A stretch of DNA of 64,000 nt from Syncephalis fuscata (taxonomy: Eukaryota; Zoopagomycota; Zoopagomycetes; Zoopagales; Piptocephalidaceae). The stretch spans positions 372,001 to 436,000 of the forward strand of contig JAHLTZ010000012.1 of the NCBI GenBank assembly GCA_025786725.1. The letters are read 5' to 3'. Each line of letters begins with the position of its first letter. Positions within the stretch are counted from its first letter, which is position 1. A program made the translations under genes and the position numbers. Under the pieces are notes generated by a model. That model was not told the origin of the DNA, ran no database searches, and was given only the letters and a program-made list of their open reading frames with translations. Shown here piece by piece: positions 1-64,000 of the stretch.

Positions 1-3136
<3,136 letters not shown>

Positions 3137-3446
3137 CTAATGAGTCAGTGTAATAGAACAATAAACCAAAGATGTATAAATATATAACGATGGAAATAAA
3201 AGGAAAGGCCCAAATAGTAAACAATAACAATAAAACAACAACAACAATAATTATCTATAATATAAATAGATTAATTAAAAGACCTTTTATTAACATCGAA
3301 TCTATTTTATTACGAAAACATCACGTCATAACCGTAATAATATTCACTCACTGTATCACGGTTTAACTTCTCTTTTTCTACTCTTTCTACTCTTCTAGCT
3401 CTACCACTAGTGTTTATTATTGTTATTGTTATTGGTAGTAAAGAGA
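3137..3446. promoter_or_regulatory. Divergent intergenic promoter region
   Basis: About 310 bp of AT-rich sequence lies between two divergent start codons (ATG of the helicase on the minus strand, ATG at 3447 on the plus strand). It must carry both promoters. I see no clear TATA box. Confidence 0.5.
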
Positions 3447-6400
3447 ATGGCGCCTAGTGCCGGCCACCCAACTAGTAGCAGTATCACTACTAATACTGCC
3501 ACACCATCTATTACGGTGTCATCGCCACCCGTGTCTAATAAACATAACAACCAAGAACCCATTCTATACGATGCCGATGTGATTGCCGAATGGTCGCCGG
3601 ACGACGAAGCAGCCGCTTCACTTGCCCATACAGCCGGTACTTCAATTGCTGAACTGCCTAAACGTATGCTTAATAAGGTGCGACAAAAGATCACTCGGCC
3701 ATTGGACGGTTCTAGCGGTATTGCCGTGAATCTACACGAACAATGGTCACAACGACGCGGCGACTGGCCCATCGCCCTATCACCCGATGGTCGGGCCCTC
3801 GCAGTTTGGAGGGACACAACACTTGAACTACGCTATGCCGATGATGGATTTAGTATTGCTCGTGCTACTATTACTACATCTGAAGATGAATTACCATTAT
3901 GGCGTCAACTTACATGGTCACTCGATGGACAACTATTGGCCTTTACCGGTAGTGATGCTATAGTGCAAATCATTGATTTATCTGGTCATCTACTATGGCG
4001 ACTTGCTTCTACTCGATCCAGTCAGTCAGGAACGAGTGCCGTATTACCCATTGATATATCTACTGATGTTAATACTAATGCATCTATATCTACAGCAACT
4101 GCTACATCGACATCGACAACAGCAGCAACAGATACAATAACAGTTATGGAACCCATGGCGGCACTAATATTCAAATCGCCACGTAATTTAATTGATCATC
4201 ATTCTACTACTTTGTTATTCACTCATGAACTATTAACTATTGCTTGTGATGGTACACTTTGTTGTTTCCAATTAAAATATTCGCCTAATGAAAGTTTTGG
4301 TAAACGGAAACGTGATGATGAATCGTCACTATCATCCTCATCTTCCACTAGTGCAAGCACGGCATCAGCTATATTGCGACATACCTTCTCCTTCTCTTCT
4401 ACATATTCAATAGTGACAACAGCAACTTATATTCCAGATAAGGATGTTCTATGTGTAGCTGGATGGCCACTTACTACTACTGGATCCAATTTATCAGAAA
4501 ATGTTACGTCTAACACATCTACCAGTACTACTTCAGCCTCGCTACTCGTCTTTTGGCAATTCACCAATCGTTCTCCTTATTATAAGTTAATAGTATCCTC
4601 GAATGCGATAACTGCTCCATCTTCCAAATCGTTGATATCAACAATTAATGAACGCGAAGAACATGTAGTGGATAAATTACGCGATATGTGGACCCGTTGG
4701 CGATTACCAGGCAGTGAAACTGTTCCATTATTAATCCATCTTGTATCGGTATCGCCATTAGGAAATGCTATTGCCACATTGGCCATCGATGGAGAGATTT
4801 CAGTATGGCAATTGGATAATGAACGTGCACTAACAATGCGTATTAAATGGACACGTAATCAATTACAACACTTGATAGAACAGGCTATTGAAGATGATAC
4901 AGAAAGTGCACCATTACCGGATACCGTTATTAGTCTTTATTGGTGGGATAAAGACCGTCTTATTATTGGATTTGCATCTGGCATTATTGCTGCTGTATCG
5001 ATTGATGATACAACATGTACCAATTGTTTAGGCAATAAGCCATTACGTCTACGTACAAGTGCACCATTGATATGCCATTCTACATTTGGTGCTTTAGTAC
5101 TTGAAAAGGATATTGCCACTTCTCGTGTACGCATACAAGGTGACCGTATCTATATCTCATCCTCCAGTGATGACAACAACGATGGCCATATCAATAGTGA
5201 CGATGAATTAGCGAGTACACTTACCACTTCTAGTAGTGGCTATCAAGCATTAGTACAATTATCAAAGATGGCTGTTCATTCACTTGCTTATCTTACTGAT
5301 ACATTTCTATGGCAATTTGAGAATGATGCATGGAAAGCAGCTCGTGGTCGATATGTTACATTTGAACGACGTACTTTCCGCCTCATTGTTATCCTACAAA
5401 TATCACCGGCTGAGTTAATGCAACGACATATTGCTCTAATGGAATACGATGAAGCATTACATCTGGCCCATAAACATCATTTAAATGCTGATCCTATTTA
5501 TCAAGCCAGATGGCTCGATGCCGATGTTTGTGAAACATCTATTGAGCAGTATTTGTCACAGATCAAACATCGTTTATGGGTATTGGATAGTTGTTTGACA
5601 CGTGTACCATTTACACCAGAAGCCATGCGTCTATTAATAGATTATGGACTAGAACGGACACAATTGCCACTACGAGAGAAATTAAGCGATTATACGGAAG
5701 AAGAGTTGATTATTTGGCAATATCGATGGAAATTACTTGACTATTCAGATCGACTTGAAACGTGGAAGTTAATCGCTGCTGACCGAGTAGATGACGTATC
5801 ATTTGTAGATGATTATGCGTATTTCCGTAATGTCAACTTAGTGGCTCAGTCTATTGAATATGCATATCAAGGTTTATTTTCTGCATTGACTATTCTATTT
5901 GAACGACACACAGTAATATTGCGTCCATTTAGACTATTTATACTTAATCAAATACCGGAAAGTATTTCACCTGAACTGTATCAACATTTATTGCCGCGTG
6001 TTCATATGAATGATGTTACGGGTCATAGTGAGGAGATAACTGCTTGGTCTAGTCATCCATGGCGTGTTCATGATATATTACCACTAGAAATGGAGAAAGC
6101 ACTAAAGCAATCAGTGGGCTGGTTAGATGATGCTCATGATTTGGGATTTGCTTCATTTCCTATTTCAAGTACCGAATATCCAGCTACTACTGATCAGTTA
6201 ACTACGTGGTATAAAGAACGGGCCCGTAATATTGATGAAGTATCTGGTCGACTTGATTATGCTCAATTATTACTAGAATTGGGTATTACTAATAAGGTGG
6301 ATCATTTAACGCTTTTAATTGAAGATGCAAAGTTTCTATATCAACTATGTTATGTGCAACGACCAACTTCATTAACCTGGACCGGTCAAACATTACGTTT

Positions 6401-9400
6401 ATTTGAACGATCGCCAATTACATCCACACTGTCACTAATGTTCTCTCGTGTATTATCTGATCAAATAGTGGATGTATTACATCAATTAGCTATACCATAT
6501 CTACAACATCGACAACAATATCCACGATTAATGAGTATTGAAGAGGGTGAAGAGGGTGAAGAAGGCGAACAGATCCATGGCATGCGTTAATTCAAGTCAT
6601 ATTATCAATGGCTCATGATCAATTGGCCAGTAGTGGTCGTTTATGTCTAGCATTGGCATCGGATGAAATGGCCACTATTTGTCCAATTACTACATCTACA
6701 TTAAATAAGATGTTGTTATCTATCATTTATACCGAATCTACAAGTCTAATATTTAGAAAGGATAAAGAAACAGAAGCGACATTTATGGCGTGTATTGATC
6801 TAGTCCATCGTCAACTATCATTGAATCTATCTAAAGAAGAAGAAGAGGAAGAGGAGGAAGAAAAGAGGACACTATCTTTAGTAGATGTATCTGAATTACC
6901 GAATACATTTCCTGAAACGTTATTTACTTATTTAATGACATTGAATCCAGAAAAGAAAGAAGAAAATCAATCTAAATATTTGGCCCTTCAATATTGGTTA
7001 AAACGGCATAAACAATCGTATGAACTACTTAATCAGTATCATATAAATGTATCATTTTATGATTTATGGCAATCTATTGGTCATCGTATACAACAAAAGT
7101 CATTAATGCATCGATTGATTGAAAAGGCCTGTTTATTATCTGGGCCTAGTAATGAAATGGAAGATGAAGCACGTATTCGGTCCTTGTTAAATACACTGGA
7201 ACAACTTTATGATCTTGGTATATTTGAACAATTATCAAAAGATCAAATGATTGAAGAATATTTCAGTCTATTATTAAGTCGTGGCTGTATCCTTTTTACT
7301 ACTTGTATTACTTATATTACTTTATTATTAATAGTTATGAATTAATGAATGAATGATTATAGTTATTAATGCCTCTAAATTGGTGTTATTACCGCATTCG
7401 GGTGAATCACCATTAAATATGGAGGCTATTGAACGACTTGTATTAAATGCCGCTCGTGATTATTACAATAATGCAGATACTGGCGATAAAGATTCAGGAT
7501 TAATGAAAAAGGCCCTATTATGGTAATAGTACTGGTATTCATATCAATAGTTATTAATATTGCTATGTTTATATAGTCTTCATATGTTACCGGTGACCAA
7601 TAATGTACAAAAAGAACTAGATTTAATTGATATTGCCTATGATATCTATCGATATGCACCCAATATTGCGCCTATTCAGATTAGATTTGCACCTTCTCGA
7701 TTAAATTTGATTCAATTGTTAATTGAAGAGAATTCACAAACATATGAACAAATGGAACGATCTATAAAGACATTAAGTGTCACGGCCGATGCACTACTTG
7801 TTAAACTGGGCTGTCAACAACAACTAGCGGCCCAATTAACTATATTTACTTCGCTATTACGAGTGGCCATTCAACGTAGGAATAAGGAAATGGCCACTGC
7901 AACAGCCGATCAATTATATCGTATTATGAAACAACATCCATTTAATGATTTAAACAATATTGATCGATATATCACGCAAGTAGAGGAAGAATTGAGTACT
8001 TGGCAGACTGGATGGAAGTGTATACGGTCATGGTCAACGATGGATGATCTGTTGTCATTAGATGAACAATTGTACCAATCAAGTCGTCTACTTGAAATAT
8101 GTCCATCAGATGCTCTTACTGATACACTGGAAGAATGGCATCGTATTAAAGAGGCCCAACAACCATCGACACTATTATGTCAAGATGAAACGTTGGCGTT
8201 AACATTTAATGAAATGACAACACCATCACTAGAACAGTCGCTCACCTATCATGAATTCTATCAACCAAGTATTGTATCAAGTGAACGGGAAACTATTGAT
8301 CCAATTGATCTACGTTATCATCGATGGATAGTGGATCAACTAACCAAGAGTTCAACTAATCAATTAACGGTTAAACAAGCCAATAGTAATATTGAGGCGT
8401 ATATGGCATCAGTACGTGGACGAGATCATGCTTTATGGCTATCGGAGCAGTTATGGCATCAAAATATAGTAAGTAATTACTAATTAAAATAGATTGAAAT
8501 TAATCATATTGATTAGCCTGGACCAAATACATTTGAAACATCGCCTTATGAAGCAATGCTTATGGCATATGGAATTGGTCTACAATGTATTGCCCAATTA
8601 GTGCCGCTTGAAGAATGTCGATCTATTTCAGAATATTCAAGTGGCGATGTATTTAAACTGATTCAACAATGGTGTCAATCAACAGAGACGTCATTTAAAG
8701 ATACAGAACTGTATAGACTGGCGACAAAAGCGAATGAATACTTGAAATTGGCCCAATCAAGCCAAGAAAGTGATTTAATTAAAGTGAGTAGTGTATAGAT
8801 GAACAACTAGCTACATGACTAATAGATGATTTAGCATTTGAGTGCCGTTCGATCCGTGGATGTTAATCGATTTGAAGTGGAGATGGACTATGCTAGACAT
8901 ATATTGACGAGTACTGCAGAAGAAGAGTTATCGTTCTCGTTAACCGTTCTATATACTTTGAGTAGTTTACGAGGTATAGATGAGGAAGAGGTAATGGCAT
9001 GGATGTAAATATTCAAACAGAACTAATTATAGCTGTATAGATATTAAAAGCACGACTCAATGGTCTATTTAATCCAAAGCATCCATTTGATGTATTTTTA
9101 AGTCAAATAGCTATTATGAAAAATATAGCAAAAACCAATGCTACACAATTCCATAATGCGCTGATTGCTCTTTATCCAACCGTAAGTTTATAGCCTATAG
9201 TATTATAGCTACCAGTAATAATAATATGGACATTATTAGATACTTGGTACACAACATGGATTGTTGCGTCAATTCTTTATTCTTTATCAAACATGTCAGA
9301 ATGAATTAAAGGCAAGTATTTTTATTTATTATTTAATATAGTAATAACAATGGGTCATTTAGGCGGATTTAAAGGATAAACAACAGATAACCCTTCGTAT

Positions 9401-11734
9401 TCAGTTACTGGGTGAATTGGTTGCGGCATCTGCCTTGGATAAACTTGATTTCCATATATTAGTTGAAGTTGGTCACACAGGCAATATTGAACGATTACAT
9501 GAAGCGTATAAAGAGCTGTTATCTGAAGAGACAGTCTTTACACTAGCTGCTCTTAGTCCTAGGTAATAGTTTAACAATACTACTTATCATTTAATACTAA
9601 TGAATATTGTTATATAGTGTTCAGTCTTTAGTAGCTATTAAGTCACTAGATGCTACTGATACATGGACAGTGCCAGAATCACGTAGTGAATGGACTGAAA
9701 GTGAATTAGAAAGCTATGTTTATGTATGGTTTATTGTATCGCTATTTGACAATATAACCGCGCTAGATGGGTCATCTACCGACTGGTCAAGGTAAGTAGA
9801 TGTATACCTATATACATATTAATATTAATATTGATATGATTGTTAATGGTTAGTGTGGTCGAGTCATTTGAATCATTACTTGATTTCATTCTTGTGCCAC
9901 ATCTTATTGAGCTGTTAAATAATTATGTTTATAAGGCGAGTTTAGTTTTATCTATTTATTTAACTGTTACTTACTTTAATATAGTCAACCAAAGTTAGTA
10001 TTCCATTAGAGATTCGTGCCCGATTAGTGGCATCAGTACAATCTATTGCACCACAGAATGATAAAGAAACGACAGAAGTAATTAAACGATATGATTAATA
10101 TATTCAAATTAATGAATGAATTTAAATAGAAACTTGACAAGATGGCCCAGCATATTCAAAAGATTATTCAAATATCACAATATTCAGATCCAATTCTAGG
10201 CACATCAATATCTTCAAAATGGTTACAGGCACTTGATAATTGTCTTATTGAATCAGAACCGGTAATTATTATTATTTATTTAGCTATCTTTTTAATTAAT
10301 ATCAATTAGATTGATGCCATTCTTGTTAATGCATTGCTGGATGGTGCATCCCCTCTTATTATTGATGAGATTCTACATGAAATAGCACCATTTACACCAA
10401 CCACGGTGGATATCTATGAATTGGCATGGCAGCAAGTAGTAGAAAGTGAAGATGATGTAGTTGAACGATTAACGGCATTAATCTCATCGATGGCTCGTTA
10501 TGACACAGCCGACTATCCACAAATAGAATTGATTCATGGCATATTAGATGAGAAATTAAGAAGTTTTGTACTTGATAGTAGTCGGTTATCAGTTGAAGAC
10601 CGTGTTAAAGTATTTGATCTGATTGATAAGGTAATTAGCTATAAATATATAGATAAATATGGATAATGATTATAATTATAAAATAATTAGTATGGTATTA
10701 CTAATGGAGCAACTGAAACAACCTCCGAATTAGCATCGATTAAAATATTTGCTTTAATCGAGAATGTTTGGCAAACAAAGGTATATATAGTTATTTTATA
10801 TCAATTTATATTAACATATTTATTTGAAATTAGATATCATTAGAAGATATCAAGACGGGTGCTGATAAGCATAACTGGTTTGTAAATCAGTTAACTACCA
10901 TGACCACGACAACAATCCAATGTCAGACTTTATTACGTATTTTGATAAGTTGGTCAGATGATGATTTGAGTGAAAAGATGTCAAGCGATGACATGCTTGA
11001 TTGTTGGTGCCGTTTAATAGATTGGATGATATCACAACAAGCATACACTTGGTGTTATGCAACACGTCTTTATCTTTATAAACGAGAAGAATTGGATTTT
11101 GATGAGGTAATTAGTTTATGATTACAACGACATACAAATAGTTAATCGTTTAATTTAGTTGGATCGACGAGTGCTCGATTTATTAGCAACATCTACAACA
11201 GGTCATGTGCCTTATCTGTACTATTGCTTATTGGCAAGTGATTTACAACTAGTTGCAAAGGCGGTGACAGATATACGCGCTGATTTTATGGATACTCAAA
11301 AGGCTGAGACTTTATTGTCAGATGTGGATCTACCGATTTTACTTTGTGCACGTAGTATGATAACTGAATTGGTGTCAACACCTATGCTAGCCAGTGCTAT
11401 TGATAGTATGTTTGTATGTCCATGTCGACAAGAACAAGAACAAAAGCAGCATGCATGGCGTCGTCTACTTATTGGACAGGTAGCGCTGAATATGGAATTG
11501 GCTGGTTATGATGAAATATCGGCTGATATAGCTGCACGTTATCTTCAATTGCCCAATCATGTGGACAGTCTAGCTGTACGTGCCAGTATACAACGAGCAA
11601 TGGAAACGGCTGCTACAAATGCGGAACACGAAGCTCATGCAGAACACTGGCAACCACCGCTTATCTATCAACTGGATAATTCAATAGACCGACACACACT
11701 GCATCGATGGATGGTTCATCAATTTATGCAATAA
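3447..11734 (+). CDS. NBAS/Sec39-family Golgi-to-ER tethering protein
   Basis: Large gene with 16 exons: 3447-7286, 7363-7522, 7577-8468, 8517-8783, 8835-8990, 9041-9181, 9240-9311, 9363-9562, 9618-9791, 9854-9935, 9985-10077, 10130-10261, 10310-10629, 10691-10780, 10834-11106 and 11159-11734. The N-terminus resembles the NBAS propeller, with ALSPDGRALAVWRD followed by QLTWSLDGQLLAFTGSD and IIDLSGHLLW. The rest is long and alpha-helical as in the Sec39 domain. NBAS and Sec39 belong to the NRZ/Dsl1 tether that captures retrograde COPI vesicles at the ER. I start at 3447, the first ATG of the open frame. Reading shifts by one base in a GAA/GAG-rich stretch near 6540-6570: the first frame stops at 6590, but the other frame is open on both sides and has no good splice site. 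Two introns use GC donors (after 9311 and after 9935). The last coding exon ends in TAA at 11732-11734. Confidence 0.88.
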
Positions 11735-13741
11735 ATAGAGCAATTAACATTGCTTGATAGCTTGTTTAAAATAAAAAATAAAAAATCATTTCTATTAATA
11801 TTTTTCGTTTTAAAATTGATAAATGAATATGTTGAAAAATATCATTTAGTACTGTTACCTTCTCTGCATATGCTTACGTGTATCATCTAAATGTAAATGA
11901 TATTACTACATTCCCAAATGTAAAACCAAAAGATGTACAAGTAAAAGCATCAAGTATATATTTAATTATTTAATACACACTGCCAATTATAATAGTTCAA
12001 CAGGTGCTATTATTTCTTATTAAAAAGCTTGAGTTGCTTTTGATTGATAAAAAGAATGTCGTTGCTACAAAATCAGTAATAAAATGAATTGGATTATAAA
12101 AAGCATATTTATTGTTAGTTGAGTAACAGTATTATGTATTTATAATATTGTTGAGTAATAAAAGCTAAAAATGCCTGATAAGAAAAAGCTAATTACAATA
12201 AATGCAACAATTTTAATTTAAACTTTGCTTATTTACGTAATTTAGTCAATTGTAGCAATATTAACAGCAATGTCAATTGTGTTTCATTTGTCAATAGACT
12301 TTTAATAATATACTGGTGGCAAATGCAACTAAAAAATACAAAACAAAAATATAATATGTAAAATTAGTAATAGTAGTAGTAAAACAGTAGTTAATGCTGT
12401 AATAAACATTTTTATTGAATAAATACAAGCTACTAATGAAACAGCTATTAAAGTAAATAATAAAATGTAATGCAAACAAAAATGATATAATTAGTAATTT
12501 TTTTAAAATATAAAATTGACCAACAGATAAAATTATACTGGTTTGTTTAAAGCGTTTCAGATATCAGATTTAGCAATTAAACAATTTTGAATTACATGAA
12601 AGTATTATTGCTTTGATTAACTTAAATCAGTTAGTTGGTGTATTAAGCAAGAGCGAAGATATGCAAAATAAAGCCGTCAACATGACATTTGTCGTTGATA
12701 AACTAGAACAATCTGTTTATAACATTCATTTTAAACATTGCAGTAGTTGCTCCAATATTCTAATTTAGAAAAGTCATGGGACATGGCAAAAGAGGCTTAT
12801 AAGGGCGCTGTGGTGGATTATTCAACCACTTGATTTGTATCAAATCTTATGATGTTTTTATTAACTAAATAAAAATAACTTTTTCAGCAATATTAAGCAC
12901 ACTGTCCTTTATTTAAGGTAATTTGGTAGTTAAATGGCTATAATACCCACACATTTAAACTAAATAGCTGTTTTATTGAAGATGAAACCGGGTGGTGAGT
13001 GTCATTAATTATTAAACTATTTATTATTATTATTGTACTATACATAGCTATTCTGTATACACATACTATATGTCCATCTATATTAATAATATTGTAAATT
13101 GCAAAAACTATATTAACAAAGCTAAAATTTTATTGCTAAATGTATTCTTTAGTAGATTTTGATTCATTTTGTTTATTAATCTTAGTCAATTGCATCAGTA
13201 TAGTTTCGCTATTACTATTCACGTATTTGATTTGTCTATTTATTTTGTTTTATAATATTCTATGCTTTGTTGCCATGTTTTATTAAATAAGCGTCTTTAT
13301 TCTAATTTCAGCATACTATTATTTGGCTATATGATAATGATAGCTTTGTTACTATCCATACCAATCTATGCCTATAGCTTACACGATATAATTATACACA
13401 TTTTGTTATTTTAACTATTTAATTAATAGTTAATCATTGAATGCAAATAGGACATGATTATAGATTTATCAATTTGATTGTATATAGTTAAGATGGAACC
13501 ATAGATTTATTACTATAAGCTTGCACAGTTGAATAGAAACAACTGATTGCAATCTTGTTGATAAAATAATGATCTCATTGATTAAAGACTGGATAAACCG
13601 GAGCATTGGCCAAAACTTGATATATAAATAGACTGGACGGCGTAGTTGTCAAATGATCTTGCTTTTCACCGAATATATACTATAGTGTATTGGAATAGTG
13701 GCTCAATTGCACTACCAATGCTGATGCCTTGAAACTGTCGA
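11735..13741. other. AT-rich spacer, part of the left inverted-duplication arm
   Basis: No gene found. From about 11905 onward the sequence matches, in reverse complement, the right arm down from about 56098. A block at about 12162-12475 recurs in direct orientation at about 19787-20080. It is the 3' flank of the micro-exon gene and probably contains its 3' untranslated region. Confidence 0.6.
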
Positions 13742-16700
13742 TTATGCTGTATTTACAAATAAAATATTATATGCCATTAATTAATTTATAAATCAGTTAA
13801 TATACAATACTACTTACGTCCTATTAATATTAAATTATGAATACACAAAATAAATAGCATGTAATTAGTGAGTAATCAATTTATATACAGTAAAAATTAC
13901 CGCCTATTAATATTGGGTAATTGATATCATCAGTAAATAGCATGCAATTAGTTCATTGCTAATTAATATACGATATTACTTACAGACTATTAATATTAAA
14001 TAATCGGTACAATCAGTAAATAGCATAGTTAATGTATAGTTAGTCAACATATGCTTTACTTACACCCTATTAATATTAAACAATTGGTGCAATTAGTAAA
14101 TAGTATAATTAATATATACTCAGTCGATATACAATAACACTTACTATCTATTAATATTAAATAATTGGTACAATAAGTAAATAGCAGTCAATGTATAGTC
14201 AATGTATATACAATACAACTTACAACCTATTAATATTAAATAATTGATAAAATCAGTAAATAGCATGGGATTAGTGGGTAATCAGGTAATATACAATATC
14301 GCTTACAAGCTATTAATATTAAATAATTGGTACAATCAGTAAATAGCAATTAATGTATAGTCAATTTATATAAAATATCGCTTACAAACTATTAATATTA
14401 AATAAGCAGTACAATTAGTAAATTGCATAGTCAATGTATAGTCAGTTAATATACGATACAACTTACTATCTATTAATATTAAATAATTAACACCATCAGT
14501 AAATAGCATGGTTAATGCATAGTCCGTTAATACACAATACAGCTTACTTCCTATTAATATTAAATAATTGGTACAATCAGTAAATATATAGTTAATGTAT
14601 AGCAAATTAATATACAATACAACTTACGACCTATTAATATTAAATAATTAATACAATCAGTAAATAGCATGTGATTAGTGAGTAGTTAATTAATATACAA
14701 TATCGCTTACATTCTATTAATATTAAATAATTAGTACAATCAGTAAATAGCATGGTTAATGTATAGTCAATTTATATACAATACAACTTACCCTCTATTT
14801 ATATTAAATAAGCAGTGCAATTAGTAAACTGCATAGTCAATGTATAGTTAATTAATATACAATAGCACTTACCCCCTATTATGTTAAGTTATTGATACAC
14901 ACAGCACATAGTATATGATTAGCCAATGTTCAATTAATATACAATATAACTTACAAGCTATTAATATTAAATAGTTGGTGTAACCAGTAAATAACATAGT
15001 TAATGCATAGTTAGTTAATATATAATACGTGGGGGATGTTGGTAGCTTAGTAGCTAAAGGCAGCGTCTTCCGAGCTGAAAACACCGAGTTTAAATCTCAG
15101 TTTAAATCAGTCCTTAAGTGGAAAAATCCCCAGTTTTCTCTAGTTAACAAATTGCAAACCAGAGCCCAATAAGTAGGTCCGAAAACAAGATCTTGGCCAG
15201 AATAGCCAAGGAAAAATCAATTGGAACCAACTTATATGGACCAGATTTGCGCAAAAACATGGCAGTCCACCCGTTAATTTAAAAAAGTTCAATATAGTGG
15301 GAAGCAGCGCAAATTCTTTAATTATGTGCAGCGGGGGCTCACAAGCTTTTCAAAATAAAAAATAAAAAATATACAATACTACTTACGCCCTATTAATATT
15401 AAATTATGAATACACAAAATAAATAGCATGCAATTAGCTTATAGTTAATTTATATACAATAAAAATTACCGCCTATTAATATTGAGCAATTGATATCAGC
15501 AGTAAATAACACGTGATTAATGTATAATTAGTCAATATACAATACCACTTACGATCTATTAATATTAGACAATCAGTGTAATCAGTAAATATATAGTTAA
15601 TATATACCAGTTAATATACAATGCCACTTACCCTCTATTAATATTAAACAATCAATGCAATCAGCAAATAGCATAGTTACTATATAGTTAATATACAATG
15701 CCACTTACGGTCTATTAATATTAAACAATTGGTGTAATCAGTAAATGGCGTGGTTAATGTGTAGTTAATTAATATACAATACAACTTACCCTCTATTAAT
15801 AGTAAACAATTGGTGTAATCATCAAATAGCATAGTTAATGTATATTTAATTAATATACAATACCACTTACTGCCTAGTAATATTAAATAATTGATACAAT
15901 CAGTAGATAGCAGTTAGTATATAATTAATCAATATACAATACAACTTACCCTCTATTCATATTAAATAATTAATACCATCAGTAAATAGCATAGTCAATC
16001 TATTCAATCAATAGACGATACCACTTACCCACTATTAATTTCAATAATTAATATCATCAGCAAATAACGTAATTATATATAGTCAGTTAATATACAATAC
16101 CACTTACTGCCTATTAATGTTAAAAAACCAGTGCAATCAATAAATAGTATGTGATTCGTGAGTAATCAATTAATATACAATATAACTTACATTCTATTAA
16201 TATTTGTTGATACACACAGTACATGGATATAATTAGTGAATAATTAGTTAATATACAATACAACTTACTGGCTATTGTATTGAATTGTTGATACACACAC
16301 AATACATGGATATAATTAGTGTGTAGTCAGTTAATACACAATGTTACTTGCCCACTATTTTATCAAATTATTGATACAAATAGTGTATGACACATGATTA
16401 ATTTATGTCAGTTGATGTACAACGCTACTTACTGCCTATTAGTATGAAGTTATTGATACACACAGCACATATATATGATACAATGTTCAATTAATATACA
16501 ATATAACTTACAAGCTATTAATATTAAATAGTTGGTGTAACCAGTAAATAACATAGTTAATGCATAGTTAGTTAATATATAATACGTGGGGGATGTTGGT
16601 AGCTTAGTAGCTAAAGGCAGCGTCTTCCGAGCTGAAAACACCGAGTTTAAATCTCAGTTTAAATCAGTCCTTAAGTGGAAAAATCCCCCAGTTTTCTCTA

Positions 16701-17493
16701 GTTAACAAATTGCAAACCAAAACCCAATAAGTAGGTTTGGAAACAAGACATTGGCCAGAATAGCCGAGGAAAACAATTGGGACTAACTTCAAAAAATAGT
16801 GCTGTGTAGCACCATTTAAAGGAAGATGGCCCCCGTGTGAAATCTATATAAACCGGATTTTATGCAAAAAAGTGGCAGTCCACCCGTTAATTTAAAAAAA
16901 TTCAATATAGTGGAAGCAGCGTAAACTCTTTAATTATGTGCAGCGGGGGCTCACAAGTTCTTCAAAATAAAAATAGAAATAATACACAATACGCCTTACC
17001 ATCTATGCCATTAAGTTGTCGATACACACAATACATGGTATAATTAATTTATGTCAGCAACATACAATACCACCTACTGCCTATTAGTATTAATTCATTG
17101 ATACACATAGTACATAACATATAATTAATCAATGTTCAATTAGTATACAATACAACTTGCATTCCTCTAATATTAAGTTATTTATGAATACAGTACATGA
17201 CATATAATTAGTGTATGCTCTATTAATATGCAATACAACTTACTAGCTATTGATATTAAGTTATTGATAAACACAACACATAACATGTAATTAGTGAGTA
17301 ATTAATATACAATATAACTTACGGCCTATTATAGTTATTATTTATAAATACTATTAGTAAGTATAATGCTATAGTATATTTATTAATATCACAACATACC
17401 ACGACGAACTAGAGTTGGTTTAGCATCCACCATGGCTGTAACGGCCGCAAGCGCAACGATAATGGCACAAACGACAGCAATAAAAAGCTTCAT
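13742..17493 (-). CDS. Secreted six-cysteine peptide encoded by 35 codon-sized micro-exons
   Basis: Exon 1 (17400-17493) encodes 31 residues: a signal peptide (MKLFIAVVCA start, cleavage likely after MVDA), a short pro-segment and a Kex2-like Arg-Arg, plus one nucleotide of the next codon. Thirty-five micro-exons follow, 34 of 3 nt and one of 6 nt. The terminal exon begins at 13746 and supplies two nucleotides and then TAA (13742-13744). Joined in the phase set by exon 1 they give 37 codons without a stop and with cysteines at positions 5, 8, 12, 26, 31 and 35, i.e. C-x2-C-x3-C-x13-C-x4-C-x3-C, in a predicted 68-residue precursor. Phase 2 would stop almost at once and phase 0 has no cysteine, so the phase dictated by exon 1 is also the cysteine-rich one. 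Introns are 71-80 nt except two that hold SINEs. The function is unknown; a secreted disulfide-rich effector, defence or signalling peptide is inference. No family was recognised. Confidence 0.82.
15029..15369. mobile_element. SINE-like insertion, copy 1
   Basis: A 341-bp insert in an intron of the micro-exon gene. The head resembles a tRNA-derived promoter: an A-box-like TAGCTTAGTAG and, about 35 bp on, a B-box-like GTTTAAATC. The tail is an A-rich AAAATAAAAAATAAAAAAT run. The flanking array sequence ATATAATAC / ATACAATAC may be an imperfect target-site duplication. The tRNA-like head does not fold into a convincing tRNA, so it is not called a tRNA gene. Confidence 0.7.
16586..16982. mobile_element. 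SINE-like insertion, copy 2
   Basis: Second copy of the same element (397 bp), with about 55 bp extra internally. It begins at the same point of the repeat unit as copy 1, and about 90 bp of array sequence before it is nearly identical to that before copy 1. The SINE was therefore probably copied with a block of array units rather than inserted twice. Confidence 0.7.
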
Positions 17494-17633
17494 GGTGATA
17501 TTGATTTGTTAAGACAAACAAATAAAAAGATAGTAGAGTGTGGTTAGTATAAAGTAAAGAGTAAAGAGTATTTAGCAGAAAGTAGAGTGCTGATGGTGAT
17601 ATCGCAGTTGGTGGTTGTGTATATTCTGTGGGC

Positions 17634-17642
17634 TATTTAAAC
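17634..17642 (-). promoter_or_regulatory. Possible TATA-like box of the micro-exon gene
   Basis: GTTTAAATA on the minus strand about 140 nt before the start codon. The same GTAAGTTTAAATAG-like context precedes the second locus at 52953-52962. Conserved position supports a promoter element, but it is only a short AT-rich motif. Confidence 0.35.
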
Positions 17643-20580
17643 TTATGGTTACGCCGAGATATTAATATACTGTAGTATACAAGATATATTATTGATGTGT
17701 AATATGAACCAATAAAACAATCCAAATAGTGGTCTGAAGTGCGTATATATTAATAGATTTATGGCGTGACAGTATGTTTCCCAGTCTTGATTTTGATTTG
17801 CTCGGCATTTACACAAATGACACGGTAATTTTAATGAACAATACATATGCGATAGATACATGTACATTATCTGTACTTTCTATTACACGGTCTAACTATT
17901 TGGTAAAAACAGGTATATTGTTTGGTTTTGTAAAAACGATAATGATGCCTTTGCTGTCACTTCCACCAAATGACTCGGGCCCCAATATCTGCATACATAC
18001 AAATAGCGTACAACATTGACGCAAAAAACAAGTTCAATATATCAAAATGGTATTTTATACAAGCTTTTACTGCCATACATAAGCCAGTTGTGATTTTTTA
18101 GATTATAAAGTGTGTTGATTGGTACATGAGTGCATTTCATTTGACACTATTCCCATTATTATGGGGTAATCATTGCTTTGAATTCACAAATGCATCGCAT
18201 CCAGACATATCATGCTACATGTAGTGCAACCACTATCATTCAAATAGCGGCTAATCCAATTATCTAAAGTCGTCTGTACAATAAGTACCGTTTGTAGCAT
18301 GATGCATCGCGGCATTTTGAGCAATGGAACATTCCAACAAGCCATTTTTATCAATTTTCAGCTGTGAACTAATCGCATTGTCTAAATTCTACATAATGTA
18401 ACATGCAGACACTAGACTAGACACAATAGAAAGTTCTGCTCAAATACCAGCAATTTCGAGTGCATAATGTCAATGGATTGTACATAAACCGGTAATCGTC
18501 CAAGGCTTAAGTACTGCTTACATTTCTGAAACCAATCGTGACAAGTCAAGCAAGATGAAATACAGAAGAGCAAATCAAAGCAGAAACCAATGGAAAAACA
18601 ATTGGCAGCTCAAAGGTTTACTGGTTTAACCTATAGCAAATCATTACAGCTATGCTATGCTGAACTGCGTTTATCAAAAGTTGGTTGTTGCTGATGCAGT
18701 TAGAACAGCAGCGTTAAACTAAGCTAACGCACAGAAAACAGAGAGTTGTAGATAAAATTGAATTAACAAGTTTAGTAATTAAATTATTTATTATTGTCAC
18801 TATACTTTATAATTCTGACTGTTTGTACGGATAATATTTACAATCACAATCTAACTTTTTATATACTTGCATGTACATGACCACCATCTAAGCCAACTAT
18901 TATAAGTTTTAATTTAATTACTTATTAAAGCAGCTAATATTATACATTATTACAATAATATAAAGACAAATTGTTTTTGTTTATTGATCATTAATAAAAG
19001 TTGTATAGTTATATATTAAAATAAAATAAAACATTGGATTGAGCGCGTAATATTTACATGATCAAATCATTTTACTTTGGCTCTCACATTTTTTGTTTAC
19101 TCCTTTCACTCCCGTTTCCTATCGCTATCTTATTGTTTTACTCAATAATATATTATACAATAATGCCAAATATAACAATATAAATAACATGTGTATTCGA
19201 ACATTAATAAAAAACATTAATAAAGAACATTATTCAATTCCTAGTCTTTATTTCTCTTATTTTACATCAACACCTGTTCAAGTAATTTCAACGGCATGCT
19301 GTATTCTCTAGTTACAACTGTCGCCACAAGATCTTCCTAATGAAAACACTCAACCCAGCATTATTGTATATGGTGGAGGCCATTTGCTTTATTAATGGTT
19401 GGCAAATAAACTGCACCTACCAAGTTGATACCAAGAATGCTCAAGACAATAGTGAACATCAGAAATGCTGGTCGTTCTACCTTTTTTAGCACCATAAGCG
19501 AGTATTTTACATTACAAATATGCCCAAAATGCAATATTAGAATATTAGAAAATAAAAGAGACCATTCAGACGCAAAAAAACTACACTGTACATAGTAACA
19601 ATAACAACTAAGGGATAACATGAAATTGCAATCATATGGCTTCTATTAATATTCAATCAATTTTTCTACACTTGGCCACAACAATAATAATAATTGGCCT
19701 CGTGAATTAAAAAATAGTTAAATAAAAACATCATAACTATGTTTTTGTACATAACAGTACGACTTGAATTGGGAAATTTTAAAAAAAGCTAAAAATGCCT
19801 GATAAGAAAAAGCCAATTACAATAAATGCAACGAATTTTAATCTAAAACTGCTTATTTAAATAATTTAGCTAATCGTAGCAATATCAACAGCAATACCAA
19901 TCGTGCTTTGTTTGTTAAAAGACTTTTAATAATATCCATGTGGCAAATACAACTTAAAAATACAATACAAAAATATAATATGTAAGGATTAGAACTAATA
20001 GTATTGAACTAGTGGTTAATGTTGAAACAAATGTTTTTATTAAACAAATACAAACTACTAATGAAATAGCTATTAGAAAAAGAAAAGAAAATACCATTAA
20101 AGAGTATTTAATCAGTGGTAAACGTCATTACAAGAAAACTAAGTGTGGGCAAGCAAAAAAATAATTTTATAATAAATAAATTTTATAAATTTAAAACAGT
20201 ATTTTTTTGTAAATAAAATCAAAAAACGACGTATTTTGGTTAATTCACCATTGTTAATACTTTTGTAGTGCGGTTCTGTCGGCACCTAAGCCTGACACCT
20301 GGGCCTCTGGTATATCACCCATAACGGTATGAGTTCCGTGGACGTTTGCTTTTATTGCTTGATTTGATGAATAATACCCTTCTATTCAGAAGGACAAGTA
20401 CAATAAATATTTTTTTACAGATACTTGGACCTGTCTAATTAGAATACTACATAATTCTTTAGCACAATAAAAATAAAAATTAATTCAAAAACTTTCTTTT
20501 TATTCTAAAGTGTGTTTTGCATCCTCTTATTTATGCATCAACGATACAGCTAACACTTCACGGCAATGCCGAGCTACATG
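17643..20580. other. Gene-free AT-rich stretch with repeat copies
   Basis: No gene supported. The part to about 19690 belongs to the left duplication arm. About 19620-19780 is a decayed copy of the interspersed element also seen at 37235-38133. About 19787-20080 repeats 12162-12475. About 20260-20345 is a short GC-richer patch I cannot explain. Confidence 0.5.
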
Positions 20581-20623
20581 GTCACATTGTCATCAAAGGT
20601 CATAATCGTCATTCCTTTGCCAA

Positions 20624-21481
20624 TTAGTCAATTTTCTTTCCACACTTTGGTAGTTTTGTTACACGAATCCAATCGATATCCATCGACATTTCCTTGACAT
20701 TCAATGGTGCCTTTGTACCAAATCCTGGCTCAATGGCAAGGTTAATAATAAGATAGAATGGCTTGTTGAATGGCCATTCCTTTGGATCACTAGTTGTTGG
20801 TGGTGAATAGCTGCCGTAGATCTTGCCATCGAGGAGAAAATCAAATCGATTTTCAGTCCAAACAACCGAATAAGTGTGCCATTGACTGGGGTCGTTTCCT
20901 TCGGCCCAGAAAGACTTGGCTGTGGCACCATGGAACTTGGCAAAATGAAGCCCTCCTGGTGTACGAACTCGATGGGGTTCAAAATTCTTGTTCCAAAGCG
21001 ATTGGTACTCACCAATATCCACTTCGCCACTTGCTGGCCAAATGCCATAGGCATTATCTTGTGGCAACATCCATATGGCGGGGAATGCACCATCGGTGAT
21101 GGGCATGCGGGCACGGACATCGACACGGCCATAAGTAAAGGTGAACTTGCCACGGGTAGTAATCTTGCTTGATGCCCATCGATCACCCTGAGTGCGCTTT
21201 GCTGTAATGCGTAGGTATCTTCCTCTGTAGCCAGTCATCAAACTAGCCTTATCGTATATTTGATGCTCGTTGTTGCCCCATCCACAAATGCCAACGTCGC
21301 AGCCATCGCCCAAGTCATAGCCCCAAGCAGTGGTGTTTAGTGTTTTGGCATTGAAGCTGTCTTCAAATATAACGGCTGGCTTGGGCTTACAGTAATTGCT
21401 TGATATTGATGGCATATTTTCAGGATCGGCCATTGCCGGTAGAATAACGGCGCTGACGATGCATAGATATTTCCAGACCAT
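20624..21481 (-). CDS. Secreted GH16-family glycoside hydrolase
   Basis: Single exon, 285 residues, with an N-terminal signal peptide (MVWKYLCIVSAVILPAMA). The body is a GH16 beta-jelly-roll: an FEDSFN start, the catalytic stretch SGEVDIGEY (the E-x-D-x-x-E signature carrying nucleophile and acid/base) near residue 155, an HTYSVVWTENRFDFLLDG strand pair and an FYLIINLAIEPGFG strand. GH16 enzymes cleave beta-1,3/1,4-glucans and related wall polysaccharides. The protein is extracellular by prediction. Length is normal for an unmodified GH16 catalytic domain, with no extra binding module. It lies on the same strand as the LPMO 2.5 kb away, and both could act on fungal or host cell walls. Confidence 0.92.
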   Translation of the reverse strand: MVWKYLCIVSAVILPAMADPENMPSISSNYCKPKPAVIFEDSFNAKTLNTTAWGYDLGDGCDVGICGWGNNEHQIYDKASLMTGYRGRYLRITAKRTQGDRWASSKITTRGKFTFTYGRVDVRARMPITDGAFPAIWMLPQDNAYGIWPASGEVDIGEYQSLWNKNFEPHRVRTPGGLHFAKFHGATAKSFWAEGNDPSQWHTYSVVWTENRFDFLLDGKIYGSYSPPTTSDPKEWPFNKPFYLIINLAIEPGFGTKAPLNVKEMSMDIDWIRVTKLPKCGKKID

Positions 21482-21559
21482 GGCTGTCTAATAAAATGCT
21501 GTTGAAAATAAAATAAAAACGCTTATGAATAATCAATAACTAAATAATCAGAAAGTGAC

Positions 21560-21628
21560 CAGTGCGTGCGTATATGTGTGTATGTGTGTGCGTGTGCGTG
21601 TGCGTGTGTGTCTGTGTGTGTGTGTGTG
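21560..21628. repeat. GT/GC-rich simple repeat
   Basis: A (TG)n run with interspersed CG dinucleotides, about 80 bp upstream of the GH16 start. Open frames over it are repeat artefacts. Confidence 0.85.
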
Positions 21629-22955
21629 TACTTTAGCCAAAATATGCGCCAGTATTTATATTAAAGTAGGCAGTCTTTGCCAACAAGTAATTTGCTTGAA
21701 GTTATGCACGTGGTCTTTTGCACTTCGACAACTTGCGTTAACATCGTGGTCACATGTACCAATTAAATTTAAGGATTGGCCTTAGCCAAACAGCAATGGA
21801 CCAACAATACATGGTTGAAACATAATTAGAAGTTTGTATAAACTTGCCATTACTTCACTATATGTCAAATAGCTCTATGTTAATTATGTTAATTATTTAT
21901 TTTTAGTTCCAATTAGTAAACAATGTATTAAAAAACCAAACTGACTATTCAAGGCTGCTGATAATTGTTGGCAAAAATGAATTGCCTAAATGAGCTTGTG
22001 TAACAGAAATGTTTGAGCTTTGCAGGCCACAGTAGTCCAAGGAAATATCAGTTAAAACAATTATATCGTTACTAATATTTATCCATGTTTTAAATTTTGT
22101 TTCTGGTGTTCTTTAAACCAATAAAAAGCTTACTAAATGATACAGACACGTACCTTATGGTTTGACTTAGTCTATTTATACATGTACCGCTGCTACTAAA
22201 AATGATTGTAAGTAACTTGGCAAAAAACTGGTTTTTACACAGAAAACTAAACTTGCCTATATTATTATTGTTACTGACATTAGTGATATTTATATAGAAT
22301 ATCTGATATAATGCTGTGCAAAAATTAACATCAGTATGATTATAAATAAGTTAGAATTAAATACAACATTGATATACTTTCATATTTATACGAAAGATTT
22401 AGCAGTAAGCTAGCACTTTGAAAATGCTTTTTTCATTTTCATGTTTCTGCTAATATATATAAAGTATTTTTAATATATTTTATGGCATTTACAAGCAATA
22501 TATGTATTTGCACTATCTTTTTTTACCATGAGGCGATATGGTGATGTAGCTATGATAAAGTTCAGGGAAGCATTATATTCTTCTCTAAAAATGAGTCAAC
22601 ATACAGTATAACGATTACAATTTCAAAGGGACATTAAGTCTCTTTTATTATAATTCATTAGATTGATGCATCTACGGCGGCATTTAAAAAGAGATATTAT
22701 ATATATATATAATTATGTAATGAGCACATTAAATATATAATAAATAGCCCACAGTTGTGCATAGCCTTGTTTTTATTTACTCATTTTAATGTTTATTTTC
22801 TTTATTGCATAGCAATTATAGCGTGATTATTTTATTTAATTATGCTTATAAACATTCATCAGCAGCATTTTTGGAAAAACCATAAAATTCATTATATTTA
22901 TGTCGTTTTATGAAAGATAAAGAAACAGTATTTTTTCAATAGCTGTAAGATTATT
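21629..22955. other. AT-rich spacer
   Basis: No gene, RNA or clear repeat recognised. The first part is the 5' flank of the GH16 gene. Confidence 0.4.
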
Positions 22956-22959
22956 TATC

Positions 22960-23365
22960 AAACAATAGCCTATTTACCTGATTACTGGGAACAGAAATAT
23001 AGGCAAACATTTCCACTAGGTGATGACGAAACAAGAATGGCTTACATGGTATAACTGGCATATCAATGTTAAAACTAAAAGAGTCTACATACAATGTAAA
23101 TCAGGCAAACCAAAAACATTTATTATCATCTACTATTATCAATGTTGATAAAAATCCCTATGATGTTCCACATATTAATCATTTGCCGCTTGTTTGTAAT
23201 TTTGGTTCTATTCGATGGTTCTATGCTTATTATCAACGTCGACAATACGATAGCTTTAGCTTTATACTTTTGTGTTTAAATATGAATCTTAAATGGCCAA
23301 GCTGCAATTTACCCTGGCATTATCTCATAGTTTCAGTATTTGATGTTTGCAAATACTTTCTTTAA
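22960..23365 (+). pseudogene. Truncated F-box-like family copy 1
   Basis: The open stretch from about 23066 and the sequence just before it match the N-terminal third of the family members starting at 26868 and 30072: DYWE, a YRQTFPLGD-like stretch, EWLTWYNWHI-like sequence and the FGSIRWFYAYYQRRQ segment. The start region and the whole C-terminal two-thirds are missing, and the frame is broken near 23030. I read it as a dead fragment of a local family. Confidence 0.7.
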
Positions 23366-23954
23366 CGCTCAAAATATAACATGTTAACTTATTAGTATTA
23401 ATAATAAATTTATTCTATTTGTTATATTTGAATTGTAATAGTTTATAGTAAACGAGAGATGAAGCTAAAAAAGTAAAATAAGATTAAGCCTATTGATGTT
23501 TATCGATATCAAGTAAAACTATCATTTTATAGCGAATATGACTAATAGTAAAACTTGAATGATGTATACTAATTTGTTTTTAACGTGTGTTATTACCACA
23601 CATGACTATATATAATAAACAATAGGCTGTTGATTATATCTTTTATAGCCTTTTTCGCCTAATAATAAATATTAGACGGATTATAAATTATTAGTATGGT
23701 GAGCATAATAACAAAACTTTAAGTACCATATTAGTGGCAGTGATCGCACAATGTTTTTCTTACCAACACAGCAAACATAATTGGTAACACAGCTTAAGAC
23801 ACAAGATTTAATATTAATTGCTGCACTTTTTTTGTAGAAAATGTCAAGTGCCCAGCACAAGACTGTTGTTTATTTATTTTTCATTTCAGTACGTTAGTAC
23901 AGCTACAATCTGCTGTTACAACTAAGCGTTGTGCAAATAAATAGCTGTAATATT

Positions 23955-24964
23955 TCATTCATCTTCGTAAACCTCCTGGCATTTCATAACCTTCTTTCTT
24001 TTCTTCGACTTTCCTTTGTCTGATTTTTCTTCCTTACCAGAAGACTTGGAAGAGTCGGAACCAGTGTTTTAGTAGGTGGAACTTCAGAAGAATCACCTTT
24101 CACATATGGATGGTTTGCTTCACTGTTGCCTTTAACACCAATGCCTGGATTGTCATTTGTTGCAATAAATACTGTTCTAACACTGTTGTCCTCACGGGCA
24201 GCATCATCGTTGTGGAAGCGATTCCACGGAAGCTTGGCTGGTGGCATATTGACGGGCTTTCTGCCATTACCTCCTTCACCAACTACTGTACCTTCACGAG
24301 TAGGCTGGGCTCCAGACGGAATAGTAACAATCTTGCGATTGAAAAAGTGTTCTTTACCGTCTTTCTTAGCATCAGTATTGGCCCATTCAGGAATTCTTGG
24401 CCTGCCAGGCAACTGACCAACGAACAATTCGGGACCGGTAAGACTGCCTGTGTTACTGCCACCGTTGATTTCAATGTCAACACAGTTCATATAGTATTCA
24501 CGGTTGCCTTCGGCGTTCATCCAAGTCCAGGCAAATATTGCTTCTCCGTTCTTGGCCCCCTTAGGCAATGGAATATTGTAGACCCATGGGGCTTTGTCCA
24601 AAAAGCATAAGTCAATGATAGTTTTAAGCACCACCCAGTTTTGACCATTGTCATAGGAAATTGCAAACTGACAATGTCCACCTCGGTGCGAGTTACCGGT
24701 CTTAAACATTACAGGGAACGACTTGCCAGCCGTATACTTGGCCATAACCGGACCTTTTCTTTGATGGCGGCACGGAAACTTGCCAAGGAATCTGTGGTCG
24801 TTCAATGGCGCATTAAGATCGTAGTCGGCAATTCCAAAGTATTGTTTTTGTATACGTGCGTCACCGCGAGGGATGGGAGCAAATAATCTCATGTGACCAG
24901 CCACGTTTTGTAGTGCACTAAGACCAAGCATGGCCATAGTGGCAATTTTCGTTAGATTCATCAT
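23955..24964 (-). CDS. Secreted AA11-like lytic polysaccharide monooxygenase
   Basis: The signal peptide (MMNLTKIATMAMLGLSALQNVAG) is followed directly by HMRLFAPIPRG. Cleavage would expose the N-terminal histidine of the copper histidine brace. AA11-like signatures follow: FPCRH, the second brace histidine in SHRGGHCQF, and the AWTWMNAEGNREYYMNCVDIEI block near residues 150-175. AA11 enzymes oxidatively cleave chitin. As read, the frame runs to 23984 with an unlikely basic tail. Adding one A to the AAAA run near 24070 would instead give a Ser/Lys/Asp-rich tail ending at TGA 23955-23957. That tail resembles the low-complexity C-termini of such enzymes, so I suspect a one-base deletion or sequencing slip. 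Confidence 0.87.
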
Positions 24965-26867
24965 GATTCGTTATCGGATAGTGTGTTTGGACGTAAAAAA
25001 ATAGTGGTTAATTGATTTAACAAGGCACCAGGCCGTTGTGTAGAAGAACGTTAGAAAGTGGGACAAAGAGCTGGAGGAACGTTACAAGGATATAGAATCC
25101 TAGTTTGCATTTGCACAAGCGATGCCTTTTATGAGAATTCGATCGATAAAGCTTTATTATTGGTGTTACATAGCTGGTATTGTAGTTGTATCAAAAACTA
25201 GTAATTTAAGGCCTATCAATACTACAGAAACAATAGCATTCAATGGTTTCTATCCTATCATTTAGCAAGTGTTTTCAATTGCAAATTAGACATTGATACG
25301 TATTCGAGAGTGCTGGCAGAAATGTTTGATATGTATGGAGTGCATTATCACAACATGTGCAACTCCGTTATTTTTTTTGAAATACTGATTGCCATTTAAT
25401 ACATGGTTTCAAATGGCAAGTAAGCGCAACATAATATTGTTCATATTACTTTATTGCGTCCTTACCAGTTATCACTGAACTTCATTAATCCGACACGAAA
25501 CGTTTTTTCATGTACCCCGATCACACATCTGCTCAAACTTCCAACGCCCCACTCCATAATCTAGTGTCTTAACTATTAATTATATTGTTTTCTGTTCTTT
25601 TGATAATCTTGTTTAATAAATACAACAATGTGAATCAGTTAAAACAGAGAGATCAAATAGGCTATTAAATTGTAAATAAATATTTAATGCTTAGATTGTG
25701 TAAAATCTTCAATGCTATGCATTCAAAATCCTTCAAAATAGGAGTAAAACAATGTTATACTAGGACAATCGGTACCTTACCAATAAATGCTCATACCGGC
25801 TACTGGGTGTTACACAAAAGGTTTTGGCATGAAATAAATATTGAGCAACAATGTGTCATATAATAATAATGTATATAATTTGTTATAATGTGTAAGAACA
25901 TATCTTATAATTAATTACACGTTATGGACATGTTTAAAACCATTAACAATAATATCATGTACAATATTGACTATGCTGTGATGTAATTGTGAATACTATA
26001 TAGCTCAACAACGTCCGGCTAATTGCTATTGACGCAGTATATTAATAGACATGAAGTGCAATAAAAAAATAAACAGTTTTAAGGTTTAAATAGAATAATC
26101 TAACGTCAAATCGTTGAGTGAAATATGCGATTGTATTGGATTAATTTGCAACAGTAATTACAAAATGGTACATGATAAAGTTTATTAGTATTAGGTTCTT
26201 TTTGAATATAAGCGGGTTAATTTCGTTTTGTTTTTACTTACTTGATGGAATTGATAATAAAGTGTAAAAAATAAAGTTACGCTTAATTTCTCATGATAAG
26301 CCGCTGCGTTTTTATGTAATTTAGTCTATAGGTTATTTGATATATTGTTATTATCCTATTTAGCATTATAAATTGCTAATTTTCACATTCAGTAATTCGT
26401 AAATAAATACTTTTGCATAAATATCAGGTGCTATCTTCAAATAATACGAAGATAGTTATATAAATGTTTTTTTACAAGTGAGTATCGGTGACTGTTAGTT
26501 CGATAGTTTGGTATGTAATTTAAGAGCTAAAAATATATAAAAAATAAGCAAATTGGCAAGATAAAAGCCAAGGCAAGTTAAGTTGTTCAAACAGGAAAAA
26601 TATGTATAGCATCAGGCCTATGCCTTTCGCTACAATGTGACCATTGATGACACATCTTATTAGCAGCCCATATCTACAATTACTTGTAAATAGATATATA
26701 TATTTTATTCTTACTCAATAAAAAGCAATAATCTATCTATTTTTACTGTATCTTTTTACTCATACCTATTTGCAGTCTTTATTGCGATAGCAAGTGTTCG
26801 TATTTTCACTGCATTGCACAAACTGTTCTCAACATACCAATTTTAATATTGCTATTTCTATTTAAAC
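24965..26867. other. AT-rich spacer with F-box-family flank remnants
   Basis: No gene supported. Around 25665-25870 are sequences resembling the 3' flanks of the F-box-like copies (compare about 29095-29230), so an older family member may have decayed here. Confidence 0.4.
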
Positions 26868-28928
26868 ATGACTTTGAGTGCCAACAGTCATTGCATATGG
26901 CAAACCTATGACATCTTACTGTACTTGTATTACTTTATGGAAGTTCAAGAACTGGTACTCTTTGCCGCCAGCTGTCGATTTATCTACCAGACTATAGTTA
27001 ACCGACCTGATTATTGGGAACGACAATATAGGCAAACATTTCCACTAGGTGATCGACGAGAACAAGAATGGCTTACATGGTATAACTGGCATATTAGTAC
27101 GATGGTAAAATTAAGAGAATCTACACCCGATGTAAATCATAAAAACCAAAAACACTTATTACCATCTACCTCTACCACTGCCGCTGACGAAGATAATGAA
27201 TATACATCATTTATTAATGACATATCATTGTTTTATAATTTTGATGCAACTCAATGGTTTTATGCTTACCAACGGCGTCGGCAAACTAGTCGTAACTTTA
27301 TGACAGGCCAATTCAAAAAGCGGGTATGCCAATTACCAGCTAATGGATCCATTCATCTGGAGCTAGTCAGTGTAAATCCCTGGCACGCGCTAGTGCAGGA
27401 CATAAGAAGATCAAAGGTCTGGTTAATTCAGCATGATGTAGTTAACAAACAAAACGAACATAGTAACAAAGAATTGACTTGGAAGGAATTAACTATTTCA
27501 TCGCCACTTTTATTTAAAGATGTTTCTATTGAAAAAACTTATAAAACAAATCAATTTGTTGTGGCTAGTATTTATACAATAGCATACGATAATGTAAAGC
27601 CAGTGGACTTTGACGATCCAACAGGTAACTAATATTACCAAAACTAATAACTATATCGAGCATTTACTAATACTATTTACAATAGTTAATTTGTCTGAAA
27701 TGGAAGCTCAATACATTAGAGAAAATGTATCTAAAGAGTCTACTATTTTAGATAAATTGGCCATTTTCTCCCCAAGTTCTGCATTTCAAAGGAAATAAGA
27801 ATGAATAATAGACCTGCCATGGCAGTATGGCCTGTTACTGGCAATTCAAACCCCATATTATTCAACTAGAACCACACAAAGATAACTACATGGAAGTAAA
27901 AGATCCATATTATTCGTATCACATTTATAATGATGGATGCTTTTAAACGCACAGACTCTGGCAGAAGATTACTATACAACCTATTTAATTTATCCAAATG
28001 GAAATCAATTGATAAAAGGTCCAACATTGACTAGCTTTACATCACGCACTTGCATTCAGTTTGCTTCCAAGATCAATGCCAATTTTTGACATGGGAAATG
28101 TTTGTTTTTGTAGAAACTGATCCTGACTTTACAAATATCTATACTCAAGATTCACAAATTATTGACAGCGACAACGGATTACTAAAGGTCCAATGGGAGC
28201 TATTTAATGCTCACAAGGGTCAATCTCAGTGTAAAAAAATACTATCGGGTCATGTTATTGTTCCAGATCTTCCAGAGAGCAAAATTGAGGTCAAATCATA
28301 TTCAGGAAGAATATGCTTAGTAATTATAGGCGTCTATGTCAAAGGCTACAACGATGTTCTATCATATGATTACGAAGCTTCGCTATCATTGTTTATACTG
28401 GGGAAGTTTTCATCAAATGATTCGCCTCATTCAATATTCGACACTGGATATTACAACGAACAATTGCCAATTGATAGTTCTGATCAAGGACGTCTACTAT
28501 GGACTCGAACTGTAAACAATAGTTTCATTGAAGATTTGTATAGCGAGAAGCTGATTGTTGTTCAAAGCTGTCAAAAGCTTGACGTACTGGATGCTCGAGA
28601 TGGAAATCTACTACGTTCGATTACTTGTCCCTCCTATTCAAAGCTCACTCCGTTTCTTGGATCGTTATGCACAATATTTGACGAAAATCGCAAAAAAACT
28701 TGGTTTGTTGACATGTATACTGGCCTTATCTGCAACTCATCAACACATCTTACTAAAAAGCAAACCGAAAATGACAAAAAGGTCGAGTCTCTAGGCTCCA
28801 TTGAAACAACACATTTACCAGTTCCAACTGAGGATGAAACGTTGGAATGTTCTGAATATTGTGCATCAAGTGTTGTTATTGGTCGACTTGACGTGAAAAA
28901 TGGAGTTTACGAAACATATATGCTATAA
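26868..28928 (+). pseudogene. F-box-like family member, copy 2, disrupted in the middle
   Basis: Exon 1 (26868-27624) starts with an F-box-like helix set (DILLYLYYFMEVQELVLFAA, then CRFIYQTIVNRPDYWERQYRQ). An intron with GTAACT donor and AATAG acceptor leads to 27686. The frame then breaks several times between 27798 and 28050, where copy 3 reads through, and is open again from 28050 to 28928 (a beta-rich C-terminal half with VLDARDGNLLRSITCP). F-box proteins recruit substrates to SCF ubiquitin ligases; the C-terminal part would bind the substrate. Whether the breaks are real or assembly errors is open, but several in 250 bp favour a pseudogene. Confidence 0.65.
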
Positions 28929-30071
28929 ATAAAGTAGCTTATTTGCAAACATTTAGTACAAATAACTTGAACATTACATGTATCAAATATGCACGTCAAA
29001 TAAATTATTACATATTGAGTAATTGTCTAATGTTTTAAATTGTGTAAATTATTAATACTATGTATATAAACATTTCAAACAGTAATAACAACATATTAAA
29101 TATTTAATGCTTTAAATTGTGTATAATCGCCAATACTATACATTGGGTAATTTCAAATAGTAGTTAAATAGTGTTATATTATGATGATTGGTGCTGTAGC
29201 AGTGAATACTGATATTGCCCATCATGTTAAATAAATGTATTACTATAAGATAAATATTAACTTAATATGCTGTATAGAAATATATGGTATGCATATATTA
29301 TAAAAGTATTATATTGCACTTTTGGCTACTTGGGAATAGAGACAGAGTATAATATAGGTAGTCTATTCATTATTTATTTATTTCTGCTATTGTTATTACC
29401 TATGTTGTGTATCATTTCGTGCTATAATACATTTGTTAATGTTAATATTTAGCGTAATTTGATGGTCAAATGGCTATATTTAATAATATTCACACAACTT
29501 AAACCAAACATTATTTTTATTGCATATAAACCAGATGATGAATGACATCAATTATCAAATACTCATTATTGTATATTTATTATCCAATATGCATATATCC
29601 AATGCCCATCCATACCTTTATTTACAATCATTTATTACTATTTAACATACGCATTGTTATGAACATAATTAATATGAATATTATGCACGCCATTTTATAC
29701 TATATTGTTTTATTTACTATTGATACTGAAAATATAGTTGCAAATTATTACTTTCAAAGCTTTTGCAAATTGCATATATGTTATTATGTATTATGATATT
29801 TATGAACAATGGAATGTTTAAATTGTCATACTTTTTTTAAAATATGTCAGCGCATAATGCAGCTACTGCAGTTTTTAAAGGGGAATAAAGTTACAGACAA
29901 ATATACGAAATCGTGTACTCATTGTTACTGTAAATAGAATAAACAGTCCAAAGTTGTGTATGGTCTTTTCTTTCTACTCTTAAACAAAAAAACTTTTTCT
30001 TTCTATTCACGTCTATTATAATTCATTTTGTTTATCACGTATTAATTTAACGCTGCCATTTCTATTCAAAC
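28929..30071. other. AT-rich spacer between F-box-like copies
   Basis: It contains flank sequence shared with the other copies (ATTTAATGC near 29105, TTTAAATTGTGTA near 29112). No gene is supported; the short open frames at 29267-29796 are compositionally random. Confidence 0.45.
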
Positions 30072-32131
30072 ATGCCTTTGAATATTGATAGTCAACGCAT
30101 ATGGCAAAACTATGATGTTATACTGTATTTGTGTCGTTTCATGGAAGGTCAGGAACTGGTACTCTTTGCCACCAGCTGTCGATTTATCTATCAGAGTATA
30201 GTTGAGCGATTTGGTTATTGGGAACGACAATATAGACAAGCTTTTCACTAGGCGATCAGAAAGAACAAGAATGGCTTACATGGTATATCTGGCATACCAA
30301 TGCTATAGCAAAATCGAGTGAATCTACATTAGATGCTAATAAGAAAAAGCGAAAGCGCTCATTATCACCTACCATTACAACCAACGACATCAAAGATTAT
30401 GAATGCACACTACCTGATATTTGTATATCGGCCATTTTTGATTTTGACGCTGCACAATGGTTTTATGCATATCAACGTCGCCGCCAAACTGATCGTAATT
30501 TTATGGCTGGTCAGTTTAAAAAGCGAAAGTGCGAATTACCACTTAACAGATGCACGCAACTTAAGCTGATCAGTGTAAATCCATGGAATGCATTGATGAA
30601 AAACAGGCGAGAAATGAGCATGTGGGTAATTCGACATGGTGTTTTTAGCAAACAAAATGAGCAAAGCAACAAGGATTAGCTTGGAAGGAATTAACGATTT
30701 CATCTTCAGCTTTATTTGAGGGTAATCACCGAATCGATGTTATCTATGGAACACATCAATATGTTGTGGCTCAGGTTTTCTTGCCTACATATAACGACGT
30801 AAAGGCTGTCTGTATTGGCGATCCAATAAGTAACTAATAATTACAAACGCTAGTAACTGTGTTGAAATTTACTAATTTTATTAATAATAGTTCGTTTAAC
30901 TGAAATGGAGGCACGGTATATTAAAGACCTTAAATTTAACATATCTAATAGTTCAGATAAACACTACAAGTATTCGGCCACAGAATATTTAAAGAAGCGA
31001 TTTATTATTTTGCGAAAGGCTCTTGTAGTATGGCGTATCAACGGGGATTCATCTCCCGCTATTCTTTATCTTGAAAATACACATAAAGACAACGACTCAA
31101 ACGGGCTACCTTGCCCAATATCCATTCACAATGATTGGATGTTTTACCGAACTGCATGGGGAGACAACCCGCGTTTTGAGGCTGGTTTAGTTCATTTAGA
31201 TAAGAGCCAATGGGTAAAAGGCCCAAGATTAAGCAAGCACCATTCCTTTCCCTGTATCCAGTTTACTTCTCGCGACCAATGTCAATTTATAACACTGAGA
31301 AAAACACATAAATCTGTACAAGACATCAAAACCTCCGCATCTGATGCTACTCAAGGCTTACAAACTACTGGTGATGAAATTCAAACAATGTGTCTCCAAT
31401 GGGATATATTTGATGCGCGAAAGGGCCGATCTCAATGTAAAAAAATACTATCAGGTCAAATTGCCATTCCATACTGTCCGAACACTGTAACTAGTACCAA
31501 GATGTATACGGAAAAAATGTGTTTAATCATTGCATGGGATGGGAAAGGCTATCGCAGTCGCATTCCCGGTGAAGCATTTGACGCTTCATTATCGTTATTT
31601 GCATTAGATAAGTTTTCGCCAACTGCTTCGCCACAATCAATATTCGACGCCAGAGATTACGGCCAATTACTGCCAATCGACGGTTGTGACCAAGGACATG
31701 TAATATGGAGCCGGCCTATAAGCCACTTTCAAATTAAAGGGCTATACAGAGAAAAGCTGATTGTTGTTCAGAACGACAAGACATTTGATGTACTGGATGC
31801 TTGCAATGGCAATCTATTGCGTTCAGTCACTTATCCAATCGACTTGGTACCAACTCCCTTTCTTGGATCTTTATGTCTGATGTTTAGTAATGACTACAAA
31901 GAAAGCTGGTTTGTTGATGTGCGCACGGGCTGTACCTACAAACCACCGCTTTGTCTCGCTAACAACCGGTTTGATAATAATGCAAGAAATATGCCTACAG
32001 GCGCTATCGAAACACCACCACCAGCCCCAAGTGAATACGTGCATTCCGAGCCTTCACGATATCTAGTATCAAATGTCATTATTGGTCAAATTAGCGCGAG
32101 AGGTGGATCATACGAAGCATTTATGTTATAA
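30072..32131 (+). CDS. F-box-like family member, copy 3
   Basis: It starts at ATG 30072 with the same F-box-like N-terminus as copy 2 (ELVLFATSCRFIYQSIVERF). The intron is 30830-30890, and the second exon 30891-32131 is fully open for over 400 residues, with a beta-rich, propeller-like C-terminal half (VLDACNGNLLRSVTYP, GSLCLMFSNDYKESWFVDVRTG). Exon 1 shows two apparent single-base losses relative to copy 2, near 30245 (CTTTTCACTAGG against CATTTCCACTAGG) and near 30677 (AAGGATTAG). With those restored the family alignment is continuous. It could be a working gene with assembly errors or a young pseudogene. The family appears lineage-specific and tandemly expanded. Confidence 0.62.
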
Positions 32132-32815
32132 AGTATTTATTGCAAACATTTAATGCAAATCATTTGAATAGTACATGTATTAAGTATTCAAACCAACTAG
32201 ATTATTACATATTAAGTAATTAGAGTGTTTTAAACTGTGTAAACTATCAAAATAATGGATTTAGACATGTTCATATTAGTAATTAAGCGGTTTTAAATGT
32301 AATATGTTTATTGCCATTTTTATTATTATCAATGGCGATTATTAAAGCGAATCGTGTCACATTCTTTCTCGTAGTACTAGTAAGCTCCCCTTTTTCTCCT
32401 CTTATTCCACAGGTGTCTTATCCCCCTGCTACTTTGTTCTTTATCTAGTCTTTTCTCTAAAAAATTCGACTTACTAAGTATAAAGTCGATCATATCGCAT
32501 AGTTGACCGGTTTACCTGTGTGTGTGTGTGTCTATATACCATTTTGTTCTCTATCTCGTGGGCGTGTACGTATATGTGTGTGCATGTGTGAGTTGCAGCT
32601 ACGACGCCGACGCACCACCACCACTAAAACAATAGCAGCAGTAACAGCAGCAGTAAAACAGCAGTAAAAAGAGACTCGTTTGTTACGTCACCTTGTTTAA
32701 CTACCTTTGATCGTTTTCTCCACCACTGTTCTAGGCTGCTACTACCAGTTACTGCTACATCTGTGTGCGCACCTTTTAGTGTATTCCAACTTGCCAGTTT
32801 ACTCTTTCTTGCCTC
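32132..32815. other. 5' flank with TG and CAG-type simple repeats
   Basis: No gene. Contains (TG)n runs at about 32516-32590 and CAG/CAA-rich sequence at about 32625-32670, then a pyrimidine-rich leader before the start codon at 32816. Confidence 0.5.
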
Positions 32816-34249
32816 ATGGCAGAATCTAACGACAGTTTCGACTTATTTGCCGAGGCAAGTCGAGATCGTGAATGGCAATTTCAAGACGAAGGTAGCCGTG
32901 ATTTAAAACGAACCTCAGGTGTCATCACGCCAGATGCCAAAGAGCTATGCACTAAAAAGCTTAATACATTCACCGAGGAGGACTATTCCTCGGACGAAGC
33001 TCCGACCGAACGACGTAAAAGACAGCAACAGCAGCAATCAGTTTCATTAATATCCTCTTCGTTGCCTTCTAACAATGATACTTTATTCGCAACTGTAAAC
33101 CAACATAGCCATAATACTAAAACTGATATACCATCTACTTCTTCAAAAACGACGGCTACCACGATGACAACGGCCAGTCATTCAAATCAACAGTCTCCTT
33201 CCCATCAGCACGTAGTTCACAGTGGCACTACTAATGTTAATACTAACACATCAATATCAACCGCCACCAGTCATATCACTTCTACTTCTAGTAAAGGTGT
33301 AGATGAGTCCAAAGATATGTTAGCACCAGTAGCTATTAGTGTTTACAATTCAAATCAGTTGCCTCAAGTATCACCGACCGCTACAACTGCCACTGCGTAT
33401 AACGAAACAACTACAACTACACAGCAAGTATCAAATAAGAATGAGCACAACAATAGTAACAAGAGCGATAATAATAGTAATGAAGATAGTAAAAACAACA
33501 ACGACGAAGATGAAGACGATAAAGACGAGACGGCATCATGTGCCAGCTCGACACCAACAGAAATTGTAGATTATGAATCACATCCAGCGTCTATGGAAGT
33601 GTCGTCAACTAGCAATAATAACGATAATAATAGCGGTGATAGCAGTATTAGCACACTTGATCGTATTCGTCATGTGGCCGAATCCATCACTGCTGCATTG
33701 AGGCCCAAAGTATTTCCTAGTAAGTAATATGAACTTTGGCTTATATATTACTTTACTAACAAATCAGTAATATAACATTTATTATTGAATTAATCACAGA
33801 ATTCTTTGTTCGTGATTTTGCTTATCCAGATAATGATCCACGACACAAAGGCATCTATCCACGTCCTGTGTCTGCTTATCGGTCAGTTGCCAATCTATTC
33901 TCATTGAATGACAATTGGGAGAATGACACTGGAGAATGACCAGACAATAACGGCCGAAGATAATGCCATGATAGCGGCGTTTAATGCACGGCCAACATCA
34001 TCCAGTTCGACATCTTCATCGACTGATAAGGAAAAGGGTAGTCGTATAGATGATAGCCGCGATGAATATACTGGACCTGCCAAAGCGATACATGACTTTT
34101 ACGCCGAAGATCCTAAAGATGTATTGTTTAAAGCTGGCGAGGAATGTTGGATTGATCGTCAGTTATCTCGCGGTGTTTTATTAACAGTTAAAAATGGACA
34201 GCGTTGTCATGTGCGAGAAAGCCATTTGGAATTTACTAATCATGAATAG
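32816..34249 (+). CDS. Low-complexity protein with C-terminal SH3-like domain
   Basis: Exon 1 (32816-33719) encodes a Ser/Thr/Asn/Gln-rich disordered region with acidic stretches. The intron is 33720-33799. Exon 2 continues with FFVRDFAYPDNDPRHKG and then, after an apparent one-base frame break near 33910-33940, an open frame to TAG 34249. That frame holds an SH3-like fold (AKAIHDFYAEDPKDVLFKAGEECWI, resembling the ALYDF and alternating-strand pattern). The break sits in a short duplicated GGAGAATGAC motif. The RDFAYP-SH3 combination is reminiscent of fungal SH3 adaptor proteins, but I do not recognise the orthologue. A cytoskeletal or scaffolding role would be a guess. Confidence 0.6.
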
Positions 34250-34659
34250 CTTTATTATAACAAGTAAAAAGAAGAAGGATCACAATAACAACAATAACAA
34301 CGATGACGATGATAACAGCATTGTTTTTAGTAGATGGATCGTCTCGTAATACATACTTACCTATATCGACCCTTTTTGTTAAGGGAATTGTAATTAATGG
34401 TTGCTTTATTATTACTATCATTCGATCAGTACATGTTTGTGTTTGTGTGTTAAAATGTATTCATTATAGAATAGTGTTGGTAAATATGAATCATATTTTG
34501 AGTAGTATGTTGTTAATATTAGTTACTTATTTTTACCAAAGTGTTCTACTATTTACATCATTATTATAACATGATACTGCACATAATAATAATAGTATAC
34601 ACGTTAGTTCTATAATCAGTTATTAATGTTTATCCAATGAATAAAATATCATGGCGCAG
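34250..34659. other. Convergent 3' spacer
   Basis: About 400 bp of AT-rich sequence between the convergent ends of the SH3-like gene and the mitochondrial ribosomal protein gene. Nothing else seen. Confidence 0.5.
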
Positions 34660-35079
34660 TTAAAGCGTTTTTTCTTTTTGTATTTCAAGTATATTGCCAA
34701 CAACCTTGAATCCTGGTGAGGCGGGTGTTTTTGGTCGACGTGGCTTATGTGCTTTTTCATAAGCTGTTACATCTTCTGGTGTTGCATGTTCTATCTGCAC
34801 TACTTCCTTTAAGCGTAGCACTGAACCGGCAACACCGGGTGTTACGCGTTGAAATACAGTTCTGCCGCGTTTTGTTAAGCCTAATCCATAAGCCACTCGG
34901 TATAATTTGCGATTAAGTCCGATCAATGAGCGGGCTAGTGTAATCTTGATAAATGACGGCTCAGTAATCGTGGTTTTTGTTGCTGCTGCTGCTTTTGTTG
35001 GTAATGACGTGGCATTCGTACTGGCCAGACGCAATGACCGAGCAGCCGTCAAAGTTAGACCGCGTAGTGGTGATAACAT
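34660..35079 (-). CDS. Mitochondrial large-subunit ribosomal protein uL30m
   Basis: Single exon, 139 residues. A basic, Ser/Ala-rich mitochondrial targeting sequence (MLSPLRGLTLTAARSLRLAS) is followed by the uL30 core: FIKITLARSLIGL, then the G-L-x-K-R-x-x-T segment GLTKRGRTVFQRVTP and VLRLKEVVQIEHAT. It is the homologue of yeast Mrpl33 and bacterial L30, a component of the mitochondrial 54S/39S subunit. The start lies about 150 bp from the divergent CLPTM1-family gene. Confidence 0.88.
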   Translation of the reverse strand: MLSPLRGLTLTAARSLRLASTNATSLPTKAAAATKTTITEPSFIKITLARSLIGLNRKLYRVAYGLGLTKRGRTVFQRVTPGVAGSVLRLKEVVQIEHATPEDVTAYEKAHKPRRPKTPASPGFKVVGNILEIQKEKTL

Positions 35080-35227
35080 ACTAGCGTAAAATTGAAAGGA
35101 AAGAATAAGCGGACAAGTGCTAAATTCATTTTCACTTTCTTTCTGTTACTTGATATTTCACATTGTCTATCTATCTATCCATATCCATATCCATATTCGT
35201 ATATGATTGCGGCTGTTTAGACACAAT

Positions 35228-37096
35228 ATGGGGAAACTAACAGCTGCTCTGGGTATTGTGCCGGCCATATTGGTCGCGGCCTACCTTGCTATGCTAGCTA
35301 TCAACGTACTGACGCTATTTAAGCCAACACTATCCATTCCTTTTGTATACGAGCTTACAGGAAGTACTGACGCGTCTGGTCGGCCATTATTGCCTGGTAA
35401 TGCTCCTTATTTGCCGGCAGACCAGTCATTTCGTATGGCATTGCGTCTGTCTACACAAGAAGAGCCAAAACGACCTGAAGATAGCGAGCATGTATGGCAA
35501 AGCAAACTATTTCAACTGGACAATGCTACAGCCTTTCCAATTGAAACAGAAGTCTCGGTAGCATTGCCAGTAAAGTATAAGAAACTGGCAGGCGATCTTT
35601 ACGCGCATATTTACCTTTATCCGATCATAGCTGGACAACAACAACAAGATGAGCAAAGTGACGAAGACATTGAAGTTGCTGATGCTCATCCAGAGTTGCA
35701 TACAGAATGGACAGTTCGTCAAACAATAAATCTTGTACGCTATCAGCCACTTATTGTTAAAGAAGACAAGTTATTGATGGCTGCTACTGACACCAAGTCA
35801 GATACAACAAAGACGAAAAAAAGTAAGAAGAATAAGAAGAATAAGAAGAAGTCAGAGACGACAGACTCTGAGGTACCAGTGCCTCATTGGGTACCGCGTA
35901 TTCAAATAGATCTATTAAACGATCGAACTGAATATCCACGCAATGCTGTGCCATCTGACATTCATAATTATATGTTATGGGTACGCTATAAAGACTCGTA
36001 TGCCTATTTACCGATTATGTCACCGAATCCATTATTGCTTGGGCCAGATGATTTAATACCACTAGAGAAGGATGGAAAGGCAGCGACACCGCAAACACTT
36101 AAATTACGTGTTGCTCTTACGTCACTTGGCTGGTTTCGTATTAGTCGAATTATGTGGTCGACACTACAAGCGGCCAATGGCAAGGGCGATGGACCATCGA
36201 TTGGATTTCGTTTATCTGATGGCGATGTTGAACAGTTCCGTCAAATGATTGCTAATACTGATCCGTTATTACTGCTGGCCACTATTGTTGCTTCTGTACT
36301 TCATTTGCTATTTGAATGGTTAGCATTTAAAGAAGATGTGGCTCATTGGAGTAAACTAAAAAATACAGCCGGTGTTTCTAAAATGGCTGTCGTTCTTGAA
36401 ATGGTCTCACGATGTGTAGCAGTTTTATTCCTTTGGGAGAGACGTAAAGATACAAGCATGATTATTATTGGTGGTGCTTGCGTGACAGCAGCCAGTAAGT
36501 ACTAGCAAATTTTAATGAGTAAATAGATGGCTAATTTATTATAAATAGGTGAAGTTTGGAAGGTATATCGTGTATTAAACGCGCCGCCCGCAACCGTATC
36601 AACGACTACTTTCGAGAAACAAAAAGTTACAAAGGATAGCACTACTAATACCACTAATACTAGTGAATTACAAATTACGGAAGCAGAACGGGTTAGCCGT
36701 GAAGCTGATCGACAATGTAGACGTACTATTGGCATGGCATGTATTCCATTAATGATGGGATATGCTGCTTGGTCGCTTTTCTACTTAAAACATACAAGCT
36801 TCCGTGCTTGGGCCATTGATGCACTTATGGCCGCCATGTATTTACTGGGATTTATTACACTGACACCGCAGCTGTTCTTAAATTATCGACTTCGATCAGT
36901 GGCCGCCATGCCACTACGCGTCTTCCTTTACCGGGCCCTTAATACATTTGTAGATGATTTATTTGCTCTAGTTATTCCTATGCCAAACATGACGCGTATT
37001 GCCGCATTCCGTGATGATATTGTATTTTTCATATTATTATGGCAATGGTGGCGTTATCCTTCACGAAAGGAGACGGAAAAGTTAAAGGAAGAATAA
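35228..37096 (+). CDS. CLPTM1-family multi-pass membrane protein (CLPTM1L-like)
   Basis: Two exons, 35228-36494 and 36549-37096, joined in frame (about 605 residues). An N-terminal membrane anchor (LGIVPAILVAAYLAMLAINVL) precedes a large luminal domain with the family-like PYLPADQSFRMALRLSTQ and VALPVKYKKLAGDLYAHIYLYP segments, interrupted by a Lys/Ser-rich linker near residue 200. The C-terminus holds several membrane spans and the conserved block LGFITLTPQLFLNYRLRSV, then FVDDLFALVIPMPN. Human CLPTM1L is an ER lipid scramblase linked to GPI biosynthesis. That activity is inferred for this protein from family membership only. The start at 35228 is the first ATG of the open frame. Confidence 0.85.
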
Positions 37097-37234
37097 ATAG
37101 GATCTATACTGATCATTTGTTAATAGTATTTTATATATTATAGTTATATACTTGAGTAAATATAAAGCTACTATTTGTTATAAAGACATACAAAATAAAT
37201 TATAATGTACTATTTATTTAAATAGAAGCTACTG

Positions 37235-38133
37235 TACTTTGACTCTCTAGCTTCAAACTGAGACAAAAAGATCCGTAATTTGAATAATAAACCGTTGATC
37301 AGTTTTTAATACTGGGAAGGGGTTTGTTGAAGCAGGCCACATCAACTCTGATTGAATTAATTAAAGTTTTGATTAATCTGCACTATTTTTAATATTAAAA
37401 TATATATTAATTAGTATTTTCATGTCGCTTACAATAAAATATAATAAATAAATAAACGTTGATTTATATTATTGTTGCCGTAAAGTATTTAAAGTATTAT
37501 AGTTTGATTATTTAATGTCACTCACCATTCAGTTCCATGTTTAGTAGAATAACAAATGTGTAGTTCAATCAAGTAAAGGATGTCAGCTTTAGTCTTTTGA
37601 CACTGGATCAAATGAGTCTATTAATTAGTATATATAAGTTATTTTACTTTTACTTCTATATTTTATTTATTTATTTCATCCTTTTACTTTTAAATACAAT
37701 TAAACACTTATTAATCACTATAACATGTATAATATTGCATCCAACGTTAATTAATTCATGTATAATTATCAGTACAATAATGTAATTAATTAGTTATCTT
37801 TATTATTGCTTTAATATATATATATTGTCATTTATGATATTTATTGTTCAAAATGCCATTTATTTAGTCAGATTGGCTATATGGGAGGTGGCTGTTTAAT
37901 AAACGACTTTATAATAATTATATTAATATTCGATCAATCTTTCTACACATGGCCAACAACAACAATTAGCTTCGTGAATTTCAAAGAAATCAAATAGTAT
38001 GTTACATTCTTTATTTAAATCAATTATTAACAACATTTAATAGAAAGTAATATAACTATGTTGCGTATAACAACGACATGCCTCGGATTGGAACGAATTG
38101 TGCTTTGGGGACTCAGATGTGGGAGTCAAAGTA
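37235..38133. mobile_element. Non-autonomous terminal-inverted-repeat element
   Basis: About 900 bp. The left end (TACTTTGACTCTCTAGC) is imperfectly inverted at the right end (GGGAGTCAAAGTA). Internal blocks 37455-37550 and 37920-38100 match 61010-61105 and 61340-61520, so this is a deletion derivative of the element at 60443-61559. It has no coding capacity. Fragments lie at 19620-19780 and 50461-50690. Confidence 0.6.
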
Positions 38134-38316
38134 GGATTCAGCCAGTTTCCAATTATCACTATTATTGTGTGGTGTGCATGTGTGTGTGTGTGTGGTAAAG
38201 TGGCTGGATGAGGAAAACTTGCAAAATCATTCTAAAGGCAGATATCGATTACTGGTGTCTAGCCTCCTCCTCCTCGAATCCGTCATCCTCGGCGATAGCC
38301 CCAATAGTTAGGCATC

Positions 38317-39191
38317 ATGGTGCGTATTAATAACCGGCGTATAAGGCGTTTAAAGGGTAGAGTGATGCATTGATGGACGATATAATGGATGTATTATATA
38401 GATAGATAAATAGATGGATGGATGGATGGATGGATATATAGATGGATGTACAGATGAATGAATAGTACAATGTTAAAATTGAGACGGGTAAAGCAAAGAC
38501 GACCATATATGTGTATATTCTAGTTGTTGTTTGTGTCAACAAGCTATAGTATGGACGGTAGCGTGGTGGTTGACGCAAGTCTATAAAGTTACATCATATT
38601 GAAACAGTTCAAATTCATTATTGTCTACTTGCAGAATGATTATAGAACGATAAGATGTATAATATGGTTACACTTATTATATGGGTTCTAGCATTTAGTT
38701 GTACATATTAAATATTAATGTTATTATTGTCATTATAGACCAAGGGTACCACCAGCTTTGGTAAGCGCAACATCAAGACGCACACATTGTGCCGTCGCTG
38801 CGGCCGCCGTGCATTCCACAACCAAAAGAAAGAATGCGCTCAATGCGGTTATCCAAGTGCACGCACTCGTTCCTGTAAGTTATTGTTTATACATAGACAG
38901 AAGATGCATCGCCTTAATGGCAACTGATGCAAACGGGTCTATGATATGAATCATGCTTTTGTGATGCCGTACTAATTACGCGATGCATTTTAGACAACTG
39001 GAGCGCCAAAGGTAAGCGCAGAAGCACCACCGGTACTGGTCGCATGCGCTACCTCAAGACTGTCCACCGTCGTTTCAAGAACGGTTTCCGTGAGGGTATG
39101 TATTTTATCTGCCATTGATATGCAAGAGGACAGTCATTTAACGCATTGGCTGTTTTGTTTATTTATAGGCAAGGTCACTGCCCAGGCCTAA
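38317..39191 (+). CDS. RPL37: 60S ribosomal protein eL37
   Basis: Four coding exons: 38317-38319 (the ATG alone), 38739-38874, 38994-39095 and 39169-39191. The product starts [20 protein letters not shown] and ends with the NGFREGK segment followed by VTAQA. The four zinc-binding cysteines appear as CRRC and CAQCG. Length (88 residues) is normal. It is a structural protein of the cytosolic large ribosomal subunit. The first coding exon consists only of the initiator codon, with a GTGCGT donor; the same arrangement is known for RPL37 in other eukaryotes. Confidence 0.95.
38396..38460. repeat. GATA/GATG tetranucleotide microsatellite
   Basis: Runs of GATA and GATG within intron 1 of the eL37 gene. 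Simple repeat with no other signal. Confidence 0.85.
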
Positions 39192-41804
39192 GTCAACTCG
39201 TTGGCTTTCTTTGCTCGCGTTATAACAAGAGATGATCATTGTGGCGGCGTGCGTTCATCAGTCCATCCGTCTAATGAGTAGTCCAACGCGCGGTGTATTC
39301 ATCTTTATTATATAACGACAATGGCTTTGGAACTTTATTGAAATGAACTGCCATTAAACGGAACAATTATTGATTATATCTATTTAAAGTGTTATCATTT
39401 TTATATTATGTCATTGTTTATGAATGGCTTATGCTTTTACTAATTATTGCCATTTATATGATTATATATTTGATTATTGGTTGTTTATATTATACTTAAT
39501 TGCGTATTCGTACACTTGTATTATAATGTATTTAGTCTGTTATATACTTGTTTATCGTTTAGTTAATCGTATCGTTGTACTATTTTATATATATTAAATA
39601 ATGTTTATATTTATACTTATATTACTCGTTAGTTATGTATTTGCTCATATCGTATATAAGTTTTGTATAAACTTCTTACAATGTGCACTAAATATTTAGT
39701 AATATAATTGGCAGTATAGTTGGTCAATCAACATAGCTAGTTATACAGTTGTATAATTTGTATATTTACGAATGTACGCTATATAATGTCTACCATTAAA
39801 TAAATGTATTTATTTATACTTTTACTTAACGCTGTATATTTATTTTGCTTTATACAGTTTTATCATATAATATTACAATTAATATCCTGTATAAATATAC
39901 AATGTGAAAATGTAATAACTTAATGAGCGCTATGTATTGAAAATTACGATAATTAGAATAAATTTATTATAAATAAAGTGCTATTGCTAAATGAATAATG
40001 CTGTTACAATATGTTTATATATAATTTCTGTAAGATAAATTTTTAATTTTGGCGGGTTTAAATACACCAATATCGACAGTTTCCATTTACAAGTTTGCAA
40101 GTGTACAGTCTAAGCAAAAGGTGCTGTTGACTTTATGGTAAGCACTTATGTTAATTTTAAATTATTATTATATTTATTAGCTTGTATTTAATTTTTTAGA
40201 AAAGCGTCCTGTTTGTTTTGAATTCCGATTAAATGTTTAGTTTAGGTGATATACACATACTAATTAAAATTATTACAATTGCTAACTGTTTTATTTAATA
40301 GAACTGGAGTAAACACGCGTCAAGAGCAGCATACATAATATTAGCCCGCCAAAGATGTTGTAACAATATTTTTCATAATAAAATTAAATTAAAAATTATT
40401 TTGTAATGCATGATTTATTATTATTAATGTGTGTAAAAATGGCTGGTAAGTTATTCAATACAATTAATTAACCTTCTAGCTATTTTTTATATTAATCTTT
40501 TATTTTATTATATTTATTATATTGCTATAATTATACATATATCGCAGTATGTCTTGTGATAAAATTTGCCAAAAACGCCAAATAAATCGCTGTTTTGTTA
40601 ATTGGGGAAGCAAACGGTATGGTGAACGATTTTTTTACGAGATCATTCATAGTGATTTGAATAATTATCGAGTTGATTAAATTGATTTATGTCGAATCAC
40701 TATTTGTCTTTGCCCCTAATTTTATTACACTTTTCCCTCACATTGAAAGCTACGAGTTGCAGCCTTGATAATAATTAACGTAATAAATAATTATATTTTT
40801 AAGTGTTACTATTTTTACATTGTTTCTTCTTTGGTGTATAAGCTAGCTCATGTTTTCCCCAAATCTTTATTTAATACTTAGACACGCCTCAATATGTATA
40901 CACGTGAAAGCTACTAATCAAGGTGTGCCTATGGTTTGCTTCATCTTCTAGGCCATAAACCGGCTTTAGCTATTGCCATAATGAAAGACAAAAGGTGTAA
41001 CGGCAGTAGATGATGCCATATCAAGGCCAAATGGGACTATTGTCACAATAAGTCCTTATGGACTCAATACGTTCTGCCGGTAAACGGCGTTTTTATAAAC
41101 AGCTTTGCAACTTTTTATATTTTCGGGGCAATGTAGTCGCCAGCTGAATGCAAGACGGATGGACGAAAAAACAATGTAGGAAAGATCGTTTTGAAAGCAG
41201 TTAATAGCAACTTGTATAGCATGAGTTTGTCTTACAATCATCGGTCCTTGTCGCCCGTGCTCCTATTCTCGTTCTTCCCGTCTATCTATCTATCTTGCCT
41301 TATTGTATCAAACATTTGATACAACGTTACCGCTGCCTCTTCTTTTGTCTTTACGATTTTTATAGCTGTTTTTGCTCATTTGCTACTCAGTAACGCTTTG
41401 TTTTGCTATATTTACGCTTAATACTTCAAACCATTATCTAATTTAATATAACTGCACGGTACATTTCGCATAACGCTCGTCGACTACTTCGTTCAGTTTC
41501 ATATATTTCCTACCGCTTGAAGGTCTTCATTTATATATCTGCGTCCCCTTTCTCTTCCACATCGAACACGATTATCAATATCAATCCATACCTCTGTTAC
41601 CACTTAGTAGTGAGCATCGCAAATTAACCATTGATTAGATAGTTTATGATAAGAAAAGCACTGATTTAAATTGCGTATCAATTCAAGCTCATTTAGCAGT
41701 CCAATAGAGCAACTCAAATCCATCTTGTTGTTTTATTTTGGTAACTATTCTCGCTTTTGTCCATAGATTCTGTCGACGCGAGCAGGTCTTCGTCACCAGC
41801 CATC
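39192..41804. other. Long AT-rich intergenic region
   Basis: No gene, RNA or repeat family recognised in about 2.6 kb. The final 500 bp is less AT-rich, with pyrimidine runs and a short TCTA repeat near 41281, and probably holds the promoter and leader of the receptor-like gene. Confidence 0.45.
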
Positions 41805-43115
41805 ATGTCGTTCTTCCATGCTACTATTGCATTGCACTTTATCTCCCTCGTCTTATGTATACCATTTGGTTATGTGCAATATCGTTTACGCAATATGATT
41901 TTGCTTGCCTTATTGGTGCCGGTCGCTGTACTGCATACATTACTGTTGACCGGTTTCTTTACGTGGGGGACTCATGTTAGCGGCATTAGTCCCTGGAAAT
42001 GCGCTTTTCGTAAGGGCGTCTACGTCTATTCGGCCCAAGGAGCCGAAATTCTTTCATCGATGGTTGTAATCCGTTTATGGATGACAACATTTGGCTATTT
42101 GCCCTCGACTGGAAAGCAAGTCGAAAGATTTGAGCGAACTGCAGTAATTGTTTGCCTAGTGCTGGCCATGCTTCCCGCATCAATTGCTAGTATACCGCAA
42201 ATTATTTCGCAAGACTATGTATCGGATCTGCCACGTTTAAACAAATGCTCTAGCGGCTATATTAAATCCTGGCAAGTATTTACAAGTGGTGCAGCATTTT
42301 CAGCGCCAACAGCGCTTGCTGCGCTACTTGCATTGGGCGCCATTAGCTGGCGTCTATGCTTTCTTATTTATCATCGAAAAACATTAGTAAGTGCGACTCA
42401 ATCGCGTGAGGCCATGAGAAATGCAATGTTTACGTTACTGCGTGTCATTGCATGCTTCCTCTGTGTTGGCGCGGTGCACATCTACTACATATTGGCCGAT
42501 TTTCTTGTTATTTACCAAACAAGCGGTACTTCTCTTGGTAAAAGTACTAACGACAACCATGGCAATCAATTTGGCCATTTTATGCTGAGCATATGGGGCA
42601 TTATGTTATTTCTTATCTTCAACACCAGTCGACAAAGTTTATGGGTATTACGAACAAGCTGGAAAGTCAGCATCTATAGCGCTAGGAACTCAAAGTATCA
42701 AGATGACCTGGATGACGACCACGTTTACGCTGGCACGCCGCCAACCTCAAATGAATACGCCACCGAATCGACTTCTCACTCGCCGATCACGTTTCCTCTT
42801 AGCTATTCAAATACCAAAACAAGCGTTTCTAGCGAAATTTCAACACCTCCTTTAATGTCAAAACCAGCTTATGCCACGTCGACTGCAGCACCAGTTCAAC
42901 CAACACTACTGCCAACACCTGGTGTGCCAACAGTAGCTCGTTGTAAACGCGATCGATGCATGAACCAGCGCGGCCATTCCATTGACTGGACAGTTGCCGA
43001 ATCAAACGCTGCATTGCGAAGACCGTGTGCTGGCGAAATGATAAGGACAGTGGGGCCTTCTGTGTTTCCGCGTCGTCCATCTGATACTGATCATTATAGT
43101 GTGGTCAATCGTTAA
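41805..43115 (+). CDS. Seven-helix receptor-like membrane protein
   Basis: Single exon, 436 residues from ATG 41805 (upstream in-frame codons lack an ATG). Seven hydrophobic segments are visible: ALHFISLVLCIPFGY, MILLALLVPVAVLHTLLLTGF, EILSSMVVIRLWM, AVIVCLVLAMLPASIASI, ALAALLALGAISWRLCFLIY, LLRVIACFLCVGAVHIYYIL and MLSIWGIMLFLIF. A long Ser/Thr/Pro-rich cytoplasmic tail of about 140 residues follows, a plausible phosphorylation domain. The topology suits a fungal G-protein-coupled receptor, possibly of the Ste3 pheromone class, but I see no decisive motif and the ligand is unknown. Confidence 0.65.
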   Translation: MSFFHATIALHFISLVLCIPFGYVQYRLRNMILLALLVPVAVLHTLLLTGFFTWGTHVSGISPWKCAFRKGVYVYSAQGAEILSSMVVIRLWMTTFGYLPSTGKQVERFERTAVIVCLVLAMLPASIASIPQIISQDYVSDLPRLNKCSSGYIKSWQVFTSGAAFSAPTALAALLALGAISWRLCFLIYHRKTLVSATQSREAMRNAMFTLLRVIACFLCVGAVHIYYILADFLVIYQTSGTSLGKSTNDNHGNQFGHFMLSIWGIMLFLIFNTSRQSLWVLRTSWKVSIYSARNSKYQDDLDDDHVYAGTPPTSNEYATESTSHSPITFPLSYSNTKTSVSSEISTPPLMSKPAYATSTAAPVQPTLLPTPGVPTVARCKRDRCMNQRGHSIDWTVAESNAALRRPCAGEMIRTVGPSVFPRRPSDTDHYSVVNR

Positions 43116-44335
43116 AGCTATTTTAAGAATTAAATATAACAATATGTATTTAATAATTAACCATAAAGACTGAATAAATGACCTATTATAACGAGCTATC
43201 TAAAATGAATGTAAAATTGAAAAGCAGAATGGCTTATTGTTCTTGGCAATATAGATCCGCCAAGTAGTTAATTTATTGTTATTGTGACTGATATTTTATG
43301 ATCTACTATTTACAAGCTGAGCAAACCATGGTGTAAATATAAAATGCAACAATGACATCAATTATCAAATACTCATCATAGATTTATTATCCAGTATGCA
43401 TATGTCCAGTACACATATATACTCTATTCACCTGTATAGTTAACAATGTATGTCTATACTAATATACAGCACTATATGATTACTAGAAACATTCTATTGT
43501 TTATATGTTCCATCAAACTTCACTCATTCCATTCATTGCGTTATATGCACTATAACTTCAACAGCGTGTTATATGCTTTCTTACCGTACATTCATCATTT
43601 TATATATCGTTCTATACTTGCATAGTCTTCCTTTATCCAAAACCGCTTTTATTTTTGTTCTAGTTTTATTATTTGCAAATCTCAACTAATGTCGGTCATT
43701 GATCATGCATATATGCTTAATAGCTTTAACTTTGCTAATCTCGTTCAATATTGCGTATTCATTATAATGTTATCATTTATTATATATTGTTATACGCTGT
43801 CTATAACCGTTGTCGGTATGGTTACAGCTCTTTTATTAATAAAAATTGACATATCGCACTTTGTTTGTTCACTGAATTGTATTGATAGAACAAATAATAT
43901 GAATATGAACGGAGTTATGTTTTATTAAGATTATTTATAATAAACTAGATCATGTCGATTGGTTATGATTTTAATGTTAATCAAGCAAAGTGACGGGTAT
44001 AAATAAATTGAATGCTATCAAGTGTTAGTCATTTGAACATCGAATCATGTTATGGTTTATAGCTTATTTAATATTAATAAAATGAATTTCACATAAATAA
44101 ATAAATATGTAGTATTTGGTGTAATCATTTCAAAATAATTTATAATCATTATAGTGTTATAATGGCGGGATGGATAAACAATAAGTAGTATTGCGATGAT
44201 AAGAAAAGAATAGGAAATTAGTAAGACACGATCGGAAGATAGCATGGAATTGGGAAGAATCTATAAAAACACATACAAATAACAACAAGATATAAACGAG
44301 TGTGAGAAAGGGAAGCAATGTCAAGTGTATCATGT
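43116..44335. other. AT-rich spacer
   Basis: No gene supported. The short open frame at about 43689-43928 lacks coding-like composition. Confidence 0.4.
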
Positions 44336-46339
44336 ACAGTAGGCTTGTTGTTCCAACAAAGAAGGGTGGTTAGGATTAGAATCGTGCCAGGCTAGTAGAT
44401 CGGTAGATTGATCATTCCAGCTAAGCCTGCTTGCTTGATTATATTCTTCTTGTTCTTCTCCTTGTTGTTGTTGTTGCTGCTGCTGCTGCGTATTAACATA
44501 AAGACTATGTTCATAGCTTGCGTTGATATTGTCCCGTTCAAATGAATCCATAGCATCATCGGCAAGATAAGAGTCGTCCAAAGCACCTCGTTCTAATAGA
44601 TTAGATACTAGACCGAGCACATTTTCTGGACATATGCGTATACCTAAATAAATTAATAGCCGGCATTAGGTGTGCATATTGTTTAATTATAGTGTCAAGC
44701 TTACCAAATGATGTATTAAACGCTTGTTGATCAAGTAGACCATCTTCAAATGACTCAATCATCGATAGTTCGTCGCCAATTGAGCTTTCCGATTCATTGT
44801 CCGGCCACGGGCCATGTCGATACTCGTCGTTGACAGTGGCATCGGTCGTTGTAAAGTCACTTTCGGCTATTTCAGGTGCAATAGCACATGATCGACGAGA
44901 TGTGCCAGGTGGATCGGTGGTAGGAATTGTAAAGCTGGCCAGCGAGACAGGTGGCTCTTTAGGAATAGCAGCGACCCATTCTTGAATGCTATTACTGGCA
45001 CGATCTCGGAAGTCCGGCCAGCTACTGGCATCCTCTTCCATATCTTCATCACCGTTGCTGCTATGTCGATTATTACCATCGTCTTCATCGTCTTCGCTTC
45101 GCACTCATCCAATACGCTATTCTTTTCATGTAATCGAGCCATTTCCGAAGGTAATAGGAAATCGGATAGCGTAAACGTTGGGCGGGGTCGAGTTGGTGCA
45201 ATAGGCGATGGCAATGGCGAGTGAATGTCACAGCTACCAGGTAACTGCAGTGGTGGCGGTGATGCTGGCTGCCAAGGCCAGCTTAGACGAGACCAGCGAT
45301 GATTGGAGACAGGCTTGCAGGTGCATGCGGCAGATGCTATTGGGCCAGGTTGTGCAGTTAAAGAAGTATTCGACAAATTAGATATTTCGACCATAGTGTT
45401 GGCACGAATATGACGCGTTGACTGGTATTCGGTCTCGCCGGGAGAACGATAAAAGCCAGGATCAATTGTAAATGCTTCGCTAGATTCGGCCTTAAGCTGT
45501 CGACGTTTGGAAAAACGACGAAATACTGATGAAGACCACGTTGTTTTAGTTTCATTGACAGAGCTGTTTGGTAAATGGCGCAATGGTCTGGCAGTAACAT
45601 GGTTACTTAGTGTCAGTTAAATTTACTACAGTAATTCAATAACCTACCGAGATAATGTTAATTCATCAGTACTAGAAGGTAAGCCCAATTCTGATGATAA
45701 ATTTCTAGCGTGTTGCCGCTGGCTATGTGGATGTTTTGTCTTTTTCCGATGCCTTCTTTTTATTCTGTTATTATCGCTATTTTCGGTCGTGGTCGGCTTT
45801 GAAGTAGATTCACTTCGCGCACCAAATAGCTTTGTCGTTAGCATTGTAAAAGCCGCGTTCCATAGCCGGATGCCTCGCTTGTAGCATTATTATCGGTCTT
45901 TTTTGGAACATTTGCCGCATTATTAATAGACTGCTGCGGACCTGATACCGCCATTTGTACCTCATCGTTCAAATGCCTATCTGACGCTATAATTGAGTAT
46001 TAGCGACAATAATCAGTATACTGTGTCATTAAATCAATCAGTCATTAACATACGTTGATTTGCAGTCGGGCAGGCTACCCATGCAATGGCCGATGGTGGC
46101 TGAACAAATGTATTATACGAATTAAACGACAGTCGAGTATTTTGTTTAATCTGATGCTGATGAAGCCAATCACGAAGCTGTGTGGGTCGGGGATTTAAAT
46201 CATGAGATTCTGTGGCTGTTTGACACAAGCCCAGCTCAATAAGCCGAATTAATACCGCTGGCAACTGAGTCCGCGGCCATTGTGCTAAAGCACGACGTGC
46301 TGACAGCGGCAGCTCGTCCAAATCCAAAGCAACATGCAT
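44336..46339 (-). CDS. Unrecognised multi-exon protein, largely disordered
   Basis: It starts at ATG 46339. Exon 1 (about 46055-46339) encodes a small helical domain (LSARRALAQWPRTQLPAVLI, then RLIELGL). Exon 2 (to about 45645) and exon 3 (about 44704-45600) encode basic and Ser/Pro-rich disordered sequence, then a very acidic part. The last exon, starting near 44646, begins RICPENVLGLVSNLLERG and holds a run of nine glutamines. Two one-base frame breaks seem present, near 45845 and near 45108; the second joins SVLDE to an SEDDEDDGNN stretch. I do not recognise the family. The helical N-terminus and the NVLGLVSNLLERG helix are the parts most likely to find homologues. Confidence 0.5.
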
Positions 46340-48147
46340 TGCCAGCCACCCTTTGTATTATAGTGTGCAAATAATGAGCAAATCAAAGATAGCACGTTAA
46401 TAATCCAGATATCACTACCGATAGGTGTAACAAAGAGTACTAATAGGCATTAAAGATGATAGTGCAGATATAACAACGATAGTAAAAATGTTGTAGCCAG
46501 TATATCTCTTATTAAACTCGTTCGTTTGTGAATTAAGTACTGCTTAGTTGTATGAAAAAGAACCGCAAAACGAAGCGCAAACAAATACGAATAGAACGTG
46601 ACAACAGGTCGTGAGAGAGAAAGAAAGAAAAGTATCAAGTAGTGTTGTTGGTAGTTGGTAGGTGTGTTCATATGCGTATCTGCATATGTATGTGAGTATG
46701 TCTGTGCGTGTGTGGGTGTGTAGGTATAGCTACTATAAAGAAGTAATAAAACGGAAAGAAAGTAGTTGTAATAAGAAAATCAATGGAATAAAGAGACATA
46801 TCAATATTTGGTCGTATTTCACTTCGTATCACCTGTTTGGGCAATAATATCATTTAGATCCATTATTGAAGGGTCAGCTGCGCATGGCCACGAGATAACG
46901 GTGGTAATAGTGGCAGTGGCAGTGGCAGTGGCAACGACGACGACAACGGTGCCGAGTTAGCCAGTTACTGTCCTCTATTTTTGTCGCCTCGTTATTTCCT
47001 TCCTTATACTGGTTTATTTATTGCCATCTCTGTGGGCGGGTGGGTGTGCGTACATGTGTGCGTGTCTATCTTTGTACTAATAAGACAATGATCTAAATTT
47101 GGCTAATCTGTTGGTTTAGGCAATACTATATTCTACTCAATGTACCCCGTAGCCAGTAAACTAACAAGCTTTGTTCGCAATGCTCAAGCCACTTTACTCG
47201 CTTATCCAGCACAATATGCTAAGACTGTTACTCGAACATCGTTGGTCGTACTAGTACTATATCTAGAACGCAATAGGCATGCTAAAAGACATCCAGCTCA
47301 AGTTGGACGACCAAACTCTTGCCAGACAGCATGCACCACGGTCCACGTGGTCTACTTGGCTTGCTTTTCTCTCATGTGTCAATATAGACACTAAATATGC
47401 CTGTATATTTGTATATACAATATACATATAATATCCATATAAAATAGACACTACTCGTATACTAACTAACCAACCAACGGCTGGCTTCACTATTCAATAA
47501 ATATTTATATTTAGACAAACAGACAATCTATAATAATGAAGTTATAAGGTTCGTTGTTGTCACTGTTGCTATTTTTATCGTTGCTATATGGTCTTTATCT
47601 TCTTTCAAAAATTAAACAACGCCATCAAGGCATTGCTCCGATCGGTCCATTATGGTCAATGGTCAATAGTTAGCGCTATTCAGCGGGTACAAGTTCACCT
47701 GGATAAACAACGACATGGCAGGATTTACTTACGGCCATTATGCACCCTGTTCTCCATGCGGGCACGTATACTCTGCTTGCTTGGTAGCAACACATTAAAG
47801 CTTCCTTTCTCTTCTTTACATTTAACATCTACTATTATAGTTACCGTATCCATTTGCTTCTGTCGAAGCTATACTTGTCATTGCTCATCTGCCGCGTCTT
47901 GCATCACTCTCAAACGTACACGCACTACGCTCTAGCATAAACACTCGCGTCTACTTACACTTTCTCATTACGTTGTGCCTATTTCGCGGGCAGAACTGTT
48001 CTCCATTGGTTTCCATTCGCTTCCTACATATTTACTTCATCTGACGCGGTCATTTAAATAACAACTCTTTTCTGCAACTGTTTGACACGCATAAAATACA
48101 CCACTATTCCCTGCACCTTTCACTTAGTTACTCTCTAGTCAGCTGCC
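46340..48147. other. Divergent intergenic region with simple repeats
   Basis: No gene supported. A (GTGGCA)n run is near 46910-46930. The last 250 bp before the kinase start is pyrimidine-rich, typical of a fungal 5' leader. Confidence 0.45.
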
Positions 48148-49557
48148 ATGTCTTTTCCAATCGGTGCCCCGCCTTCCGTACGTCGAACTGGTGGTGTTGC
48201 TCGTCCCGGCCGCTCCCGGCCTCGGCCCAACATCCAGTTGAACGTGCCGTCAATCATTTCGCGTAGCAGCAGTCCCGGCGACCAGGACTCGGTTCCGACC
48301 GATAATAGCGAAATCTCGATTGATGACGCCTTCAATAGGTGCTATGCACGCAATGCCGAGACATTGCTGGCCTTGCCTACTGGCGAAATGGTCTCGCCAC
48401 CCGTAGCGGCTGTCGGCGACCTTCGCCAGGAAGATGTACAATCGGTACGCAAGCTAGGCGAAGGCGCAGGCGGTACTGTCATGCTATGTCGACACGTACC
48501 CAGTAATACGATTATGGCTAAAAAGGTAGGAACAGCCAACGGCTTTAATATTGGCAATTAGCATTGTTGGCCAATATAGCATATGGTGTCTAATGAACGC
48601 GATCTAACAACGTATACTCTATTGATTCAATTATCGATTTATAGTCGGTGCCAGCAGATCCAAATCCAACTGTTCAGCGCCAAATCATTCGTGAGTTGCG
48701 TGCGCTTCGTCGGTGCAATTCACCATATATCGTCTCTTTCTACGGCGCATACATCGAAGATGATGACATTGCCATCTGTATGGAGTACTGCGAAGGTGGC
48801 AGCTTAGATGCCATTTATAAGCGCATCAAAACACTTGATGCACGTATTGGCGAGGGTGTACTCGGAAAGGTATCTGAGGCTGTGCTTAACGGCCTTGTTT
48901 ATTTACATCAGCTCGAGATTATTCATCGAGACGTAAAGCCAAGCAACATTTTGATCAATGGACTTGGCTTGATTAAATTGTGTGACTTCGGCGTTAGTGG
49001 TGAATTGGTTGATTCGGTGGCGCGTACATTCCTTGGCACTAGTTACTATATGGCGGTAAGTAGACGATTTATTTTATTAAACTGTAATAGCGTCAAATTA
49101 ATCACTAACTATGCATGATGTATTTATATGTATTGCTATTTGACTTTGATAATAAAGCCTGAGCGTATCCAGGGTGGTGGCAAAGGCTATAAAGTTAGTA
49201 GCGATGTTTGGTCACTTGGCCTAACTATTATGGAAGTGGCAGAAGGCCGATTCCCCTTCCCGCCCCAAGGCCATCGACCGCTGGCAATGTTTGAACTATT
49301 AGATTATGTAGTCACTATGCCAGTGCCTGAACTGGGTGCTGACTGGAGTGATGAGTTACGCGACTTTGTCCGTTGCTGGTATGTTTATTATTGCTAAATT
49401 GATATTATTCAGACTTATTCATGTTATTACATTTAGCTTGAGAAAAGATCCAAATCAGCGTCCTACGCCTAAACAAATGCTTACACATCGATTTGTCGTA
49501 CAATCCAGTCAGCAGGAAGTGGATTTGAAAACCTGGATTAATGAAGTATGGGCCTAA
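48148..49557 (+). CDS. MAP kinase kinase (STE7/MEK family)
   Basis: Four exons, 48148-48525, 48645-49055, 49158-49378 and 49437-49557, all joining in frame. A Pro/Arg-rich N-terminus of about 90 residues precedes the kinase domain: glycine loop LGEGAGGTV, catalytic Lys at the end of [25 protein letters not shown], the catalytic loop [21 protein letters not shown], the activation loop [17 protein letters not shown] and SDVWSLGL. The S-x-A-x-T pair is the usual site of activating phosphorylation by a MAPKKK. MEK-family kinases phosphorylate Thr and Tyr of a MAP kinase in the cytoplasm. Which pathway (mating, wall integrity, osmotic) cannot be told from sequence alone. Confidence 0.94.
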
Positions 49558-50065
49558 ATTGGCATAGAAACATTATTCCACGTTTGTTATCGATGGCACC
49601 CAATTGATTCTACCAACTATCTTATCAATTTATGTACTGTCGATGTCTGAACCAGCTATATATTTGTGGTTTTTATTATTTGACTATTGCTCACTGCACC
49701 TATGATTATTATTGCCAAACAAGCGACAATTATCGTTTTAATAAGAATACTTGTTCGTTATTAGTCGTTGTTTACGCTCTGTAAGCAATACTATTTGTGT
49801 TTAATGTTTGTCGATGATTTTAGTGAAACAGATTTACGACTAAATTAACACGTTATTATTATTATCATTATTGTTTCGTGTCCTTGTATTATGTTGAATT
49901 ACAATTTAATTAATTAATGACGTGATCATACAGATGGTTTATTTTGCACTATGTTTAATAATAATAGCAACGAAATCAGACTTATATGATCGTTAATGCT
50001 ACTGATACTCACATGTTATTTTGTTTAATGCCGACCGCTTAGCTTTTGATCGGTAATGGTATTAC
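49558..50065. other. 3' flank of the kinase gene
   Basis: AT-rich. No gene seen. Confidence 0.45.
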
Positions 50066-50449
50066 GATTCGATTGTCATTGTAGGTTATCCGATACTCAC
50101 TCGAATGTTACTATTTTTGGCAAGTGCCAATGGATCGGAGGTAGAAAAATAGCCGACTACATGCCGAAGCAACTACAAATTAGATTAGCCAAATAAAATG
50201 ACAAATTATAGACCTGTGATAGCAAAATAGCAATAAACTGCTATTCATTTAAAGGACTGATTATATAGTGATTGCTTGTTAATTATACTATTTGAATTTT
50301 GTAAACGTCTCACCATGGAACCTGCAGTATCTATTCATTCACAAAATATACATATCGAAGAAGCATCAACCAAGCAGAAGGATGTCGAACCAATAATTGC
50401 CAATAATGAAGTCAAGACTTCGGCATTAGTGCTGCAATATTTGTTAAAT
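50066..50449. repeat. 384-bp direct repeat, upstream copy
   Basis: Apparently identical by eye to 56549-56932. It covers the promoter and first 45 codons of the SNG1-like gene. Together the copies bracket a 6.1-kb insertion that includes the right duplication arm. Confidence 0.92.
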
Positions 50450-50452
50450 TAA
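50315..50452 (+). pseudogene. Truncated 5' copy of the SNG1-like gene
   Basis: ATG and 45 codons identical to the start of the gene at 56798, then TAA formed exactly at the repeat boundary (50450-50452). The copied promoter could still make a short transcript that gives a 45-residue peptide lacking any membrane span. Confidence 0.85.
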
Positions 50453-50460
50453 CGATTAGC

Positions 50461-50690
50461 ATTTACTTTACACTCTCTAGTTTGAGTTTTCAAAGCAAAT
50501 TTATTTTAATCCGAGTCATGTCGTTGTTATGCACAACATAGTTATATTATTTCCTATTAAAGTATTGTTAATAGATTGATTTAAATAAACAATGTAACAT
50601 ACTATCCGACTACTTTGAAACATTTAAGCTTAATCATTGTTGTTGTGGCCATGTGTAGAAAGATTAGTAGAATATTAATAGAAGCCATAT
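50461..50690. mobile_element. Fragment of the terminal-inverted-repeat element
   Basis: Reverse-complement match to the right part of the 37235-38133 and 60443-61559 elements: the Cys-free non-coding blocks around CATGTCGTTGTTATGCACAAC and the TTTACTTTACACTCTCTAG end. It lies at the edge of the inserted segment, so it may have taken part in the rearrangement. Confidence 0.6.
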
Positions 50691-52952
50691 AATTGCAATT
50701 TCATGTTATCCCTTAGTTGTTATTGTTACTATGTACAGTGTAGTTTTTTTTGCGTCTGAATGGCCTCTTTTATTTTCTAATATCCTAATATTGCATTTTG
50801 GGCATATTTGCAATGTAAGACACTCGTTTATGGTGCTAAAAAGGTAGAACGACTAGCATTTCTAGTGTTCACCATTGTCTTGAGCATTCTTTGTATCAAC
50901 TTGGTAGGTGCAGTTTATTTTCCAACCATTAATAAAGCAAATGGCCTCCACCATATACAATAATGCTGGGTTGAGTGTTTTCACCAGGAAGATCTTGTGG
51001 CGACAGTTGTAACCAGAGAATACGGCATACCATTGAGGCTACTTGAACAGGTGTTGATGTAAAATAAGAGAAATAAAAACTAGGAATTGAATAGTGTTTT
51101 TATTGATGTTCTTTATTAATGTTTGAATACACATGTTGTTTATATTGTTATATTTGGCATTATTGTTTAATATATTATTGAGTAAAACAATAAGATAGCG
51201 ATAGGAAACGGGAGTGAAAGGAGTAAACAAAAAATGTGAGAGTCAAAGTAAAATGATTTGATCATGTAAATATTACGCGCTCAATCCAATGTTTTATTTT
51301 ATTTTAATATATAGCTATACAACTTTTATTAATGATCAATAAACAAAAACAATTTGTCTTTATATTATTGTAATAATGTATAATATTAGCTGCTTTAATA
51401 AGTAATTAAATTAAAACTTATAATAGTTGACTTAGATGGTGGTCATGTACATGCAAGTATATAAAAGTTAGATTGTGATTGTAAATATTATCTGTACAAA
51501 CAGTCAGAATTATAAAGTATAGTGACAATAATAAATAATTTAATTACTAACTTGTTAATTCAATTTTATCTACAACTCTCTGTTTTCTGTGCGTTAGCTT
51601 AGTTTAACGCTGCTGTTCTAACTGCATCAGCAACAACCAACTTTTGATAAACGCAGTTCAGCATAGCATAGCTGTAATGATTTGCTATAGGTTAAACCAG
51701 TAAACCTTTGAGCTGCCAATTGTTTTTCCATTGGTTTCTGCTTTGATTTGCTCTTCTATATTTCATCTTGCTTGACTTGTCACGATTGGTTTCAGAAATG
51801 TAAGCAGTACTTAGGCCTTGGACGATTACCGGTTTATGTACAATCCATTGACATTATGCACTCGAAACTGCTGGTATTTGGGCAGAACTTTCTATTGTGT
51901 CTAGTCTAGTGTCTGCATGTTACATTATGTAGAATTTAGACAATGCGATTAGTTCACAGCTGAAAATTGATAAAAATGGCTTGTTGGAATGTTCCATTGC
52001 TTAAAATGCCGCGATGCATCATGCTACAAACGGTACTTATTGTACAGACGACTTTAGATAATTGGATTAGCCGCTATTTGAATGATAGTGGTTGCACTAC
52101 ATGTAGCATGATATGTCTGGATGTAATGCATTTGTGAATTCAAAGCAATGATTACCCCATAATAATGGGCATAGTGTCAAATGAAATGCACTCATGTACC
52201 AATCAACACACTTTATAATTTAAAAATCATGGCTGACCTATGTGTAGCAGTAAAAGCTTGTATAAAAATACCGGTTTGCTACATTAAACTCGTTTTTGTA
52301 TCAGTGTCATTTGCTATTCTGTATGCAACAGATATTGAGGACCGAATCGGTAGAAATGGTAGCAAAAGCACCACTATTGTTTTACAAAGCCAAACAATAT
52401 ACTTATTTTTACTAAATAGTTAAACCATGTAACAAAAAAATGCAGGCTAGTATGTCTATTTTTATTTCATATGTACTGGATTATTAACACTATTGTGTCA
52501 TTCATGTAAATTACTAGCAAGTTGAAGTAATGACCGGACAGGTTATGCACTATTTTGTATGCATGCAGATATTGAGGACCGAATCGGTAGAAATGGCAGC
52601 AAAAGCACCACTATCGTTTTTACAAAGTCAAACAATATACTTATTTTTACCGAATAGTGAAACCATGTAACAAAAAATACAGACTAATAGGCTTATCTCT
52701 ATCGCACATGTGCTGGATTATGAACACTATTACAGTACTCGTACAAATGACTAGCAGATTGGAGTAAAGACCGGATAGGTTAAATTAAGACTAGGCAGAC
52801 TGAAGTAAAGGCTGGGAGCATTCTATCACACCATGAATCTATTGGTACATGCGCATTTCAAACCATTATTTGAATTACTTTATTGGTTCATACTACGCAG
52901 CAATGGTATATCTCGTGTGCTACAATATACTGACATCTCACCATAGCCGTAA

Positions 52953-52962
52953 GTTTAAATAG
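52953..52962 (+). promoter_or_regulatory. Possible TATA-like box of the second micro-exon gene
   Basis: GTTTAAATAG about 185 nt before the start codon, conserved with the first locus. Confidence 0.35.
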
Positions 52963-53146
52963 TCTACAAATATACACAACCAGCTGCGATATTATTATCA
53001 CACTTTACTTTCTGCTAAACACACACTACTATTCACTTTATATCAATCACACTCTACTTTTTGCTATACACGCACTACTCTCCACTCTATACCAACCACA
53101 CTCTACTATCTCTTTTATTTGTTTGTCTTAACAAATCAATATCACC

Positions 53147-54331
53147 ATGAAGCTTTCTATTGCTGTCGTTTACACCATCGCTGTGGCTTTGATAGCCACT
53201 ACAGCCATGGTGGATGCTAAACCAATCATGGTTCGTCGTAGTATGTTTCAATGACAATAGATATATTATATTATTATGCTTACTAACAAAATTTTTAACT
53301 TAATATTAATAGGTTGTAAGTTGTATTATATATTGACTGACTATGCACTAATTATGTGCCATGTATTATGCGTATAAACAACTTAATATTAATAGTGTGT
53401 AAGTTGTACTATATATTGACTGACTATGCACTAATTATGTACCATGTACTATGCATATAAACAACTTAATATTAACAGGGAGTAAGTTATATTATATATT
53501 GACTGACTATGCACTAATTATGTACCATGTATTATACGTATAAATAACTTAATATTAATAGATTGTAAGTTGTATTATATATTGACCGACTATGCACTGA
53601 CTATGTATTATACATATAAATAATTCAATATTAACAGGCAGTAAGTTCTATTATATATCAACCGACTATGCACTAATTATGTACCATGTATTATGTGTAT
53701 AAATAACCTAATATTAATAGCCTGTAAGTTGTATTATATACTAATGACTATCACTAATTATATACCATGTATTGTGCGTATAAACAACTTAATATTGGCA
53801 GTCTGTAAGTTTTATTATATATCAACCGACTATGCACTAATTATGTACCATGTATTATGTGTATAAACAACTTAATATTAATAGGGGGTAAATTATATTA
53901 TATATTGACTGGCTATGCACTAATTATTATTATATACTATGCGTATAAATAATTCAATATTAACAGGCAGTAAGTTGTATTATATATAACTGACTATGCA
54001 CTAATTATGTATATATACTATGCGTATAAATAACCTAATATTAATAGTGTAAGTTGTATTATATATTGATAATTATGCACTAATTATTTACCATGTATTG
54101 TGCGTATAAATAACTTAATATTAACAGGTCGTAAGTAGTATTATACGTTGACTGACCACATATTAATTATGCTATTTACTGATTGTACCGATTATTTAAT
54201 ATCAATATATTGATGGCTTATAAATTAATTATATGGCATATAATATCTTTATTTGTAAATACAGAATAATCAATGGTTTCAAGACATCAGCATTGGTAGT
54301 GCAATCAAGCCACTATTCCAATACACTTTAG
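53147..54331 (+). CDS. Second secreted micro-exon gene, short paralogue
   Basis: Exon 1 (53147-53240) is 94 nt, like its paralogue, and encodes 31 residues with 23 identical: signal peptide, MVDAKP and Arg-Arg. Micro-exons lie at 53313, 53396, 53479, 53562, 53638, 53721, 53802, 53885, 53967 and 54128, all 3 nt. A single nucleotide remains at 54048 between AG and GTAAGT. Introns are 72-80 nt, the last 134 nt. The terminal exon starts at 54265. Skipping the 1-nt unit gives 11 residues after Arg-Arg with one cysteine and a stop at 54267-54269. Including it gives about 20 more codons and a stop at TAG 54329-54331, a position conserved in the other locus. The mature part is too short for the six-cysteine pattern, so it may be contracted, diverged or decaying. 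Confidence 0.62.
53241..54264 (+). repeat. Tandem codon-exon array, second locus
   Basis: Eleven spacers between 71-80-nt intron units. Acceptors read AATATTAATAG or ATTAACAG; donors are GTAAGT except GTAAAT at 53888. Triplets differ from unit to unit, while the unit body (ATTGACTGACTATGCACTAA) is strongly conserved. Confidence 0.88.
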
Positions 54332-56548
54332 GTATATATTCGGTGAAAAGCAAGACCATTTGGCAACTACGCTGTCCAGTCTATTTATATATCAAGTTTT
54401 GGCCAATGCTCCGGTTTATCCAGTCTTTAATCAATGAGATCATTATTTTATCAACAAGATTGCAATCAGTTGTTTCTATTCAACTGTGCAAGCTTATAGT
54501 AATAAACCTATGGTTCCATCTTAACTATATACAATCAAATTGCTAAATCTATAATCATGTCCTATTTGCATTCAATTATTAATCAAATAATTAAATTAAT
54601 AACAAAATGTGTATGATCATATCGTGTAAGCTATAGGCATAGATTGGTATGGATAGTAACAAAGCTATTATTATCATATAGCCAAATAATAGTATGCTGA
54701 AATTAGAATAAATATGTTTTTTAATAAAACATGACAACAAAGCATAGAATATTATAAAACAAAATAAATAGACAAATCAAATACGTGAATAGTAATAGCG
54801 AAACTATACTGATGCAATTGACTAAAAGTAATGAACAAAATGAATCAAAATCTACTAAAGAATACATTTAGCAATAAAATTTTAGCGTTTGTTAATATAG
54901 TTTTTGCAATTTACAATATTATTAATATAGATGGACATATAGTATGTGTATAGAGAATAGACATGTACCGTATAATAATAATAAATAGTTTAATAATCAA
55001 TGACACTCACCACCCAGTTTCATCTTCAATAAAACAGCTATTAGTTTAAATGTGTGGGTATTATAGCCATTTAACTACCAAATTACTTAAATAAAGGACA
55101 GTGTGCTTAATATTGCTGAAAAAGTTATTTTTATTTAGTTAATAAAAACATCATAAGATTTGATACAAATCAAGTGGTTGAATAATCCGCCACAGCACCT
55201 TATAAGCCTCTTTCGCCATGTCCCATGACTTTTCTAAATTAGAATATTGGAGCAACTACTGCAATGTTTAAAATGAATGTTATAAGCAGATTGTTCTAGT
55301 TTATCAACGACAAATGTCATGTTGACGGCTTTATTTTGCATATCTTCGCTCTTGCTTAATACACCAACTAACTGATTTGAGTTAATCAAAGCAATAACAC
55401 TTTCATGTAATTCAAAATTGTTTAATTGCTAAATCTGATACTGAAACGCTTTAAACAAACCAGTATAATTTTATCTGTTGGTCAATTTTATATTTTAAAA
55501 AAATTATTAATTATATCATTTTTGTTTGCATTACATTTTATTATTTACTTTAATAGCTGTTTCATTAGTAGCTTGTATTTATTCAATAAAATTTATTACA
55601 GCATTAACTACTGTTTACTACTACTATTGCTAATTTACATATTATATTTTTGTTTTGTATTTTTAGTTGCATTTGCCACCAGTATATTATTAAAAGTCTA
55701 TTGGCAAATGAAACACAATTGACATTGCTGTTGGTATTGCTACAATTGACTAAATTACGTAAATAAGCAAAGTTTAAATTAAAATTGTTGCATTTATTGT
55801 AATTAGCTTTTTCTTATCAGGCATTTTTAGCTCTTATTACTCAACAATATTATAAATACATAATACTGTTACTCAACTAACAATAAATATGCTTTTTATA
55901 GTCCAATTCATTTTATTACTGATTTTGTAGCAACGACATTCTTTTTATCAATCAAAAGCAATTCAAGCTTTTTAATAAGAAATAATAGCGCCTGTTGAGC
56001 TATTATAATTGGCAGTGTGTATTAAATAATTAAATATATACTTGATGCTTTTACTTGTACATTTTTTGGTTTTACATTTGGGAATGTAGTAGTATAATTT
56101 GTAATATAATTAGTAATAAATTTGATAATACCATTGTTACGGTTCTAGTTTAGAAATCATAATCTAGATGAGCAAGCAACATCTTATCCTGGAGTTATCT
56201 TATAACATTAATTTCTGATGTATATTAACGCTTACCTTTACGCTTAGAATATATGTATTGGTCGTATCGATTTGCTAATAGAACTTGGATGCTTTTTAGT
56301 ATTTCATCATTAACGCAGCATGCTAGTTCATGTGACTGCTCATATGCTCACAATTAGCAAGTAGCTATTCGTCATATCTTCTTAATAGACATTTGTTACT
56401 AGTAATCGGTACTAATATCCGATAAGTATATTAGTTCTGTGATCAATCACATGCAACTTTAGCTGGTTATCCAATCACATGGTATATCTCTTAATCACCC
56501 TTTTACAATATTCTGTCCGGAATATTAAAATAGTAACAACGGCATTGT
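54332..56548. other. 3' flank of the second micro-exon gene
   Basis: Inverted match of 11.9-13.7 kb up to about 56098, then about 450 bp of unmatched AT-rich sequence. No gene supported; the open frames at 54343-54546 and 55426-55722 lie in repeat sequence. Confidence 0.5.
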
Positions 56549-56932
56549 GATTCGATTGTCATTGTAGGTTATCCGATACTCACTCGAATGTTACTATTTT
56601 TGGCAAGTGCCAATGGATCGGAGGTAGAAAAATAGCCGACTACATGCCGAAGCAACTACAAATTAGATTAGCCAAATAAAATGACAAATTATAGACCTGT
56701 GATAGCAAAATAGCAATAAACTGCTATTCATTTAAAGGACTGATTATATAGTGATTGCTTGTTAATTATACTATTTGAATTTTGTAAACGTCTCACCATG
56801 GAACCTGCAGTATCTATTCATTCACAAAATATACATATCGAAGAAGCATCAACCAAGCAGAAGGATGTCGAACCAATAATTGCCAATAATGAAGTCAAGA
56901 CTTCGGCATTAGTGCTGCAATATTTGTTAAAT
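56549..56932. repeat. 384-bp direct repeat, downstream copy
   Basis: Partner of 50066-50449. This copy continues into the intact SNG1-like gene, which marks it as the original context. Confidence 0.92.
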
Positions 56933-58240
56933 CGACGTAATATTATATTGCTATTTGGTCTTGGTATAACCGTTTACATATACGCCTGGCTTTATATTGG
57001 AGGACTGTGGAATCCTATTAGCCATATAAGAAATGTCGAGATTGCATTACTTAATAGTGATAAGGGGTTTAATTTTACTAATGTACCGGATACTACCCGT
57101 GAATTAATACTTCAATCAACGGGGGGCCGTTCATTAGGCGAAGTCATTGGCAAAGCATTAACGAACGTACCAGATGCTAATTTTGACTGGAAATCGCAAG
57201 AATTCCAAATGACGCGCGATCAATTGCTTAAATCGATTGACGATGGCAATTTCGTAGCCGGCATCTATATCCCCACAACGTTTAGTCAGGACTTTTTATC
57301 GGCCTTTTCTGCGCCAAATACCTCGCAAAGTTACCAGAAAATGCAGATTGAGTATATCCACGACCAGGGTAGAAATTACGGCGCCGATAGCATTATCAGT
57401 CTTATCATTCAACGATTAATTACTGGTGTTAGTAGCGGGTTTGAAAAGCAACTTTTATCAAGTCCTAAAGCAGCTCAAATCGTCTTGGCAGCCCAGCCAA
57501 CTTTTTGGGAAACGCCGATTCAAACTATATCGACTACGCTGCATCCCGTTCATCGTTATGGACAAGGCTTTGCCTCATACGCATCAGTTGTCGTAATAAT
57601 TATTGGCTGCATCGGTGTTGTAACAGTTATAAATCGTTACGTCGATACAATGCCAGTCGTGCGTTTATTAAATCACGTTAATCAGAACGATGTTAGAACA
57701 ACTAAACCGACATTTAGCGTAGCACGCATTGTTATCATTAAACTAGGCATTATGATAGGTGGATTATTTATTTGCTCAATCTTTATATGGTCAGTACCGC
57801 TTTCGTTAGATGGTCATCAATTCGATGGTGCCTCGGCAGCAGCAGCTTTATTTTTTATTTTTTTGGCAGGTTTATCGGTACTTGGTTTCATCTCGTTATT
57901 ATGTGATTTAATTGGAGTAGAAATGTTTTCTGGTCCCGCGTCGACTCTGCTTATTTTATTTCTCACAACAGGCAGTGCCATTATGGATGACGAACTATCA
58001 GGAAGTATTTTTTACATGGGGCGCGCTTTTCCATTTTATTACGCCGTACGAGGATTGCGATTCATCTATTTTGGATCACTTCATAATAAGATGTGGATCA
58101 ACTGTGTCGTGCTTGCCGCATGGGCAATTGTAGCGCTAACTGCGACGGTGTTTGTAAATGCACGCCGCCTTTACCGGCAACGCCAAATCATATCTACTGG
58201 CGATAGTGGTCGAGCAACGGAGATGGCGGCACATCATTAA
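56798..58240 (+). CDS. SNG1/DUF3533-family membrane protein, copy A
   Basis: Single exon, 480 residues from ATG 56798 (the upstream frame lacks an ATG). It has an N-terminal membrane span (IILLFGLGITVYIYAWLYIG) and then an extracytoplasmic domain with GLWNPISHIRNVEIALLNSDKG, as in the SNG1/YhgE-Pip family. The C-terminal half holds about five spans (for example IIIGCIGVVTVINRY and FFIFLAGLSVLGFISLLCDLIG). Yeast SNG1 gives resistance to nitrosoguanidine and influences membrane lipid asymmetry. The exact activity is not settled and is inferred here by family. Its 5' end is duplicated 6.5 kb upstream. Confidence 0.85.
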   Translation: MEPAVSIHSQNIHIEEASTKQKDVEPIIANNEVKTSALVLQYLLNRRNIILLFGLGITVYIYAWLYIGGLWNPISHIRNVEIALLNSDKGFNFTNVPDTTRELILQSTGGRSLGEVIGKALTNVPDANFDWKSQEFQMTRDQLLKSIDDGNFVAGIYIPTTFSQDFLSAFSAPNTSQSYQKMQIEYIHDQGRNYGADSIISLIIQRLITGVSSGFEKQLLSSPKAAQIVLAAQPTFWETPIQTISTTLHPVHRYGQGFASYASVVVIIIGCIGVVTVINRYVDTMPVVRLLNHVNQNDVRTTKPTFSVARIVIIKLGIMIGGLFICSIFIWSVPLSLDGHQFDGASAAAALFFIFLAGLSVLGFISLLCDLIGVEMFSGPASTLLILFLTTGSAIMDDELSGSIFYMGRAFPFYYAVRGLRFIYFGSLHNKMWINCVVLAAWAIVALTATVFVNARRLYRQRQIISTGDSGRATEMAAHH

Positions 58241-58714
58241 GCTTTTCCGTATGCTATGCCATTTCTGATCTAACTATTTTTATGATTAACAGTGCAGTTT
58301 TAGTGAATACAGTTCATGTTATACTGATGGTCGGAGTAGTGTTCCCGTTTCGGCTGTACATGCAATGTCCCCGAAATTTATCCGTACCCCCATTGGGTTG
58401 ACCAGTCACTAAATTCATGATTCGACCATCTCATTTGTCCACCAACGTGTTTTGCAATCCTGTTATTATTTATTCATTGACGCAAATGCCGTATTATTTT
58501 TTTGAAAATACACTGAACGGATAAGAACATTTGCGTCAAGTCCTTAGCTTGGCTTGCAACGGCATGGGATAATTTACTATTATATTTTAACCGATTAAAA
58601 CCATGCTTCATTTTTATTGTTTATAAAAAGACTGATGGTTTTGATTATTTCTCGTTTACATCATTAGTTTCAGTTATAGGTAGTTTGTGTTGTTTATTTT
58701 CGTTTATACACATC

Positions 58715-60276
58715 ATGGCAAATCCATCAGCATCACCAAGCTGGCATATGCCACGCAGTATATTTCCTAGTTTGATTAACAAGAAAATCATCATTGCGCT
58801 GATATTTGTTTCATTTATTCCATTTATTTACATGTGGCTGTACATGGGCGGCATTTGGAACCCAATGAAATATATGAACAATGTTGAAGTTGCTTTTATC
58901 AACGCCGATGCTGGATTCGACTTTACCAATGTGCCCGCACCTTTGGCAGAAGCAATTAAATCGGCCACCAATGGGCAATCGATGGGTGCAACAGTTGAAG
59001 CACAAATTGTAGGCCAAAAACAAATCAAATTTGACTGGAAAATACTAGATGGATCCGAGTACACCTATGAAGCATTACGCGACGCAATCGACTATGGTAC
59101 CTACCAATTCGGTATTTATATTCCCAAAAACTTTAGCGCCAACTACCTTAGCGCCTTCTCTACCAATAGCACCGCAGAGTACCGCCCAATGGTCATTCAA
59201 TATGCTTATGATCAAGGCCGTGACTACTCAACTGCTTCTATGATTACTGCGCCTATATCGCGTCTAGTAGTAGCGGTCAGTCAAGGCATGGCGCGCAAAC
59301 TGCTTACTGGACCAAATGCCGTTAACAGTCGAAATGCCATGGTTCCTGCCTTCTGGATCGAGCCAATTGCCCTTGCTACAGATGTCTTGCACCCAATTAA
59401 CAGATTCGGCCAAGGTACTGCTTCTTACATGTCCATCATGGTGATGTACATCGCTTCAATTGCTATTGTTACCGTTACACGTCGTTTCGTTGTTGGGGAC
59501 CCGGTTGTTTTTGGCTATGTTAATCAGACCGGTGATCTGCCATTGAATCAAGTAGAGACACGCGATGTTGGCACTAGTCCACAAGATAATCATGTTTACA
59601 ACGTGGACACGCCAGCAGATTCCGATATCGATTTAAGCGATGATGAAAGCGGCACAAATACACCAAAAGAGGCGAATACCGACGAAAAGCCGCAGCCAAT
59701 CTTTTCAATTTTCCGTATTGTTCTTGCTAAATACGTTATTATGCTAGGTGCACTCTTCTGTGTGCATTGTTAGTATGGTCGGTACCCATGTCACTTGAAG
59801 GAGCTCAATTCGAAGGCGCACCATCAGTAGCAGCACTGTTTTATCTTCTTTTTATCGGATTCTGCTTTATCAATCTTCTTAGTCTTTTCTGCAATCTATT
59901 CGGCCTTGATGGATTCTCGCTGCCTGCATCGCTATTTATGATTTTCATGATGAGCACCGGCAGTGCTATGCTTTCTGACGTTTTATCACCAAGATTTTTC
60001 CGCATTGGCCGAGGTCTTCCCTTCCACTATGGTGTGCAAGGCCTTCGATTCATTTTCTTTGGCTCGCTTAAAAGCCAAATGGGTCTGTGCTGTGGTGTGA
60101 TAATCGCTTGGACTGTAGCCACGCTCATTCCAGGAGTGTGGGCTGCTGTTCGTGCCGAACGAATTCGTCGAGGCGAACACATTAAGCGCGTAACTAAACG
60201 CCATCGCTTGCAAATGCGTCGACTTCGTCGCAAACAAACTGCAGAAATTGTAGAGCAAGCTAACAAAGCTGTATAA
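58715..60276 (+). CDS. SNG1/DUF3533-family membrane protein, copy B, with a frame break
   Basis: Tandem paralogue of copy A, 475 bp downstream on the same strand. It has the same architecture: LIFVSFIPFIYMWLYMGGIW, then NPMKYMNNVEVAFINADAG, an acidic linker near residue 300, C-terminal spans and a strongly basic tail (RLQMRRLRRK). The first frame ends at TAG 59771-59773 in a membrane segment and the remainder is open from 59767 to 60276. One added base there would restore an alignment of equal length to copy A. I take it as a single-base loss, real or an assembly error. Confidence 0.78.
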
Positions 60277-60442
60277 TTTACAGCTTTAATTTAGCTACTA
60301 ATATACATTATAGCACAATGTAATACTTTATTTAGTTATTTAATTTTTATCAAGCTATTATTATACGTTATTTCATTACTAAGTAAATAAAGATAGATTA
60401 TTTAAAATACTTATTTATTAATTAAATATATGGGAGTCATTT

Positions 60443-61559
60443 TACTTTGAGTCCCTATTCTTAAATGGGACAAAAGATTCATAGCTCAAATAAACCATCA
60501 ATCAGTTTATAATACTAAGAATTGCTATTTGTTGAAGCAGTGCCACATCAACTCCGATTAAATTAATCAGTGTCAATTAATCAGCACCATTTTCAATATT
60601 TGATATCAATGGTAAGAAATTAGAAGGCCTTGATTCACCACTGGCCATTGTACTGAATATACCGTGCATGTTTCTGCTGGCATTAACATCACGCTGTCAT
60701 ACCGTACGACAATCATTGTTTTGACAAACAAGTACGCTATACATTGTGCCGCTGGTTTCTTCCAAATGTAAACCTGCCATCTCCTTTTTCTTGCATTTGG
60801 AACAGACTTTGATGTATTGTATTCGTCAATATCTACAATCACCAGAAATCCTTGTTGCTCAGCAGCTTTGAGCATCTTTCTGCAGCGATTGGCCAGTCCA
60901 GCAACCTTGTATTTCATAGAAGTGGCAAATCGAGCAGCTCCAAAAGCAATAAGTGGAATTTTATTATCAAGTGGCCGAATAGGTAGAGGCCATATGTTAG
61001 TGTAAATGTTAATAAATGTTGATCCATATTATTGTTACTGTAAAGTATTTAAACATTATATTTTGATATTTAATGCCATTCACCATCCATCATCATGTTT
61101 ATATATTGAATGCTATTAAATAAAGTCATTTTAATCACAAAGCATACTAAATGGCTAATAAATTCAATTAAATTGCATAATAATGTTAAATAACACACAA
61201 TATTTTATATAATGATACGGTTTATTTAACTCAATTAACAAGCATTAAAATTAAAGTCAAAAATAAAATGGTACATAGCATGTATATATTAGTGTAACAA
61301 TAACGACTGCGGAATGACATGAAATCGTGATCAATGGCTTCTATTGATATTCAATCAATCCTCCTACACATGGCCAACAACAATAATAATCAACCTCAAA
61401 TGTTCCAAAGAAATCAAATAGTATGTTACATTGTTTATTAAATCAATTTATTGACAACATTTTTATGAAAAAATAATATAGTTATGTTGTGTATAATGAC
61501 GGCATGACTCTGATCGGAATAATTTTGCTTTAGAAATCCAAAATGTAAAAGTAAAAGTA
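60443..61559. mobile_element. Inverted-repeat element carrying a Fanzor remnant
   Basis: The left end TACTTTGAGTC and the right end GTAAAAGTA region resemble the ends of 37235-38133. Shared internal blocks confirm the relation. Between them, on the minus strand, lies a broken Fanzor/TnpB-like coding remnant absent from the shorter copy. Confidence 0.6.
60606..61005 (-). pseudogene. Fanzor (TnpB-like RNA-guided nuclease) C-terminal remnant
   Basis: The minus strand reads VDIDEYNTSK in one frame. After a one-base shift it reads VCSKCKKKE, then VLVCQNNDC, and after a second shift QRDVNASRNM. The order E-Y-x-T-S-K, C-x2-C, C-x4-C, R-D-x-N-A is the C-terminal zinc finger and last RuvC motif of TnpB/Fanzor proteins. 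Two frame breaks and the loss of everything N-terminal show it is dead. Fanzors are known passengers of eukaryotic transposons and some are RNA-guided nucleases. Confidence 0.82.
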
Positions 61560-61760
61560 AAATTCAACTTTATCAGTGTTATGATTCGCATTATATTTTG
61601 TTTCTAAAAAACAAAGCTTTGAATAAAAAGTTTAGTAGACTGTATACAAATATACTATATAAGTAATAAACATTAATTTAGATCAGCAATAGTATTATCA
61701 AGTTTTCTAAAAATCCTATTTTATGCTTCAAGCGTATCATTAACAATGGCTCATTTGTGT

Positions 61761-62933
<1,173 letters not shown>

Positions 62934-63114
62934 AGTCAAGGGGTCGATAAAGAACACGTGTATTGTATTGCTATAAGTATTGTTAGTAGGCAATGAAACG
63001 CAAGCTTGTACTAGATGTACGATGGAGAGAAAGCAAGTGAATACAAGCAGTGAAACCTTCAAACACTTCTTTATTTTCTTTTCAGTCACAATCTACATCG
63101 AATCTTTGGCAAGA

Positions 63115-63576
63115 ATGGCGACTGACGTAAACAACCTTAAGGATGAGGCCAACGACGGCAACAACACAGAAGATCCCGTCACAGTGAAGCTAATTAGCGC
63201 TGAGGCAAGGTGTTTACTGTGAATCGTGATGCAGCTATGTGCTCTGGCACTATTAAGAATATGCTTTCTGGCGAAGGTAAGGTTAACTAGGCACTAATCA
63301 ATACTTTATTCAGCTAACACTTGAGTCGTAGCTTGTTTCATGGAAAGCACCAATAATGAAATTAATTTCCTGAGATTAAGTATGTTTATTAGCTCATTGG
63401 CTAAAGTGGTCACTAATCGCTAAGAAAATAGAACCGAGATTTTACAGCAAGTTTGTGAGTATTTGGAGTTCAAACACAAATATCGAGATCATACGGAGAA
63501 CATTCCTGAATTTCATATCGACCTCGAAGATGCATTGGAACTCCTGATAGCTGCAGACTATTTGGATAGTAAGTAG
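63115..63576 (+). CDS. Elongin C (Skp1-like BTB/POZ)
   Basis: Three exons, about 63115-63276, 63332-63380 and 63440-63576. Recognised from VKLISAE, FTVNRDAAMCSGTIKNMLSG, TNNEINF, LQQVCEYLEFKHKYRDHTE and NIPEFHIDLEDALELLIAAD. Elongin C binds Elongin B and BC-box substrate receptors in cullin ubiquitin ligases and also acts with Elongin A on RNA polymerase II. Two one-base losses are apparent, after GCTGAG near 63206 and near 63371 (TTCCTGAG where a TTC-CGT-GAG-like sequence is expected). Because the protein is otherwise highly conserved, sequence error is likely. The last splice acceptor is approximate. Confidence 0.85.
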
Positions 63577-63855
63577 TGATTGATTAAGCAACGGAACCAG
63601 GTCCTGCATATGCTAACAACGCTTATTAGTGTAATTGAATCTATTTGTTCGATACAGGGAGCCAATAAAATGTTATTGAAACTGATTTTTAATTATTTGT
63701 TTTTACTAAGCAATGCATGATGACATTACACTATGTAATTAATCCCTTAAAATATGACAATAACATAGTGGTAGTTATGGTAATACCCAATTAATTTGTT
63801 GACGTTTTAATCGTACTGCATATGAATTGACTAGCGCCTATTAAGGGGATTTGGC
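63577..63855. other. Spacer upstream of the last gene
   Basis: AT-rich, under 300 bp. Nothing recognised. Confidence 0.4.
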
Positions 63856-63863
63856 TATAAATA
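63856..63863 (+). promoter_or_regulatory. TATA box of the last gene
   Basis: TATAAATA, a strong consensus, 103 nt before the start codon at 63966, followed by a pyrimidine-rich leader. Confidence 0.6.
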
Positions 63864-63965
63864 CGCGAGGAATTAGCGCTCAATCTAGTCAACAGCATCC
63901 ACCAGTAGTAATCTGTAATCTGTTACATCTTCGTTTAGCTCGTTTAAATTTTTTGCTTATTCAAG

Positions 63966-64000
63966 ATGATGTACGCTAAACTTCTCGCTGTGCTTGCACT
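63966..64000 (+). CDS. Start of a probable secreted protein (truncated by window end)
   Basis: ATG followed by MMYAKLLAVLA, which has the charge and hydrophobicity of a signal peptide n- and h-region. Only eleven codons are visible. The preceding TATA box and leader support a real start. It is not the same sequence as the micro-exon gene signal peptides. Confidence 0.5.
   Translation, partial: MMYAKLLAVLA

Follow-up and report, generated by a model that had tools for sequence, protein, structure and literature searches.

A gene on the reverse strand of the window (the 64,000-nucleotide stretch of Syncephalis fuscata contig JAHLTZ010000012.1 analyzed here) very probably encodes a protein, belongs to a large S. 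fuscata family, and specifies a small, secreted, disulfide-rich mature peptide with one codon per exon, the exons being joined by stepwise, consecutive splicing. From the sequence, we conclude that the codon-sized exons are, or recently were, consecutively spliced and translated. With one codon in each 3-letter exon between near-identical introns, this would, if RNA bears it out, be the most finely divided gene architecture that we could trace. The first-pass annotation had proposed that exons the size of a codon are put together to encode a secreted cysteine-rich peptide, and this proposal is now backed by a gene family, the avoidance of stops at consecutive junctions, a six-cysteine scaffold, and intron-free paralogues. 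The gene and the elements within it are laid out as follows (window coordinates).

18493-17494, reverse strand: 5' flank and promoter region, matching DNA upstream of intron-free paralogues
17493-17400, reverse strand: exon 1, 94 nt, with ATG, hydrophobic leader, VDAKPTLVRR, and a single additional base (phase 1), followed by the donor GTATGT
17325 to 13818, reverse strand: array of 35 micro-exons (one 6 nt long, the other 34 each 3 nt), as modeled with branch site, first AG, and donor
17325-17323, 17246-17244, 17166-17161, 17080-17078, 17002-17000, 16514-16512, 16435-16433, 16354-16352, 16271-16269, 16193-16191, 16110-16108, 16031-16029, reverse strand: micro-exons 1 to 12 (5' to 3')
15952-15950, 15873-15871, 15792-15790, 15711-15709, 15634-15632, 15555-15553, 15472-15470, 15389-15387, 14957-14955, 14875-14873, 14794-14792, 14713-14711, reverse strand: micro-exons 13 to 24 (5' to 3')
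14630-14628, 14550-14548, 14469-14467, 14388-14386, 14309-14307, 14226-14224, 14147-14145, 14066-14064, 13986-13984, 13903-13901, 13820-13818, reverse strand: micro-exons 25 to 35 (5' to 3')
17166-17161, reverse strand: the only 6-nt micro-exon of this gene, its acceptor AG 3 nt nearer the branch site, a form also found in other array genes
13746-13390 (end approximate), reverse strand: terminal exon, with the last two bases of a split codon, the TAA stop (13744-13742), and the 3' UTR
15029-15370, forward strand: SINE-like element 1, inside an intron that is thereby 429 nt long
16586-16983, forward strand: SINE-like element 2, inside the 485-nt intron

We delineated the array with two gene models. 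Gene model 2, which uses the branch site, the first AG, and the donor and permits exons of 1 to 45 nt, recovered all 35 spacers first reported after the leader exon, including the 6-nt exon and the unit at 17000-17002, two weaker units that gene model 1 treats differently. The joined frame is GPKECNACMAKCMEGKDQDRGPWEECRNISCYRFCGP followed by a stop. Its 37 residues, with six cysteines spaced C-x2-C-x3-C-x13-C-x4-C-x3-C, are identical to the 37 open codons read originally, and the terminal exon does stop at once, after two bases that finish a codon. The reported intron length of 71 to 80 nt applies to 34 of the 36 introns; the remaining two, of 429 and 485 nt, each carry a SINE-like insert, and the two inserts are 93% identical over 338 aligned bases.

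Of the 340 three-nucleotide exons in 15 nonredundant arrays, 288 are followed by exactly GTAAGT; the donors are GTAAGT-like, as first described, but not uniform. The triplet columns hold 0.02 to 0.18 bits of information, compared with 2.0 bits for the acceptor AG and 1.3 to 2.0 bits for the donor, and they are the least conserved among the columns examined, which run from 20 positions ahead of the exon to 12 beyond it. With gaps ignored, introns of ordinary length share 80% pairwise identity and triplets share 26%. Genome-wide, 956 exact acceptor-donor pairs lie 0 to 30 nt apart, of which 950 have a 3-nt spacer, 4 have a spacer of 0 to 2 nt, and 2 have a spacer of 4 to 30 nt; the reversed pattern gave no exact match in any spacing class. 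When up to one mismatch was allowed, 1,798 units were found in the genome and none with the reversed control. The near-absence of information in the triplets beside strong AG and donor signals, the difference in identity, and the fixed 3-nt spacing together exclude a chance origin of the triplets. Triplets of the form NAG, in which a rival acceptor would arise, are rare (2 versus 11.1 expected, with P = 3e-4 for this one among the 12 dinucleotides examined). By eye, an ordinary CLPTM1 intron within the window has the same splice signals.

Reading-frame statistics were calculated for 20 W1-type arrays, of which 13 have a terminal exon; broken arrays were kept, and the gene model contains no reading-frame information. 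A first permutation for stops and cysteines used eight genes chosen as intact; it is circular for stops, and we therefore rely on the counts that retain broken arrays. Left out were L039, L040, L043, L041, L042, and L044 (other array subtypes, in which gene model 2 overran the units), L046 (in which no array was detected), L047 (truncated at the contig end), L031 (whose exon 1 could not be placed), the single-exon loci L055, L056, and L058, micro-exons that are not 3 or 6 nt long, and loci sharing their first 400 nt with another (e.g., L033). Codons formed in phase from neighboring micro-exons contained 1 stop in 490, against 21.9 by exon shuffling (minimum of 10 in 4,000 shuffles), and 80 cysteines, against 38.7 (maximum of 55). 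Removal of the near copies L051, C1A, L036, L037, and L048 left 15 nonredundant genes with 1 stop in 367 codons (18.4 expected) and 59 cysteines (29.8 expected).

The micro-exons could instead be real but used combinatorially, skipping yielding many in-frame peptides per gene. The 3-nt exons are symmetric and the near-identical introns have donors that are alike, and skipping would therefore preserve the frame. The depletion of stops is nevertheless limited to consecutive junctions: 1 in 336 codons at lag 1 (18.2 expected), compared with 22 in 323 when one exon is skipped (lag 2; 17.7 expected) and 28 in 308 when two are skipped (lag 3; 16.9 expected). Cysteines, too, are enriched chiefly at consecutive junctions, with a slight excess at lag 4 (34 versus 25.7; P = 0.02). 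Combinatorial use is thus unlikely, and these counts point to selection that favors full inclusion of the micro-exons.

Exon 1 of the window gene has at least 150 matches in the S. fuscata genome, and a single array holds up to 46 micro-exons (L050). In the copies read, a putative signal peptide is visible by eye, made up of MKL, a hydrophobic stretch, and VDA(K/N)P. The window itself contains a second member.

53147-53240, forward strand: exon 1 of the second member, MKLSIAVVYTIAVALIATTAMVDAKPIMVRR
53313-54130, forward strand: second array of eleven units, ten of 3 nt and a frame-breaking one of 1 nt (54048); last intron of 134 nt
54265-54700 (end approximate), forward strand: terminal exon of the second member, with its 3' UTR

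The first-pass annotation mentioned neither this frame-broken array (53147-54300) nor the large family nor the two long introns. Of the 13 arrays whose terminal exon was located, 8 are frame-intact and 5 (W2, L048, L053, C1A, and C1B) contain a unit of a length not divisible by 3, as does the partial array L035h. A stop is present in the partial array L030h and in C1A when read in the running frame, and the two gene models disagree on some weak units (in L050, L052, L057, and W1, among other arrays). Some array copies are decayed or mis-modeled.

None of the 10 public S. fuscata protein models examined shows an array product, and two of them (P0008 and P0009) resemble reads into an intron, judged by eye and not aligned to loci. 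These models would fit arrays that were under selection in the recent past and are now silent or expressed only as noncoding RNA. With the frame intact in 8 of 13 complete arrays and the flanks conserved, we consider this improbable. As array products are absent from all 10 models, annotation can, this suggests, miss an entire effector-like family.

To relate the arrays to intron-free members, we compared their peptides and flanks. The scaffold C-x2-C-x(2-4)-C-x(5-18)-C-x(3-6)-C-x3-C is found in five of the eight frame-intact arrays (two of which, L045 and L051, are near copies), with a chance frequency of at most 1 in 20,000 shuffles for each; the full scaffold is absent from L049, L050, and L057. 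Leader and six-cysteine scaffold recur in intron-free paralogues, which have as much as 1 kb of upstream DNA and 250 to 800 bp of downstream DNA in common with the arrays. For the window gene, long stretches of the 5' flank are 78 to 80% identical to DNA upstream of L055, L056, and L058 (86% over 157 bp for intron-free L059), and the downstream DNA is 80 to 87% identical to that of these four loci over 317 to 803 bp. Contiguous DNA of P0006 (locus L059) equals spliced L057 (gene model 1) at 23 of 26 nt (shuffle P = 0.001), a match that crosses seven junctions and takes in seven micro-exons in full plus two bases of one more. The nucleotide scores, added up for 10 arrays, were 276 for P0006 (189.4 expected; standard deviation, 10.8; maximum of 229 in 1,000 shuffles), 218 for L058 (175.9 expected; maximum of 215), and 252 for L055 (195.4 expected; maximum of 238), the match being significant singly for some pairs only. 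Outside the cysteines, array peptides resemble L058 and L055 weakly (P = 0.03 to 0.76 in shuffles with cysteines fixed). An AlphaFold model of intron-free P0006 with P0007 (mean pLDDT, 56; pTM, 0.30) was too poor for a fold search.

The existence of single-exon paralogues with the same flanks, together with the frame-breaking units in several arrays, could mean that the single-exon genes are functional and that the arrays are genes ruined by intron invasion, their peptide lost. A single stop in 490 in-phase codons is not expected of ruined genes, and the splice sites are near consensus although the introns are only about 80% alike, which makes this, too, improbable. That the array is a noncoding minisatellite with chance variable positions as its 3-nt gaps is hardly credible: Tandem Repeats Finder does call it a tandem repeat with units of about 80 bp, but the least conserved columns fall exactly between the AG acceptor and the GTAAGT donor, the spacing is 3 in 950 of 956 exact pairs, the stop and cysteine statistics hinge on consecutive joining, and the same scaffold recurs in intron-free paralogues.

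In the mechanism that we propose for translated, consecutively spliced arrays, each 71- to 80-nt intron would be removed through intron definition, using the near-invariant GTAAGT donor, a putative TTAAT-like branch site some 10 nt from the 3' end, and the first AG that follows this site. Removal would be stepwise, since there is no room on a 3-nt exon for two complexes at once, and every step would add three bases to the message, immediately before the next donor. Consecutive joining of all exons in phase 1 would then yield the leader, VDAKPxLVRR, and the six-cysteine domain. The units presumably arose via tandem duplication of an exon-plus-intron module, which would never disturb the frame. 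S. fuscata is a mycoparasite, and secretion of these disulfide-rich peptides is probably directed at host or rival fungi, on which they likely act.

The arrays may also form an evolved diversification system, a reading that we hold tentatively and at somewhat less than even odds. Near-identical introns would serve as recombination handles by which single codons are gained, lost, or rearranged in frame, inside one array or from one array of the large family to another, which would amount to exon shuffling with a resolution of one amino acid. The intron-free members would be fixed copies, returned to DNA from spliced RNA. Two pairs of paralogue arrays (L035/L036 and L045/L048), whose exon lists were compared by eye, differ by entire one-codon units. 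Triplet identity is 33% beside introns that are 90 to 95% alike (85 pairs) and 55% where the introns are >95% alike (28 pairs). Positive selection was considered separately: triplets diverge more than introns in six of seven paralogue pairs (odds ratio, 3.4 to 6.2; 0.7 for L045/L051). We do not claim it, because unit gain and loss makes the alignments mosaic and nonorthologous pairing alone could suffice.

A profile search covering 5.8 billion proteins, with its reach restricted to relatives that have exact words in common, returned 10 matches at an E value of ≤1, all from S. fuscata; neither these nor the 5 matches of another search included a homologue from outside the species. No protein of the schistosome micro-exon genes (MEGs) was among the profile matches either. 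The best score against the Scorpion short toxin family (PF00451) was 21.7 bits (E = 2.5e-4) in one of eight members, below the gathering score of 25.1 bits. A PDB sequence search with the family profile gave no matches, and Rfam and tRNA scans of the window gave none. Such codon-exon arrays did not occur among the open-access PMC matches listed, and an earlier description is possible. If the reading is correct, nature contains a class of genes with dozens of consecutive internal exons of one codon each. It would offer a stringent natural test of the spliceosome on minimal exons, with exon definition impossible and 5' site strength coming from the intron alone, and would bear on how intron arrays arise and disappear and how parasites diversify secreted peptides.

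Several known systems resemble these arrays in part. Ratchet points of recursive splicing leave nothing in the mRNA, whereas each S. fuscata step would leave one codon. At ratchet points, acceptor and donor are juxtaposed and used stepwise (PMC8605326); here, 4 exact matches lie at 0 to 2 nt, compared with 950 at 3 nt. A 1-nt exon is constitutively spliced in Arabidopsis APC11, for which the authors propose intron definition and stepwise removal (PMC4674806), and Fusarium CYP621A also has a 1-nt exon (PMC12940212). Each of these is one tiny exon in an otherwise ordinary gene, unlike the dozens in series in S. fuscata.

Aphid bicycle genes have longer exons and larger proteins than the S. fuscata arrays, and we know of no codon-sized exon series in them. 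Like the arrays, they are described as fast-evolving secreted effector candidates identifiable by gene structure (PMC9168663 and PMC13041983), and their proteins as having saposin-like folds (PMC13041983).

The window gene has the general makeup of a micro-exon gene, a leader followed by exons far below 30 nt in multiples of three. According to PMC10526429, the MEGs of Schistosoma mansoni have 10 to 20 exons per gene, of 6 to 81 bp (3 to 81 in its abstract) and mostly 15 bp, with introns of 0.1 to 5 kb and known alternative splicing. The window gene, with its 3-nt exons and 34 of 36 introns at 71 to 80 nt, lies outside the size range of 6- to 81-bp exons and 0.1- to 5-kb introns. MEGs, as portrayed in the same source, have in common with the arrays a parasitic bearer, small proteins that are secreted (in S. 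fuscata, probably so), tiny exons mostly in multiples of three, multigene families, and difficulty for automatic annotation. The S. fuscata arrays differ from MEGs in that nearly all internal exons are 3 nt long, with up to 46 per gene, in their near-identical introns of 71 to 80 nt, and in apparent selection for full inclusion.

The window gene lies on the minus strand. The first-pass annotation had proposed a secreted six-cysteine peptide built from 35 codon-sized exons, and the gene model and joined translation bear out its exon number, exon sizes, frame, cysteine spacing and stop. The features are as follows.

17493-17400, minus strand: exon 1, coding for MKLFIAVVCAIIVALAAVTAMVDAKPTLVRR plus one base
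17325 to 13818, minus strand: 35 internal exons, of which 34 measure 3 nt and the other 6 nt
From 13746, minus strand: terminal exon, completing the codon and then giving a stop
15029-15370 and 16586-16983, in the same orientation: two SINE-like elements with tRNA-like A and B boxes by eye
53147-54300, plus strand: second family member, an 11-unit array with its frame broken by one 1-nt unit

Joined in the phase of exon 1, the exons give GPKECNACMAKCMEGKDQDRGPWEECRNISCYRFCGP followed by a stop, with six Cys residues at spacings of 2, 3, 13, 4, and 3. The intron length of 71 to 80 nt proposed earlier holds for 34 of 36 introns but not for the remaining two (429 and 485 nt), each of which contains one of the SINE-like elements (93% identical to each other). 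Similar elements are present in several other fetched loci. The last intron of the second array is also unusually long (134 nt).

An exon length of 3 was never assumed in the gene models. In a first scan, which paired each acceptor with the closest good donor up to 200 nt away, the distance was 3 nt in 336 of 382 pairs. A chain model allowing exons of 1 to 30 nt, with other array subtypes included, gave 3 nt in 378 of 403 exons and 6 nt in 11. The second model (exons of 1 to 45 nt, each acceptor being the first AG to follow a branch site) was the basis for genes of the window gene's type (W1); it ran past the array end in other subtypes and disagrees with the chain model at some weak units. 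The weight matrices had been trained on 288 strict 3-nt units, a bias toward sites of that kind. We also counted patterns across the whole genome with TTAATATTAATAG and GTAAGT fixed and the spacing between them free. Exact TTAATATTAATAG...GTAAGT pairs had 3 nt between them in 950 cases, 0 to 2 nt in 4, and 4 to 30 nt in 2, and the reversed pattern had no matches genome-wide at any of these three spacings. With one mismatch allowed, the genome held 1,798 units, versus 0 in the reversed control.

Within the window gene, the exon triplets are the least constrained columns (0.02 to 0.18 bits), compared with 2.0 bits for the AG and 1.3 to 2.0 bits for the donor, and mean pairwise identity is 80% for ordinary-length introns and 26% for triplets. 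Across 15 non-redundant arrays, the donor is an exact GTAAGT at 288 of 340 three-nt exons. By eye, an ordinary intron of the CLPTM1 gene in the window likewise has GTAAGT, AATAG, and a branch site of the CTAAT type. Few triplets end in AG, an ending that would place another acceptor immediately after the existing one (2 versus 11.1 expected; P = 3e-4, for one of 12 dinucleotides looked at).

To ask whether the triplets are read as codons, we scored 20 array genes, broken ones included, for the codon spanning each micro-exon junction (one base from the exon before it, two from the exon after it) and for the internal codon of each 6-nt exon, passing over exons of other lengths. Only 1 of 490 codons was a stop (within-gene exon-order shuffles: mean, 21.9; minimum, 10 in 4,000 trials), and 80 were Cys codons (38.7 in shuffles; maximum, 55). 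Removal of near copies left 15 genes, with 1 stop in 367 codons versus 18.4 and 59 Cys codons versus 29.8. In these genes, joining neighbouring exons gave 1 stop in 336 codons (18.2 expected), skipping one exon gave 22 in 323 (17.7 expected), and skipping two gave 28 in 308 (16.9 expected); longer skips gave numbers close to expectation. As stops are depleted at neighbour joins and not when exons are skipped, these counts indicate that selection has protected a product with all micro-exons included in order.

Intron-free relatives offer a second comparison. In L055/L056 and L058, the family leader runs straight into a single open frame with six Cys residues. Deposited protein P0006 (locus L059), which protein P0007 appears to resemble, is of this kind, its gene being contiguous in the genome. 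The array peptides align with the intron-free members on the scaffold, the six-cysteine spacing pattern, while the arrays' protein similarity to L058 and L055 beyond Cys is weak. Upstream DNA is common to the four intron-free loci and the array genes for up to 1 kb at 73 to 85% (for L059, about 110 to 155 bp at 86 to 93%, all the sequence available there). The downstream match starts no more than 16 bases into the terminal exon and mostly covers 250 to 800 bp at 78 to 92%. Arrays and intron-free loci are thus one gene in two forms, one carrying the introns and the other lacking them.

When the exons of array L057 are joined (chain model, exons of 1 to 30 nt), a 26-nt stretch that spans seven complete micro-exons plus two bases of an eighth agrees at 23 positions with coding DNA that runs without interruption in P0006 (P = 0.001 by shuffling of exon order). 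Summed over ten arrays, which are related and so not ten independent tests, with many single pairs nonsignificant, the nucleotide score was 276 against P0006 (shuffles: 189.4; SD, 10.8; maximum, 229 of 1,000), 218 against L058 (175.9; maximum, 215), and 252 against L055 (195.4; maximum, 238). Recombination with a cDNA would turn an array into an intron-free gene in one step, a simpler course than precise intron gain repeated dozens of times; if the change ran in this direction, the intron-free genes would preserve a record of messages spliced to completion.

Some family members are either decayed or incorrectly modelled, since some arrays contain off-length units and stops. A terminal exon was located for 13 arrays; five of these (W2, L048, L053, C1A, and C1B) contain a unit whose length is not divisible by three, as does partial array L035h, and stops occur in partial array L030h and, once, in the running frame of C1A. 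Of the eight intact arrays, five show the full scaffold, two of these being near copies, and the other three lack it. It is only the leader, Cys content, family size, and lifestyle that would suggest a function for the peptide.

A search with an intron-free member found 5 proteins at E ≤ 0.01 and a profile search found 10 at E ≤ 1, all from Syncephalis fuscata; at the sensitivity of the profile search, the family therefore has no known relative in any other organism. S. fuscata is classed in Zoopagales, and Syncephalis is described as mycoparasitic (PMC6784888). The exon 1 peptide has at least 150 genome matches (150 scored among 306 candidates), some of them probably one gene on duplicate contigs, since scores can be identical, as for the loci on C84 and C231, which do not differ over their first 400 nt. 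The 20 further loci fetched by rank of exon 1 match comprised 10 W1-type arrays (L047 cut by the contig end), 6 arrays of other subtypes, 1 locus with almost no array (L046), and 3 intron-free loci (L055, L056, and L058). The codon-per-exon layout seems not to be tied to one peptide type, and the leader may be attached to unrelated mature domains.

Among the other subtypes, L039, L040, and L043 have the same leader and an array at sense positions of about 390 to 1810 from the ATG; their predicted peptides are glycine-rich and without Cys up to the first stop, with details varying between models. L041, L042, and L044 form a third subtype. S. fuscata proteins P0003 and P0005 share the leader and have a different, longer mature part. 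Leader matches also fall within open frames of 110 to 144 codons, and long open frames lie at C278:50865-53335 and C222:1963-4494 of the S. fuscata genome (G000). Elsewhere in the window are a GH16 glycosyl hydrolase open reading frame (ORF) (20624-21487, minus strand) and, beside it, an ORF (23984-24970, minus strand) with a leader and then His, which had no Pfam match and resembles a lytic polysaccharide monooxygenase. Downstream of the second array is a tandem pair of adjacent DUF3533/ABC-2-type membrane protein genes (56744-60276, plus strand).

From these sequence patterns, we conclude that codon-sized exons are probably spliced consecutively and translated, either now or in the recent past. 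Because exon definition is impossible for 3-nt exons, the introns would have to be recognised individually and excised one after another; the near-perfect donor fits a site that gets no help from conserved exon bases. The 6-nt exons look like the same unit, except that the first AG sits three bases closer to the branch site. Duplication of one unit would add one codon and never shift the frame.

Among the matches listed from open-access papers, none described a gene in which 3-nt exons follow one another in series. Single 1-nt exons, rather than a series, are known in Arabidopsis (PMC4674806) and Fusarium (PMC12940212); in the former, the authors argue for intron-by-intron recognition and stepwise removal in their own case. 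The schistosome micro-exon genes are the closest in kind among known things, although PMC10526429 gives 15 bp as the size of most of their exons, with 6 bp as the smallest (its abstract says 3 bp), and describes long introns, whereas those of the window gene are mostly 71 to 80 nt.
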